Shown: positions 1 to 64,000 of the stretch, one piece after another
Position numbering within the stretch: position 1 is the first letter of the stretch
Layout of the letters: each line of letters begins with the position of its first letter
Source of the DNA: Actinomycetota bacterium
Lineage (GTDB): Bacteria; Actinomycetota; Thermoleophilia; RBG-16-64-13
Reading direction: 5' to 3'
DNA length: 64,000 nucleotides
Assembly (NCBI GenBank): GCA_018830645.1
Contig: JAHJSA010000089.1
Span: forward strand, 1 to 64,000
Made by a program: the position numbers and the translations under genes
The notes under the pieces: generated by a model
Seen by the model: the letters and a program-made list of their open reading frames with translations, nothing else
Told to the model about the DNA's origin: nothing
The model's database searches: none

Positions 1-49
1 CTCCCGCCAGCGCCCGGTAACGCTCTCCGATGGCCTGTTCGTCGATCAT
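1..49 (-). CDS. Transposase N-terminus, ISAzo13 family-like (partial, runs off left edge)
   Basis: An ATG at 49-47 opens a minus-strand frame that reaches the window edge without a stop. The 16 visible residues begin MIDEQAIGERYRALAG. That closely resembles the opening of ISAzo13 / Rhodopirellula-type DDE transposases, which typically start MIDE-x-I-x-x-R(F/Y)-x-A-L and continue with a long helix-turn-helix region. Only the N-terminus is present, so no DDE residues can be checked and intactness is unknown. Confidence 0.55.
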   Translation of the reverse strand, partial: MIDEQAIGERYRALAG

Positions 50-104
50 GGAGGCCTACTTCGCCACCCCCAGCCTATATCCTACTTTTTTCTTGACGGC
101 GCCT
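1..104 (-). mobile_element. End of an ISAzo13-like insertion sequence (partial)
   Basis: The left edge carries the first codons of a minus-strand transposase plus about 55 bp of upstream sequence. A GGCGCC-containing motif at 91-103 is a candidate outer end, because the sequence changes character beyond it. Neither the second terminal repeat nor a target duplication can be seen, since the element runs off the window. The outer boundary is inferred from position only. Confidence 0.45.
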
Positions 105-120
105 TAGGCCAGGCCGGCCG

Positions 121-285
121 CTACCGGGCCCTGACCGGCCGCATGATGTACACCGCCACCGTCCCGAAGATCACGGCCAACCAGAAGACCTGGAACCACA
201 CGCCCAAGCCCTCCGCCTGCCCATGGGCCACCCGCACCGCTGCCCGCTGGATCCCGGCGAACAGCCACACAATCTCCGCTTTCAT
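121..285 (-). CDS. Possible small membrane protein, 54 aa
   Basis: This short minus-strand frame starts at ATG 285-283 and ends just inside the putative IS border. Its product has a charged, partly amphipathic N-terminal half (MKAEIVWLFAGIQ...). It is followed by one clear hydrophobic segment of about 20 residues rich in V, F, L and I, then a basic tail (RPVRAR), as in a single-pass membrane protein. I recognise no family. A longer frame starting at 378 is low-complexity upstream and unlikely. It is divergent to guaB. It could be a chance ORF or a gene clipped by the adjacent element. Confidence 0.3.
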   Translation of the reverse strand: MKAEIVWLFAGIQRAAVRVAHGQAEGLGVWFQVFWLAVIFGTVAVYIMRPVRAR

Positions 286-403
286 CCAGAGCAGCAGGCC
301 CTCGGCGCGCGCTCCGCCCGGACTCGGGCGACGTGCCCCGGAATCCGGTACACCCGCCCGGGAACGCCCCCGCTCCACGCATGCAGCCCGTGCCTCTTTC
401 CGC

Positions 404-1903
<1,500 letters not shown>

Positions 1904-1981
1904 CCCGCGCGGGTTGCGCCCCCCGGTCCGGTGGCCCGGAACGCGGCGCCGCTGTGGGGCCGGGTCAAGGCACCTGCGCCC

Positions 1982-2024
1982 GCGTCCCTGAGTCAGCGTC
2001 CCTGCGCCGGCGTCCCTGAGTCAG
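1982..2024. repeat. Short tandem duplication at the recO 3' end
   Basis: The 15-mer GCGTCCCTGAGTCAG occurs exactly at 1982-1996 and 2010-2024, 28 bp apart. A partial copy (CGTCCCTGC) lies between them. The right copy contains the recO stop codon, so the gene end appears to have been duplicated into the guaB-recO convergent gap. No clear intrinsic terminator is visible in 1904-2020. Confidence 0.7.
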
Positions 2025-2743
2025 TGCCCGTGATGCGCCAGCGTCCGTAGGATGGCGCGCTCCACCTCGGCGGCGGCGGCGGCGTCGAGGGGCAGGCGAT
2101 CGACATCGGATATGGGGCTTTCCAGGAGATCGCGGAGTGCCGTCAGCCCGTTCGCGCTGATGCTGAAGCAGTCGTAGTGCTCCTCCGCGAAACAGTCCGG
2201 GCACACCATCCCGCCCATGGACGGCCGGAAGCCACAGAGCAGCTGGTCGCTCCCGCACTGCACGCACGAATCGAGTTCGGGCAGGTAGCCGAGCGCCATG
2301 AGGAGCTTCAGGCGAGTGGAAAGCACCACCTTGGCTGCCGTGGGCCGGTCTTCCGCGGTAGACAGCCGGCCGACGCCGCGCACGAGGAGATTGAACGACG
2401 AGGGGCTCTCTTCCTCCTCCGGGAAGAGACGGCGCAGTGACTCGAAGAGCCGCCCTCCCTCCTCCATCCTCAGCAACGACTCACGCATGCCCTGGAAGCT
2501 GCGGATGGTCTCGACGCCCGTCACCGTGTAGAGGCTGCCGCTCCCGGAATACAGCATCACGTGCACCAGGCTGAAGGGCTCCAACCTTCCCCCGATGCGT
2601 GATCTCGTGCGCCGAACCCCCTTAGCCACGGCCGAGAGGCGACCGCGCTCCTTGGTGTAGAAGGTGACGATGCGGTCGGCCTCCCGCAGGCGGATCGACC
2701 CCATCACGAGGGCGTCGGTCTTGAGGTAGCGCTCGTGCTTCAC
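2021..2743 (-). CDS. recO: DNA repair protein RecO
   Basis: The 240-residue protein matches RecO, which binds single-stranded DNA and helps RecR load RecA in RecFOR gap repair. It has an N-terminal OB-fold (from YLKTDALVMGSIRLREADRIV to about residue 80). A helical domain follows, with a zinc site CVQC...CPDC at about 160-185, as in zinc-bearing Gram-positive RecO. Its place beside era and deoC in this cluster is common. The GTG/ATG at 2743 gives the canonical N-terminus, and 28 bp separate it from deoC upstream. Confidence 0.93.
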   Translation of the reverse strand: MKHERYLKTDALVMGSIRLREADRIVTFYTKERGRLSAVAKGVRRTRSRIGGRLEPFSLVHVMLYSGSGSLYTVTGVETIRSFQGMRESLLRMEEGGRLFESLRRLFPEEEESPSSFNLLVRGVGRLSTAEDRPTAAKVVLSTRLKLLMALGYLPELDSCVQCGSDQLLCGFRPSMGGMVCPDCFAEEHYDCFSISANGLTALRDLLESPISDVDRLPLDAAAAAEVERAILRTLAHHGH

Positions 2744-2771
2744 CGCAACAACCTCGAAGCGACGCCCCGGG

Positions 2772-3467
2772 TCACCCCCGCTCGGCGCCGAAGGTCTCGA
2801 TAATGGACACGCCCTGCGACGTTCCGATGCGGGCCGCGCCTGCGTTGATCATCATCTCGGCGTCGTCGGCGGTGCGAATGCCGCCGGCGGCTTTCACTCC
2901 CACGTTCTCCGACAGCAGATCGCGGAAGAGTTCCACGTCTTTCGCCGTGGCCCCGCCCGGGCCCTTGCCCGTCGAAGTCTTGATGAAGTCGGCCCCCGAG
3001 TCTTCGATGATCTTGCAGGCCAGCCGCTTGAGCTTCTCGTCGAGATAGCACGCCTCGACGATCACCTTCACCAGCACCAGCCCCCGCCCGGCGTTCACGC
3101 TCTTCATGCGGACGGAACGCACGAGGCCGGCCAGCTCGTCGCGGACGTAGCGGAAGTCGCCGGACAGCATCGCGGGGATGTTCATCACGACGTCGAGTTC
3201 GTCCGCGCCCGCGGCCACGGCGTTCTCGGCAGACATGATCTTCGCCCGCTGGGTGTCGGCGCCGTAGGGGAAGGAGATCACCGTGCCCACCTTGACATCG
3301 CGACCCCGCACCAGCTTCTTGGCGTGGGGAACGAAGTACGGGAACACGCACACCGAGGCAAAATGGTGCTCGCCGGCATCGAGGCAGAGCTTCTCCACAT
3401 CGGCTAGGGTTGCCGTTGGATCGAGAAGCGTGCTATCGATGGTCTTCGCCAGTTCTTCGACTCTCAC
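2772..3467 (-). CDS. deoC: Deoxyribose-phosphate aldolase
   Basis: This class I aldolase cleaves 2-deoxyribose-5-phosphate to glyceraldehyde-3-phosphate and acetaldehyde in deoxynucleoside catabolism. The TIM barrel shows the Schiff-base lysine in FIKTSTGK, the catalytic aspartate in ELDVVMN, and the second lysine in VKAAGGIRT. An upstream extension to 3515 is possible. I start at GTG 3467 because a GAGGG ribosome site precedes it and the family begins near MRVEELAKTID, giving 231 residues, close to the usual length. A 183-bp gap to era suggests separate or attenuated expression. Confidence 0.94.
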   Translation of the reverse strand: MRVEELAKTIDSTLLDPTATLADVEKLCLDAGEHHFASVCVFPYFVPHAKKLVRGRDVKVGTVISFPYGADTQRAKIMSAENAVAAGADELDVVMNIPAMLSGDFRYVRDELAGLVRSVRMKSVNAGRGLVLVKVIVEACYLDEKLKRLACKIIEDSGADFIKTSTGKGPGGATAKDVELFRDLLSENVGVKAAGGIRTADDAEMMINAGAARIGTSQGVSIIETFGAERG

Positions 3468-3629
3468 GTGCCCTCCCTCTTGGCAGGGTAAAGGTTCAGT
3501 TGTCCGGCATCTCACTTGTCCCGCGTCCAGCCGTCGTCACCGGGACGGGGCATACATGATACACCCCGGTGCAAGTGCCCCGGCGGCGTCCCGCCGTTCA
3601 AGCGTCGGCTCGACCGTCTTCAGACCCGC

Positions 3630-3648
3630 CCCTCCCGCGCCGGGAGGG
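3630..3648 (-). terminator. Hairpin after era (terminator-like, no U-tract)
   Basis: A perfect 7-bp stem CCCTCCC/GGGAGGG with a 5-nt loop lies two bases downstream of the era stop. No run of T follows on the minus strand, so it may stabilise the mRNA 3' end or slow polymerase rather than terminate strongly. Confidence 0.4.
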
Positions 3649-3650
3649 AG

Positions 3651-4673
3651 TCAGAGCCCCAGACCATCCAGCATGCGACCGTCCCGGCGCCAATGCTTGC
3701 GCACCTTGACCACGAGATCGAGGTACACGCGAGAGCCGAGCAGCCACTCGATCTCCTTGCGCGCCTCCACGCCCACCTGTTTGATGACGGCGCCACCTCG
3801 GCCCAATACGATTGGCTTCTGGGAGTCCCGCTCCACGTAGATCGCCGCGCGGATGTAGAGAAGGTCGCTCTCTTCGCGGGGCACCATTTCGAGCACCTCC
3901 ACGGCCAGTGCGTGAGGGATCTCCTCCTCCATGACCGCAATCAGCTTCTCCCGGATGAACTCGGCCGCCAACGCCTCTTCCGGTTGATCGGTGACGACCC
4001 CAGGGGGGAAGTAGCGCGGACCCTCGGGCAGAACGGCCACCAACCGCTCCATGAGTTCCGGCACGCCGTCGCCCTGCAGCGCGCTCACCCTTCGGATTTC
4101 CGCACCCGGCACGAGTTCGGCGATCTCCTCCTCAAGCCGGCCCTGTCGATCTCGAGGCGCCAGATCGCTCTTGTTGACCGCGACCACCTTCGGCACCGAA
4201 GACATGGCAAGTGCCCGCGCGATGAAGCGATCGCCGCGGCCGAGTCGCTCGCCTCCGTCGAGGAGAAAGAGCACAGCATCGACCTCGGAGATGGTCGTCT
4301 CCACCAGATTCTGCATGCGCTGCGTGAGAGCGTCGCGGGGCTTCTGGAAGCCCGGGATGTCGATCAATACCAGCTGGAATGCGTCCCCGGATAGAACACC
4401 GGCCACGCGATGGCGCGTGGTCTGCGGCTTGCTGGCGGTGATGCTCACCTTTCGCCCCAGCGCGCGGTTCACGAGAGTCGACTTCCCTACGTTGGGCCGT
4501 CCCACGAGCGCGACGAACCCGGAGCGGAAGCCCGCGGGAGTGGAGAACGGGTCGTTCACGGGTGGCGGGGAGGTCTCACGTGGCGGGGAGGTCTCACGTG
4601 GCGGGGAGGTCTCACGTGGCGGGGAGGTCTCACGTGGCGGAGAGGTCTCACGTGGCGGAGAGGCGTCAGGCAT
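3651..4673 (-). CDS. era: GTPase Era with repeat-bearing N-terminal extension
   Basis: Era binds the 3' end of 16S rRNA and promotes 30S maturation. The 340-residue product has G1 GRPNVGKST (residues 58-66), the G3 region DIPGF, G4 NKSD, and a C-terminal KH domain with the GRGGAVIKQVG core. The start is ATG 4673, which overlaps the upstream GNAT stop by 8 bp. This start adds about 45 residues before the GTPase domain, mostly a six-residue unit SPPRET repeated five times. Typical Era is about 300 residues, so this tail is extra and likely disordered. Confidence 0.95.
   Translation of the reverse strand: MPDASPPRETSPPRETSPPRETSPPRETSPPRETSPPPVNDPFSTPAGFRSGFVALVGRPNVGKSTLVNRALGRKVSITASKPQTTRHRVAGVLSGDAFQLVLIDIPGFQKPRDALTQRMQNLVETTISEVDAVLFLLDGGERLGRGDRFIARALAMSSVPKVVAVNKSDLAPRDRQGRLEEEIAELVPGAEIRRVSALQGDGVPELMERLVAVLPEGPRYFPPGVVTDQPEEALAAEFIREKLIAVMEEEIPHALAVEVLEMVPREESDLLYIRAAIYVERDSQKPIVLGRGGAVIKQVGVEARKEIEWLLGSRVYLDLVVKVRKHWRRDGRMLDGLGL
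4564..4668 (-). repeat. 18-bp in-frame tandem repeat in era
   Basis: The unit GGCGGGGAGGTCTCACGT (plus strand) is present in four identical copies, a fifth with one change, and a partial sixth. Because 18 is a multiple of three, it encodes SPPRET repeats and keeps frame. Near-identity of the copies suggests recent slippage or expansion. Confidence 0.9.
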
Positions 4674-5154
4674 GGCGTCCGACCTCGTTCTTCTCGGGGT
4701 CCGAGTCCCACCGCAGCAGATAGCGGTCCTCACCGGGGCCGTAGAAATCGACTATCTCCTCGACGACCCTGAATCCGAAGCTCAGGTAGAGGTCGAGTGC
4801 CGCCCGGTTCGAGGGAGACACCGACATCACGATGCCCGACCCATCCACCCGCAGCACCTCGTCCATGACGCCGCGCAACAGCTCTCGCCCGAACCCTTGA
4901 CCCTGCCAGCCGGGGCGGATATAGAAACCGAAGATCCAGAACGTGCCGGGTTCGTCCCAGGTGCGGAGCAGCTGGCATGAACCCACCACGACGCCGTCCA
5001 CCTGGCCCAGGAACACCGCACCCGCCCGCGACACCACCCCGATATCGAAGGAGCGGAGCCCGGTGTGGCCGAAAGCCTCCTCGTCGTACGCGGCCAACTC
5101 GTCGAGCTCGGCGAGCCTGGGCCTCTCGAGCCGCACCAGTTCGAGGGAACCCAT
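4666..5154 (-). CDS. GNAT-family N-acetyltransferase
   Basis: This 162-residue protein is a GCN5-related acetyltransferase of RimI-like build. It shows the acetyl-CoA binding motif A as YIRPGWQGQGFGRELL (about residues 78-93), with the Q/RxxGxG core, and motif B in the S-P-S-N-R-A-A-L-D-L-Y-x-x-F-G-F stretch. The substrate cannot be read from sequence; RimI-type enzymes acetylate protein N-termini, others act on small molecules. It starts immediately after the cdd stop and overlaps era by 8 bp, so it is translationally coupled into the cluster. Confidence 0.85.
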   Translation of the reverse strand: MGSLELVRLERPRLAELDELAAYDEEAFGHTGLRSFDIGVVSRAGAVFLGQVDGVVVGSCQLLRTWDEPGTFWIFGFYIRPGWQGQGFGRELLRGVMDEVLRVDGSGIVMSVSPSNRAALDLYLSFGFRVVEEIVDFYGPGEDRYLLRWDSDPEKNEVGRHA

Positions 5155-5568
5155 CTAGCCCGTCTCCAGACTGAACGCCAAGGGCAGAAGCTCTCCGATC
5201 GGTGTAGCCCGCCACGCGCCGTCCACGGGGAAGATCACCAGCACCTCTGCGCCGAACTCGGCGAGGAACTGGCGGCACATGCCGCAGGGCGTGAGGGTCG
5301 CCACTCGCTCTTCGGCCGAAGCCACGGCGATCGCCACTACCTGAGTCTCTCCTTCGGCCACCGCCGTGCCCACGGCGTTCCGCTCCGCGCACAGCCCCAC
5401 CGGATAGCTGGAATTCTCCACGTTACAGCCCACGTGCACGCGCCCGCTGCCCCCGAGGACGGCGGCACCCACAGGATATCGCGAATAGGGCACGTACGCT
5501 CGCGCCGCCGCCGCACGTGCGGCCTCGACAAGACGCTTCTGGTCCTCGGTCAATCCCGCCGAGCTCAC
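5155..5568 (-). CDS. cdd: Cytidine deaminase
   Basis: The enzyme deaminates cytidine and deoxycytidine to uridine forms in pyrimidine salvage. It carries the zinc and catalytic signature CNVENSSY...GLCAERNA (Cys-Ala-Glu) and PCGMCRQ (two zinc cysteines), as in the small tetrameric type. I chose GTG 5568, giving 137 residues, because an AAGGGCGG site lies upstream and the family is about 130-140 aa. A longer version from GTG 5631 would overlap the upstream kinase stop and cannot be excluded. Confidence 0.92.
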   Translation of the reverse strand: MSSAGLTEDQKRLVEAARAAAARAYVPYSRYPVGAAVLGGSGRVHVGCNVENSSYPVGLCAERNAVGTAVAEGETQVVAIAVASAEERVATLTPCGMCRQFLAEFGAEVLVIFPVDGAWRATPIGELLPLAFSLETG

Positions 5569-5621
5569 ATCAGACCGCCCTTCTCCGACTCCATCTTCGC
5601 CGTCACCACGCGTTCCAGCCC

Positions 5622-6356
5622 TTAGAACCACAGCTGGAACACGACGGTCACCAGAAGTATGCCCAGTATTCCGCCAAGAACCACCTCAAGGGTGTCGTGG
5701 ATGCCCGCCTGCACGCGCGTCTGCGCGGTGAGCAGGGCCATCAACAGGGCAACCACGCTCACGAGCACACCGTATGGTTGTCCAACCGAAAGGAAGGTGA
5801 CCGCAGTCCAGCCGCCGAACGCCACGGCGGCGTGGCCCGACGGAAGCCCACCAGATAAGGGTCGCCCTCGGCCCATGGCTGCCTTGAGTACGATCACCAG
5901 CAGCACCGTCACCAGAAGAGCGATGAAGGTAAGGTGGGTGGGGGACCGGCGCACGCTCGAGAGCACGTTCTCCGTGAGGTGCGCCGCCTCGTCCGCGAAC
6001 ACGAGATACGCCACCACGATGGAGTTCACGGCGGCTACGAGCACCGCTCCGGCCGCGACGTCCTTGGCTATCTTCGCTTTCGGATCGAACGAACTCGTCA
6101 CCATGTCGATGGTGGCCTCTATCGCCGTGTTCAGCATCTCGGCGATCATGACGAACGCGATCGCCACCAGCACCGCGATCAACTCGAGCCGAGTGATGTC
6201 GAAGAACAGGCTCCCGAGGAGCACGAGCACCGCGAGGGACACGTGTATGCGCATATTCCTCTGATGTCGGAACACGTGCACAAGCCCCTCGAAGGCATGG
6301 TTGAAACTCTGGAGCAGCGTGCCTCCCTGCCGACCCGACGGGTCCACAGAGTTCAC
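5622..6356 (-). CDS. Fused DgkA-type lipid kinase and PAP2 phosphatase
   Basis: The 244-residue membrane protein joins two domains. Residues 10-115 match the integral-membrane diacylglycerol/undecaprenol kinase family, with the hallmark AEMLNTAIEATIDMV and following acidic/lysine motif. Residues about 135-244 match PAP2 lipid phosphatases: K-x-x-x-GRGRP, the PSGH motif, and R-x5-H-x3-E in place of the commoner final Asp. About seven membrane segments are visible. Likely substrates are undecaprenol or its phosphates, inferred from the families. The GTG start overlaps the ybeY stop as GTGA, giving tight coupling. Confidence 0.88.
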   Translation of the reverse strand: MNSVDPSGRQGGTLLQSFNHAFEGLVHVFRHQRNMRIHVSLAVLVLLGSLFFDITRLELIAVLVAIAFVMIAEMLNTAIEATIDMVTSSFDPKAKIAKDVAAGAVLVAAVNSIVVAYLVFADEAAHLTENVLSSVRRSPTHLTFIALLVTVLLVIVLKAAMGRGRPLSGGLPSGHAAVAFGGWTAVTFLSVGQPYGVLVSVVALLMALLTAQTRVQAGIHDTLEVVLGGILGILLVTVVFQLWF

Positions 6357-6853
6357 GGAGCGGAGACGAGAGGCGGCGCATCCCATCCGGGATCGCCCAA
6401 GAGCTCCGCTTCACGCGACCGCTGCTCGCCCTGATCTACCTCGTGGTCGTAGTCGAGAAGGTGGAGCGTACCGTGCACCACGAGCCGCCGCATCTCCTCA
6501 GCCAAGGAGATGCCTTCCTCCGCGGCATTGCGCTCGGCGACAGCCGGACAGACCACTATGTCTCCGAGATGGAGCGCGAGTCCTTCCTCGGGCTCGGGCC
6601 AGTCGAAGTCATCGTCGGGTCCACCTGGAAAGGAGAGCACATCGGTGGCTCCGTCGAACGACCGGTAGGTCTTGTTCAACTCGGCCATGGCGGCTTCCTC
6701 GACGAAGGCAAGAGCCACTTCCCCAGAAGACACCGATTCTCGTTCGAGTACGAACATCACGGCACGCGCGGCGGCCTCCTCGTCGATCGGTACCCCGGTC
6801 TCGTTGATCACCTCCACGCCAACCCTCAGGCCGTTGTCGGCGGAGTCGGTCAC
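6353..6853 (-). CDS. ybeY: Endoribonuclease YbeY
   Basis: YbeY is a zinc-dependent RNase needed for 16S rRNA 3' processing and ribosome quality control. The 166-residue protein has the family zinc motif with three histidines in HGTLHLLDYDHE, plus the preceding TDVLSFP signature. In most homologues the motif reads LLGYDH; here Gly is replaced by Asp. Start GTG 6853 overlaps the pgpH stop by four bases, and its own stop overlaps the kinase/phosphatase start. Location between pgpH and era is the standard phoH-ybeY-era arrangement. Confidence 0.95.
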   Translation of the reverse strand: MTDSADNGLRVGVEVINETGVPIDEEAAARAVMFVLERESVSSGEVALAFVEEAAMAELNKTYRSFDGATDVLSFPGGPDDDFDWPEPEEGLALHLGDIVVCPAVAERNAAEEGISLAEEMRRLVVHGTLHLLDYDHEVDQGEQRSREAELLGDPGWDAPPLVSAP

Positions 6854-9168
6854 GAGTCGTCGGGAATGCGCTCTTCGCCGTCCGAAGGAGGCGGCGCAGG
6901 AGCGAGGGGGAACTTTCGCACCCGCGCGGACCGGGCGCCGCCGCCCAACACCGTGCCCCCGCCTCCCGCAACGGCCCGCGGGAGCCGACTCTCGTGGCCC
7001 GCTCCCTCCTTCGGATACTCGATGCGATGCCCGGCCAGCCCGCGCAGGCCGTTCTCGAAGACCTCTTGGATCTTATGAAGGTCGCCGAAAGTGAGCTGCG
7101 AACGATCGAGCTGGCCGTCGTCCACCTTCTGCTTGAAGATCTCGCGAATCAGCCCCTGCATCTTCTTCTCGGTGGGCTCCCTGAGCGCTTTCGCGGCGGC
7201 CTCGACACTGTCGGCCAGCATGATGATGGCCGCCTCAGGCGACGTGGGCTTCTCCTGCTCGTAGCGGTAGGACTCCTCAGTCACATCGCCGCCCGCGGAC
7301 TCCTTGGCCTTGTGGTAGAAGTAGGAGAGCACCGAGGTGCCGTGGTGCTGGCGGATGATGTCGAGGACCGGCGCCGGGAGACCGTACTTCCTCGCGAGAT
7401 CCTCGCCGTCCTTCACGTGCGCCGTGATGGCCAGCTTCGAGAGATTGGGGTTCATCTTGTCGTGCGGATTGCTGATGTGCAGCTGGTTCTCGATGAAGTA
7501 CTCGGGACGCAGGGTCTTGCCTATGTCGTGGTAGTAGGCGCCTACGCGGGCCAGGAGGGGGTCGGCGCCGATGGCCTCGGCGGCCGACTCGGCGAGGTTG
7601 CCCATCAAGATGCTGTGGTTGTAGGTGCCGGGAGCCACCTGCATGAGCTTTCGAAGCAGGGGCTGCGCCGGATTCGCAAGCTCCAGCAATCGCAGCGGTG
7701 TGCTCAGGTTGAACAGCGGTTCGTAGATCATGAGCACGATTACGGTGATCACCATACTGAGCACACCGTTCCCCAGGCCCCAGAGGCTGGCTCGCAGGGC
7801 ATCGAGTACGGGCGCCTCGCGGAGCATCTCCGCCGCGAACACGGCGGCGCCCGCCACCACGGCGACGAGCGCGCCCGCCGACAGGAGCTCGCTGCGCTGA
7901 GCGAGGTGCGACACGGGGTAGAGCGAGAAGACGGCGGTGATGAGCGCCACCAGCACGTAGCCGAAGTCCACACCGGTCATCAGGCCGATGTTCAGCGCCT
8001 GCAGCGACACCAGCAACAGGGCGGTGCGCGGCTTGGTGATGATCGACGTGATCATGGCCATCGCCGCCAGCGGCACCAGGTACGGTGAGAGAGGCGGTAT
8101 CACCACGATGCGCGCCATGAGGGCGAACAGCACGATCAACGTGGTCAGGGCCAGCATGAGGGTGTTGTTCTCGAGGACGGGCCGGTTAGTGCGGGTGAGC
8201 AACCCAGCCAGCACCAGCAGCTGAAGGACCACCACGATGAACGAACCCAGCCAGATCTCCCAACCGAGACTCTTGCCCTGGAGCCCCAGAGCCTGGAGCG
8301 CGAGCATCTTCTGAGCGGTTATTGCGTCTCCGGGTTGGATGATCCGCTCGCCCTTCAGCACCGAGATGGTCACCGGCGCCACTTCCTGCATGGATTGATC
8401 GCGACGGGCGCGGGTGGCCTCGTCGTCGTACACCTGGTTCGGTCGCAGGTATGCCGACGCCACCTCCAGCACCGCGGTCTGATACTCCGACCCCCCGGAA
8501 AGCGGCTGCACCTGCACCCGCAACTTCTCTCGGACGCTGTCGAGGTCGACCTGCGTCACGCTCCCGGCATAGAGCACCCTCAGCACGTTCGAGATATCCG
8601 CCTGAAGACGTTGCACGGTCTCCGGTGTGGCCTCCAACACGAAGACGAGGGTATCGTCGGACACGGTCGCCGGCACCTCCTGCCGGAGACGGGCGCGGGC
8701 CAAGCCGATGTTGACCAGTGGTTCGGTCGACTCGGTCACGTCGACCTGATCCCCCAGGTCGAGAGTCCCGGTGGTGCTCGATCCGGGAGGGACCGTGGTG
8801 GTGGGAGCAAGAGCGCTCTTGGCCATCACGGCGGCCTCGAAGAGCCCGTTCACGTCGGCGACCACGGAGGAGAGCGCGGTGGGGTTCACGCTGTACACCG
8901 GCTGCACGAGCGTGGAGACCTGTCGACGCAACTCCTCGGTAGCTTCCCGGTCCTCGAAGATCACGGACCGAGGGGCCACCACCTCCTCTTCCGAGATCTC
9001 CCCCGCCTCGAAATGATGACGGCTGGGCAGATAGTTCGACGAGATCACGAGGGTGAGGACCACGGCCAGGACGGCCATGAGAGTCAGCCCGAAACGGCGT
9101 GAGTCTCGGGCGTCGATGCGCTCGCGCGTCTCGGCCAGCCGCTCGTTGATGGTATAGCGAAGACTCAT
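6850..9168 (-). CDS. pgpH: 7TM-HD family cyclic-di-AMP phosphodiesterase (PgpH-like)
   Basis: This 772-residue membrane protein has one N-terminal helix, an extracellular 7TMR-HDED domain (about 55-320), seven membrane helices (about 330-520), and a cytoplasmic HD domain with YYHDIGK and RQHHGT. In Listeria and others such proteins hydrolyse c-di-AMP. The extracellular part contains a threonine/proline-rich stretch (about residues 122-135). The C-terminal 40 residues, rich in Gly, Ala and Pro, go beyond the usual domain end. It lies between phoH and ybeY, the usual position of this family. Confidence 0.92.
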   Translation of the reverse strand: MSLRYTINERLAETRERIDARDSRRFGLTLMAVLAVVLTLVISSNYLPSRHHFEAGEISEEEVVAPRSVIFEDREATEELRRQVSTLVQPVYSVNPTALSSVVADVNGLFEAAVMAKSALAPTTTVPPGSSTTGTLDLGDQVDVTESTEPLVNIGLARARLRQEVPATVSDDTLVFVLEATPETVQRLQADISNVLRVLYAGSVTQVDLDSVREKLRVQVQPLSGGSEYQTAVLEVASAYLRPNQVYDDEATRARRDQSMQEVAPVTISVLKGERIIQPGDAITAQKMLALQALGLQGKSLGWEIWLGSFIVVVLQLLVLAGLLTRTNRPVLENNTLMLALTTLIVLFALMARIVVIPPLSPYLVPLAAMAMITSIITKPRTALLLVSLQALNIGLMTGVDFGYVLVALITAVFSLYPVSHLAQRSELLSAGALVAVVAGAAVFAAEMLREAPVLDALRASLWGLGNGVLSMVITVIVLMIYEPLFNLSTPLRLLELANPAQPLLRKLMQVAPGTYNHSILMGNLAESAAEAIGADPLLARVGAYYHDIGKTLRPEYFIENQLHISNPHDKMNPNLSKLAITAHVKDGEDLARKYGLPAPVLDIIRQHHGTSVLSYFYHKAKESAGGDVTEESYRYEQEKPTSPEAAIIMLADSVEAAAKALREPTEKKMQGLIREIFKQKVDDGQLDRSQLTFGDLHKIQEVFENGLRGLAGHRIEYPKEGAGHESRLPRAVAGGGGTVLGGGARSARVRKFPLAPAPPPSDGEERIPDDS

Positions 9169-9185
9169 TGGCCCGATCGCTCGAT

Positions 9186-10196
9186 CTAGATGGCCCGGCG
9201 ACGGGTGTTGGCGTCGTTCTTGACGCGACCCTTGCCGCCACGGCGCTTCTCTACATACGTTGTGTATGCGTTGACGATGTCCTGCACGAGCTTGTGCCGC
9301 ACCACGTCGTGTCCGTCGAAGGTGATGAAGCCGATATCTCGCATGCCGCCGAGGATCTCACCGACGGTCGCGAGGCCGGAGTACTGCTCCTTGGGAAGGT
9401 CGATCTGAGTCACGTCTCCCGTGACCACCATGCGCGAACCGAAGCCGAGACGCGTCAGGAACATCTGCATCTGTTGTGGAGTCGTGTTCTGCGCCTCGTC
9501 GAGGATGATGAAGGCGTCGTTCAGCGTGCGCCCCCGCATGTAAGCCAGGGGAGCCACCTCGATCGACCCCTTGTCGAGGTGCTCGGCCAGTGTGTCGGCG
9601 TCCATCATGTCGTACAGGGCATCGAAGAGGGGGCGCAGATACGGGTCGACCTTGTCCATCAAACCGCCCGGCAAGAAGCCCAGCTTCTCGCCCGCCTCTA
9701 CCGCCGGTCGCGTGAGGATGATGCGGGCCACGTTGTTCGTGAGTAACGCGGAGACCGCGGCGGCCATGGCCAGGTAGGTCTTGCCCGTACCGGCCGGACC
9801 GATGCCGAACGTGACGGTGTTCGACCGTATCGCATCGATGTAGGCCTTCTGATTGACGGTCTTCGGGGCGATGCGCCGCCCGCGATGCTCGAGGATCACG
9901 TCACCCACGATGTGGGTGAGTCGTCCCTTCCCACCGTTCTCCCGAAGCCCGAGCGACGCCGCCAGTTCGAGCGTCGCCTTGTCGAGCGGGTTGCCGGATT
10001 CCAGGAGCGCAAGCATCTCGATGATCAGCTCGGACGTACGCTCCACTTCCTGCTCCGTGCCCTTGATGGTGAGCTGGTTCCCCCGCAGAGCAAGATCGCA
10101 GTCGAGCAGACGCTCGAGCATGCGCAGGTTCGCGTCGGTCTCGCCCACGAGGAGGGCGGCGTGATCGTTATCGAGGTCGAGCACTATCTTGGCCAC
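9186..10196 (-). CDS. phoH: PhoH-family ATPase
   Basis: The 336-residue protein is a PhoH-like P-loop ATPase, thought to act in RNA metabolism with YbeY. It shows a short N-terminal KH-like region, Walker A GPAGTGKT, Walker B FIILDEAQN, and the conserved TGDVTQIDLP segment. The family usually runs 310-350 residues. I selected GTG 10196 (MAKIVLDLDND), preceded by GGAGA, rather than the frame opening at 10268, whose first 24 residues are low-complexity. A 121-bp non-coding stretch separates it from yqeY upstream. Confidence 0.94.
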   Translation of the reverse strand: MAKIVLDLDNDHAALLVGETDANLRMLERLLDCDLALRGNQLTIKGTEQEVERTSELIIEMLALLESGNPLDKATLELAASLGLRENGGKGRLTHIVGDVILEHRGRRIAPKTVNQKAYIDAIRSNTVTFGIGPAGTGKTYLAMAAAVSALLTNNVARIILTRPAVEAGEKLGFLPGGLMDKVDPYLRPLFDALYDMMDADTLAEHLDKGSIEVAPLAYMRGRTLNDAFIILDEAQNTTPQQMQMFLTRLGFGSRMVVTGDVTQIDLPKEQYSGLATVGEILGGMRDIGFITFDGHDVVRHKLVQDIVNAYTTYVEKRRGGKGRVKNDANTRRRAI

Positions 10197-10317
10197 GTGA
10201 TGACTATCTCCGTTATGGGTTGATGCCCCACTCGGCCGGCCACTCACACCCGGCGGTCGAACCGTCACCCGGGTTCGAGCGCCCGCCGGTCGCGCGCCGA
10301 CAGCGGGATGGCGCCGG

Positions 10318-10764
10318 CTAGCCAGACAACCGCTCCTTGACGATCTGCGAGGCGATCTTGCCGTCCGCGCGCCCGCCCGCCTCCCTCATGACCACGGCCA
10401 TGACCGCGCCCATTTCCTTCGGAGTAGACGCTCCCGTCTCCTGGATGATGCGGTCCACGAGAGCCGTCAGTTCAGCTTGGTCGATCTGCCTCGGGAGCAA
10501 CTCTTCGATCAGGCCGGCCGCGTACTCCTCACCGGCGACAAGATCTTCCCGACCGCCGGCGCGGAACGCCTCGATCGACTCAAGCCGGCGCTTGCGCTCT
10601 TTGCGCAGCACCTTCAACTCCTCCTCGGCATCGAGTTCGTGGCCGGAGTCCTTGGCGGCGAGCTGGATCTCGCTCACCAACATGCGCAGCACCCGTACCT
10701 CCTGCTTGCGCCCGCCCTTGAGGGAGTCGTTCACCCTTGCTTGGAGCAGGGAGAGGGTGCTCAA
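10318..10764 (-). CDS. yqeY: GatB/YqeY domain protein
   Basis: This 148-residue helical protein matches the YqeY family, which resembles the C-terminal tRNA-binding domain of GatB. Visible signatures are the charged helix LRKERKRRLESIEAF, the segment LPRQIDQAEL, and the closing G-G-R-A-D-G-K-x-x-x-x-V-K. Its role is unproven; an RNA-linked function is inferred from the GatB likeness. It starts at TTG 10764, overlapping the HIT-gene stop as TTGA. In many Gram-positives it sits beside rpsU; no rpsU is seen here. Confidence 0.88.
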   Translation of the reverse strand: MSTLSLLQARVNDSLKGGRKQEVRVLRMLVSEIQLAAKDSGHELDAEEELKVLRKERKRRLESIEAFRAGGREDLVAGEEYAAGLIEELLPRQIDQAELTALVDRIIQETGASTPKEMGAVMAVVMREAGGRADGKIASQIVKERLSG

Positions 10765-11102
10765 ACCAGCTCGCCGAGCCTCTCGCCGCCCAGGACGTGT
10801 AGGTGCAGGTGATCTACGACCTGGCCTCCGTCGCTGCCGACGTTCGTGATCACTCGGTAGCCGGACTCCCTGATGCCGAGCACGCCCGCCACCCGCACGG
10901 TGAAAGCCAGGAGGCGTTGCCCCTCACCGTCGGACCACACCGGTACGTCGTCCAAGGAGCCCAGGTGCTCGCGAGGCATCACCAGCACGTGCTGGGCCGC
11001 CTGCGGATAGATGTCGCGTATCGCCAAGAACTCCTTGTCCTCGAGGACGAGTGAGCTTGGGATCTCGCCACGGATGATCTTGCAGAACACGCAGTCGTCC
11101 AT
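10761..11102 (-). CDS. HIT-family nucleotide hydrolase (Hint-like)
   Basis: The 113-residue protein opens with CVFCKIIRGEIPS and ends with the histidine triad HLHLHVLGG, so it is a Hint-branch HIT protein. Such enzymes hydrolyse adenosine phosphoramidates and acyl-adenylates. The two N-terminal cysteines of the zinc-binding CxxC type are present. Start ATG 11102 has only a weak ribosome site (CCGGG). It sits 15 bp after rsmE and is translationally coupled to yqeY. Confidence 0.93.
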   Translation of the reverse strand: MDDCVFCKIIRGEIPSSLVLEDKEFLAIRDIYPQAAQHVLVMPREHLGSLDDVPVWSDGEGQRLLAFTVRVAGVLGIRESGYRVITNVGSDGGQVVDHLHLHVLGGERLGELV

Positions 11103-11117
11103 AACCCGGTAAGTATA

Positions 11118-11918
11118 CTACCAATCTGAGAGGAATCCGCGGGTGAGAGCGCCCGCCACGGGGCCGGCGGTCTCCGTACGAAGCACCCTGCGCCCAAGAT
11201 GCGCGGGTCGGACTCCCCCTTGTGCGAGCATCTTCACCTCGTCATCGCTCCAGCCGCCTTCCGGCCCCACCCAGAGCGCCACACGCGCGGGCGGCGTGCC
11301 ATGCTCGCGCCCCCCATGCGAGAGTTCCACGTCGCCCTCGAGCACCACCTTCAGGTACTCCGGGGCCCCCGTGTCAAGCACGATCGAGGCCCACCCTTCC
11401 ACTTGTAGCAACCGCAGAGCGAGATGTAGCCGCTCGGCCACACGCACCTGCGGCACCGCACGTTGCTTGCTCTGCTTGGCGGCCTCCCGCGCGATCGCGC
11501 ACCACCGCTCCAGACGGGCCTCGATTCGTTTCACCGGTATGTCCGGCGAAGCGGTCGCCGGGACGATCAAGAACGAATCCACCCCCACTTCCGTGCCCTT
11601 CTCGACGATCTCGTCGATCTTCCGGGGTTGGCAGAGGCCCTGCACCAACATGATCTCGAGGCGCGCGGGCATCGATCCCGACTCCACCGCCGTCACCCGC
11701 ACTGTCACCACCGGGTCGACGGCCTCGACGACCCCCTCGGTCACCACTCTCGACGCCGGGAACACCAGTTCGACCATGTCTCCGACCCGAGCACGCAGGA
11801 CGGTGCGGGCGTGATGGGCGTCCGCCAAAGGCAGTTCCACGATTCGACCAGGAGACGGCTGCGAGGATGAGCCGGGCGGTATTCCGGAGGGCTCGTCGAT
11901 GAAGAACCGTGGTCGCAC
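11118..11918 (-). CDS. rsmE: 16S rRNA (uracil1498-N3)-methyltransferase
   Basis: RsmE methylates U1498 of 16S rRNA using SAM. The 266-residue protein has an N-terminal PUA-like domain and a C-terminal SPOUT knot with the conserved GPEGGWSDDEV and LGRRVLRTETAG motifs. The GTG start at 11918 is preceded by a strong AGGAGG, supporting this choice. A short proline/serine-rich insertion at residues 11-24 lies just after MRPRFFIDE. It follows the S41 protease gene after 48 bp and begins the run of RNA-maturation genes that ends at era. Confidence 0.95.
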   Translation of the reverse strand: MRPRFFIDEPSGIPPGSSSQPSPGRIVELPLADAHHARTVLRARVGDMVELVFPASRVVTEGVVEAVDPVVTVRVTAVESGSMPARLEIMLVQGLCQPRKIDEIVEKGTEVGVDSFLIVPATASPDIPVKRIEARLERWCAIAREAAKQSKQRAVPQVRVAERLHLALRLLQVEGWASIVLDTGAPEYLKVVLEGDVELSHGGREHGTPPARVALWVGPEGGWSDDEVKMLAQGGVRPAHLGRRVLRTETAGPVAGALTRGFLSDW

Positions 11919-11966
11919 GGCCGTCCTCCTGTGCTGTGAGCGGGCCGGGAGACCGGCGTCGTCGCG

Positions 11967-13235
11967 CTAGCGCTGTCCGGCCAGGGAGAGCGCCTTCTCC
12001 AGGGCCTCGTCCACGTCTTCGGTGACCGGATCGTCCGGAGCGACCACGTCGGGTGCGATGCCCTGGTTGTTGATGTCGACGCCCGCCGGCGTGAAGTACA
12101 CCGCGGTGGTCACCTTGAGCGCGCTGCCGTCGCTCAACGAGAGGATCGTCTGAACGAGCCCCTTCCCGAAGGTGGTCTCACCCACCAGTGTGCCCCGGCC
12201 GGTATCCTTCACCGCCCCGGCAACGATCTCTGATGCGCTCGCCGAGAAGCCGTCTATCAAGACAAAGAGCGGCACGTCGGTACTGATCGCACCTCCACGC
12301 GCTTCGTACTCTTGGCGCGGAGAATGCAGGCCTTCGGTGGTGACGATCACCCCCTCCGGCACGAAGATGCTGGCCACGTCGACGGCTTCGTTGAGCAGTC
12401 CGCCACCGTTGTGGCGAAGGTCGAGGATGATCGCGCTCGCTCCGTTCTCTTCCACCGCCCGCTTCACCGCGTCGCGCAGGCGCTGAGCGGAGTCCTCGGA
12501 GAAAGTGACGAAACGGATATGTTCGATCTTCCGGCCCCCGGACGTAAGAGTCTCCGATTCCAGGACAGGCACCACTATGCTGCGGCGCACCAAGACCAGT
12601 TCTTCGGTCGTGCCTCCCTCCGGCAGGTGCGGCTCGACGCCCGCTTCATCCGCCGGCGACCGAGATCCGGGGGGCACGTGGTACACCTTCAGGGTGACCT
12701 CGGTGCCCTCCTCGCCCTTGATGCGTGACACGACCTCGTCGAGATCCTGACCCTCAGTGTCCACGCCGTCAACAGCCAGGATGATGTCACCCGACCCCAG
12801 ACCGGCTTTGGCCGCCGGCGTGTCTTTGAAGGTGGAGACTACCGTGACGTACCCGTTCAGCATCTCCACGGTCATGCCCACACCCGAGTAGGAGCCGTTG
12901 GTGCGTTCCTTGAACCCCTCGTACTGCTCGGGATCAAGGTAGTTCGTGTAGTCATCCTCGAGCCCCGACAGCATGCCCTTGATGGAGTCGTCGATCAGCT
13001 CATCGGTCTCGATAGGCCGGTAGAACGACGACCGCAGCTGATCGAGAACCTCTTCTTGAAGGGGGAACGAATCCTCGGGCCCCAGCAGGACCTCGGCGAC
13101 CGAAGCCGGCAGCGCGGTGCGTAGGACGTTCCTCGACACCGCATGGGATCCCAGCACCACCCCCGCCGCCACGAGGAGCGCGAGCAGCGCCCACACCACG
13201 ACCACGACGATCGTACTCTTCAGAAGTCGTGCCAC
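11967..13235 (-). CDS. S41 carboxyl-terminal processing protease (CtpA-like)
   Basis: This 422-residue protease has an N-terminal membrane anchor (about residues 7-30), a PDZ domain (about 115-200), and an S41 core. The catalytic serine lies in GFSASASEIVAGA and the lysine in TFGKGLVQ, the usual Ser-Lys dyad. Such proteases trim C-termini of exported proteins outside the membrane. It directly follows the M23 peptidase gene, 12 bp apart, and could control that or other wall enzymes, as CtpA-type proteases do elsewhere; this link is inferred. Start is GTG 13235. Confidence 0.93.
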   Translation of the reverse strand: MARLLKSTIVVVVVWALLALLVAAGVVLGSHAVSRNVLRTALPASVAEVLLGPEDSFPLQEEVLDQLRSSFYRPIETDELIDDSIKGMLSGLEDDYTNYLDPEQYEGFKERTNGSYSGVGMTVEMLNGYVTVVSTFKDTPAAKAGLGSGDIILAVDGVDTEGQDLDEVVSRIKGEEGTEVTLKVYHVPPGSRSPADEAGVEPHLPEGGTTEELVLVRRSIVVPVLESETLTSGGRKIEHIRFVTFSEDSAQRLRDAVKRAVEENGASAIILDLRHNGGGLLNEAVDVASIFVPEGVIVTTEGLHSPRQEYEARGGAISTDVPLFVLIDGFSASASEIVAGAVKDTGRGTLVGETTFGKGLVQTILSLSDGSALKVTTAVYFTPAGVDINNQGIAPDVVAPDDPVTEDVDEALEKALSLAGQR

Positions 13236-13247
13236 CGCCCGCTGCCC

Positions 13248-14510
13248 TTACAGGTACGACATCGGGTCGACCGGCGCTCCGTTCACGCGCACCTCGAAGT
13301 GCAGATGCGGGCCGGTGGAGTAGCCCGTGCTGCCCACCTTGCCTATCACGTCGCCCTGCTGCACCGCCTTGCCCACGGTCACGAGGATCGCCGACTGGTG
13401 GGCGTAGAGCGTGGTGATGCTACCGCCATGGGAGATGACCACAGTTTGTCCGTAGCCTCCTCGCCAACCGGCTTGGATCACGACACCACTGTCGGCGGCT
13501 TTGATGGGCGTGCCGGAGGACGCACCGATGTCGATGCCGGTGTGCATCTTCTTCACCTTGAAGATGGGATGGATGCGATAGCCGAAGGGGGAGCTGTACC
13601 GTCCGTTCACCGGCCAGATGAACTGACCGGTGCCGACGACGCTCTGGTTGACGCCCGCCGAGAGCTTCTGGATCTCTTCCCGAAGGGCGCTGGACTCCTT
13701 CTCGAGTGCGGCCTCCTGCTTCTCCCAGGCCGCCAGGTCGCGCTCGGCCTGCGCCACCACCTCGCGCTTGGTCGAGCGGGCTGAGGCCACCTGAGCAACC
13801 TTGGCCTCTTGGTCCTCGACGAGCCCCTCGAGTCGAGTGGTCTGAGCCCTCTGATCGCGCTCGATCTCGGAGACCTGCGCTTCTTCGGATTCGAGGGCCT
13901 TCCGTTCGGCGTCGACCTCGGCGCGGAGATCACGCACCTGGCGCAGGATCACTCCGTCTTGCTCGACTATGAACGAAAGGAAGTCTACGCGGGTAACAAG
14001 ATCCGTGAGTCTGGACGAAGTGAACAGCACCTCGAGGTAGTCGAGGCCGCCGTTCTTGTAGATGTTGACCGCGCGTCGATCGAGACTCCGCTGGGCCACG
14101 ACCAGATCGGCCTCGGCCTTACTCAGCCGGGCGCGAGTCTCAACGAGGGCCGCCCCGAGGCGGGTGAGTTCGGCCCGGGTCTCCTCCAGACGAGCCGCCG
14201 CGGCGTCGTGCGCGGCGGTGATCGCGGCAAGCTCGTTCTCGAGCCCGTCGATGCGCTGGTCGAGCGAGGCGATGTCGTCGAGGGCCTCGCTGCGTATCTC
14301 CTCGGCCTTCTCGATCTCCTCGCGCGCGCGCTGAAGCTCGTTCTGCGTCGCGCCGAGCTCTTCGTTCAGCTCGGCCTTCGTCTTCGCCTCAGCGATGGCG
14401 AGGGCGTCCCATGCGCCGCCCACGCCCTGAGGGATGGGAGTGGCGGCCGCCACGAGCAGCGCGAGCGACGAAGCGGCCAGCAACACCAGCACACGCAGTC
14501 CCGACGGCAT
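13248..14510 (-). CDS. Secreted M23 peptidase with coiled coil (EnvC/PcsB-like)
   Basis: The 420-residue product has a signal peptide or anchor (residues 5-25), a long coiled coil (about 45-290, rich in E, A, L and R heptads), and a C-terminal LytM/M23 domain. Zinc ligands appear intact: HTGIDIG and HLHFEV. Proteins of this layout next to ftsEX work with FtsEX to cut peptidoglycan at the septum (EnvC as activator, PcsB as enzyme). With intact ligands this one could be catalytic. It lies 25 bp downstream of ftsX, supporting the partnership. Confidence 0.92.
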
Positions 14511-14535
14511 CGCTGCCGCCCGCTTGACGCGGTAC

Positions 14536-15414
14536 CTAGACGTTGAGGAACCTCCTCAGGCCGAGCCCCGAGCCGATGGCTCCGATGAGGGCCCCGACTC
14601 CAAGAAGCACCAACGCTGTCTGTAACGAAGAGACCGCGTCGTACGGAACGGTGAGGAACACCAGGTTCTCTCGGATCCGATCCATGACGAAATCGGTGCC
14701 CAGCAAAACCAGCACCACGGCCAGTATCGCTCCCACGAGCCCGACCGTGAGTCCCTCGATGATGAACGGCCAACGGATGAACCAGTTGGTGGCGCCCACG
14801 AGCTTCATGATCTCCACCTCACGCCGGCGGGCGTAGATGGAGAGCCGGATGGTATTCGAGATGAGCAGGATCGAGACGGCTCCGAGCAACACGACGAACA
14901 CAGCCGAGATGTTGCGGATCACGGAGGTCACACTGAAGATGCGCTCGGCGATCTCCTTCCCGTATCTCACCTCGTCCACGATCGGACGCCCCTCGAAGCG
15001 CTGCGCCACCACGGCGACCTCTTCAGGGTTCTTCAGCGAGACCTCGAAGGAGGCCGGCAACGGGTTGGCCGGGAGGTCCTTGATGAGCTCCTCGTGCTCC
15101 TTCAGGTCTTCCTTCAGGCGCTTGAGGGCCTCGTCCTTGCTGATGAACTGCGAGTCCTTCACCTCCACCATCTCGACGATCTCCTTCTGCATCGCCTCGA
15201 TGTCGTCGGCCGAAGCCGTGTCCTTCAGATAGACGCTGATCTCGACCTTCTGCTCGACGTCTTTCAGAACGGCGTTGATGTTGTACACGAACACCATCAC
15301 GACCCCGAGCAGGAACATGCTCAGGAAGACCGTGACCACGGCTGCGATGGTCATGAAGTAGTTGCGCCAGAGCGAGCGGAACGCCTCTGTGAGGAAGAAA
15401 CTAACTCTCCCCAT
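14536..15414 (-). CDS. ftsX: Cell division protein FtsX
   Basis: FtsX is the membrane half of the FtsEX complex. The 292-residue protein has an N-terminal cytoplasmic helix and first membrane segment (about 22-45). An extracellular domain follows (about 50-165, with VEISVYLKD and the [10 protein letters not shown] segment), then three more membrane helices typical of FtsX/MacB permeases, including the [22 protein letters not shown] coupling region. It overlaps ftsE by 14 bp. The extracellular loop likely contacts the coiled-coil M23 protein encoded next. Confidence 0.95.
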
Positions 15415-16084
15415 AACCGCCCCTCAGCTGGTCGCGCACTACCCGACCCTGTTCGAGTGCGATCACGCGGCGTCGCATCTTGTCTACCATCTCCCGGTCG
15501 TGCGTGGCCATGACCACGGTCGTGCCGGTCTTGTTGATGCGGTAGAGCAGCTGCATGATGCCCGTGGAAGTCTCGGGGTCGAGGTTCCCCGTGGGCTCGT
15601 CGGCGATCAACAACGGCGGGTGATTGGCGAACGCGCGCGCGATGGAGACCCGCTGCTGCTCACCGCCGGAGAGCTCGTGCGGATAATTGTTCGTCTTGTG
15701 CCCGAGGCCCACGAGGTTGAGGATCTCGTCGACAGTGCGGCGCGCCGAGGCGGAGCCGTTCCCCGTGACCTGCAGCGCGTAGAACACGTTGTCGGCGACC
15801 GTCTTGTTGGGAAGGAGCTTGAAGTCCTGGAACACGCAACCGATGTTGCGGCGCAGGTACGGCACCTTCCAGCGTCGCAGTGTGCTGAGATCGCGGCCGC
15901 CGACGATGATGCGCCCGCGGTCGGGCTCGAGTTCCTTGATGAGAAGACGGATGAACGTCGACTTGCCCGATCCCGACGCTCCCACCAGGAACACGAACTC
16001 CCCCTTCTCGATATGCAGGCTCACCGACTCGAGCCCGATCGTGTCCGGGGGATAGATCTTGGTTACTTCTTCGAGCTTTATCAC
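15401..16084 (-). CDS. ftsE: Cell division ATP-binding protein FtsE
   Basis: FtsE is the ABC ATPase that drives FtsX at the divisome. The 227 residues contain Walker A GASGSGKST, Q-loop CVFQDFKLLP, signature LSGGEQQR, Walker B LLIADEPTGNLD and the switch histidine in ATHD. The start codon is GTG 16084, with AGGAGG just upstream. A 168-bp spacer separates it from prfB and contains a hairpin, so expression may be partly independent of prfB. Confidence 0.96.
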   Translation of the reverse strand: MIKLEEVTKIYPPDTIGLESVSLHIEKGEFVFLVGASGSGKSTFIRLLIKELEPDRGRIIVGGRDLSTLRRWKVPYLRRNIGCVFQDFKLLPNKTVADNVFYALQVTGNGSASARRTVDEILNLVGLGHKTNNYPHELSGGEQQRVSIARAFANHPPLLIADEPTGNLDPETSTGIMQLLYRINKTGTTVVMATHDREMVDKMRRRVIALEQGRVVRDQLRGGYGES

Positions 16085-16167
16085 GTGTGTGTAGCTACCT
16101 CCTGACGCGGGCCCGATCTACCGGACCATCGGTATACCAGGCATGCCAGACAATATTCTCGACCGAA

Positions 16168-16192
16168 GCCCCAGAATCCTTGAATCTGGGGC
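16168..16192 (-). other. Hairpin in the prfB-ftsE spacer
   Basis: An 8-bp perfect stem GCCCCAGA/TCTGGGGC encloses a 9-nt loop. There is no T-run after it on the minus strand. It could be a weak terminator or attenuator after prfB, or an mRNA 5' structure for ftsE. The rest of 16085-16252 holds no recognisable gene. Confidence 0.4.
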
Positions 16193-16252
16193 ACATACAA
16201 GGCGAAGGTCCAAACCGCGACCGGTCGCACGACTCCCAGCTCTGCCCGATCG

Positions 16253-17423
16253 CTAAGCGGAGTCGTCCGCTCCCACGCGCCCGGAAGAGCGCTGGAGCAG
16301 GTACTCGTGGATGAAGTCGTCTATGTCACCGTTCAATACTCCCTCGACGTTGCCTTTCTCGAGGTTGGTGCGATGGTCTTTCGCCAGAGTGTACGGCGCC
16401 AGGACATACGAGCGGATCTGGCTACCCCAGCCTATCTCCTTCTGCTCGCCCTTCTCACGCGCCATCTCCTGCTCCCGTTTCTCGTGCTCGAGGAGTAGCA
16501 GGCGGCCGCGCAACATGCGCATCGCCGTCTCGCGGTTCTGGATCTGAGAGCGCTCGTTCTGACACTGCACGACCGTCTTGGTGGGAACGTGCGTTATGCG
16601 CACGGCGGAGTCGGTCTTGTTGACGTGCTGGCCGCCCGCCCCCGACGCTCGGTAGGTCTCCACCCGCAGATCCTTCTCATCGATCTCTACCTGCACCTCT
16701 TCATCGACCACGGGCGTCACGTCCAAGGAGGCGAACGAAGTGTGGCGGCGGCTCGCCGCGTCGAATGGCGATATGCGCACCAGCCGGTGCACACCGCGCT
16801 CCGCCGCGAGGAGGCCGTACGCGTTCTCACCGCTCACCGTGACCGTCGCGCTCTTGATGCCGGCTTCATCACCCTCGGTGACCTCGTTGATCTCTAGCTC
16901 GAAGCCCCGAGTCTGCGCCCAGCGCATATACATGCGCAGGAGCATCTCCGCCCAGTCCTGGCTCTCGGTGCCTCCGGCTCCTGGGTGGATGTTCATGATG
17001 GCGTCGCCGGCATCGAACTCGCCGTTGAACAGGCGCCGCTCTTCGAAAGCGTCGAGCGTACGACGTATCTGCGTGGCCACTCTCTCCAGTTCAGCGGAGT
17101 TGTGAGGAGACAGCTCACCGTCTCCGTCTTCTTCGAGAGCCAACTCCACGATCACCTCGAGGTCGTCGGTGAGCGTCGCGAGCGCCTCATACTGCTCGAG
17201 GCGGCCCTTCGTGCGACTGTACTCGGTCGCGGCCTTCTGGGCCCGGGACTGGTCATCCCAGAACCCGGGAGCGCGCATGCCCTCCTCGAGGGAGGCTATG
17301 CGCGCCTTGAGTGCGACCGGGTCAAAGGTAATCCCTTACCCACGCGAGTTTATCCCTGAATTCGGGGATCCGCTCCTGATACGCGGCGGCCGTAGCCGCC
17401 TGGATATGTGTCTTCTCGGTCAT
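16253..17423 (-). CDS. prfB: Peptide chain release factor 2 (programmed +1 frameshift)
   Basis: RF2 terminates translation at UGA and UAA. The coding sequence is in two frames: 33 codons from ATG 17423 to an in-frame TGA at 17324-17322, then +1 into the main frame to 16253, 389 residues in all. The shift site reads CTT TGA C with AAGGGAT just upstream, as in the well-known autoregulatory RF2 site. The second part has the stop-recognition motif SPF (RISPFDAAS) and the catalytic GGQ loop (SGAGGQHVNKTDSAVRI). It lies between secA and ftsE. Confidence 0.96.
17321..17337 (-). promoter_or_regulatory. RF2 programmed frameshift site
   Basis: On the minus strand the site is an SD-like AAGGGAT, then TAC, then the slippery CTT, an in-frame TGA stop and C. 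Reading GAC instead of TGA restores the frame. When RF2 is scarce, slow termination at this UGA favours the shift; this mechanism is established for E. coli prfB. Confidence 0.93.
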
Positions 17424-17433
17424 GCGAAGGGGA

Positions 17434-17439
17434 AGTATA
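17434..17439 (-). promoter_or_regulatory. Likely -10 box for prfB
   Basis: TATACT (minus strand) ends only 10 bp before the prfB ATG, so transcription would start about 3-5 nt before the codon, giving a near-leaderless mRNA. No clear Shine-Dalgarno precedes the ATG, which agrees. The -35 region is poor. Confidence 0.45.
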
Positions 17440-17553
17440 GCCCAGAGGTGTGAGGAAGGTGTAAGGACTGCGCGAGCGGAGTCAGCGCTCCGAACAGATT
17501 CCCGGGCGCCTCGATGCGTGCCTCGGGGCGTCTCGGGGGCGCCTCCACGTGCC

Positions 17554-20160
<2,607 letters not shown>

Positions 20161-20192
20161 CGCGCGTCTAACTCTCTACCGGCCGAGACCGA

Positions 20193-20759
20193 TCAGCGCT
20201 GAGGTTCGATGAGGCCGTAGTCGCCGTCACGGCGCCGGTAGACGACCGCGGTCTCCTGGGTCTCGCTGCTCGTGAATACGAAGAAGTCGTGGCCCACCAG
20301 GTCGAGCTGCATGGCGGCCTCCTCGGGAGTCATCGGCTTGACCATGAACTGCTTGGTCTTGACGATGCTCGGGAGCGCGCCGTGGTCGTCGTCATGCTCT
20401 TCCGCGTCGATCAGAGCGAGACCCTCATCTAGGAAAACCTGCTTGTGCCCGCCCTGCGTGCGGGCGATCAGCTTGCCGCGGTACTTCTTTACCTGACGCT
20501 CCAGCTTATCTGCCACCAGGTCGATAGAGGCGTACATGTCGCCCGACGCCTCACGACCCCTGATGACGGGGCCTTTGGTGTGGATGGTGGCTTCCGCCAC
20601 CTGGTTGTCGGCGATGCTCGGATTCTTCTCCGCGGAAAGCTCCACGTCGCACCGCGCCTCGGCGGCGAGGTACTTCTGCAGACGACCGATCTTCTCCTCG
20701 GCATACGCAGTGAGGGAATCGGTCAGAGCTATGTTCCGTCCTTTGACCGTCAGGTTCAC
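20193..20759 (-). CDS. hpf: Long-form ribosome hibernation promoting factor
   Basis: Long HPF binds the 30S decoding centre and pairs 70S ribosomes into inactive 100S dimers in starved cells. The 188-residue protein has the N-terminal S30AE domain (residues 1-105) and the C-terminal dimerisation domain (about 130-185, with VKTKQFMVKPMTPEEAAMQL and the VYRRRDGDYGLI end). The GTG start is preceded by AAGGAG. The gene is next to secA, an arrangement seen in many Gram-positives. Confidence 0.95.
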   Translation of the reverse strand: MNLTVKGRNIALTDSLTAYAEEKIGRLQKYLAAEARCDVELSAEKNPSIADNQVAEATIHTKGPVIRGREASGDMYASIDLVADKLERQVKKYRGKLIARTQGGHKQVFLDEGLALIDAEEHDDDHGALPSIVKTKQFMVKPMTPEEAAMQLDLVGHDFFVFTSSETQETAVVYRRRDGDYGLIEPQR

Positions 20760-21064
20760 GCTGTCCTACTCCTTGGCCTACACGTTGGCTTGTCTGGGTG
20801 GCTCAGGCGTCGCACAGACCGCCGGGCACGGGTTCCGAACGGTGTAAGATACCACACCCTTTCCTCCTGGTCGGTGTGCTCCCGTTGAGCTGGGTTGCGC
20901 CGAAAACGGGTCCGAAGGCCGCGGGACGGCCAAGCCGGGTGACCGACTCTCGGGGCGCGGGTGGCCCCTTCTCGCGGCGCGGGTGACCGCCTCTCGGCGC
21001 GGGGGGACGACCAGGCCGGGTGACTGCCTGGCGGCGCGGGTGACCGCCTCTCGGTGACGAGAAT
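20760..21064. other. Non-coding gap between comF and hpf
   Basis: This 305-bp stretch is the longest gene-free interval in the window. Its comF-proximal part (about 20934-21056) is a degenerate GC-rich repeat. The hpf-proximal part has an AAGGAG ribosome site and a small stem GGTGT/ACACC around 20842-20859 with a TATCTT that could be a -10 box. No tRNA-like fold or convincing ORF is seen. Confidence 0.6.
20934..21056. repeat. Degenerate GC-rich repeats downstream of comF
   Basis: A 24-bp sequence beginning GCGGCGCGGGTGACCGCCTC is identical at 20974-20997 and 21031-21054. Looser copies occur at about 20934, 20954 and 21012. The repeat abuts the comF stop codon. It does not have the uniform repeat/spacer pattern of CRISPR. 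Confidence 0.7.
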
Positions 21065-21853
21065 TCAGTCTGCACGCTGCGGGAACCCAGCCGGGGTACG
21101 CCCGAACGTGAACACATCGACGGGGAGTCCGGTCGCACCGGTGATCACGCGGGTCACCTCAGCCACCGTCGCCCCCGTCGTGAAGACATCGTCCACCAGA
21201 ACCACCCCCTCCGATCGGGCGAGCGCGTCGCACACGTGCGCGGAACTCTCCACGTCGGGCGACGGAGCAAACGCCCCGGTCAGATTCCGCGATCTACCTT
21301 CACGGTCGAGACCACGCTGATGACCGGTGCGGCGCGTCTTTGTGGCCAGCCGCACCGGCGGCGGCGCTCCCACCGACTGAGCCAAGCAGCAGGCCAAGAC
21401 CTCAGCCTGGTTGTACCCCCGGGACCGACTGGTCGAAGCATGCGACGGCACCCAGGTGATCGCGACCGCGCCGTACTCGCCAACCAACGCGTCGAACTCG
21501 GCAGCCGCGAGCTCGGCGAGAAGCCGCCCGAGCACCCTCAGTCCGTCGTACTTGAAGCAAGAGACGAGCCGGCGCGCCGGTCCTTCGTGCAGGAACACGC
21601 TGCGGGCGGAGCGGTAGGTGGGCTCCTCGCCCACGCACGCCGCACACCAGCCCGGGCCGCCCGACCCGACGCCGGGATGGCCACAACGCCTACAGACCTC
21701 GGGACCCACCGGGACGAGGGCCGCCCGGCACTCGTCGCAGAGGTAGGTCTCGAACCGACCACAGCCCACGCATCGCGGAGGGAACACCGTCGCGAGCAGG
21801 GGATCCAGCACGCTGGTACGACACCACCCAAGAGCGTTGCGCGCGGACGACAT
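21065..21853 (-). CDS. comF: ComF-family phosphoribosyltransferase-like protein
   Basis: The 262-residue protein has two N-terminal zinc-binding CxxC pairs (CVGCG, CDEC, CRRCG, CAAC at about 28-72) and a C-terminal phosphoribosyltransferase fold. Its PRPP-binding loop reads VVLVDDVFTTGAT. ComF/GntX proteins aid DNA uptake in competent bacteria, but many non-competent species keep them; the biochemical role is unsettled. No other competence gene is visible nearby. It starts 3 bp after the nucleotidyltransferase stop, so the two are likely cotranscribed. Confidence 0.9.
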   Translation of the reverse strand: MSSARNALGWCRTSVLDPLLATVFPPRCVGCGRFETYLCDECRAALVPVGPEVCRRCGHPGVGSGGPGWCAACVGEEPTYRSARSVFLHEGPARRLVSCFKYDGLRVLGRLLAELAAAEFDALVGEYGAVAITWVPSHASTSRSRGYNQAEVLACCLAQSVGAPPPVRLATKTRRTGHQRGLDREGRSRNLTGAFAPSPDVESSAHVCDALARSEGVVLVDDVFTTGATVAEVTRVITGATGLPVDVFTFGRTPAGFPQRAD

Positions 21854-21856
21854 GGC

Positions 21857-22935
21857 TCAACCCAACTCGGTCCCAGGTTCGGCGGTGGCGTCGCAAACGT
21901 CAGCGGTGGCTCGCACCCGGCAGCCTTCACCGAGTGCAGAGCGACGAACCCCGGCGCCACTTTCGAGACGCACACCCCGGGCGAGCAGGCTGTCTTCGAG
22001 TATGCTCCCGGGCCCGACGGCGCACTCCTCCCACAACACCGACCGCGTCACGCGACAGGAGGCGCCCACGCGCGCTCCGTCCCCGACGACCACGGGCCCC
22101 ACAAGCTCCGCCCCGCTTTCGATCACGCAGCCGGAGCCGATGACGACCGGTCCGACGATGCGGGCATCCGGCGAGATCACCGAGGTCTCGCCCACCCAGA
22201 CATCTCCATCGACGCGTCTCCCCGGCACGACCACTTCCACGCGGCCGGCAAGGACGTCGAAGTTCCCGTCGCGATAGGCCTCGAGGCTTCCGACATCGTT
22301 CCAATATCGGCCGGTCGTGTAGGCATGAAAGGGCACGCCCCCTTCGAGGAGGCCGGGGAACACCTGACGGCCGAAGTCATAGAACGTATCGGCGGGGATC
22401 AGATCGAATATCTCCGGCTCGAACACGTAGATGCCGCAATTGCACAGATCGGAGAGGGCGTCTTCGCGCGCGGGCTTCTCCTGGAAGCCGAGGACGCGGC
22501 GCGAGCCGTCCGTCACTACCACTCCGTACTCGGACGGATCGTCGACGCGCTTGGTCACGACGGTCGAGACGCCCCCCGATTCGCGGTGAGCCGCACGTAC
22601 AGCGCCGAGATCGACGTCGGTGAGCGAATCGCCGCTCATGATGAGGCAGGTGCCGCCCCCGAGGAAGCTCTGGTTGTTCTTGACGCCGCCGGCGGTGCCC
22701 ATCAACTCCTCTTCGAAGGAGTAGGCGATCGACATGCCCAGCGACGCACCGTCGCCGAAGAAACCGCGGATGGTCTCTGGGAGGTGATGCAGGTTGATCA
22801 CCACCTCTAGTATGTCGTGCCGCCGCAGATGGTGCAGGATATGCCCTATCGCCGGGTAGCCCGCGATTGGCACCATCGGTTTGGGGATCACGCCGGTGAG
22901 TGGCATGAGGCGCGTGCCCAGCCCCGCAGCCATGA

Positions 22936-22948
<13 letters not shown>
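21857..22948 (-). CDS. Sugar-phosphate nucleotidyltransferase with hexapeptide repeats
   Basis: The 363-residue enzyme has an N-terminal nucleotidyltransferase fold with signature MAAGLGTRLMPLT...PKPMVPI (residues 6-28), SGDSLTD metal site and QEKP. A C-terminal left-handed beta-helix follows, made of I/V-G hexapeptide repeats (about 245-363). This layout is that of mannose-1-phosphate guanylyltransferase or glucose-1-phosphate thymidylyl/adenylyl transferases. The sugar and base cannot be assigned from sequence alone. It would supply an activated sugar for envelope polymers. It overlaps mtnA by 13 bp. Confidence 0.88.
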
Positions 22949-25978
<3,030 letters not shown>

Positions 25979-26030
25979 GATGCTGCAGCCACCTCTGTGG
26001 ACGAACGTTCTGTCCCGCCGGTCGCCGCCC

Positions 26031-27851
26031 TCATCGCATCGGGATCATCGACTCGGCCACACCGAACATCTCCTCCGAACTCACGTGGTAGCCGAGAGTG
26101 TTCGACACCCAGTAGAGCACCCCGTCGACCTTCCACCAGACCCTGTCCACCTTCCCGTCGATGGTCACTCCCGTATATACGACGCCGTTCTGCGATCTCT
26201 CTTCCCCCCGCGCGGCAAGGGGCGCATCGAGGAAGGTGGTCTGCATCAAGCCCATGTACTGGTCTTCACGTCCGTGCCGGTAGTAGACCTTCAGCGCGGG
26301 GTACACCGCCTCGTTGGTGTTCAGATCGTATAGCCGGTAGTCGGTGAACTTGAAGTTCTCGGGGATCGACATGGGCGCCATGACCGTGAACGATGCAGAC
26401 CGCGAGATCTCGTTCCAGCGGCGCACGTCGGGCACGTCGGCTGCGGTGGGCACGGGGCGATAGGCCTCCGGTAGTGCGAAGTCGGCTCCGAGGACCAAGG
26501 CGATCTCCCCGCCGGGCCGGTCCTCTCTCAACCTGTCCACTCCCACTCCGGCCGCCACCAGGCGGGCCGCACCCTCCCGCTCGGGCGGGTAGAGCACCAC
26601 GGAGAGCTCGTTCTCACTACTCGCCGCGTCGCCGATGCGGCCGATGGTCGCCCCCATCGACTCCAACCACTCTCCCGTGGCGGTCGCTTCACCGGAACGC
26701 CCGTTGCCGTTGAACACGTTCACGGTGACACCCGTGAGATCCACCGGTTCCGGGGTGGTGTTGGAAGGATCGCCTGAGGTGGTGGCTGTTCCAGCCGTGG
26801 TGTCCGTGGTCGCCGTGTCGTCAGGCAACTCGGGCCTTGGAGCGGTGACCAGGTCGCGCACCGCTTCCCTGATCGCGTCGTCCGTCGCAACCACGTACGA
26901 CGCTCCTCCGATGTCCCGGGTCTCGGCCACGAGGTTCACCTGGTTGATGCGCGTCCGGTCGAGCCTCAGACCCCAGAGCGCAAGACGCAGCGCCTCTGTG
27001 GTGGTCACGTCCGTGGAGACGTTCTGCGCCACCAACTGCACGAGTTCGGGCACCTTGAGCGCGGTGTCCCACGTGGAGACCTGGTCGCGCGCCGCCTGCA
27101 GGAAGCGGTGCTGGCGCTCGATGCGCCCGAAATCCACGTTTCCGTCGTGCCTGAAGCGCACGTAGTCGAGAGCCTGCTCGCCGGCCAGCCTCTGATAGCC
27201 GGCCGGTATGTTGATATTCTCGTAGGCGATGCCACCGTAGTAGTACCGGCGGTCCACATCCACGTAGATGCCGCCGAGCGCCGTGGTGACGGAGCGGAAG
27301 GCCTCGAAGTCCACGTTCACGTAGTGATCGATGTCCAGCCGGGTCGCCCTCTGCACCGTCTGGATGGCTAGGGCGGGCCCCCCAAAGGCAAACGCCGCGT
27401 TGATCTTCTGCACACCGTGGCCGGGTATCTCCACACGGAGGTCGCGGGGGATGGAGAGCACGCTCACGTAGTCCTCAACCGGATCGATGTGCATGATCAT
27501 GAGGGTGTCGGAACGCCCGTACTCGTCTCCCTCTCCCTCCCGGGTGTCGGAGCCGAGGATCAGGATGTCCTGGGCGTCGGGCTTGTCGTACTCAGCATCG
27601 ACGATCGCGGTATCAGGGGTCGCGTCGATGACGCTCTGGATCGTGGACGCCTGCGGTCCCTCGTTCGCGCGGCCGACGAGGCCGTCCAGCCACACGTACG
27701 CGCCTCCCGCCGCGATCGCGACGACGATCGTGAGGAACACGGCGGCGGTCAGCGCGACTCTCGCCACGCGCCGTCGTCTGTGACCGCGGGCGGCGTAGAG
27801 GGTGTACGGTCGTGGTCTCAGGCGGGGACTCCGGGTGTCGGCGGGGGGCAT
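26031..27851 (-). CDS. LytR-CpsA-Psr family wall ligase
   Basis: LCP enzymes transfer undecaprenyl-linked glycopolymers onto peptidoglycan outside the membrane. The 606-residue protein has a basic cytoplasmic N-terminus, one membrane helix (about 30-52), and the LCP domain (about 90-245) with DILILGSDTR, VLSIPRDLRVEI, KINAAFAFGG and DYVRFRHDGN. After a Thr/Asp-rich linker comes a LytR_C domain (about 372-455). An extra C-terminal region of about 150 residues with several Trp/Tyr is not assigned. Start ATG 27851 is favoured because the promoter lies directly upstream, beyond which the frame would be untranscribed. Confidence 0.92.
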   Translation of the reverse strand: MPPADTRSPRLRPRPYTLYAARGHRRRRVARVALTAAVFLTIVVAIAAGGAYVWLDGLVGRANEGPQASTIQSVIDATPDTAIVDAEYDKPDAQDILILGSDTREGEGDEYGRSDTLMIMHIDPVEDYVSVLSIPRDLRVEIPGHGVQKINAAFAFGGPALAIQTVQRATRLDIDHYVNVDFEAFRSVTTALGGIYVDVDRRYYYGGIAYENINIPAGYQRLAGEQALDYVRFRHDGNVDFGRIERQHRFLQAARDQVSTWDTALKVPELVQLVAQNVSTDVTTTEALRLALWGLRLDRTRINQVNLVAETRDIGGASYVVATDDAIREAVRDLVTAPRPELPDDTATTDTTAGTATTSGDPSNTTPEPVDLTGVTVNVFNGNGRSGEATATGEWLESMGATIGRIGDAASSENELSVVLYPPEREGAARLVAAGVGVDRLREDRPGGEIALVLGADFALPEAYRPVPTAADVPDVRRWNEISRSASFTVMAPMSIPENFKFTDYRLYDLNTNEAVYPALKVYYRHGREDQYMGLMQTTFLDAPLAARGEERSQNGVVYTGVTIDGKVDRVWWKVDGVLYWVSNTLGYHVSSEEMFGVAESMIPMR

Positions 27852-27870
27852 ACGCTCGGTCAGACCTATG

Positions 27871-27899
27871 ATTCTACAGGGTCGGGCGCTCCGAACCAA
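27871..27899 (-). promoter_or_regulatory. Promoter for the LCP gene
   Basis: On the minus strand TTGGTT (27899-27894), a 17-bp spacer, and TAGAAT (27876-27871) form a sigma70-type promoter. It lies within the last codons of murA, and the -10 ends 19 bp before the LCP ATG. Confidence 0.6.
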
Positions 27900-29181
27900 C
27901 GGACCGGACGGCGCTCACCCGCTCGATAGAGGCACCGAGAGCCGAGAGCTTGTGCTCGAACTGCTCGTATCCGCGGTCGACATGGTACACGTCGCGCACC
28001 TCGGTGCTCCCCTCCGCTATCAGACCGGCCAGAACCAGCGCCGCGCCCGCCCGCAGGTCGGGGCAGCGCACGATCGCCCCGGTCAGCGCCCGACCACCGT
28101 TGACCACCGCGTGATGTCCGGCCACCTTGATGCTCGCCCCGAGCCGGATGAGCTCGTCGACGAAGCCGAAGCGGTTCTCGAACACGTTCTCGGTGACGAT
28201 CGAGGCGCCTTGCGCCACGGAGAGCAACACCATCATCTGCGCCTGAAGGTCTGTGGGGAATCCCGGATGCGGGAGCGTCGCGATATCAACGGCAGTGAAC
28301 TCCGCCGGATCACCCCACGCCTTGATGGTGCGGTGGTTCTCCTGCACGTGTACGCCGACGCCCCGCAGTTTGCTCAGGAAGATGTCCAGATGATGCGCGC
28401 TGACACCCTCCACCTCGACCTCGCCGCCGGTGAGGGCTCCCGCGATGAGGAACGTGCCGGCTTCGATGCGGTCCCCGATGACCGTGTGCTCAGCGGGGTG
28501 GAGGTCGTTCACACCGGTCACGACGAGACGCGACGTGCCCGACCCCTCGATCTCCGCCCCCATGCTCACGAGGAACTTGGCAAGATCGACGATCTCGGGC
28601 TCGCGCGCCGCGTTGTCGATCACCGTCTCGCCTTCCGCCATCACTGCCGCCATGAGGAGGTTCTCCGTCGCTCCCACGCTGGGGAACTCCAGGATCACGG
28701 TCGATCCCACCAGCCGCTCGGCCGAGACCTCGACGAACCCGTGGTCCACGCTCACAGTGGCGCCGAGCGACGCGAGCCCCCTCAGGTGAAAATCGATCTT
28801 ACGAGGCCCCAGGTTGCAGCCCCCGGGCATGGCCACGCGGCCCCTGCCGAACCGAGCGAGAAGCGGCCCCATGATCTGGAACGACGCACGCATCTTCTGC
28901 ACGAGTTCGTAGGGTGCGGCGTGGGGTTCGACACCGGTAGTATCGATGCGCAGGACGCCCTCGTCGAAGTCGACGCCGGCGCCCATGTACTCCAGAAGGT
29001 CTTTCATGGTGCGCACGTCTTCGATGTCGGGCACGTTGCGCAACACCGATGTTCCCTCAACGAGGAGGCTGGCCGCCATGAGCTTCAGGGCGGAGTTCTT
29101 GGCCCCGGAGACACGAACACGTCCCCTCAGCCTGCCTCCCCCACGAACGATGAAACGAGATTCTTCTCGATCGCCATGCAT
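27874..29181 (-). CDS. murA: UDP-N-acetylglucosamine 1-carboxyvinyltransferase
   Basis: MurA adds enolpyruvate from PEP to UDP-GlcNAc, the first committed step of peptidoglycan synthesis and the target of fosfomycin. The 435-residue protein has the UDP-sugar site SGAKNSALKLMAASLL and the active-site loop PGGCNLGPRKIDFH with the PEP-binding cysteine present. The Asp of the FPTDLQAQ motif and the R-F-G-F-V-D-E-L segment are also present. I start at ATG 29181 rather than TTG 29217, because the latter lies in a hairpin and the promoter -35. It follows the atp operon. Confidence 0.95.
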   Translation of the reverse strand: MHGDREESRFIVRGGGRLRGRVRVSGAKNSALKLMAASLLVEGTSVLRNVPDIEDVRTMKDLLEYMGAGVDFDEGVLRIDTTGVEPHAAPYELVQKMRASFQIMGPLLARFGRGRVAMPGGCNLGPRKIDFHLRGLASLGATVSVDHGFVEVSAERLVGSTVILEFPSVGATENLLMAAVMAEGETVIDNAAREPEIVDLAKFLVSMGAEIEGSGTSRLVVTGVNDLHPAEHTVIGDRIEAGTFLIAGALTGGEVEVEGVSAHHLDIFLSKLRGVGVHVQENHRTIKAWGDPAEFTAVDIATLPHPGFPTDLQAQMMVLLSVAQGASIVTENVFENRFGFVDELIRLGASIKVAGHHAVVNGGRALTGAIVRCPDLRAGAALVLAGLIAEGSTEVRDVYHVDRGYEQFEHKLSALGASIERVSAVRSVGSERPTL

Positions 29182-29189
29182 GATGCGAC

Positions 29190-29217
29190 GATATATCCTT
29201 TCACGCAGCGAGGGCAA
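29190..29217 (-). promoter_or_regulatory. Possible murA promoter
   Basis: TTGCCC (29217-29212), a 16-bp spacer and TATATC (29195-29190) precede the murA ATG at 29181 with only 8 bp between -10 and codon. This would give an essentially leaderless transcript. The -35 is weak (three of six matches). Confidence 0.4.
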
Positions 29218-29235
29218 CCCCAGGGCTGCCCTCGC
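29208..29235 (-). terminator. Hairpin between atpC and murA
   Basis: A perfect 9-bp stem GCGAGGGCA/TGCCCTCGC with a 10-nt loop lies 27 bp after the atpC stop. No T-run follows, so it may end the atp transcript only partly or act as a 3' stabiliser. It overlaps the putative murA -35. Confidence 0.5.
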
Positions 29236-29262
29236 GTGGAATACGGAATGCCGGTTCCGGTA

Positions 29263-29700
29263 TCAGCCTTTGTGTACCACCTTCAGACGGTTCTTGGCCC
29301 GCCTGATCGCCATAGACTCGCGGAACGCGTCCACGTCGTCGTCTTCCGGCACCGTGCCGGCCTTCAACATGGCGAGACGCTCCTGCGCGCGGGCCAGCGC
29401 CTCCTCGGCCCGGGCCGGGTCGATCTTGCCGGCCGACTCGGAGGCGTCAGCCAGGACGATGACCTTGTCGAACTGCACCTTGACGAAGCCCTCGGCCACC
29501 GCGAACGACATCCACGTGTCGTCCAGCGTCTTCACGCGCATCTCACCCACCGACAGTTGCGCCACGGTCGGCGCGTGCCGCGGCAGGATACCCATCTCCC
29601 CACGCAGCGCCGGCACCACGACCATGGCCACGTCGCCTTCGAACACAGGTCCGTCCGGCGATACGACTTCCAGGCGCAGGAAGTGCCTGTCGTCGGCCAC
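29263..29700 (-). CDS. atpC: ATP synthase epsilon subunit
   Basis: Epsilon forms part of the central stalk and inhibits ATP hydrolysis. The 145-residue protein has the N-terminal beta-sandwich (LEVVSPDGPVFEG, LPRHAPTVAQLSVGEMRV, AVAEGFVKV) and a C-terminal helical hairpin from about residue 88. The last 25 residues are more charged than usual and extend the second helix. GTG start at 29700, three bases after atpD. Confidence 0.95.
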   Translation of the reverse strand: MADDRHFLRLEVVSPDGPVFEGDVAMVVVPALRGEMGILPRHAPTVAQLSVGEMRVKTLDDTWMSFAVAEGFVKVQFDKVIVLADASESAGKIDPARAEEALARAQERLAMLKAGTVPEDDDVDAFRESMAIRRAKNRLKVVHKG

Positions 29701-29703
29701 GGA

Positions 29704-32077
<2,374 letters not shown>

Positions 32078-32092
32078 AGGCTCCGGCCGGCC

Positions 32093-33647
<1,555 letters not shown>

Positions 33648-33664
<17 letters not shown>

Positions 33665-34220
33665 CTGTACCCTCCAACCGTACCGTGGGGCTTACAAGAC
33701 GTGCGCGCAGCTGGTCAAGGCGATGCCTGACGCTGGCGTCCGCTATCCGGTCACCTACGCGGAGTCGGATTCCGCCGATCAGACCCTCGTCCACGACGAG
33801 CGCAAGCTCGACTTTCGTAGCGAGGGATGTTTCCAAAGTCTTGAATATCTCGTCCCTGAGGGAGTCGGGCACCGGCACTGCGGTGACCATCTCCACTCTG
33901 ACGAGACCTTCCGCAGCCTCCATTCGCTCGACGAACAGGCGGTGCATCTCGCTGAGGATCGACTCTCGACCCTTGTCGACAAGGATCCTCAGGAAGTTGC
34001 GCACCAGCTCTTCCCCCCCGTCCGTGAGCTCCATGAGCAGCCGCTTCTTCTCTTCGACGGGGAGCTTCTCGTCCAGGAACACAGCCTGCAGTTCCGCGAC
34101 GGCTTCCACGGCGTCTACGAAGGCGGTCAGATCACGTAGCACCGGCTCGAGCCGGTCGGTCTCGGTGGCGGCTTCGTACAGCGCGCCGGCGTACACTCTG
34201 GCGATCTTGGTCTCGCTCAC
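33648..34220 (-). CDS. atpH: ATP synthase delta subunit
   Basis: Delta links the F1 head to the peripheral stalk. The 190 residues show the N-terminal helical domain ([18 protein letters not shown]) and the C-terminal signature region, here [32 protein letters not shown] start 34220, 12 bp after atpF. Length and order fit the F-type operon. Confidence 0.94.
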
Positions 34221-34232
34221 CCGCTGTATACC

Positions 34233-34733
34233 TCAGTTCTCGCTGATCTTGCTCAGGTCGATCTCGTCGAGAGAGTCCTTGATCATCCTGAGGTGATCCT
34301 CAGACGACAGGCTCTTCCTCGCCACTTTCTCGGTAGCCAACACGGTGAGGTCGGCGACCTCCTCCCTTATGGCCACGAGGGCCCGGCGCGTCTCGCGCTC
34401 GATTTGCTCGCGCGCCTTGTCCAGGTTGCGGTCGGCCTGGGCCTTGGCCTCTTCGATGATCTCGGACTTCGTGGCGTCGCCCACCTTGCGGGCGCGCTCC
34501 ATGATCTCCTCGGCGTCATGGCGAGCGGCGGCCAGCTGCTTCTTGTAGTCCTCGAGTAGCGTGAAAGCCTCGTTGCGAAGCCGCTCGGACTCGGCGATCG
34601 ACGCATGGATCTCGTCCTGCCTCTGCTTCTGAAGCGCCATGAGCGGGCCGAACGCGAACTTGTAGAGGAGGCCGACCAGGAGGACGAAGATCAGAACCGA
34701 CCAGAGCCAGAGTCCTGGGTCTATTTCGAACAT
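34233..34733 (-). CDS. atpF: ATP synthase b subunit
   Basis: The b subunit is the peripheral stalk that holds F1 against rotation. The 166-residue protein has one N-terminal membrane helix (residues 7-27, LWLWSVLIFVLLVGLLYKFAF) followed by a long charged helix without prolines. Gram-positive-type homodimeric b is implied because only one b gene is present. ATG start 34733 is preceded by GAGGAGAGG. Confidence 0.95.
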   Translation of the reverse strand: MFEIDPGLWLWSVLIFVLLVGLLYKFAFGPLMALQKQRQDEIHASIAESERLRNEAFTLLEDYKKQLAAARHDAEEIMERARKVGDATKSEIIEEAKAQADRNLDKAREQIERETRRALVAIREEVADLTVLATEKVARKSLSSEDHLRMIKDSLDEIDLSKISEN

Positions 34734-34758
34734 CTACCTCTCCTCGTTCCAAGACCGC

Positions 34759-34782
34759 CCGGGGGTCGTCTCCGACCCCCGG
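34759..34782 (-). other. GNRA hairpin between atpE and atpF
   Basis: A perfect 10-bp stem CCGGGGGTCG/CGACCCCCGG closes a GAGA (GNRA) loop on the mRNA, 17 bp after the atpE stop. No T-run follows. Such a structure could protect or partly terminate the upstream message, raising c-subunit output relative to downstream subunits. Confidence 0.75.
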
Positions 34783-34799
34783 CGGCCACTGGATTCGTC

Positions 34800-35033
34800 T
34801 TAGGCGACAGCCAGCAGGATGGCGATCACGAAGGCGTACAGCGCAAGGGCCTCAGCAAGGGCCACGCCGATGATCATGGTGGTGCGGATCTCGCCGACAG
34901 CCTCGGGCTGACGGGCGATGGCGTCGGTGGTGCGGCCGGTCATGTAGCCGATACCGATACCAGGGCCGAGAGTGGCGATGCCCATCCCGATGCCCGCGGC
35001 CAATTTGGCGGCGGCTTCTGCGTCGAATGCCAT
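34800..35033 (-). CDS. atpE: ATP synthase c subunit
   Basis: The 77-residue proteolipid forms the rotor ring. Two membrane helices flank the polar loop ARQPE. The ion-binding carboxylate is the Glu in ALAEALALY. The Gln of sodium-type rings is Ile here (PGIGIGY) and the Ser/Thr after Glu is Ala, so proton coupling is expected by comparison with Ilyobacter. Strong SD AAAGGAG; a hairpin follows the gene. Confidence 0.97.
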   Translation of the reverse strand: MAFDAEAAAKLAAGIGMGIATLGPGIGIGYMTGRTTDAIARQPEAVGEIRTTMIIGVALAEALALYAFVIAILLAVA

Positions 35034-35060
35034 GAGACTACTCCTTTTCCTTTTTGGGGC

Positions 35061-35861
35061 TTAGTGGCCCGCGTAGATCGCGGACTCTATGTAGATCACC
35101 GATAGGAGAGCGAAGATGTAGGCCTGCAAAAAGGCCACAAACACTTCGAACCCGTTCATCGCCAGCACGAAGGCGAGGGAGGGGATTGCCACCCAGCCGC
35201 TCTGGAACTGCAGGACCATGCCGAGCATCACCAGGATGACCAGATGGCCCGCGATCGTGTTCCCGAACAACCGGATAGCCAGCGAGAGGGGCTTGAAGAG
35301 CTCGCCCATCAGGTGAACCACGAAGAAGATGACGTTGAGCGGTATGGCCATGGCCTTCGGCACGCCCGGTGGACTGAGCCAGGAGCCGATGTACCCGCGC
35401 ACCCCGTGTCGACGGAAGCCCTGATACTGCACAACGAGGAACACCACGAACGCCATGCCGAAGGTGACGTTGATGTTGGCGGTGGGGGTGTACGGCAGAA
35501 GCGCGATGGGCTTCGGGATCAGGCCGAGGATGTTCATCGTGAAGATGTACGCGAAGATGGTGAGCACCAAGTAGTAGTACTTCTTGCCCTTCTCGCCCAT
35601 CTGACCGGTGAGGTGCCCGGTCGAGAAGTTGATCAATATCTCCCCGATGGTCTGAAGGGTGTCGGGCTCCTTCTTCAGCCGTCTGGCTATCGCGAAGAAG
35701 AAGATGAACACCAGTGCCGCCGATATCCACATGTAGACCACGGCGTTGGTGATAGACATGTCGAACGGGCCCACGGCGGGCAGCTTGATGATCGGCTGCA
35801 CGCTGAGTTCGTGCAGCACCTCAGACATCTTGTTGGCTTCAGCAGCTCCAGACGAGGCCAC
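35061..35861 (-). CDS. atpB: ATP synthase a subunit
   Basis: Subunit a provides the two proton half-channels. The 266-residue membrane protein has five to six helices. It has the essential arginine in PLSLAIRLFGNTIAGH and the conserved final segment FVAFLQAYIFALLSVIYI. Start GTG 35861 has AGGAG just upstream; an internal ATG at residue 12 is a less likely alternative. It follows two small AtpI-like genes. Confidence 0.97.
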   Translation of the reverse strand: MASSGAAEANKMSEVLHELSVQPIIKLPAVGPFDMSITNAVVYMWISAALVFIFFFAIARRLKKEPDTLQTIGEILINFSTGHLTGQMGEKGKKYYYLVLTIFAYIFTMNILGLIPKPIALLPYTPTANINVTFGMAFVVFLVVQYQGFRRHGVRGYIGSWLSPPGVPKAMAIPLNVIFFVVHLMGELFKPLSLAIRLFGNTIAGHLVILVMLGMVLQFQSGWVAIPSLAFVLAMNGFEVFVAFLQAYIFALLSVIYIESAIYAGH

Positions 35862-35874
35862 GCAACACTCCTAT

Positions 35875-36282
35875 CTAGGGCAACAGTACATGGGACGAGG
35901 GATCCACTCCCCGCCCCGTCTTGGACAAGCGGTACAGCGAGTAGCCGTTCAGGGCGGTGAACAACGTAACGAAGGCCAGGCCCACGGCCGGCATGTTGAG
36001 CGTAGTGAGAAGACTGACGGCCACGAGAGCGAGCCCGGCAAGGGTGATGCGGGCAAGGAAGGCCGCAACAGAGACGAGCGCCAACGTTGAAGTGAACCGC
36101 GTGCTGAGCCAGTGCTGGGACCGGACGGACGAGAGATGGTACACGACCGCCATGAAGAGCCCGACGGCCACAGATGCCAGTATCAGTGCCAGTTTCTTCC
36201 CTCCGCCCTTTCCCCACCAGCGCGGCCGATCAGACAGCGCCCGTGTTGTCCTCGTCCTTTTCGTCGGCGTCGCGGTCGGCAC
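35875..36282 (-). CDS. AtpI-like membrane protein (ATP synthase subunit I family)
   Basis: This protein of about 135 residues has a basic N-terminus and four predicted hydrophobic helices (about 28-48, 62-80, 82-100, 102-118), as in ATP synthase subunit I, which assists c-ring assembly. Sequence conservation in this family is low, so the call rests on topology and position directly before atpB. The GTG start at 36282 overlaps the previous gene by 53 bp; a shorter product from a non-standard start is possible. Confidence 0.75.
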   Translation of the reverse strand: MPTATPTKRTRTTRALSDRPRWWGKGGGKKLALILASVAVGLFMAVVYHLSSVRSQHWLSTRFTSTLALVSVAAFLARITLAGLALVAVSLLTTLNMPAVGLAFVTLFTALNGYSLYRLSKTGRGVDPSSHVLLP

Positions 36283-36484
36283 GACCCGGCGCCGTGAGCG
36301 CGCGGATCATGAAGACAAAACCCAAGACCGCCCCGACGAAGACGCCTCCGACCATCAGCCATGGGTCCGTGTGCAGCAAGCGGTCGAGAAGGTATCCCCC
36401 ACCTGTGAACACAAGCACGTACGAGACGAGAGTGAACCCGATCCCACCGATCTGCGAAAGGTCGCGGAGAGGGTCTTTGCTCAT
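36230..36484 (-). CDS. AtpZ/AtpI-family protein
   Basis: The 84-residue protein starts at ATG 36484 and has two membrane helices in the order SQIGGIGFTLVSYVLVFTGG and PWLMVGGVFVGAVLGFVFMI, with the G-x-x-L-D-R loop (GGYLLDRLLHTDP) typical of AtpZ. An acidic tail (DADEKDEDN) follows. In other bacteria AtpZ-AtpI pairs form a Mg2+/Ca2+-linked factor with the ATP synthase; that role is inferred. It is the first gene of the atp operon, just after the promoter. Confidence 0.85.
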   Translation of the reverse strand: MSKDPLRDLSQIGGIGFTLVSYVLVFTGGGYLLDRLLHTDPWLMVGGVFVGAVLGFVFMIRALTAPGRADRDADEKDEDNTGAV

Positions 36485-36499
36485 CTTGAAAGCCGCCTC

Positions 36500-36528
36500 A
36501 TTATAGGGGGGCGAGTCGTGATTGACAA
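36500..36528 (-). promoter_or_regulatory. ATP synthase operon promoter
   Basis: Minus-strand TTGTCA (36528-36523), a 17-bp spacer and a perfect TATAAT (36505-36500) match the housekeeping sigma consensus at 11 of 12 positions. Start of transcription should fall near 36493, giving a leader of only about 9 nt before the AtpZ ATG. It lies just after the wecA-like stop. Confidence 0.85.
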
Positions 36529-36536
36529 GATAGTCA

Positions 36537-37781
36537 CTAAGTCCTATCGGAGGATGCGGGCCGCTCACCCCCGTCTTCGGACCGTTCAAGGCCTTCTGGG
36601 TCTCGACCGGCCCGGGTGACCACCCCCGCCTCGGGAGGAGCCGGCCCGATCGGGAGTCCCTCCTGCGGGAGCAGGCTTCCCTCCGGGGCCATCGGATTCC
36701 CATCCGGCACGAGCAGGCTTCCATCCGCTGTCAGTTTGCTCTTCTTCCAGCCGACTATCTCGAGTTCGTACGCGATCACCAATGAGACCATCCCGGCGAC
36801 GACCCCCAGCGACGCCACCATCCAGAAGGGCGCGAAGCGCATGGCCAGGGCCACGAGGCTCATGAGCGCGGACCACGCGTAGATGATCATCACCGTCTGG
36901 CGTTGCGTGTATCCAAGGTTCGAGAAGCGGTGATGGATGTGGCCGCGATCGGCGATGTGGATGGGCCGGCGGTTCTTCATCCGGCGGAGGATCGCGAAGC
37001 CCGTGTCGAAGATCGGGATGCCAAGGACCATGAGCGGGATCACGAGCGCGACCGTCGCCACCCCCTTCAGGAACCCCTGCAAGGTGATGGCCGCGAGGAG
37101 GAACCCCAGGAGCAACGAGCCGGAGTCACCCATGAAGATGCTGGCGGGGTGGAAATTGTACCAGAGGAAGCCCAAAGTGCTTCCCGCCACCACGGCGGCC
37201 AGGATGCCCATGTCGAGACGACCGAGCGACACGGCGATGATCGCAAAGGTGACCGAGCTTATGGCACACACACCGGCGGCCAACCCGTCCATGCCGTCGA
37301 TGAAGTTCACGATGTTCATGAGCGCGACCACCCAGAGCACCGTGAACGGGTACCCCGCCCACCCGAGCACCAGGATACCTACCCCGGGGATGGACAGGGT
37401 GTCCACCCGGATGCCGTACAGCACCAAGATGACGGCGACGCCCACTTGAAGAGCGAGCTTGACCACCGGCCGCGTTCCGCGCACGTCGTCCAGCACGCCC
37501 ACCAGCGTTATCAGTGAAGCCCCCACGAGGATGCCGCGCACGGGCCCCTCCCCCGACAGCAGGAGCAGACTGGGGATGATGACCCCGAAGAATATGGCCA
37601 CCCCGCCCATGCGCGGAGTGGGCACCGAGTGGATCTTCCGCTCGTGCGGCTGGTCGATGGCGCCGACTCGGCGGGCCAGCTCGCCCGCCACCGGCGTCAT
37701 GACCAGCGCGATGCCGGCCGCGAGGACGAACCCGACGAAGACGCCGTAGGTGTCGGCGAAGAAGCTTACCAGCGCGCTCAC
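36537..37781 (-). CDS. Undecaprenyl-phosphate GlcNAc-1-phosphate transferase (WecA/TagO type)
   Basis: The 414-residue polytopic protein moves a sugar-1-phosphate, probably GlcNAc, to undecaprenyl phosphate, starting teichoic-acid or other surface glycan assembly. It has about ten helices and the superfamily motifs [24 protein letters not shown] (catalytic Asp), FMGDSGS and DRGHIHHRF, the last favouring WecA/TagO over MraY. A proline/glycine-rich cytoplasmic tail of about 65 residues follows the last helix. GTG start overlaps the dCMP deaminase stop as GTGA. The LCP protein could act on its end product. Confidence 0.92.
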
Positions 37782-38224
37782 GGGGTGGCGGCCTCGATAA
37801 GCCGGATGTCGGCCTCGTGGAACACTTCCATCGCAAGTTCGTCGGGGTAGGCGCCGGCGAAGTGCACCGCCTCAACACCGGCGTTCACCAGCATCTTGGC
37901 GCACAGCATGCAGGGCTGATGCGTGCAATACACTTCGGAGCCCTTGATCTCTACACCGTTGAAGGCCGCCTGGATGATGGCGTTCTGCTCGGCGTGGAGC
38001 CCACGGCACAGTTCATGCCGCTCGCCCGAGGGCACGTTCAGAGCGGCGCGCAGGCACCCGCGCTCGGTGCAGTGCTTGAGCCCACGGGGCGCCCCGTTGT
38101 AGCCGGTGGTGAGTATCTGCCGGTTCCTCACCAAGACCGCTCCCACCTGACGGCGGGTGCACGTGGAGCGGCCCGCGACCACGCGGGCGATGTCCATGAA
38201 ATAGCTGTCCCAGCTGGGGCGCAT
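37778..38224 (-). CDS. dCMP deaminase (ComEB family)
   Basis: The 148-residue zinc enzyme converts dCMP to dUMP for dTMP synthesis. The zinc and catalytic residues lie in LHAEQNAI (His-Ala-Glu) and QPCMLCAKM (two Cys), and the N-terminal [20 protein letters not shown] is typical. A second Cys-rich loop (CTERGCLR) is present, as in the family. In this window it feeds ThyX through dUMP. It is coupled to the WecA-like gene by a 4-bp overlap and follows upp by 46 bp. Confidence 0.94.
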
Positions 38225-38270
38225 AGGCCGGTCCCCGTTCTCAGTCCCCGAATCGTCCCGGGGTCGCGTC

Positions 38271-38900
38271 TCAGCGGGTGCCGAAGAGCCGGTCTCCGGC
38301 GTCGCCGAGCCCGGGGAGGATGTAGCCGATCTCGTTCAGCCCCCGGTCGATAGCCGCCACCACGATGGTCACATCGGGGTGCTTGGCGTGCACCGCCGCG
38401 ATACCCTCCGGCGCGGCCACGATGGAGAGGAGCTTGATGTCCCTGGCGCCCTCGCCTTTCAGCAACGTGATGGCGTGGGTCGCGCTGCCTCCCGTGGCGA
38501 GCATCGGGTCGAGTACGAGTACCAGTCGCTCGTCCATCTTCCCAGGCACTTTCGAGTAGTACTGTACCGGCTGGAGGGAATCGTGGTCGCGGTAGATGCC
38601 CACGAACCCCACGCGTGCGGCGGGAAGCAGGTTGGTGATGCCCTCGACCATGCCGAGGCCGGCACGCAAGATGGGGATGACGGCGACCTTCTTGCCCTTG
38701 ATGACCTTGGCCGTGGTCTCCTCGAGAGGGGTCTTGATGACGATCTCTTCGAGCACTAGGTCTTTGGTCGCCTCGTAGCAGAGCAACGTGGCGATCTCGG
38801 CCGTGAGCTCCCGGAACCTCTTGGTCTCGGTGCCCTCGTCGCGCAGGTGGCTCAGCTTGTGGGCGATGAGCGGGTGGTCGACCAGGATCACGTTCTCCAT
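38271..38900 (-). CDS. upp: Uracil phosphoribosyltransferase
   Basis: UPRT makes UMP from uracil and PRPP. The 209-residue protein has the family's N-terminal [10 protein letters not shown]. The PRPP loop reads [13 protein letters not shown] and the uracil-binding C-terminus reads [20 protein letters not shown]. It is complete and of normal length, with AGGAG upstream of ATG 38900. Salvage upp followed by dCMP deaminase, TagO and atp genes is a common Gram-positive gene order. Confidence 0.97.
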
Positions 38901-38942
38901 CGAAGATCTCCTATCCCGAAGGGTCGGTTCACAAAGACCGGT

Positions 38943-40229
38943 TCACAAGGATCGGTAGAGCGGGTGGGCCTCGGTGAGCGCTCGACTGCGGGCCAGCAGC
39001 GACGCCATGCGCTCCTCGGTGGCCTCCCGGGTGAGTGCTTCCGCTATGATGCGGCCCACCTCACGCGCCTCGTCGGGACCGAAGCCCCGCGTGGTGATCG
39101 CTGGGGTGCCCAGCCGCAGCCCCGACGTCACGGTCGGCGGGCGTTTGTCCCCGGGCACGCTGTTCTTGTTGGCGGTGATGCCCACGCGGGCAAGCATGTC
39201 TTCGGCCTGCATGCCGGTCATGAAGCTGCCGTTGAAGTCGATGAGCATGAGATGGTTGTCGGTGCCGCCGGAGACCAGCTCCAGACCGCCCTCCACGAGC
39301 TCTTCGGCCAGCGCGCGGGCGTTCTCGACCGTGCGCCGCTGGCGCTCCCGGAACTCCTCGGTGGCCGCAAGTCTGAAGCAGACCGCCTTGCCCGCTATGA
39401 CGTGCTCAAGTGGTCCGCCTTGCAGACCGGGGAACACTGACTTGTCGAGCCGGGCGGCGTCGACCTCGCGGCAGAAGGTGGTGCCGCCGCGGGGACCGGC
39501 CAAGGTCTTGTGCGTGGTGGTGGTGACCCATTCCGCCTTCCCGAACGGCGAGGGGTGCACGCCGGCGGCCACGAGGCCGGCAATGTGAGCCATGTCGACC
39601 ATCAGCTGGGCGCCGACCTCGTCGGCGATCTCGCGGAAGGCGACGAAATCGATCACCCGGGGATAGGCGCTCGCCCCGGCCACGATCAGCTTGGGCCGAT
39701 GCTTCAAGGCCAGCTCGCGCACTTGGTCGTAGTCGATGCGGCCCACGGCCTCGTCGAGGCAGTAGTGGTGGAACAGGTACTCGCGGCCGCTGAAGTTGAT
39801 GGACATGCCGTGGGTGAGATGGCCGCCGTGTTCCAGGCGCATCGCCAGGACCGTATCCCCGTGGTCGAGAGCGCTGATGTAGGCCGCGTGGTTGGCCTGC
39901 GACCCCGAATGGGGTTGCACGTTGGCGTGTTCCGCGCCGAAGAGCGCTTTCGCGCGCTCGATGGCGAGGGTCTCCACCTCGTCGACGATCTCGCAACCGC
40001 CGTAGTACCGCTTGCCCGGCAGACCCTCGGCGTACTTGTTGGTCAACACACTGCCTACAGCTTCCAGGACGGCTCGCGGAGTGAAGTTCTCCGACGCGAT
40101 GAGCTCGATGTTCTCTTGTTGACGCTTGAGTTCACGCCGCACGAGAGCGGCAACCGTGGGGTCGGCCTCTTCGAGGGTCTGCTCCGTGCTCTCCGCGCCG
40201 CTAGCTACCCCACCATGGTTATGATCCAC
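38943..40229 (-). CDS. glyA: Serine hydroxymethyltransferase
   Basis: This PLP enzyme interconverts serine and glycine, loading tetrahydrofolate with a one-carbon unit, the source of methylene-THF for ThyX. The 428 residues include IELIASENF, the folate-region [11 protein letters not shown], and the PLP lysine in [18 protein letters not shown] at 40229 with GGAGGAG upstream gives an N-terminal extension of about 20 residues compared with typical GlyA. Its stop codon lies in a 10-bp direct repeat (CGGTTCACAA at 38925 and 38939). Confidence 0.97.
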
Positions 40230-40281
40230 CCTGCCACTCCTCCTATGAGCGCCCGAAGGCCTCCCTCATCCTTGCTCTCGA

Positions 40282-40731
40282 TCACCGCTCCAGGCCGCCT
40301 TCGGGCCTCATCACCATGTCGACCCGGGCCTGATGTCTGCCGCCCTCGAACTCCTGGTCGAGCCAGGCGCCCAGTATCTCCAAAGCGAGGCCGGGGCCCA
40401 CGACGCGGGCCCCCATGCAGAGCACGTTGGCGTCGTTGTGAGCTCGAGCCATGCGCGCCGAGAACGGCTCGCTCACCGTCACCGCACGCACCCTTTCGAA
40501 CCTGTTCGCGGTCAGGGCCATGCCCAACCCCGTACCGCAGATCAGGAGGCCGCGATCCGCCCGCCCATCACGCACCGCCGCGGCCGCAACCGCGGCGAAC
40601 AGCGGGTAGTCCACGCTCTCCGGGGAATCGGTGCCTATGTCGTGGACCTCGTGCCCGCGCATCTCGAGTTCGGCGATCAGCGGGGCTTTGAGGGGCAGGC
40701 CGGCATGGTCGCAGCCGACTACGTAGCGCAT
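40282..40731 (-). CDS. rpiB: Ribose-5-phosphate isomerase B
   Basis: RpiB interconverts ribose-5-phosphate and ribulose-5-phosphate. The 149-residue protein has the RpiB signatures GCDHAGLPLK, the active-site Cys in CGTGLGMALTAN, and HNDANVLCMGARVVG. I chose ATG 40731 over GTG 40746 because GAGGAAG sits 7 bases upstream of the ATG and the family begins at this point. A glyA-rpiB pair is common in actinobacteria and firmicutes. Confidence 0.95.
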   Translation of the reverse strand: MRYVVGCDHAGLPLKAPLIAELEMRGHEVHDIGTDSPESVDYPLFAAVAAAAVRDGRADRGLLICGTGLGMALTANRFERVRAVTVSEPFSARMARAHNDANVLCMGARVVGPGLALEILGAWLDQEFEGGRHQARVDMVMRPEGGLER

Positions 40732-40794
40732 GGGCTTCTTCCTCACTCAGATACCGCGGGCAAGCATAACAGAAAGGGGGGCGCGCCCGGACCC

Positions 40795-40818
40795 GATGAG
40801 GCCGCGCGGCGCCTCATC
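40795..40818 (-). terminator. Hairpin downstream of prmC
   Basis: A perfect 8-bp stem GATGAGGC/GCCTCATC with an 8-nt loop lies 8 bp after the prmC stop. About 10 nt further a GGGCGCGCCC palindrome is followed by CCCTTTCTGTT. The pair could form a composite terminator. The remaining gap to rpiB has only a possible TATGCT -10. Confidence 0.5.
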
Positions 40819-40826
40819 ATGGCGCC

Positions 40827-41840
40827 TCATCGGTGCGCCTTCTCGAGCACCGCGTGCACGAACCTCTCCTTGCCTGAGAGATCACGTTCCACGACCACGT
40901 TCCCGAAGCCCGCCTCGCTCATGAGTGCCGCCACAGCCGGCGCCTGCGACTCTCCCACCTCCAAGAACAGGGCGCCGCCGGGACGCAACACGGTCGCCGC
41001 CTGAGGCAGTAGACGACGGATCACGTCGAGCCCGTCGTCGCCGGCGAGCAGCGCCCCGCCGGGCTCGTGGTCTTTCACGTCTGGCTCCAGAGCCGCGTAC
41101 TCCGACTCGGACACGTACGGCAGGTTGGCCACGACCGCCAGGAGGCTCCCCTGCGCCACACCCTCCAGCAGATCGCCCCGCCGGAGTTCCACCAGTTCCT
41201 CCAGGGCCAGCGCCGCGCGGTTCTCTCGGGCTACTTCGAGGGCATCCTCCGAGACATCGACAGCGAGCACGCTCGTGCCCGTCTCATGGGCCAGGCTGAG
41301 GGCTATCGCCCCGCTCCCGGTGCCGACGTCTGCGACCACGGGACCGACATCTGGGGGCCGCGCCGGCACGGGGCCGGCACCTGGGGGAGGCGAAGGCGCG
41401 TGCGCGGGATCCGGCACGCGCGCAGGATCCGTGGGCCGCGCCGGCAGATGCGCGGAATCCGTGGGCCGCGCCGGCAGATGCGCCTCGGCACGGAGCCAGC
41501 CCACGACCAGGTCGACGAGTTCCTCGGTCTCGGGTCTGGGTATCAGCACGGCCGGCGACACCCGCAGCGTGAGGTACCGGAACGAAGCCCGTCCCAAGAT
41601 GTAGGCCACCGGCTCGCGCCGCGCGCGGCGGGCGACGAGTTCCCGGTACTCATCCACCTCTTCCGAGGTGAGCGGGCGGTCGTGCTGCGTGTAGAGGTGC
41701 ACTCGACCCACAGCGAGCACCTCCGCGAGGAGCAGCTCAGCGTCGAGGCGAGGCGAAGACGAGCCGCGCTCCGCGAGGTAGCGAGCCGATACCTCCAACA
41801 ACTCCGCGATGTGCCAGGTTCGCATCGAGGCGGAGGCCAC
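40827..41840 (-). CDS. prmC: Release factor glutamine methyltransferase, with repeat linker
   Basis: PrmC methylates the GGQ glutamine of RF1/RF2. The 337-residue protein has the N-terminal helical domain (about 1-95) and the SAM motif VVADVGTGSGAIALSLA. The substrate-binding motif is NLPY where PrmC normally has NPPY. Between the two domains lies a 45-residue Pro/Ala-rich linker with a 10-residue unit AHLPARPTDS repeated, which explains the excess over the usual ~280 residues. GTG 41840 begins 2 bp after prfA; ATG 41825 is an alternative start with better ribosome-site spacing. Confidence 0.92.
   Translation of the reverse strand: MASASMRTWHIAELLEVSARYLAERGSSSPRLDAELLLAEVLAVGRVHLYTQHDRPLTSEEVDEYRELVARRARREPVAYILGRASFRYLTLRVSPAVLIPRPETEELVDLVVGWLRAEAHLPARPTDSAHLPARPTDPARVPDPAHAPSPPPGAGPVPARPPDVGPVVADVGTGSGAIALSLAHETGTSVLAVDVSEDALEVARENRAALALEELVELRRGDLLEGVAQGSLLAVVANLPYVSESEYAALEPDVKDHEPGGALLAGDDGLDVIRRLLPQAATVLRPGGALFLEVGESQAPAVAALMSEAGFGNVVVERDLSGKERFVHAVLEKAHR
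41423..41483 (-). repeat. 30-bp in-frame repeat in the prmC linker
   Basis: GTGGGCCGCGCCGGCAGATG (first 20 bases) plus adjoining bases recurs with 30-bp spacing at 41431 and 41461. It encodes 10-residue units rich in Pro and Ala. The flanking 41340-41422 region is similar but degenerate. Confidence 0.8.
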
Positions 41841-41842
41841 CC

Positions 41843-42919
41843 TCAGAAGGTGGTGTCCGCCAGCTGCTCGGCGCGATCCCAGGCCACGAGCGCCTCGGTG
41901 AACTCCTCGAGCTCCCCCTGCATGATGCCTTCCATGCGGTGGGACGTCAGACCCACCCGGTGGTCGGTCACCCTCCCCTGCGGGTAATTGTACGTGCGGA
42001 TCTTCTGCGCGCGATCGCCCGTGCCCACCTGGCTGCGACGCGTCGCGGCCTCGGCCGCGTCCTTCTCCGCGTCGGCGGCGGCCTGGAGTCTGGCGCCCAG
42101 GATGCGCATCGCCCGCTCCTTGTTCTGCAACTGGGACTTCTCATCTTGACACGAGACTACGAGACCAGTGGGTAGGTGGGTGATGCGGACGGCGGAGTCC
42201 GTGGTGTTCACCGACTGCCCTCCGGGGCCGCTCGAACGGTATACGTCGACCCTGAGGTCGTTCGTGTCGATGATGACCTCGACGTCCTCGACCTCGGGGA
42301 GTACCGCGACCGTGGCCGTGGAGGTGTGGATGCGGCCGGTTGACTCGGTGACGGGCACCCGCTGCACACGGTGCACCCCCGACTCCCACTTCAGTACCCC
42401 GTAGGCGCCCTTGCCTTTCACCTCGAAGATGATCTCCTTTAGGCCACCTATCGGCGATTCGCTGGTGCTCAGCACCTCGTGCTTGAAGCGAAGCCGCTCA
42501 GCGTACTTGGTGATCATGCGGTAGATCTCGGCGGCGAAGAGGGCGGCCTCGTCCCCGCCGGCGGCCGATCGCACCTCGACGATGGCGCCCTTCGCGTCGC
42601 GCGGGTCCTGTTCGAGTGAAGCAAGCCTGATGGCTTCGTCCAATCTCGCGACATTCTCGCGGGCCTTCGTCAACTCCTCCTGAAGGAAGTCGCGCATCTC
42701 GAGATCGAGGCCGTCCTCGGCGAGCATCTCCTCGGCTTCGATTCCGGCCCGCTCCGCCGCCTGGTACTCCGACGCTAGGCGATGGGCTTCTGACAGCTCG
42801 GAGTGCGCCTTCGACACCTCGGCGTAACGAGCCTGGTCGTCGAAGATGCTCGGGTCGGAGAGCTCGGCCGTGATGGCTTCGTGCCTCTCGATGATCTCGC
42901 GTACGAGTCTCTCGATCAT
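41843..42919 (-). CDS. prfA: Peptide chain release factor 1
   Basis: RF1 reads UAG and UAA stops. The 358-residue protein has the PxT-type anticodon-like motif in the form PVTESTGRIHTS and the GGQ loop SGPGGQSVNTTDSAVRITH. The ATG at 42919 (MIERLVREI) is the normal RF1 beginning; the frame could extend to 42946 or 43006, but those leaders are not RF1-like. It precedes prmC directly, so the factor and its methylase are coexpressed. Confidence 0.97.
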   Translation of the reverse strand: MIERLVREIIERHEAITAELSDPSIFDDQARYAEVSKAHSELSEAHRLASEYQAAERAGIEAEEMLAEDGLDLEMRDFLQEELTKARENVARLDEAIRLASLEQDPRDAKGAIVEVRSAAGGDEAALFAAEIYRMITKYAERLRFKHEVLSTSESPIGGLKEIIFEVKGKGAYGVLKWESGVHRVQRVPVTESTGRIHTSTATVAVLPEVEDVEVIIDTNDLRVDVYRSSGPGGQSVNTTDSAVRITHLPTGLVVSCQDEKSQLQNKERAMRILGARLQAAADAEKDAAEAATRRSQVGTGDRAQKIRTYNYPQGRVTDHRVGLTSHRMEGIMQGELEEFTEALVAWDRAEQLADTTF

Positions 42920-42962
42920 CGTGCCATCATCTCTCGGTCGATCCATCCATGCCCCGTGCGCG

Positions 42963-44141
42963 TCATCCGGCTGCGGCCACCATCGACCGGGAATCCGGCT
43001 CGCCACCCCCGTCCACCCGAAGGACCTCGGCGAGGGCGGCGATCGCCACCTCCACCTGCTCCACCGACGGCTCTCGCGTGGTGAGCCTCTGCAGTAACAG
43101 CCCGGGCCACAGGAGCACTCTGGCCACGAACCCGTCCTTGTGCCTGCCGGCGAACCTGATCACCTCGTAGGAGAGCCCCGCCACGATCGGCATGCCCACG
43201 ATGCGCGACACCACCAACCACAGGAGACTCGGTTTGCCAACGATGGAGAACACGAGGATCGCGATGACCATGACCATGAACAGGAAGGCGGTGCCGCAGC
43301 GCGGGTGCAGGGTGGTGAAGCGCTCGGCGTTGGCGGGATCGAGCTCCTCACCCGCCTCGTAGGCGTGGATCACCTTGTGCTCAGCGCCGTGGTACTCGAA
43401 CACCCGGCGCAGGTCGGGGATGAGCGAGATCGCGCTCACGTAGGCCAGGAAGATCGCGATACGGATGATCCCCTCGACGAAATTGAAGACGAACGGGTTC
43501 GAGAAGATGTGCTCGAAGTATTTCACGACGGCCAACGGGATGACCACGAACAGGACGATGGCCAGCGCCATCGCAATCGCGAACGTGACGGCCAACTCCT
43601 TCCAGCCCAGGGACTCCGCCGAACTCCCCGCAGTGGCAACCGCGGGCTGAGGAACCGAGGCCCCGTCCGGGGTGTCGCCCGGGATGTCGCCCGTCGCCGC
43701 GGGCCCGCCCTCGAGGCTCAGGTTGGCAGAGAGCCCGAGGGCCCGCATGCCGAGAACGAGCGACTCGCCGAGGGTCACAACCCCACGCAACAGTGGCCAC
43801 TTCAGGAACGGGTAGCGCTCGCCCAGAGGGTCCAGGGCATAGGAGTGCCTCGCGATGGTGCCGTCCTGCCGGCGCACGGCGAGCCCCCACGAGCGCCGCC
43901 CCCGCATCATGACGCCCTCGATCACGGCTTGCCCGCCCACCGACTTCTCGTGGTCGTGCGAGGCGCACGAAACGCCGGTCGAACCCTCGTGCCCGTGGCC
44001 GGAGTCGCCGACACGGGAATCGCCGGAACGGGAGTCGCCGGAACGGGAGTCGGCAGCCACGGCGAGCGCCGCAGTCGCCGAGAGCGACCCACCGATCATC
44101 GTCAAGAGGTCTGCCAAGTTCGGAACGCGCACTGCTGTCAT
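42963..44141 (-). CDS. DUF1385 (YqhQ-like) membrane protein
   Basis: The 392-residue protein matches DUF1385: [34 protein letters not shown], then several membrane helices and the signature [16 protein letters not shown]...[12 protein letters not shown]. The function of the family is unknown; it sits with rpmE, prfA and prmC in many Gram-positives, as here. Two features are extra: an N-terminal stretch with a five-residue unit (RSGDS) repeated, and a Gly/Ala/Pro-rich loop between the first two helices. ATG 44141 overlaps the tdk stop as ATGA. Confidence 0.88.
44001..44052 (-). repeat. 15-bp in-frame repeat in the DUF1385 gene
   Basis: Units of the form GGAGTCGCCGGAACG start at 44001, 44016, 44031 and 44046 with one or two changes between copies. 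They encode S-R-S-G-D-type pentapeptides in the N-terminal region. Confidence 0.75.
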
Positions 44142-44746
44142 CCTTCCCACATGCTCATATTGTCCACCCGGCGCACCTCATGGCACCGCCGGCAGCGAGC
44201 CTCGTACGATTCCTTGCCTCCCACCCGCACGAGAGGGTCGTGCTCTCCCGCGGGTTGCCCCTCGATCAACCGTTGCGTACGCGAGGCGGGAGCGCCGCAG
44301 GTGGCGCAGATCGCCTGAAGCTTATCGACGAACTCCGCCATGGCCAGCACCGCCGGCACCGAACCGAAGGGCTCGCCGCGGAAGTCTTGATCGAGGGCCG
44401 CGACGATCACCCGCTTGCCCCGGTCTGCCAGGAAACGCACCACGGCGGGAAGCTCCTCATCTAGGAACTGAGCTTCGTCGATGGCGACCACATCGGCTTC
44501 CTCGACTCCAGGCAGCAAGAGGATCTCGTCGGCCCGCTGCACGCACTGCGCCTCCCAATCGCGGCCGTCATGGGAGCAGATCTTCGTCGCTTCGTAGCGC
44601 ATGTCGAGAGCCGGCTTGACCACGACGATTCGTTGGCCGGCGATGGCCGCGCGCCGCAACCGCCGCATCAGCTCCTCGCTCTTGCCGCTGAACATGCTGC
44701 CGCAGATGACCTCTGCCCAGCCGTCCAGCTGGGGGAACCTACGCAT
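44138..44746 (-). CDS. tdk: Thymidine kinase (type II)
   Basis: The 202-residue enzyme phosphorylates thymidine to dTMP. It has the P-loop [14 protein letters not shown], Walker B-like [11 protein letters not shown], the lasso-region zinc cysteines CATCG and CRRCH, and the substrate loop [14 protein letters not shown]. These define the small tetrameric, zinc-bearing TK1-like type. The ATG start is preceded by GGGAGAGAG. It lies 18 bp downstream of thyX, pairing salvage and de novo dTMP routes. Confidence 0.96.
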
Positions 44747-44764
44747 CGCTCTCTCCCGAGCCGC

Positions 44765-45529
44765 CTAGGGTGATGGTATGGCCGAGCTGACGACCACGGA
44801 AGAGAACTGCATACCTAAGATCTCTTCCTCGGAGTATTCGGTGCCACACGTCATCTTGCCCTCGGGGCACGCGTCCGTGATACAGCCGGGCCCGGTCTTC
44901 TCGAAGAGCGTGGGAGCCACTTCGGCCGCGAGGAACCGCATGGCCCAGGCGAGCCGATTGATCTCCCACTGCGCCCTCCGGCAGCACCGCACCCGGAAGA
45001 AGTGACGTAATTCGCGAGCGTTCATCGTGACCACGATCTTGGTCTCGGCCGCGTTCGGGAGGACGAACCTGGCGTCCTCCTGCACCGTCTCGTTGGCGTA
45101 ACCCTGTTCGAGACCTATCTCGACCAGCCGGTCGTACGCGCCCCGCGCCTGCTCCATCGCCTCGAGGAAGACGGCGCGCGCCTCAGGCACCGCGTCGATA
45201 TTGGGCGGCACGACGAAGTCGTCGCCGCTGCCGAAGCGCACATACCGCTGCGACTGCTGGTTGTACGAAGCCAGGCGATGCCGCACCAGCTGGTGCGAGC
45301 AGGCGCGCGAGATGCCGTCGATCGCGAAGGTGAACGAGGCGTGCTCTAGAGCGCTGTGATGACCGCTCCCCACCAGGATGCGCACCATGCGACCCACGTC
45401 GTCGGCGCTCATGTCCTCGTGCAGATCGGCCGCACTGAGAGGCGCGTAGCATAGACGCCCAGCGGCCGCGACCGCGCGGTCGGGCCCGGGTGTGTGCTGC
45501 AGAAGGGAGACTCGCAAAGAAGCCGGCAC
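44765..45529 (-). CDS. thyX: Flavin-dependent thymidylate synthase
   Basis: ThyX makes dTMP from dUMP with FAD, NADPH and methylene-THF. The 254-residue protein carries the ThyX motif RHRLASYNQQSQRY (RHRxxSxNxxSxR) and the FAD/dUMP-binding LEHASFTFAIDGISRACSHQLVR. The C-terminal part ends with a Cys-containing segment (CITDACPEGKMTCG), as in some longer ThyX proteins. No thyA is seen. Start at GTG 45529 lacks a strong ribosome site. Confidence 0.96.
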   Translation of the reverse strand: MPASLRVSLLQHTPGPDRAVAAAGRLCYAPLSAADLHEDMSADDVGRMVRILVGSGHHSALEHASFTFAIDGISRACSHQLVRHRLASYNQQSQRYVRFGSGDDFVVPPNIDAVPEARAVFLEAMEQARGAYDRLVEIGLEQGYANETVQEDARFVLPNAAETKIVVTMNARELRHFFRVRCCRRAQWEINRLAWAMRFLAAEVAPTLFEKTGPGCITDACPEGKMTCGTEYSEEEILGMQFSSVVVSSAIPSP

Positions 45530-45542
45530 AGCCGCTACCGGA

Positions 45543-45752
45543 CTATTCCTTGGTGCTGCGGCCGAACTTCTTGTTGAAGCGCTCTACGCGGCCGCCCACA
45601 TCCACCAGTCGCTGCTTGCCGGTGTAGAACGGGTGACACACCGAGCAGATCTCCACCTTGATCTCGGGCAGAGTCGAACGGGTGGTGAAGCTCTCGCCGC
45701 ACGAACAAGTGACCTTGCTCTCGACGTACTCGGGATGGATATCTGTCTTCAC
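45543..45752 (-). CDS. rpmE: 50S ribosomal protein L31 (zinc-binding form)
   Basis: L31 bridges the ribosomal subunits. The 69-residue product begins [11 protein letters not shown] and has four zinc-type positions: CSCG and [12 protein letters not shown]. This is the C+ paralogue that other bacteria replace with a zinc-free copy when zinc is scarce. GTG start with CAGGAGGACCC upstream. It leads the thyX-tdk run. Confidence 0.96.
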
Positions 45753-45812
45753 GGGTCCTCCTGGTCTTCACGGCCGAAGCCGGCAACACTGCATGTTCAA
45801 AGTAAGCGGGTA

Positions 45813-45821
45813 ATGATAGCA
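45813..45821 (-). promoter_or_regulatory. Extended -10 promoter for rpmE
   Basis: Minus-strand TGCTATCAT fits an extended -10 element (TGnTATnAT-like) 60 bp before rpmE, just past the stop of the flavin-reductase remnant. No good -35 is visible. Confidence 0.45.
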
Positions 45822-45828
45822 CGGGCCG

Positions 45829-46002
45829 TCACCGGCAATCACGTACCGCTCGCCGTTCCTGGTGGATCCAATCGAGGAACGCCGCCATCGCGTCGCGCAC
45901 ACGGGCTCGGGTGGCCTCGTCGGTGAGGCGCCCCGCCTCGTCGAATCCGGCCGGAGCCTGCGGCACCATCACCTCGGGCTTCTTCTCGGCCCCGCGTGTC
46001 AA
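45829..46002 (-). pseudogene. C-terminal remnant of an NADPH-dependent FMN reductase-like gene
   Basis: A 57-codon minus-strand frame (TTG 46002 to TGA 45829) begins at the cca stop codon. It encodes a peptide containing PEVMVPQAPAGFDEAGRLTD followed by EATRARVRDAMAAFLDWI. This matches the conserved tail of SsuE/ArsH-like NADPH:FMN reductases (typically V-P-x-A-x-x-x-F-D-x-x-G-R-L-T-D, then a final helix). The whole flavodoxin-like catalytic part is missing, so I read it as what is left of a deleted gene. It could still be translated by coupling to cca. Confidence 0.65.
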
Positions 46003-47528
46003 CTGATGTCTCCCGTCGCGCCCCGGCGCAGGCCGTCCAGGTGGTCGGCGGCGAGCGCTAGGGCGGCGGCACGGTCACGGAGCTCGCCCGCTTCCCAGGC
46101 CAGGCGCACCTCGCGCATGACCTCTCCGAGCAAGGGGCCGGGCGCCAACGCGAGCTCTTTCATGACGACGTCGCCGTCGATGGGGGGCGAGGGCACCCCA
46201 TGCTCCAGCCGCTCGCGCCAAACGTCCATCAGCGTACGGGCAACGGCCAGGTGTCCGTCGACGTGCGAGTCGACGACCGATGGGCCCCGCGTAGCCAAGC
46301 GATCGGCAACCGACACCATGATCACTTCGGGCTCCCATGGCATGGAGCGCCAAAGGAACCGCACGATCTCGCGCTTCGGTAGCGGCTCTCGGTGCTGGAG
46401 GAACCCGATGTCGAGGTGTCGCTCGGCCACGGTCCGGGCGAGGGCGGAGACCGCCGACGAGCAGCGCAGACGTCCGCCCACCGCCTCGGCGACCTGGCCA
46501 CCGAGTTCAGTGTGGCCCCAGAAGATGACCCGCCCCGAACCGTCCACCGTCCGGGTCTCGGGTTTGGCCACATCGTGCAGCAGCATGGCGAGCCTGAGGG
46601 CGACCGGACGCGACATCGAGCCGTCCACCGGCTGGGAGAGACGCCGCTCGAGCACCTCCCACGACGAGCCGAACAGGCGGCCGGGTTCGGTGATGAGTCG
46701 GTCGAGGTGCTCCAAGGCCTCCAGCGTGTGTCCGAGCACGTCGTGATGATGGAACGCGCTCTGGCCCACGTCACGCAGCGCAGCGACCTCGGGGAGCACC
46801 ACCTCCAACAGGCCAAGATCGTCCCAGGCAGTGGCGGCGGCGGCGGAGCGCCCCGCTTCGAGAGTCAAGACCATCTCGCCGAGGATGCGCTCCGCCGCCG
46901 CCGCCGGCAGACGTGCGGCCTCCGCGCGCACAAGCGTGCGGAGCTCCGGCCCTATCTCGAGACCCAGCACGTGCTCGAACCGCGCCGCCCGCATCAGCCG
47001 CAGGGGGTCGTCGGCGAAGATGGTGGGGCCCACCGGTAGCAGCCGCCCCTCAGCAAGGTGGCCGCAACCGCCAAAGGGGTCGATCAAAGCGCCGCCTGCG
47101 AGCGGCAAGGCCATGGCGTTCACCGTGAAGTCACGGCAGGCGAGATCGGCGTCGAGGCTCCCGCCTCGCAGCGCCGCGATGTCGAGGTGGGAGCCGACCC
47201 GCCCGAGCAAAGCCTTGGCGGTGTGACCGAGCGCGTCCGGAACCTCGGCGACGGGCCCGACCACACGGTACGCGCCGAACTCCGCCGACAAGGGGAAGCA
47301 CGAGGTGCCGAGGCGGCGCGCTACCCTCCGCGCCAACTGCGCAGGATCGCCCGGGGTCACCGCGTCGATATCGGGGGAGAAGCGGCCGAGCTCGCGGTCG
47401 CGTACCGTCCCTCCCACGAGCCAGACGGGATGGTCCCAGGCGGCCGCCTCTCCCATCAAAGCCGCGAGCAGCGGTGACGACCCATCACGCCGCCCGTCAC
47501 GAGCCGCCAGGTCGGCCGCGCCTTCCAC
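45999..47528 (-). CDS. CCA-adding / poly(A) polymerase family nucleotidyltransferase
   Basis: The 509-residue protein has the class II nucleotidyltransferase head: LVGGTVRDRELGRFSPDIDAV with the metal Asp pair, RDFTVNAMA, and DPLRLMRAARF. An HD domain follows, with HHHDVLGHT and LLHDVAKPETR. Such enzymes add CCA to tRNA 3' ends; some with HD domains also process 2',3'-cyclic phosphates. Several family members are poly(A) polymerases or A-adding enzymes, so exact activity is unproven. GTG start 4 bp after the small membrane protein gene. Confidence 0.9.
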   Translation of the reverse strand: MEGAADLAARDGRRDGSSPLLAALMGEAAAWDHPVWLVGGTVRDRELGRFSPDIDAVTPGDPAQLARRVARRLGTSCFPLSAEFGAYRVVGPVAEVPDALGHTAKALLGRVGSHLDIAALRGGSLDADLACRDFTVNAMALPLAGGALIDPFGGCGHLAEGRLLPVGPTIFADDPLRLMRAARFEHVLGLEIGPELRTLVRAEAARLPAAAAERILGEMVLTLEAGRSAAAATAWDDLGLLEVVLPEVAALRDVGQSAFHHHDVLGHTLEALEHLDRLITEPGRLFGSSWEVLERRLSQPVDGSMSRPVALRLAMLLHDVAKPETRTVDGSGRVIFWGHTELGGQVAEAVGGRLRCSSAVSALARTVAERHLDIGFLQHREPLPKREIVRFLWRSMPWEPEVIMVSVADRLATRGPSVVDSHVDGHLAVARTLMDVWRERLEHGVPSPPIDGDVVMKELALAPGPLLGEVMREVRLAWEAGELRDRAAALALAADHLDGLRRGATGDIS

Positions 47529-47531
47529 GCG

Positions 47532-47822
47532 CTACTTCTTGCCGCCGGCCTGTTGCTTGCGCTTACGGCGGTTGAAGAGGAACGTCTCCCAGTAGTAGAT
47601 GAAGACCGAGTAGAACACCCAGAACACGCCGGTCCACATGACGTCGACCCAGAGCGGCCGTGACTCGTCTTTCATGAAGATCTGCACGATCACCAAGTAG
47701 ATCGCCGAGAGGATCGCCCCTTGGATCACCGCGCGACGCACGGTGGGCTGCTTCGGCCCTCTCGTCTTGGCCTTCGCCAGCTCCGCCTGGCGGGCGGCCC
47801 GGCGGGCCTCTTTCTTAGCCAT
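47532..47822 (-). CDS. Small two-helix membrane protein of unknown function
   Basis: The 96-residue product has a basic N-terminus (MAKKEARRAARQAELAKAK) and basic C-terminus (NRRKRKQQAGGKK). They flank two hydrophobic segments, about 30-50 and 60-82, the second aromatic-rich (W, F, Y). I recognise no family. Both ends are likely cytoplasmic by the positive-inside rule. ATG 47822 with GGAGGACC upstream overlaps the alr stop by 8 bp, so it is translated with alr. Coding is supported by the strong ribosome site and regular protein-like composition. Confidence 0.75.
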   Translation of the reverse strand: MAKKEARRAARQAELAKAKTRGPKQPTVRRAVIQGAILSAIYLVIVQIFMKDESRPLWVDVMWTGVFWVFYSVFIYYWETFLFNRRKRKQQAGGKK

Positions 47823-49014
47823 GGTCCTCCGTCCGGCCGGACAGCCTCGGCGTGACCGACCACTCGTCATTTCCGGCTTCCTCGTACAGCTCGCGGGGCT
47901 CCGGTATCACGCCCACGTACTCCCGCTTCACGCGTGCCGTAAGACTACACGTGACCTCGTAGTTGATCGTGCCCACCAACGCGGCCAGGTGCTCGGCAGT
48001 GATCGCCTCCTGTCCCTGCGCGCCCATGAGCACCACGGGTTGGCCGAACGCCACCGGGCTCCCACGGCCCACTTCCACCAGGAACTGATCCATACACACG
48101 TTCCCCACGCGCGGATACCGCTTGCCGCCGATGAGCACGTCGCCCCGGTTGGAAAGGGCGCGGAAGAACCCGTCGCCGTAGCCGATGGGAACGAGCGCCA
48201 CCCGCGTAGCCCGTGGCGCCCGCCACGTGAGTGAGTAGCTCACTCCCTCACCTGCTTCGATATCGCGCAGCGTGGCTACGTAGCTCGACAACGTCAGCGC
48301 GGGATGCAGGGCATCCTCGGCGGGGTCTCGGTGGAACGGACTCATGCCGTACAGGGCGAGCCCCGTGCGCACCGCGTCGTAGTGGGCCCGCTCGCCTCGG
48401 AAGGTGGCTGCCGAGTTGGCCGCGTGGAGAAGCACCCCGGGCGCTCGCCTGCGCACGACCTCCGCCGTCCGGTCGAACACCTCGAGTTGGTGCTCCATGA
48501 ACTCCGGGTCGTCGTCGGCCGTGGCCAGATGGGTCATCAGAGCCCACAGTTCGAGCCAGGGCTGAGCAAGGATCGCTTCCGCGAGAGAGGGCGCCATCGC
48601 CACGTCGACTCCCAGCCGGTGCATCCCGGTGTCGACCTTCAGGTGGATGCGCACCCGCCTTCGAGCACTCTCCGCGACACGACCCGCGGATCTCACGAAC
48701 TCCGGCGACCACGCGACGAAATCGGCGCCTATGGCCACGGCCTCCTCGAGCTGGTCGTCGAGGACGGGGCCCATGATCAGCACACCCACGCCGAGGCCGG
48801 CGTCGCTCAGAGCCCGGGCTTCCTCCGTCGTGGTCACTGCCAACCCGGTGGCGCCTGCTTCCAGGGCGGCCCGCGCCACCTGGACGGCTCCATGCCCGTA
48901 GCCGTCGGCCTTCACCACCGCGATGCAGGCCGCACCGGGCCGCAGGCGCCGTCTCACCACCGCCACGTTGTGGCGGACCGCAGCTAGGTCGATCGTGGCC
49001 TGAGCCCGATACAC
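47815..49014 (-). CDS. alr: Alanine racemase
   Basis: Alr makes D-alanine for peptidoglycan. The 399-residue PLP enzyme has the lysine motif VVKADGYGHGA, the HLKVDTGMHRLG segment, and the catalytic tyrosine in GVSYSLTW. The C-terminal beta domain is complete (PIGYGDGFFRALSN, GNVCMDQFLVEVG). GTG start at 49014. It is next to the AcpS-NnrE-NnrD gene and glmSM, a normal actinobacterial setting. Confidence 0.97.
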   Translation of the reverse strand: MYRAQATIDLAAVRHNVAVVRRRLRPGAACIAVVKADGYGHGAVQVARAALEAGATGLAVTTTEEARALSDAGLGVGVLIMGPVLDDQLEEAVAIGADFVAWSPEFVRSAGRVAESARRRVRIHLKVDTGMHRLGVDVAMAPSLAEAILAQPWLELWALMTHLATADDDPEFMEHQLEVFDRTAEVVRRRAPGVLLHAANSAATFRGERAHYDAVRTGLALYGMSPFHRDPAEDALHPALTLSSYVATLRDIEAGEGVSYSLTWRAPRATRVALVPIGYGDGFFRALSNRGDVLIGGKRYPRVGNVCMDQFLVEVGRGSPVAFGQPVVLMGAQGQEAITAEHLAALVGTINYEVTCSLTARVKREYVGVIPEPRELYEEAGNDEWSVTPRLSGRTEDHG

Positions 49015-49018
49015 GAGG

Positions 49019-49483
49019 TCAGCCGGCGCGCCCGGCTATCGCCCGCACCACGTCGCCGCGGGTGATGATGCCCACCAGCCTGCCCTCCTCCAACACCGGC
49101 ACGCGATTCACCCCGTTGTCCGCCATCAACGTGGTCACCTCGTGGATCGAAGCGTCCGGCGAAACGGTGACGACATCGGTGCTCATGACGTCGGCGACCC
49201 GATTACCGAACGTCTTCCGGAACCGCTCCTCGAACTTGCGCACGCTCTCCAGGTAGATGATGCTGTCCAGGAACTGGAGGTAGTGCGGGAAGTGCAGGTC
49301 GGCGTCTTGGAGGATGACGTCACCTTCGGTGACCACACCCACCAGATCGCCCGATTCGTTCACCACCGGCACACCGCTGATCTCGTGGGTGGAGAGGAGC
49401 TCCGCCAACTCACGCACCGTCGCGGTCGGCCCGATCGTCACCACGTCGGCTTTCATGATGTCCCGCGCCGTCATACTGTCCAT
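49019..49483 (-). CDS. CBS-domain pair protein
   Basis: The 154-residue protein is made of two CBS domains: residues 3-60 (ARDIMKADVVTIGPTATVRELAELL, GVPVVNESGDLVGVVTEGD) and 92-150 (VADVMSTDVVTVSPDAS, NRVPVLEEGRLVGIITRGDVVR). CBS pairs usually bind adenine nucleotides and regulate a partner, which is not visible here. The middle linker (about 62-90) is helical and charged. Start at ATG 49483 is preceded by GGAGG at good spacing and overlaps the upstream gene by 13 bp; ATG 49474 is an alternative. Confidence 0.88.
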   Translation of the reverse strand: MDSMTARDIMKADVVTIGPTATVRELAELLSTHEISGVPVVNESGDLVGVVTEGDVILQDADLHFPHYLQFLDSIIYLESVRKFEERFRKTFGNRVADVMSTDVVTVSPDASIHEVTTLMADNGVNRVPVLEEGRLVGIITRGDVVRAIAGRAG

Positions 49484-51441
49484 CCCGGCCTCCTGTCGAA
49501 AACTCGTTCCGCCAGAACCACCGGCAGAAGCTCCATCAAGTCCTGGGCGAGCAGGCCGGCTTTGTATACCAACGCGCCACGCCTCCCAGCCTCGGCATGC
49601 AACCACACTCCGGCAAAGGCGGCTTCCAACGGCCCCATGCCCACCGCCAGCAGGGCGCCGATGCACCCGCTCAAGACGTCGCCCGTGCCGGCCGAGGCCA
49701 ACTGGGGTGGGCCTTGGGTCACTACCCAGGTCGTTCCGTCCTTGCCCACAACCACCGTGGACGACCCTTTGAGCACGACCACCTGCCCGGTGACGACGGC
49801 CGCTCGACGAGCCGCCACGAGAGCCGACCTCGTCACCTCGACCACCGGCACCCCGAGCAGTGCGGCCAACTCGCCCGCGTGAGGAGTGAGTACGAGGTCG
49901 CGGCCGACCGCAAGAGACCCGGCATCGCCCGCGAAGGCCAGGATACCGTCGGCGTCCAGCACCATCGGGCACCCATCCTCGGCCACCACCCGCCGAACCA
50001 CCTCCATGGTACCAGGATGGCGGCCCAGACCGGGCCCCACCACCACTGAATCCGTACGATCGTCGGCGAGGGCCTCCAGCACGCCCTTCGGGTGGTCGAT
50101 GTGATCTCCTTCGCCGACCTCCCTCACCACCACCTCAACCAGACGCTCGCGCAGAACATCGGCCGCGCCGCGTGCGGTGAGGAGCCGCACGTAGCCCGCG
50201 CCGCAGCGGGCGGCGGCGCCGGCCGCCAGCAGAGCGGCGCCCGGGTAGTCACGAGACCCCGCGAGCACAGCGACGAGCCCGGCTCGGTACTTGTGATCGT
50301 CGGGACGTCGGCCCGGCACCTCGACATCAGCCGCGGTGACCACGCGCACGTCGGGCCCCGGTTCCCGGAAGCGCGGAAGCCCGATGTCCCACACCAGTAC
50401 TTCGCCCGCGGCTTCGGATCCCGGTGGGGCCACGATGCCGGTCTTGGCGGCATGGAAGGTCACCGTGCAGTCGGCCGCGACGGCACCCGCCGCCACCTCG
50501 CCCGTGGAAGCATCGACCCCGGTAGGCACGTCGACCGCGACGACGGGCACTCCCCGGTCCGCCGCCGCGTTGATCCTGGCGGCCCAGCCGGCCGCGGGTT
50601 CGCGCAGTTCGGCGCGGGCCCCCGTCCCGAGAAGACAGTCGAGCACGAGCTCGGTCTCCTCCCACAGGTAGTCGGGCACGCCACCCACGCGCAGATTCAC
50701 ACCGGCCTTCCGCGCGGCCGCCAGCTGGAGGGCACAGTCGGTTCCCAGCTCCGCCTCGGGCCCCGCCACCACACAGGCCACGGGATGCCCGGCCAGATGC
50801 AGTTGTCGGGCGGCGGCCAGACCGTCGCCGCCGTTGTTGCCGTGGCCGCACACCACGAGCGTGTGCCGACGTGGATACCGCGCCAGGACCAACTCGGAGA
50901 CCCCGAGCGCCGCCCGTTCCATCAGCGCGACCCCCGGCACACCCATCTCCTCGATGGCGACGCGATCCAACTCCCGGATCTGGGCGGCTGTGAACCCGAA
51001 TGGTCGCTCCTGGAGCGAGGCGTGGCCGACCAGCGCGGAGCAGGTCGGGGCTTCGGCAGCCGCGCCCGCACCGACCCCGGTGACGACCACGGCGACGGCG
51101 CTCGCCGCGGCGAGCGACCCGGTATGGGTGAGCGAGAGGGCGATATCGGCCACGCCCAGCGAGGCGGCGAGCGCCGCGGTACGACCACTCAGTCGCACGC
51201 TGCGTTCGGGAGTCACCTCGATCTCGAGCCACGTGAGCACTCCGCTGCCGAGCAACTTGCCCACGGCTTCTTTGGCGGCGAAACGGGCAGCGAGAGAGAC
51301 CACGGGGTCTGCCTTGCCCTCACAGTAGGCCAGCTCGGCGGGTGTGAAGACGCGCTCCCTGAGCCTCGGATGTCGTTCAAGGGCCGCGCGAAGGTGCTCC
51401 ACCTCCACCAGGTCCAGTCCCGAACGCACGGCGGCGGCCAT
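49471..51441 (-). CDS. Three-domain AcpS / NAD(P)H-hydrate epimerase / dehydratase fusion
   Basis: The 656-residue protein combines three enzymes. Residues 1-120 match holo-ACP synthase (GLDLVEVEHL, SLAARFAAKEAVGKLLG), which attaches phosphopantetheine to acyl carrier protein. Residues about 145-345 match NnrE epimerase (VVCGHGNNGGDGLAAARQL). Residues about 375-645 match NnrD, the ADP-dependent hydrate dehydratase (KYRAGLVAVLAGSRDYPGAA, ASAGTGDVLSGCIGALLA). NnrE-NnrD fusions are common and acpS is often next door; the single chain is less usual. All key motifs look intact. Confidence 0.93.
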   Translation of the reverse strand: MAAAVRSGLDLVEVEHLRAALERHPRLRERVFTPAELAYCEGKADPVVSLAARFAAKEAVGKLLGSGVLTWLEIEVTPERSVRLSGRTAALAASLGVADIALSLTHTGSLAAASAVAVVVTGVGAGAAAEAPTCSALVGHASLQERPFGFTAAQIRELDRVAIEEMGVPGVALMERAALGVSELVLARYPRRHTLVVCGHGNNGGDGLAAARQLHLAGHPVACVVAGPEAELGTDCALQLAAARKAGVNLRVGGVPDYLWEETELVLDCLLGTGARAELREPAAGWAARINAAADRGVPVVAVDVPTGVDASTGEVAAGAVAADCTVTFHAAKTGIVAPPGSEAAGEVLVWDIGLPRFREPGPDVRVVTAADVEVPGRRPDDHKYRAGLVAVLAGSRDYPGAALLAAGAAARCGAGYVRLLTARGAADVLRERLVEVVVREVGEGDHIDHPKGVLEALADDRTDSVVVGPGLGRHPGTMEVVRRVVAEDGCPMVLDADGILAFAGDAGSLAVGRDLVLTPHAGELAALLGVPVVEVTRSALVAARRAAVVTGQVVVLKGSSTVVVGKDGTTWVVTQGPPQLASAGTGDVLSGCIGALLAVGMGPLEAAFAGVWLHAEAGRRGALVYKAGLLAQDLMELLPVVLAERVFDRRPGWTV

Positions 51442-51454
51442 CTCAGCTACCCCG

Positions 51455-53287
51455 TCACTCCACCGTCACCGTTTTGGCCAAGTTCCGGGGTTGGTCGACA
51501 GACTCGCCGTTCGCCTTCGCCGCGTAGTACGCGAACAGCTGGAGCGGCACCACGCCGAGCAGCGGCGAGAGCATCTCGTCCACGGCAGGCACGTAGAACA
51601 CCTCGTCTGCCATGACGCTCGCGCCCACGTTGCCCTCGCTGGCCACCGCGATGACGTGCGCGCCCCGAGCTTTGACCTCCTGCACGTTCGACACCAGCTT
51701 GTCGTACACGTGGCTGTCGGTGGCCACGACCACCACGGGCGAGCCGTCCTCCAGCAGGGCGATGGGTCCGTGCTTCATCTCGCCCGCCGCATACGACTCG
51801 GTGGGGATGTACGAGATCTCCTTGAGCTTGAGGGCGCCTTCGAGCGCTACGGGAAGACCGATGTTACGTCCAAGGTAGAGAAAGAAGCGATTCTTCGCGT
51901 ATGCGGCGGCGACCCGCTCGATGTCGGCGGCCGGTCCGCTGTCCAGATAGCTGTTCAGAAGGGTGGGGATGTGGCGCAGCTCGTCGGTGAGCGCGCGCAC
52001 CTTGTCGAGCGCCACCGTCTCGCGCACCTGACCCATGTAGAGGGAAAGCAGCTGAACGGCGAGCACCTGGGTGAGGAACGTCTTGGTGGCGGCGACGCCG
52101 ATCTCGAGACCGGCCCGGGTGAACAGCACCCCGTGAGCCTCACGGGTGACCTGCGAGCCCACGATGTTGGTGATCGCCAGGATCCGGGCGCCGGCCGTGC
52201 GGGCGGCGCGCATGGCCGCGAGCGTGTCGGCGGTCTCGCCCGACTGACTGATGGCTATGCACAGCGTGTTCGGCCCCATGACCGGGTCGCGGTAACGGAA
52301 CTCCGAGGCCACATCGATCTCGACGGGAAGACGGGCCCACCGTTCGAGGGCATATTTTCCCACCAAGCCGGCGTGATACGAGGTGCCGCAGGCGACGATC
52401 ACCACCTGCTGCAGCGCGCGGATCTCGTCGTCCGTGATGCCCAGGCCGTCGAGACACACGAGACCATCCCGCGACATGCGCTGGCTGAGCGTATCGGCGA
52501 GCGCCACGGGTTGCTCGTGGATCTCCTTCAGCATGAAGGTCTCGTAGCCGCCCTTCTCCGCGGCGTCCTCGTCCCAGTCGACCACCTCGGGTGCGTGCTC
52601 CACCGCCAGACCGTCCATCGTGGTCACTTCCACGCCGCCCCGGGTGACCACCACGAGCTCCGCGTCGTCGGGGAAGATCACCGTGCGGGTCTCGGCCAGG
52701 AACGCCGATACCGCCGAAGCCACGAAATACTCGCCTTCACCCAAGCCCACGACCAGAGGCGTCTCCTTGCGCACCGCGACGATGGTCTCGGGCTCTTCGA
52801 TCGTGACCGCGACGAAGGTGAAGTGACCCTCCATGCGCTGGAAGGCGGCCGCCACGGCTTCGCGGAGTGAACCGTCGTACGACCGCTCCAAGAGATGCGC
52901 CACCACCTCGGCATCGGTCTCGGAGGTGAAGCTATGACCCTCGACCTCCAGTTCCGCGCGAAGGGCCAGGTAGTTCTCCACGATCCCGTTGAGGACGATG
53001 GCGAAGCGGCCGGAGCAGTCGGTGTGGGGATGCGCGTTCTCGTTGGAGGGCCGGCCGTGTGTGGCCCAGCGCGTGTGAGCGATACCCACGGTCGAGCCGT
53101 TCTCCATCTGGTGCAGGACCGACTCGAGCCGATCGAGGTTGCCCACGGAGTGGAGCAGGTCGAAGCGCCCCTTGTGGATCAGCGAGATGCCCGCGGAGTC
53201 GTACCCGCGGTACTCGAGCTTTCGGAGCCCACGGAACAGTATGTCCCTGCAGGGGCGCCCGCCGACGTAACCGACTATGCCGCACAT
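51455..53287 (-). CDS. glmS: Glutamine-fructose-6-phosphate aminotransferase
   Basis: GlmS forms glucosamine-6-phosphate from fructose-6-phosphate and glutamine, opening the amino-sugar route. The 610-residue protein begins MCGIVGYVG, with Cys as the N-terminal nucleophile after Met removal. The glutaminase domain (to about 240) is followed by two SIS domains, with the sugar-site segments GTSYHAGLVGKYALE and SQSGETADTLAAM. It ends in the canonical PRNLAKTVTVE. No glmS ribozyme is evident in the 15-bp gap upstream. Confidence 0.98.
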   Translation of the reverse strand: MCGIVGYVGGRPCRDILFRGLRKLEYRGYDSAGISLIHKGRFDLLHSVGNLDRLESVLHQMENGSTVGIAHTRWATHGRPSNENAHPHTDCSGRFAIVLNGIVENYLALRAELEVEGHSFTSETDAEVVAHLLERSYDGSLREAVAAAFQRMEGHFTFVAVTIEEPETIVAVRKETPLVVGLGEGEYFVASAVSAFLAETRTVIFPDDAELVVVTRGGVEVTTMDGLAVEHAPEVVDWDEDAAEKGGYETFMLKEIHEQPVALADTLSQRMSRDGLVCLDGLGITDDEIRALQQVVIVACGTSYHAGLVGKYALERWARLPVEIDVASEFRYRDPVMGPNTLCIAISQSGETADTLAAMRAARTAGARILAITNIVGSQVTREAHGVLFTRAGLEIGVAATKTFLTQVLAVQLLSLYMGQVRETVALDKVRALTDELRHIPTLLNSYLDSGPAADIERVAAAYAKNRFFLYLGRNIGLPVALEGALKLKEISYIPTESYAAGEMKHGPIALLEDGSPVVVVATDSHVYDKLVSNVQEVKARGAHVIAVASEGNVGASVMADEVFYVPAVDEMLSPLLGVVPLQLFAYYAAKANGESVDQPRNLAKTVTVE

Positions 53288-53302
53288 GGCTCTTCCCTCT
53301 CT

Positions 53303-54617
<1,315 letters not shown>

Positions 54618-54625
<8 letters not shown>

Positions 54626-55616
54626 CCAGCACCTCCACGAAGGGCGACGTGCACGCCGCCGTCATCGCTACGTAGTCAGGGAGCATCTGCACCATGTCGC
54701 CGACTTCCGGCGCGACACTCCCGGCTTCCACACCCACCACAACATAGTCTGAGGAGCGCCCGAGCTCGACGAGACCGGGCTCGCGGAACACCACGGTGCC
54801 CGCCCCGAGGTCTTGGTGCCCGATCGCCAAGACGAGCCGCTCGCTCCGGCTGCCGGCGACCCCCTTAGTATACCGTTCCACTACTTCGGCCCGAAGCAGC
54901 ACGGCGTCCTGCCTGCAGCCCGGCAGTGGCCGGTAGTGCAGGGCTTCCCGCCCAAGGAGCAGGGCTTCCCCGCAGCGCACCTCGGTGATCTCCGCTGGGA
55001 GCGACCACCCATCCGACAAAAGACCCAAGAGGCTCGAGTTGCCGCCCGAGACCCTCGGAACGGGGAGTCCCGCCGCCCGCACGTCGGCCACGACCCGAAC
55101 CAGCACGTCGAGTGAGGCTTCTATGCCCGTGGGGTCGCCGGCGAAGCAGGCGTAGTTGGTCGAAAGCCCTTCCAGCCGCAGGCGGGGTTCGCCCTCTACG
55201 TAGACCGCGAGCTCCACGACCTCCTCGACGGGCACTCCCTCGCGCAGGTCGCCGGTCTCGATCTGCACCATCACCGCCTGCGGAGCCGTGGGCGTGCCCA
55301 GGGTCGCGATCCGCCCGGCCGAGGCGATCGAGGTGACATGTGAGATATCGCCGGGCGCGAACAAGGCGTGCGCTGGGGGCAAGAGGATACGGTGGAGCTC
55401 GACCTCGGGAAGAGCGGCGCGAAGACCGCGCAGGTGGGCGTCGTGCGTGTCGGCCAGGGCCGCGGCACCGCCCTCGACCATGGCCCGGGCCACACGGGGC
55501 TCACCGGCCACACCTTTCGTCACACCGACGAGATCCAGACCCGAGGACGAGAGGAGTCGCGCGACCGCCGCGGTATTCCCGCGAATCCCATCCAGATCGA
55601 TGCGAACCTCGGCCAC
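54618..55616 (-). CDS. Ornithine-racemase-like PLP amino acid racemase
   Basis: The 332-residue protein is an alanine-racemase-fold PLP enzyme of the ornithine racemase type. It has VTKGVAGEPRVARAMVEGG (PLP lysine), ETGDLREGVPVEE, LSTNYACFAG, RVSGGNSSLLGLL and EVRCGEALLLGREAL, and lacks the second domain of true Alr. Clostridial Orr makes D-ornithine; some relatives use other substrates. Here it lies directly before glmM and near alr, so a wall-related D-amino acid is possible, by inference. GTG 55616 gives the normal N-terminus. Confidence 0.85.
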
Positions 55617-55641
55617 CCCGCCACCCCGCCTGCAAAGACAC

Positions 55642-55669
55642 GGGGCGGAGGAGTCGCCTCCCCCGCCCC
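55642..55669 (-). terminator. Strong hairpin after rpsI
   Basis: A 12-bp GC-rich stem with one G-U pair (left arm GGGGCGGGGGAG) closes a GCGA tetraloop, 27 bp after the rpsI stop. TGTCTTTGC follows on the minus strand, a weak U-tract. It most likely ends the rplM-rpsI transcript, at least partly. Confidence 0.75.
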
Positions 55670-55695
55670 GGAGCACATCGAATACCTGACTAAGG

Positions 55696-56091
55696 CTAGC
55701 GCTTGGAGAACTGCGGGCGCTTGCGGGCCTTCTTGAGGCCGGCCTTCTTCCGCTCGACCATACGCGCGTCGCGGGACAGGTGGCCTGCCTTCTTGATCTC
55801 AGGCCGCAGACTGGGATCAGCCTCGACGAGAGCGCGGGCGATGCCGTGCTTGAGGGCGCCGGCCTGACCGGACTTACCGCCCCCTTCCAGCTTCGCGATC
55901 ACGTCGTACCGCCCCTCCGTACCACTCTCGAGGAGGGGAGCGCGTGCCTCGATAACGAGGGCGGCGCGGTTGAAGTACTCCTGAAGGGTCTTGCCGTTCA
56001 CCGTGATCACGCCGGTGCCCGGCGTAATGCGTACGCGCGCGACCGAGGTCTTGCGCTTGCCGGTGCCTCTGTACATGATTACTTCGCCCAT
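55696..56091 (-). CDS. rpsI: 30S ribosomal protein S9
   Basis: S9 contacts the P-site tRNA through its C-terminal tail. The 131-residue protein shows [35 protein letters not shown], the [24 protein letters not shown]-type basic end (shown in part) and correct length. ATG 56091 overlaps the rplM stop by 13 bp, so L13 and S9 are translated together. The pair has its own promoter upstream of rplM. Confidence 0.98.
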
Positions 56092-56513
56092 CTGAAGTCC
56101 TCCGGCTCCTGCGCCTTGTGGGGATGCTCCGCGGTGGCGTAGATCTTCAGCTTGGTGAGCTGCTGCGCCGCGAGCCTGTTCTTGGGCATCATGCCCTTGA
56201 CGGCGTGGCGAACGACCTCGGTGGGACGCTTCTCGAGCATCTCCCCGAGAGTGCGCGACTTGAGACCGCCCGGTCTTCCCGAGTGACGGTAGTAGCGCTT
56301 GTCGAGTAACTTGTTACCGGTGACGGCAACCTTCCCGGCGTTCACCACGATCACGAAATCGCCGGTGTCTACGTGCGGGGTGAACTGGGGTTTGTCCTTG
56401 CCGCGAAGGACGACGGCGATACGCGATGACAGACGGCCGAGGTTCTTGCCCTCAGCGTCTACGATCCACCATTTGCGCTCGATCTCGCCCGGTTTGGCCG
56501 AATACGTCTTCAC
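56079..56513 (-). CDS. rplM: 50S ribosomal protein L13
   Basis: L13 is an early-assembly large-subunit protein. The 144 residues contain [37 protein letters not shown] and the [21 protein letters not shown] region. GTG start 56513 is preceded by TTAAGGAGG at ideal spacing. The promoter lies just upstream, overlapping the truA stop. Confidence 0.98.
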
Positions 56514-56539
56514 ACTGCCTCCTTAAAACGCAAGCGGTG

Positions 56540-56568
56540 ATGATAGAGGAGCCCCGGGAGGGTGTCAA
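56540..56568 (-). promoter_or_regulatory. rplM-rpsI promoter
   Basis: A perfect TTGACA (56568-56563), 17-bp spacer and TATCAT (56545-56540) on the minus strand form a near-consensus promoter. The truA stop codon TGA lies inside the -35 hexamer. Transcription should start near 56533, about 20 nt before the rplM GTG. Confidence 0.85.
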
Positions 56569-57347
56569 GGCGACTGCGCACCATAATGGACCCTCCAGAG
56601 GAACAAACCGTGAGCGGGAGCCGTGGGACCGGCGTCCGACCGCGCGGCTCCCTCGAGAAGCAGGGCCACGTCATCCACCGAACGGATACCCCTGCCAACG
56701 TCGACCAGGGTACCGGCGATGGTGCGCACCATGTGCCTCATGAAGGTGTGCGCCCTCACCTCAAGCCACAGCACCGGCCCTCGGGAACGCCAACGGCAAC
56801 GGGTCAAGGTTCGTCGCATCACCACGTGCTGGGTCTCCGTCGGGGTGAAGGCCGTGAAGTCGTGACTGCCCACCATCAACCGGGTGGCGGCCGTCATGGC
56901 CGCGTGGTCGAGCGCCCCCGGCACGTGCCACGAGTACGCCCCCACGAACGGGCTGCGCACTTGCTCGCGCCAAATGAAGTAGCGATAGCTGCGGGCGTGC
57001 ACGTCCCGACGCGCGTCGAACCCGGGGGAGGGTCCCACGCCGGTCACAGCCAAACCCGGGGGGGTCAGCTGGTTGAGCGAGAAGAGGAGCCTGCGGTGGG
57101 CCTCGCCGTCGATCAAACCGCGCTCCTGGAGCACCTCGTCGGGAACGGGGAAGCCGGCCACCTGCCGACGGGCGTGCACACCGGCATCCGTGCGACCGGC
57201 GACGGTCAACGGAACATCGATGCCGAGCACCGTGCGAAGCGCGTCCTGAAGGCTCGCCTCGACGCTGGGCAGGCCGGGCTGCCGCGCCCATCCGTTGAAG
57301 CGACCTCCATCGTATTGCAGGTCGATGCGGTACGCGACCAGGGCCAT
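56565..57347 (-). CDS. truA: tRNA pseudouridine38-40 synthase
   Basis: TruA converts uridines 38-40 of the tRNA anticodon arm to pseudouridine. The 260-residue protein has the catalytic aspartate in VAGRTDAGVHARRQVAGF and the opening YRIDLQYDGGRFNGWARQ, both standard. The closing RHMVRTIAGTLVDVGRG is also standard. ATG 57347 is chosen because the family starts at this point; the frame upstream is the shadow of ecfT. It lies 7 bp after ecfT, in the common rplQ-ecf-truA-rplM order. Confidence 0.96.
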   Translation of the reverse strand: MALVAYRIDLQYDGGRFNGWARQPGLPSVEASLQDALRTVLGIDVPLTVAGRTDAGVHARRQVAGFPVPDEVLQERGLIDGEAHRRLLFSLNQLTPPGLAVTGVGPSPGFDARRDVHARSYRYFIWREQVRSPFVGAYSWHVPGALDHAAMTAATRLMVGSHDFTAFTPTETQHVVMRRTLTRCRWRSRGPVLWLEVRAHTFMRHMVRTIAGTLVDVGRGIRSVDDVALLLEGAARSDAGPTAPAHGLFLWRVHYGAQSP

Positions 57348-57354
57348 CGCCGGC

Positions 57355-58170
57355 TCACACCCCCCACAGACGGCCGACGGAGAGGGCCGCGACGAACCAG
57401 ACGACGAGTGCGACAGAAGCGAGCACATCGCCCGCACCGGCCCTGAGCTCGCGATAGCGGGTCCGACCGACCGCCCCTCGGTAGCAACGGCTCGTCATGG
57501 CCACCGCCAGATCGTCGGCCCGGCGGAAGCTGAGCACGAAGAGGGGCACCACGAGAGGAAGCACCGCGTCCGCCAGCCGGCGGGGATCGCGCACGGAGAG
57601 GTCGGCACCCCGCGCCTTCTGGGCCTTGATGAGATCGTCGAGCTCCCGAAGCAAGGTGGGGATGAAGCGCAGAGCGATGGTCATCATCAGCGCGATCTCG
57701 TGGCTCGGCACGCCCACACGACGGAGCGGGCCGAGAAGCCACTCGATCCCATCCGTGAGCGCAACCGGAGCCGTGGTGAGAGTGAGCGTGGCGCTCGAGA
57801 CGAGCAGTAGCCCCAGCCGCAAGGTGAGGAACCCACCCCGGCTGAGACCCTCTCTCGTGATCGAGAACGGCCCCAGGGCCACCACCGGCTCTCCCGGGAA
57901 GCTGAACGCCTGTATCACGAAGGTGAGAACCAGCAAGAACAGCAGCGGGCGTAGCGAGCGCCACAGGTAGCCGGCGGGCACACCGGCCACCGCCAAAGCG
58001 CCCGCCAACCCGGCGGCGAGCACGCCCACGCCCGCCCACCCCTCGACCGCGAAGAGGGCGACCGCGAAGCCGAGGGTCGCCACCAACTTCGTCCTGGGGT
58101 CGAGCCCGTGAACAGGCGAGCCGCCCGGGATGAACTGACCGATGGGGATAGTGAGCCCCGGGCCGCTCAT
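57355..58170 (-). CDS. ecfT: ECF transporter transmembrane protein EcfT
   Basis: EcfT couples the two ATPases to vitamin-binding S components. The 271-residue protein has about five to six helices and the coupling-helix signatures KAQKARGAD and MTSRCYRG; the second has Cys where ARG motifs usually have Gly or Ala. GLDPRTKLVATLGF near the start is typical. No S component is encoded here, so the module is probably shared (group II). Start ATG 58170 lies in a hairpin fed by two upstream mini-ORFs. Confidence 0.93.
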   Translation of the reverse strand: MSGPGLTIPIGQFIPGGSPVHGLDPRTKLVATLGFAVALFAVEGWAGVGVLAAGLAGALAVAGVPAGYLWRSLRPLLFLLVLTFVIQAFSFPGEPVVALGPFSITREGLSRGGFLTLRLGLLLVSSATLTLTTAPVALTDGIEWLLGPLRRVGVPSHEIALMMTIALRFIPTLLRELDDLIKAQKARGADLSVRDPRRLADAVLPLVVPLFVLSFRRADDLAVAMTSRCYRGAVGRTRYRELRAGAGDVLASVALVVWFVAALSVGRLWGV

Positions 58171-58212
58171 GAGGGGGCGCCCCTCATCAGGGAGCGCCGC
58201 TCATGAGGGGGC
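58162..58212 (-). promoter_or_regulatory. Mini-ORF stop/restart relay between ecfA and ecfT
   Basis: A 17-bp direct repeat (GCCCCCTCATGAGCGGC, minus strand) carries the ecfA stop at one end and the ecfT start at the other, 34 bp apart. In between are two tiny frames. ATG at 58204 overlaps the ecfA stop as ATGA and encodes MSGAP. Its stop overlaps the next ATG as TGATGA, encoding MRGAPS, whose stop overlaps the ecfT ATG as ATGA. A perfect 8-bp stem (58169-58187) also masks the GAGGGG ribosome site. The relay is a reading of the sequence; its use is inferred. Confidence 0.6.
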
Positions 58213-60171
58213 CCTTCTCTCCAGCCACTCGATCAGGCCACTGCCTTCGACCACCGCGTCGGCGGGTCGGGCGCCGAGGCGGCGCGCCACGCGCGCAGCG
58301 AGCGGCGGCCGCAGACCCGCGCGCTCGAGAAGGTCGACGTCCGACAGCACGTGGGCCGAGGGGCCCGTCGCCTCGATGCGTCCCTGCCGCAGAAGGACCA
58401 CTCGGTCGGCAATCTCCGCCACTTCATCCATGTCGTGACTGCTCAGGACGAGGGTACGGGCCCCGAAGGCGCCATCGGCTCGAGCGCGTGAGGCGCCGCC
58501 ATCTTCGGGCATCTCACCCTCGGCGCGCGCACCCTTGGCGCCGCGGGCCGCGGCGCGTCTGCTCGCGGCGCCGCCGGCCGCCCAGACTCCGAGCAACTCC
58601 ATGAGGTGACGCCGAGCCGGCGGATCCAACCCCGCGCCGGGCTCGTCGAGCACCAGCAACCCGGGGTCGAGCGACATGATCCCAGCGAGCGCCACCCTGC
58701 GGCGCTCGCCCATCGAGAGGCCGTGCGGAGCCCGCGGCCCGAACTCCTGCACGTCGAGGCCCACCGCGCTCATGGCCCACTGCACTCGAGCCTCGAGCGC
58801 CCTGCCTTCGACCCCGCGGAGCCGTGGAGCGACGGCGACATCCTCCCACACCGTACCTTTGAAGAGCTGGGCCTCCGGGCGCTGGAAGACCATGCCCACC
58901 TCGCCCGCCATGGGCCGCGCGCCGCCCGACCACTCCCGCACGCCGGCGGTGGGCTTGAGCAACCCAGCGAGGGTCTGGAGGAGCGTGCTCTTGCCCGAGG
59001 CCGTCGCTCCGACGACCGCGGTGATCGATCCTTCCGAGATCACGAGGTCCACGTCCTCCAGGCCTCGACGCTCCAGTGAGGTCCCCCGGTTGTAGACTAC
59101 CGACACACCGCGGAGCGTCACCACCGGCCGCTCCCCGCCGCGCTCCCCATTGGACTCTCCATCGGGCTCCGCGCCGCGCTCTCCACCCGGCCGCAGGCAC
59201 TTTCGCTGCGCCTCCAGCCGGTCGGCCGGTGGGCCCGCGTCCCGGGCTTTCTCGGCTTCGCCGCTCATCGGGTCGCCGGTCGCCGGGGGGGCGCTCCTCG
59301 CATCCCCGACCGCCAAGGGCCTGCTCAGCGCATCGACCAGCTCGTCCTCGGTCAAGGGTGGCTCGGCGCCATCGGCCTCGCCAAGGACCTCCTCGGCGAG
59401 GGCCATCGCCGGTGGCGCGCCCAGTGGCAACCCCGCGAAGGCTCTCCGCGAGAAGAAGTGGCGGGCGACGCCGAGGTACGCTCGTCGCCCACGATCGAGC
59501 GCGAGCAGCCGATCGGCCACGAGAGCCTCGCCCATGTGCTGTGTGATCATGAGCACGGCCACACCTCTTCGCGTGAGGCCGCGCACGAAATCCAGTACCT
59601 CCTCTCGACCGGCGGCGTCGAGCATCGAGGTTGGTTCGTCGAGCACGAGCAACGTGGGCTCGAGCACGAGGACTCCGGCCAGCGCAAGGCGCTGCTTCTG
59701 ACCCCCGGAGAGCAGGTGGGGCTCCGTGCTCTCCTCGCCCGTGAGGCCGACCACCTCGAGCACCTCCGCCACCCTCCGGCGCATCTCTTCGCGAGTCACC
59801 CCCAGGTTCTCGAGGCCGAAGGCCACGTCGTCTTCGACGCTCGCGCCCACGATCTGGTCTTCCGGGTCTTGGAAGAGCAGGCCGACGCGCGAGCGGATGT
59901 CCCAAAGAGAATCGAGGTCGGACGTGCTTCGGCCATCGACGAGCACCTCTCCCGATCCGGGAGCAAGAAGCCCGTTGCACAGGCGCGCAAGGGTGCTCTT
60001 ACCCGAACCGTTGCCCCCCACAAGAGCCAGCAACTCGCCGCGCCCGACCTCGAAGTCGAGCCCGTCCAGCGCAAGAGGCCGGTCGTCCCGATATCGGAAG
60101 GACACCCCCCTAAAGCACAGCGCCGGGACCACGAGGGTCCCGGCGCCGACAGTCTCCTGGGCTATAGTCAC
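58201..60171 (-). CDS. Fused ECF transporter ATPases (EcfA-EcfA')
   Basis: The 656-residue protein contains two complete ABC ATPases in one chain. The first (about 18-240) has GGNGSGKST, FQDPEDQIVGASVEDDVAFG, LSGGQKQR and VLDEPTSMLD. The second (about 345-600) has GATASGKST, FQRPEAQLF, LSMGERRR and VLDEPGAGLD. A charged linker of roughly 80 residues joins them. The second domain carries about 40 extra Ala/Arg/Gly-rich residues between its D-loop and the switch histidine (LSSHD). GTG 60171 with GAGGG upstream sets the start, 10 bp after rplQ. Confidence 0.93.
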   Translation of the reverse strand: MTIAQETVGAGTLVVPALCFRGVSFRYRDDRPLALDGLDFEVGRGELLALVGGNGSGKSTLARLCNGLLAPGSGEVLVDGRSTSDLDSLWDIRSRVGLLFQDPEDQIVGASVEDDVAFGLENLGVTREEMRRRVAEVLEVVGLTGEESTEPHLLSGGQKQRLALAGVLVLEPTLLVLDEPTSMLDAAGREEVLDFVRGLTRRGVAVLMITQHMGEALVADRLLALDRGRRAYLGVARHFFSRRAFAGLPLGAPPAMALAEEVLGEADGAEPPLTEDELVDALSRPLAVGDARSAPPATGDPMSGEAEKARDAGPPADRLEAQRKCLRPGGERGAEPDGESNGERGGERPVVTLRGVSVVYNRGTSLERRGLEDVDLVISEGSITAVVGATASGKSTLLQTLAGLLKPTAGVREWSGGARPMAGEVGMVFQRPEAQLFKGTVWEDVAVAPRLRGVEGRALEARVQWAMSAVGLDVQEFGPRAPHGLSMGERRRVALAGIMSLDPGLLVLDEPGAGLDPPARRHLMELLGVWAAGGAASRRAAARGAKGARAEGEMPEDGGASRARADGAFGARTLVLSSHDMDEVAEIADRVVLLRQGRIEATGPSAHVLSDVDLLERAGLRPPLAARVARRLGARPADAVVEGSGLIEWLERRAPS

Positions 60172-60181
60172 CCGAGCCCTC

Positions 60182-60532
60182 TCAGACGAGCTCCAGATAG
60201 ACCATCTCTGCTGCATCGCCGGCCCGCGGGCCGAGCTTCAGGATGCGCGTGTAGCCACCCTGGCGCTCCGCGTAACGCGGCGCGATGTCGTTGAACAACG
60301 CGTACGAGATCTTCTTGTTCCTCAGCATGCTGATGGCCGTCCGCCTGGAGTGCAGATCGCCGGCCTTGCCCATGGTGATCGCCTTCTCGACAAGGGGCTT
60401 GACCTCTTTGGCTTTCGCCTCGGTGGTCTTCACACGTCCATGCTCGAGCACCGAGCAGGCGAGGTTGGCCAGCATCTGCCGGCGGTGGCTCGGCTGGATG
60501 CCGAACCTCCTCCCTTTCCTCTGATGCCTCAC
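60182..60532 (-). CDS. rplQ: 50S ribosomal protein L17
   Basis: L17 lies by the polypeptide exit tunnel. The 116 residues contain MRHQRKGRRFGIQPSHRRQM, ANLACSVLEHGRVKTTEAKA and the ending GDAAEMVYLELV, all standard. It follows rpoA by one base, closing the ribosomal alpha operon. Confidence 0.98.
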   Translation of the reverse strand: MRHQRKGRRFGIQPSHRRQMLANLACSVLEHGRVKTTEAKAKEVKPLVEKAITMGKAGDLHSRRTAISMLRNKKISYALFNDIAPRYAERQGGYTRILKLGPRAGDAAEMVYLELV

Positions 60533-60533
60533 G

Positions 60534-61478
60534 CTACTCTCCTCTGAGCTTCAGGTCCCGCTCGGCAAGACGCTCACGCACCTCTTCAATGCTCTTCTTG
60601 CCGAAGTTGGGGATGTTCAACAGTTCGGCCTCGGTCCGCACGACCAGATCGGCGACGGTCTCGACGCCCTCACGCTTGAGGCAATTATATGAACGGACGC
60701 CGAGCTCGAGTTCCTCGATGAGCACGTCGTCCAAGCCACCGGACGTGGGCTCCAAGATGCCCAGATATAGGGGCTCCTGGTCGCGCATCACGATGCGGTC
60801 TTCGTCGGCGAAGATGGCGAGCTGATCCATCAGCATGGTCGCGGCCTGCTCGAGGCACATCCTCGGATCGACTGCGCCGTTCGTCTCGACCTCGAGGGTC
60901 AGCTTGTCGAAGTTCTGCCATTGACCGACCCGGGCGGGCTCGACCCTGTACGAGACCCTGGTCACGGGGGAGAAGATCGAATCCACGGGGATCACGCCGA
61001 GGATGGTCTCGTCGCGCTTGTTGTCGTCAGACGAGACGTAGCCCCGCCCGCGACGCACCCAGATCAGCATCTCGAGTCGCGCACCCTCCTCGAGGGTGAC
61101 GATCGGGGCCGCCGGGTTGATGATCTCGAGGTTCGCCGTAGCCGCGATGTCACCGGCGGTCACTTCGCAGGGGCCGTCCTTCACCAGCTCCACGTCGATC
61201 TCATCGTCCTCTCCGTGCAGCACGAAGACGACTTTCTTGAGATTGAGGATGAGGTCGGTGACGTCCTCTTTGACACCTTTGATGGTGGAGAACTCGTGGG
61301 CGACGCCCTCGATCTTCACAGCCGAAGCCGCCGCACCCTCAAGTGAGGAGAGCAGCACCCGGCGCAGGGAGTTCCCAAAGGTGTAGCCGAATCCGCGGTC
61401 AAGCGGTTCCACGACGAACACGCCGTGGTTATCGGTCACCTGCTCCATCGTAATCTTGGGAGAATGGAAGTCTAGCAA
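60534..61478 (-). CDS. rpoA: RNA polymerase alpha subunit
   Basis: Alpha dimerises to nucleate RNA polymerase assembly. The 314-residue protein has the N-terminal domain (GYTFGNSLRRVLLSSLEGAA, residues 31-50; NLKKVVFVLHGE) and the C-terminal domain, where ELGVRSYNCLKREGVETVADL holds the UP-element-binding arginine, followed by IPNFGKKSIEEVRERL. The start codon follows AGGAGGACTGAT-like sequence. The 68-bp gap to rpsD is larger than its neighbours and could hold a weak promoter. Confidence 0.98.
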   Translation of the reverse strand: MLDFHSPKITMEQVTDNHGVFVVEPLDRGFGYTFGNSLRRVLLSSLEGAAASAVKIEGVAHEFSTIKGVKEDVTDLILNLKKVVFVLHGEDDEIDVELVKDGPCEVTAGDIAATANLEIINPAAPIVTLEEGARLEMLIWVRRGRGYVSSDDNKRDETILGVIPVDSIFSPVTRVSYRVEPARVGQWQNFDKLTLEVETNGAVDPRMCLEQAATMLMDQLAIFADEDRIVMRDQEPLYLGILEPTSGGLDDVLIEELELGVRSYNCLKREGVETVADLVVRTEAELLNIPNFGKKSIEEVRERLAERDLKLRGE

Positions 61479-61546
61479 TCAGTCCTCCTGGTCCACGTTC
61501 GGCGGTTCGTCCGCGTCACGCGGTCATCAATTCCTAGCCGGCCTCT

Positions 61547-62173
61547 TTACTTCGAGTACAACTCGATGATGAGCTGTTCCTGCACCGGTGCGTCAATATC
61601 GGCCCGTTCAGGAAGGCGCAGCACCTTGCCTGTCAGGTTGTCATGGTCGGCCTGCAGCCAGGCGGGTACCGCCGCGGTGAGGTCGGTGGCCTCCTCGATC
61701 ACGGCTTTGAGCCCTTCCTTCGTCGCGACAGCGCTGATGATCTGATCAGGCTGCACCCGGTACGAGGGGATATTCACCCGGCGCCCGTCGACGAGGAAAT
61801 GACCGTGAAGGATGAGCTGCCTGGCCTGGCGGCGCGACGCGCCGAACCCGAGCCGGTACACCACGTTGTCGAGGCGTAGCTCGAGCAGCCGAAGCAGGTT
61901 CTCGCCGGTGATGCCGGGCTGGCGATGAGCCGTATGATAGTAGTTGCGGAACTGCTTCTCGAGCAGCCCGTAGTAGCGGCGCGTCTTCTGCTTCTCGCGC
62001 AACTGGAGAAGGTACTCAGAACTCTTGCGGCGGCGTCCGCGGCCGTGTTCCCCCGGCGGGTACGCGCGCCTGTCGACCGCGCACTTGTCGGTGTGGCAGC
62101 GCTCGCCCTTGAGGAAGAGCTTGCCACCTTCACGGCGACACTGCTTGCATTGAGGTGACGTATCTCGTGCCAT
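61547..62173 (-). CDS. rpsD: 30S ribosomal protein S4 (zinc form)
   Basis: S4 nucleates 30S assembly and in many bacteria represses its own operon. The 208-residue protein has the N-terminal zinc cysteines CKQC...CHTDKC (C+ form), [19 protein letters not shown], and the S4 RNA-binding domain [18 protein letters not shown]. Unlike some Gram-positives, where rpsD is apart, it lies within the alpha operon here. Confidence 0.98.
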
Positions 62174-62186
62174 GTCTCGCCTCCCC

Positions 62187-62591
62187 CTAGACCCGGCGGC
62201 GCTTCTTGGCGCGGCAACCGTTGTGGGGGATAGGCGTGCAGTCCTTGACTCCCGCCACTTCCAAGCCAGCGGCCTGAAGCGAGCGGATTGCGGTCTCGCG
62301 ACCGCTGCCGGGACCCTTCACGAACACGTCGACCTTCTGCAGGCCGTGCTCCATGCCGGCTCGTGCGGCTTTCTCCGCGGTGACCTGCGCGGCGAACGGA
62401 GTCGACTTACGCGACCCCTTGAACCCCGCGACACCGGCGCTCGCCCAGGAGATGACGTTGCCCTCCTTGTCGGTGAGCGTCACCACTGTGTTGTTGAACG
62501 ATGTCTTGATGTACGCGTTGCCGAGCGCGATGTTCTTGCGCACCTTGCGGCGCCGAACACGCGGCCCTCCACGCTTGACTGGTTTCGCCAT
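62187..62591 (-). CDS. rpsK: 30S ribosomal protein S11
   Basis: S11 lines the mRNA exit cleft. The 134 residues contain [56 protein letters not shown] and the basic end [12 protein letters not shown]. It is complete and of normal length, 13 bp before rpsD. Confidence 0.98.
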
Positions 62592-62639
62592 ATACTTGAC
62601 TCCCGCTGGTACGATTCCGGATCGACGGTCAGACCGTGA

Positions 62640-63014
62640 TCAACGGACCTTCTTCTTGACACCCACGGTGGGCCGGTGACCCTTCCGCACACGCGCATTG
62701 GTCTTCGTGCGCTGCCCGCGGACAGGCATGCCGCGCCGATGGCGGATACCCCGGTAGCACCCGATCTCCATCAGGCGCTTGATGTTCTGGCTGCGCTCGC
62801 GGCGCAGGTCGCCCTCCACGAGCACGTTCTCATCGATATAGGCCCGAAGACGGACCTCTTCATCCTCCGTGAGATCCTTGACGTACGTGTCGGGATCGAT
62901 CCCGACAGCCGCCAGGGCTTGTTTGGAGGTGGTCCGCCCGATGCCGTAGACATAGGTGAGGCCGATCTCCACACGTTTCTCGCGGGGGATCGTGACTCCA
63001 GCGATACGCGCCAT
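62640..63014 (-). CDS. rpsM: 30S ribosomal protein S13
   Basis: S13 forms intersubunit bridges at the head of the 30S particle. The 124-residue protein shows [21 protein letters not shown]-type opening (here cut to its first part), [30 protein letters not shown] and the lysine-rich end. It is 48 bp before rpsK and 14 bp after rpmJ. Confidence 0.98.
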
Positions 63015-63028
63015 ACTCTACTCCCCGA

Positions 63029-63142
63029 TCAACCCTGCCGCTGCTTGTGACGCGGGTTCTGGCAAATCACCAGCACCGTGCCCTTGCGGCGGATCACTTT
63101 GCACTTCTCGCACATCGGTTTCACCGACGCTCTGACCTTCAT
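63029..63142 (-). CDS. rpmJ: 50S ribosomal protein L36
   Basis: The 37-residue protein [20 protein letters not shown]... carries the L36 zinc ligands CEKC...C...H (Cys11, Cys14, Cys27, His33 spacing). This is the zinc-binding form. ATG 63142 is chosen; the same frame opens at 63211, but the extra 23 residues have no L36 counterpart. It is too short for many gene finders but is clear by motif and by its place between infA and rpsM. Confidence 0.95.
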
Positions 63143-63385
63143 AGTCGTCTCAACCCTCTCGAACGGGCGGGCGCGCGTCGGCGCCGCCTTGATACTCGAC
63201 TGGGCACTCATATGGGCCCGTCAGCCTCCATCAAGCAGCCGCATCTCGGGACTTCCCGAGCGGAGACTTCCGGACCTTGCTCAACAGCCTCGGGCTATCG
63301 AGGCCGATTGTTACCACCGCGTCGACGGACCACCAAGGTGACCTTCGGTGGGCGCCGGTCGATCGCTCACCCAGCAAGCGAGCGA
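63143..63385 (-). other. Structured spacer between infA and rpmJ
   Basis: This 243-bp interval is unusually long for a ribosomal operon. On the minus strand it contains a hairpin CTCGGG-AAGT-CCCGAG (63244-63259). It also has a bulged stem at 63330-63351 (CCACC...GGTGG) and repeated GGAAGTC-like motifs. No ORF of note is found. It may be an mRNA leader that senses a ribosomal protein, or a promoter region. Confidence 0.45.
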
Positions 63386-63387
63386 TC
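63361..63387 (-). other. Hairpin at the infA stop
   Basis: An 8-bp perfect stem GATCGCTC/GAGCGATC with an 11-nt loop overlaps the infA stop codon. No T-run follows, so attenuation or mRNA protection is more likely than full termination. Confidence 0.5.
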
Positions 63388-63607
63388 ACTTGTAGCGATA
63401 CGTGATCCTACCGCGGGTCAGATCGTAGGGGGACAACTCGACCTTGACCCTGTCTCCCGGGAGGATACGGATGTAGTGCATGCGCATCTTTCCGGAGATG
63501 TGGGCCAGCAGTTCGTGGTCGTTGTCCAGCTTGACCCGGAATACCGTGTTCGGCAAGGCCTCGAGCACCTCGCCCTCTAGTTCTATCGCGTCGTCTTTAG
63601 GAGACAC
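63386..63607 (-). CDS. infA: Translation initiation factor IF-1
   Basis: IF-1 binds the ribosomal A site during initiation. The 73-residue OB-fold has [23 protein letters not shown] (shown split across its start), [29 protein letters not shown] and the closing [12 protein letters not shown] 63607 gives the standard length; the open frame to 63643 would add 12 basic residues not found in the family. A TGCTAACAT element at 63673-63681 is a possible extended -10. Confidence 0.95.
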
Positions 63608-63714
63608 TTCGCTTACCGCACCTCTTCTCTTTGTTGCAGGCACCCACGACCCGCGTCGGGCACCGATCGTCTATGTTAGCACAAGGGCGGTGTTGCGACC
63701 CTCGTCAAGCCCAC

Positions 63715-64000
63715 TCACGCGGTGAGGATCCGGGGGCCATCAGCCGTGACCGCGACGGTGTGCTCGAAGTGAGCCGAAAGACCGCCGTCCTCGGTGTAGA
63801 TGGACCACGTGTCGGCGCCCACCTCCACCTCGAAACCGCCTGCGTTCACCATGGGCTCGATGGCGAACACCATGCCCTCCGCGATACGGGGCCCGTGTCC
63901 GGCGACGCCGAAATTAGGTATCTGCGGGTCTTCGTGCATCTGCCGGCCCACGCCGTGCCCGACGAGACTGCGCACCACCGAATAACCGCGGGCCTCCACG
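63715..64000 (-). CDS. map: Methionine aminopeptidase, C-terminal part (runs off right edge)
   Basis: The last 95 or so residues of type I methionine aminopeptidase are present. They include [21 protein letters not shown] (metal His), [12 protein letters not shown] (metal Glu) and [11 protein letters not shown] (metal Glu). The enzyme removes N-terminal Met from nascent proteins. The 5' part lies beyond position 64000. It precedes infA, as in the standard secY-adk-map-infA order, which predicts adk and secY further right. Confidence 0.95.

Follow-up and report, generated by a model that had tools for sequence, protein, structure and literature searches.

A probable in-frame expansion of an 18-bp repeat just inside era, and the apparent absence of era from a sister clade

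The window (the whole stretch of 64,000 nucleotides that was analysed) carries the gene order HD-domain protein, ybeY, dgk/PAP2, cdd, a GNAT-type acetyltransferase gene (GNAT below), era, deoC and recO, with guaB facing this set; the coordinates of the features discussed are collected in Table 1. ybeY, cdd, diacylglycerol kinase and recO also appear among the era neighbours listed in the Figure 1 legend of PMC10582724, and in this respect the locus is like those summarized there. The Era translation scores 330.4 bits with model NF000908 (cut-off 237) and 246.8 bits with TIGR00436 (cut-off 116.25), and these matches span the GTPase and KH region. GRPNVGKS, NKSD and GRGG are all present in the translation and in the alignment; GRPNVGKS is the P-loop and GRGG belongs to the KH domain.

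Table 1. Features at the era locus, in window coordinates
Feature	Position	Strand	Basis or remark
era, GTPase Era, 340 aa from ATG 4673	3651..4673 (stop codon included)	minus	NF000908, TIGR00436
GNAT-type acetyltransferase gene, upstream of era	4666..5154	minus	sub-cut-off RimI/other acetyltransferase matches; synteny
Candidate era start, 8-nt overlap with the GNAT stop, ATGCCTGA	4666..4673	minus	same kind in 5/9 family loci
SPPRET array, six tandem 18-bp units	4560..4667	minus	TRF, unit listing, comparison with the same-genus genome
GTG past the repeats, alternative start without the tail	4557..4559	minus	weaker, badly placed ribosome-binding match

The initial annotation had placed near-identical 18-bp units at the N-terminus of Era, and this proved correct, with five SPPRET copies lying in six units. 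The strongest tandem repeat that TRF finds in the 64-kb window has an 18-bp period and lies at 4562-4663 (5.7 copies, 98% match, score 190), and listing the units from 4667 down to 4560 gives GACGCCTCTCCGCCACGT, GAGACCTCTCCGCCACGT, three copies of GAGACCTCCCCGCCACGT and GAGACCTCCCCGCCACCC. The 108 bp, in units of six codons, translate as DASPPR-(ETSPPR)x4-ETSPPP, which contains SPPRET exactly five times, and the sole variation among these five copies is at one synonymous site (TCT or TCC, both Ser). The best array in any of 40 sequences resampled from the window with a second-order Markov model scored 68, as against the observed 190, and the SPPRET array is far above chance. The runner-up array of the window is a 30-bp tandem repeat at 41420-41483 (2.1 copies, 94%, score 114). 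Two antisense open reading frames, at 4051-4980 and 4410-4772 on the plus strand, cross the SPPRET array.

A genome scan for the 18-bp unit at up to 3 mismatches gave 14 matches, six within the array and eight elsewhere, all eight with 3 mismatches; a reversed control gave five, so a dispersed repeat element was ruled out, the off-array matches being at about the control level. Other repeats were seen at era in other genomes. In G057 the end of era, stop codon included, lies within a perfect 33-bp tandem duplication (L017, 1462-1527) whose second copy is past the stop. In G049 (L011, 1330-1427) a 12-bp repeat lies directly upstream of era, near the end of what is, judged by eye, a probable cdd gene, and in another frame it reads as Ala/Pro/Asp repeats (DAAPDAAPDAAP).

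The array lies inside the era reading frame, but is it translated? We compared the nine era loci of the family (the window and L003-L010), each of which has a GNAT gene upstream. The 8-nt overlap of era start and GNAT stop is found in the window, L003, L005, L006 and L008, and in L005, L006 and L008 the overlapping start is the sole candidate at least 8 codons from the P-loop. One of the three candidates at L004 has a 4-nt overlap, L007 has a GTG 1 nt past the GNAT stop plus ATGs 47 and 92 nt before that stop, and L009 has as its sole candidate a GTG 3 nt past the GNAT stop; at L010 there are five candidates. Because the 8-nt overlap recurs in five of the nine loci, ATG 4673 is probably used and the repeat translated, as the initial annotation had claimed; the support for this is comparative, and to it may be added a better ribosome-binding match at ATG 4673 (-7.1 kcal/mol) than at GTG 4559 (-4.0, about 16 nt upstream of the GTG). 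GTG 4559 would initiate 106 nt past the GNAT stop, and on these comparisons it is unlikely to be the start. The ribosome-binding criterion is a weak one, since the match at the equivalent ATG of the same-genus genome G001 reaches only -4.6 and the values for seven other window genes span -2.1 to -7.2. Nor would a start at GTG 4559 be absurd, because G001 has a GTG at the matching position and the sole candidate GTG of L009 is 19 codons from its P-loop, which is the same distance as that of GTG 4559.

Within the genus, two genomes only were compared, this one and G001. Between flanks that are collinear with those of the window array, G001 has one unit, GAGACCCCTGTTCCGCCC, so that its sequence here is 90 bp shorter and its Era is 310 residues long; the start of the tail and a VNDPFSTP stretch behind it are common to both. 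From GTG 4559 onwards, 22 of the 303 codons of the two era genes (stop included) specify different residues and 49 of 172 fourfold sites are different (dN 0.040, dS 0.385), and judged from sequence this is a normal GTPase gene under purifying selection with its domains conserved. By our own rough arithmetic, SPPRET copies as old as the split of the two species should show about five synonymous changes. Every one of the 29 era loci examined in relatives has a possible start 8-35 codons ahead of the P-loop, with candidates further out at seven and none further out at 22; in the window, counted from ATG 4673, there are 57 codons before the P-loop. The short Era N-terminus is thus probably the older form, and growth of the array most likely followed the split of the two species. 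Expansion in this lineage is the simplest reading because the copies are near-identical and short N-termini are possible in the relatives, with the direction of change resting on one close and several distant relatives since only two genomes of the genus were compared. The initial annotation had called the tandem expansion recent, which agrees with the one unit in the sole same-genus genome compared versus six here.

The explanation that we consider probable is a coding minisatellite that grew from a single 18-bp stretch and whose encoded tail is tolerated and has no selected function. A single 18-bp stretch directly after the era start codon would have been duplicated in this lineage, and the duplicate would then have multiplied to six units via replication slippage or unequal recombination, the reading frame being preserved throughout because the unit is six codons; Era would in this way have gained a 30-residue disordered SPPRET tail ahead of an otherwise normal protein. 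We infer the slippage mechanism, expansion as opposed to contraction, translation of the tail and its neutrality. Coding minisatellites (VNTRs) are a recognised class in bacterial genes. Like them, the era array consists of near-identical, in-frame 18-bp tandem units, above chance and with a length divisible by three, whose copy number differs between two related species (6 and 1); it differs from them in sitting in a housekeeping ribosome-assembly gene. Our literature search found no paper on an Era with an N-terminal extension and none on repeats in an essential gene or with ribosome-assembly GTPases, and nothing that matched this case was among the 10 of 19 papers listed for repeats at protein ends.

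Might the tail have a function, altering the meeting of Era with the pre-30S particle or some other partner, with repeat number under selection? A tail of this length is unusual among solved bacterial Eras: the alignments of seven such chains begin at chain residues 5-9 and at residues 49-51 of the window's Era, and the solved proteins have 4-8 residues ahead of the common region where this one has 48. The features at either end of the tail that are common to G001 could also be read in this way. However, the sole close relative has one unit, and the tail (charge-balanced, proline-rich and 30 residues longer than in the single-unit state) is predicted to be disordered, since in an AlphaFold2 model whose input alignment had six rows (mean pLDDT 68, with parts of the folded domains uncertain too) pLDDT is below 50 at residues 1-11 and 13-39 and secondary structure is absent before residue 50. 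According to PMC10582724, Era fusions are exceedingly uncommon, with steric constraints as the probable cause, and this also speaks against a functional tail, though it is not decisive for a flexible one. None of the analyses made gave a sign of a tuned pre-30S interaction, and we regard a functional tail as improbable.

An effect on expression has similarly little chance of being the explanation. Polyproline stalls ribosomes and EF-P relieves the stall, so that the PP motifs and final PPP could hold up the ribosome near the beginning of era, depending on EF-P; if GTG 4559 were the true start, the array would lengthen the leader. There are six PP-containing motifs, one PPP among them, and an EF-P gene is present in the genome, and because EF-P is encoded the proline stretches should be readable by the ribosome. 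Against such an effect, RNA structure at 4500-4760 is no better than that of shuffled sequences (z = 0.40; 134 of 200 shuffles fold equally well or better), no match to a sigma-70 promoter or a terminator was found in 3400-5700, translation most likely begins upstream of the array, and G001 has one unit only. A G-quadruplex was rejected: a pattern of three-G runs was found on neither strand, and the two-G pattern, which begins 4 times within 150 nt on the plus strand, stays inside the spread seen over the window (mean 0.88, maximum 13 per 150 nt). The genome is a draft in 112 contigs and an assembly or binning artefact could in principle have produced the array, but the array is only 108 bp long, its copies are not all identical, its flanks are collinear with G001 and the frame is intact, which makes an artefact extremely unlikely.

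The initial annotation treated Era as essential, and this premise does not hold across the family. The Era model TIGR00436 finds Era in nine of 18 family genomes, and the other nine (G002, G004, G006, G007, G009, G011, G015, G016 and G017) have no match at E <= 1e-30; the same nine carriers come out when the window's own Era is the query. Thirteen family genomes have a completeness of 90% or more and a contamination of no more than 5%, and seven of these 13 have Era. At E <= 0.001 the era-less genomes have only weaker GTPase-domain matches, which we take for Der and its kin. In the class as a whole, 215 of 229 genomes at least 90% complete have an Era match at E <= 1e-30 (214 of them above the cut-off), as judged from the best 10 candidates per genome, with all candidates scored for the family and for G027, G042 and G052. 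The remaining 14 comprise seven from the sister clade, three from one genus of another family and four that are scattered. At least one of the scattered four, G039, is a gap, because Era fragments were found in it. The three from one genus (G027, G042 and G052; genus g22, family f6) are 95-98% complete and their congeners G037, G047 and G064 have Era, making a second era loss in that genus possible.

A midpoint-rooted tree for 16 genomes, based on the HD, YbeY and Dgk proteins, has the eight era-less genomes included in it on one side of a 100/100 branch. The operon was read through in five of the nine era-less genomes (G002, G004, G006, G009 and G011), and there HD, ybeY, dgk, GNAT, deoC and recO stand in the window's order with GNAT followed directly by deoC (stretches L077, L078, L079, L080 and L082); this count leaves out G007, whose contig ends in GNAT, G015 and G016, which were read as far as GNAT, and G017, in which the YbeY match is absent. 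A search of these five stretches with Era gave a best E of 0.57 and nothing between GNAT and deoC. The absence of era from this sister clade within the family probably goes back to one loss, with the neighbouring genes still in order where they were read. The gene cdd is not well kept in the family, since the window's Cdd matches only one of the five era-less operons (G011) and also has no match in the era-bearing loci L007-L010, which reach that far. Between era and deoC the window, like G001, contains GTGTATCATGTAT near 3545-3565 on the minus strand, and the five era-less stretches have the similar GTGTATGATA ahead of deoC; judged by eye, these are perhaps a deoC promoter.

Are other 30S factors missing as well? 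RbfA is present in all nine era-less genomes and YbeY in eight of them, while RsgA (TIGR00157) is found in one (G007). Among the nine Era-bearing family genomes RsgA is above the cut-off in seven, the exceptions being G003 and G013 (the latter 64% complete). The RsgA model passes its cut-off in only 8 of 14 control genomes, so the absence of RsgA is less remarkable than that of Era, and these searches make a co-loss of the two 30S GTPase genes, era and rsgA, possible. The era-less genomes are about 2.2-3.3 Mb in size. Passages of PMC10582724 name extremely genome-reduced groups as having lost era, and a figure legend there gives several clades with patchy presence; listings returned for era and gene loss in Actinobacteria, or for era in Coriobacteriia, held nothing that matched this case.

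Joining the two halves of these results, one might suppose that the SPPRET array changes rapidly and, by fixing how long a disordered arm Era carries, adjusts 30S maturation or Era output from one close species to the next, and that this happens where dependence on Era is loose, a sister clade in the family having lost the gene; we think this very unlikely. On the minisatellite explanation that we prefer, the array illustrates neatly how an in-frame repeat can expand at one end of a conserved housekeeping protein. The era-less sister clade is the weightier outcome and, if it is real, 30S assembly without Era and RsgA would be open to study outside strongly reduced genomes.

Follow-up and report, generated by a model that had tools for sequence, protein, structure and literature searches.

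A triplicated 17-bp stop/start junction and its chain of two mini-ORFs between ecfA and ecfT

Why are ecfA and ecfT separated by two mini-ORFs at this locus, and could such a chain carry ribosomes on to ecfT once ecfA has ended? We addressed this question in the window, that is, the full 64,000-nt stretch of JAHJSA010000089.1 (positions 1-64,000). Its minus strand encodes an ECF transporter module in which EcfA ABC domains are accompanied by a CbiQ/EcfT family protein (Table 1). Because both ABC domains of EcfA lie on one 671-aa polypeptide, an EcfA:EcfT ratio of 1:1 is expected. The ecfA gene ends in TCATGA (stop at 58203-58201; protein tail RAPS), and ecfT starts with the ATG at 58170. A previous sequence-only reading had placed 34 bp between the two genes; the true gap is 30 nt (58171-58200), while 34 nt fits the ATG-to-ATG distance. 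The ATGA, TGATGA, and ATGA junctions and both mini-ORFs that it described were found on the minus strand. Along the chain, ecfA and MSGAP share 4 nt (ATGA), MSGAP and MRGAPS share 1 nt (TGATG), and MRGAPS and ecfT share 4 nt (ATGA). Set against a stop/start spacing of approximately 10 nt as the criterion, the steps of this relay measure 4, 1, and 4 nt, whereas the ecfA stop and the ecfT start are directly 30 nt apart.

The region that spans the gap and reaches into both genes (58162-58212) consists of exactly three head-to-tail, in-register copies of a 17-bp unit in the order GCCCCCTCATGAGCGGC, GCTCCCTGATGAGGGGC, and GCCCCCTCATGAGCGGC (exact match; TRF 17 x 3.0, score 81), each with a stop/start junction. 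The direct repeat reported in the sequence-only reading was thus exact, but its less similar middle copy had been overlooked. When tandem segments with a score of at least 16 and periods of 10-40 were counted, the window yielded seven segments at the strength of the array, whereas six Markov-shuffled windows yielded none; the array is not there by chance. The 17-bp unit had no exact match in its own genome beyond the three copies of the array, the remaining matches carrying 1-2 mismatches, and its total of 18 matches was no higher than that of the reversed control (35). A dispersed repeat or mobile unit was ruled out, since further exact copies are absent from the genome. An assembly error is unlikely because the divergent middle copy gives unique longer k-mers.

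Table 1. Features of the ecfA-ecfT junction in the window
Feature	Position	Strand	Content	Basis
ecfA	58201..60216	-	671 aa; both ABC ATPase domains on a single chain	ABC_tran in two stretches; ECF_ATPase_1/2 above cut-off
Copy 1 of 17-bp unit	58196..58212	-	identical to copy 3; ecfA stop and mini-ORF 1 ATG	exact match, TRF
Mini-ORF 1	58187..58204	-	MSGAP and stop; 5 codons	sequence
Copy 2 of 17-bp unit (GCTCCCTGATGAGGGGC)	58179..58195	-	14/17 identity (three bases differ); mini-ORF 1 stop, mini-ORF 2 ATG, SD-like GAGGGG of ecfT	sequence match, TRF
Mini-ORF 2	58167..58187	-	MRGAPS and stop; 6 codons	sequence
Predicted 8-bp hairpin	58168..58187	-	ATGAGGGG-CGC-CCCCTCAT	sequence; local folds
Copy 3 of 17-bp unit (GCCCCCTCATGAGCGGC)	58162..58178	-	mini-ORF 2 stop and ecfT ATG	exact match
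ecfT	57355..58170	-	271 aa, CbiQ/EcfT family	CbiQ E 6.9e-45

Comparison with a genome of the same genus (G001, locus L001) indicated how the array came about. The two genomes share approximately 87% DNA identity across the region and 93% identity in EcfT, and G001 carries a single unit (GATCCCTCGTGAGCGGA) with a GTGA overlap of the EcfA stop and EcfT start. The EcfA tail is RDPS in G001 and RAPS in the window, EcfT has SGPGLTIPIGQF in both, and the EcfA end and EcfT start fall on the same aligned residues. As neither boundary has moved, 34 bp must have been gained in the lineage of the window or lost in that of G001; gain is favored because a single 4-nt NTGA overlap is present in the other members of the family whose junction is clear (L083, L084, L085, and L086). 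The array was not found in 298 other genomes of the class. A conserved regulatory element was rejected, since the unit is single-copy in the same genus and the array is absent from the class sample. The array is a recent and local sequence change in which a coupled junction was expanded in tandem by 34 bp. The description of a duplicated coupling junction in the sequence-only reading was right, as the one copy in the same-genus genome and three in the window show directly. Free variation among relatives, which that reading had held would speak against it, was seen in the mini-ORFs; the coupling, in contrast, is kept by family relatives as a 4-nt stop/start overlap. Only two clear small tandem gains relative to G001 were detected in the region, one of them the ecfA-ecfT array. 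Small repeats elsewhere in the window include a 14-bp tandem duplication adjoining a stop codon at 38924 that is not in G001, an imperfect 13-bp tandem repeat (GGCGCCTCATCAG) adjoining another stop codon at 40808-40840, and 5.7 copies of an 18-bp unit at 4562-4663 (98% identity).

The mini-ORFs follow from simple arithmetic. In an ATGA junction, the stop TGA starts one base past the A of the start, and a copy placed at a period of 3n+2 (17 is such a number) puts the copied TGA in frame with the preceding ATG, which then runs into it. A chain of mini-ORFs is thus the outcome whenever an ATGA junction is copied in units of 3n+2 bases, and a separate design is unneeded. The only 1-nt overlap in the chain arises because copy 2 reads TGATGA in place of TCATGA, so that mini-ORF 1 ends one codon sooner. 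At any unit length, a junction duplication leaves both proteins unaltered and changes only the reading-frame relay.

The same geometry was found at the same gene pair in a genome of another family of the class (G057), whose EcfT is 49% identical to that of the window. There, too, a triplicated junction lies between ecfA and ecfT; its periods are 23 and 26, both 3n+2, and the mini-ORFs MKSKGSAP and MKPKGSQAP have ATGA at all boundaries. A genus-mate of G057 (G032) had no such array at ecfA-ecfT, and the triplication in G057 is independent of that in the window. In a further genome (G044, L097), a mini-ORF of about 17-18 codons joins ecfA and ecfT with GTGA at both ends; it was left out of the duplication count, as it has no clear repeat.

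For a base rate, we sampled 1,753 same-strand junctions from eight genomes of the class and Firmicutes loci using a simple gene caller, with which starts are approximate. Among them, 12 duplications spanned the upstream stop, and when the downstream start was ignored, seven had periods of 3n+2, three of 3n, and two of 3n+1, which is not significant. Duplications reaching the downstream start were found at six junctions, five of which kept the full relay: ecfA-ecfT of the window (periods 17 and 17), ecfA-ecfT of G057 (23 and 26), and L151:4888- (35), L154:18191- (38), and L152:10518+ (14 and 17), also of G057. The sixth, L151:5204+ of G057, with steps of 18 and 19, breaks the 3n+2 rule. The binomial probability of five in six under a chance of one third is approximately 0.018, a value that includes the discovery case and draws five of its six cases from G057. 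We did not accept the 3n+2 rule as proven, given five of six from such a sample and 7/12 on the looser criterion; the retention of the relay is a lead rather than a result, suggestive but not decisive. In true gaps, nine relays with two mini-ORFs were counted, compared with 2.1 in shuffles; relays with a single mini-ORF were in mild excess (36 versus 29). A word-pair scan of viral contigs, which extended beyond junctions, gave no 3n+2 excess (12 versus 17 for 3n+1) and was dominated by in-frame peptide repeats (56/85). Taken together, the independent recurrence of this geometry at ecfA-ecfT and the lean toward 3n+2 among other junction duplications argue for more than chance. In G057 (L151, L152, and L154; G057:C6), 398 kb contain at least five stop/start junctions that have been duplicated, a number that no other sampled genome reaches.

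The perfect hairpin that had been proposed to mask the ecfT ribosome site is present as a prediction, with 8-nt arms (ATGAGGGG and CCCCTCAT) and a 3-nt loop that take in both the SD (GAGGGG) and the ATG, and its bases are paired differently in a full-context fold than in local folds. The predicted fold of ecfT from -35 to +35 was -36.6 kcal/mol, which lies at the 2nd percentile of 236 starts from this genome (mean -21.8), and the predicted openness of the ecfT ATG was in the lowest 1.3%. The hairpin results largely from a palindrome within the unit (CTCATGAG), and the G057 array is predicted to fold only weakly (-15.8 kcal/mol), so these arrays do not have the hairpin in common. It is doubtful as an essential part and is probably incidental. 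Among the SD-like sites, the best was that of mini-ORF 1 (-9.9 kcal/mol), which by position is the ecfT site from before the duplication, and that of mini-ORF 2 was poor (-3.1 kcal/mol). The GAGGGG of ecfT lies 9 nt before its ATG, with a duplex energy of -7.3 kcal/mol. According to these predictions, a ribosome on the mini-ORFs would open the fold, while a free 30S subunit would be hindered, which favors the relay.

We consider it the best explanation, with a probability of about 0.6, that slippage triplicated the coupled junction and that the change was tolerated because termination-reinitiation was preserved. On this view, ecfA and ecfT were already coupled when replication slippage turned their 17-bp stop/start junction into three tandem copies and added 34 bp in this lineage. 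With a 3n+2 unit and an NTGA overlap, each copied start would lead into the next copied stop and the 30-nt gap would be bridged; a ribosome leaving ecfA could restart on MSGAP, next on MRGAPS, and next on ecfT. In six native gene pairs of E. coli and H. volcanii, gaps of approximately 20 nt nearly abolish termination-reinitiation (PMC10666635), and a 30-nt gap without the relay is therefore expected to uncouple ecfT, although the distance dependence was weaker in other published work (reviewed in PMC12548453). We infer that ribosomes really use the relay and that selection for ecfT coupling may explain why such duplications would survive mainly at 3n+2 periods. None of the relay steps is likely to be fully efficient, and ecfT output may drop somewhat; a tuned function need not be assumed.

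Against the relay, ecfT has its own SD-like site in copy 2 and might start without it. In a rival account, the triplication would be purely neutral slippage, ecfT would start independently from the GAGGGG as a usable SD, and the relay would be an accident of arithmetic. The other stop-adjoining tandem duplications of the window (38924, with 14 bp, and 40808, with a 13-bp unit) are in keeping with this account, and any junction duplication has a one in three chance of a 3n+2 period. However, a strong predicted structure encloses the SD and ATG of ecfT and would hinder independent starts, and the same geometry recurs independently at the same gene pair in G057. We regard a duplication of no translational consequence as a serious but rather unlikely alternative.

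The proposal in the sequence-only reading that the junction sets the ATPase-to-EcfT ratio would make the mini-ORFs and hairpin a device that sets or senses EcfA:EcfT. Each relay step could split the flow of ribosomes, the predicted fold is among the strongest at starts of this genome, and the differences in copy 2 lie at the positions that create GAGGGG. However, the array is not conserved in the same-genus genome, the mini-ORF chain is already accounted for by the period of the duplication, and the hairpin stems largely from the palindrome and has only a weak counterpart in G057. Ratio tuning is therefore possible but unsupported, and a regulatory device is improbable. Far less credible still is an EcfA-EcfT fusion with the linker AALPDEGRPL, produced by UGA read-through after the 34-bp insertion had framed ecfT with ecfA. 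A UGA is indeed the sole stop between the two frames (58171-58203, minus strand), but the two genes share a frame as a side effect of 34 being 3n+1, and a plain stop is expected to terminate almost all chains.

Whether native operons need reinitiation is still debated between RNA unfolding and ribosome handover. Because these duplications leave the proteins unchanged and affect only the relay, their periods modulo 3 across genomes offer a clean natural test of this need. We tentatively propose that duplications of coupled stop/start junctions form a recurrent bacterial class surviving mainly at 3n+2 periods, in which ecfA-ecfT has been affected at least twice. The period modulo 3 would then be a genome-readable signature of selection for termination-reinitiation that requires no expression data. 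The window gives one clear example, and G057 adds five, four of which keep the relay.

Among known systems, overlapping NTGA and TGATG gene pairs (PMC6728339, PMC10666635, PMC12548453) resemble the array in the ATGA and TGATG overlaps of each step and in encoding subunits of one complex, and a single-copy ecfA-ecfT junction is an ordinary member of this group. In the window, by contrast, 30 nt lie between the ecfA stop and the ecfT start, and the sole connection is through two mini-ORFs made by duplication. The closest known precedent is the mycobacterial interspersed repetitive units (MIRUs), such as that of senX3-regX3, which likewise repeat in tandem between cistrons and contain a small ORF that is coupled to the following gene at -4 spacing; unit lengths of 77 and 53 bp have been reported, and each is 3n+2 (PMC12548453; PMC4213456). 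The array shares with them a tandem intercistronic repeat whose small ORFs overlap at both ends. However, MIRUs are scattered over the genome and presumed mobile, whereas the 17-bp unit derives from the local junction and its only exact matches in the genome are the three array copies; the array is local and is not a MIRU. Short uORFs that deliver ribosomes (uORF coupling, PMC12548453) are similar in that the mini-ORFs would serve only to supply the following start with a ribosome, but here two of them, of 5 and 6 codons, stand in series between two genes of one operon.
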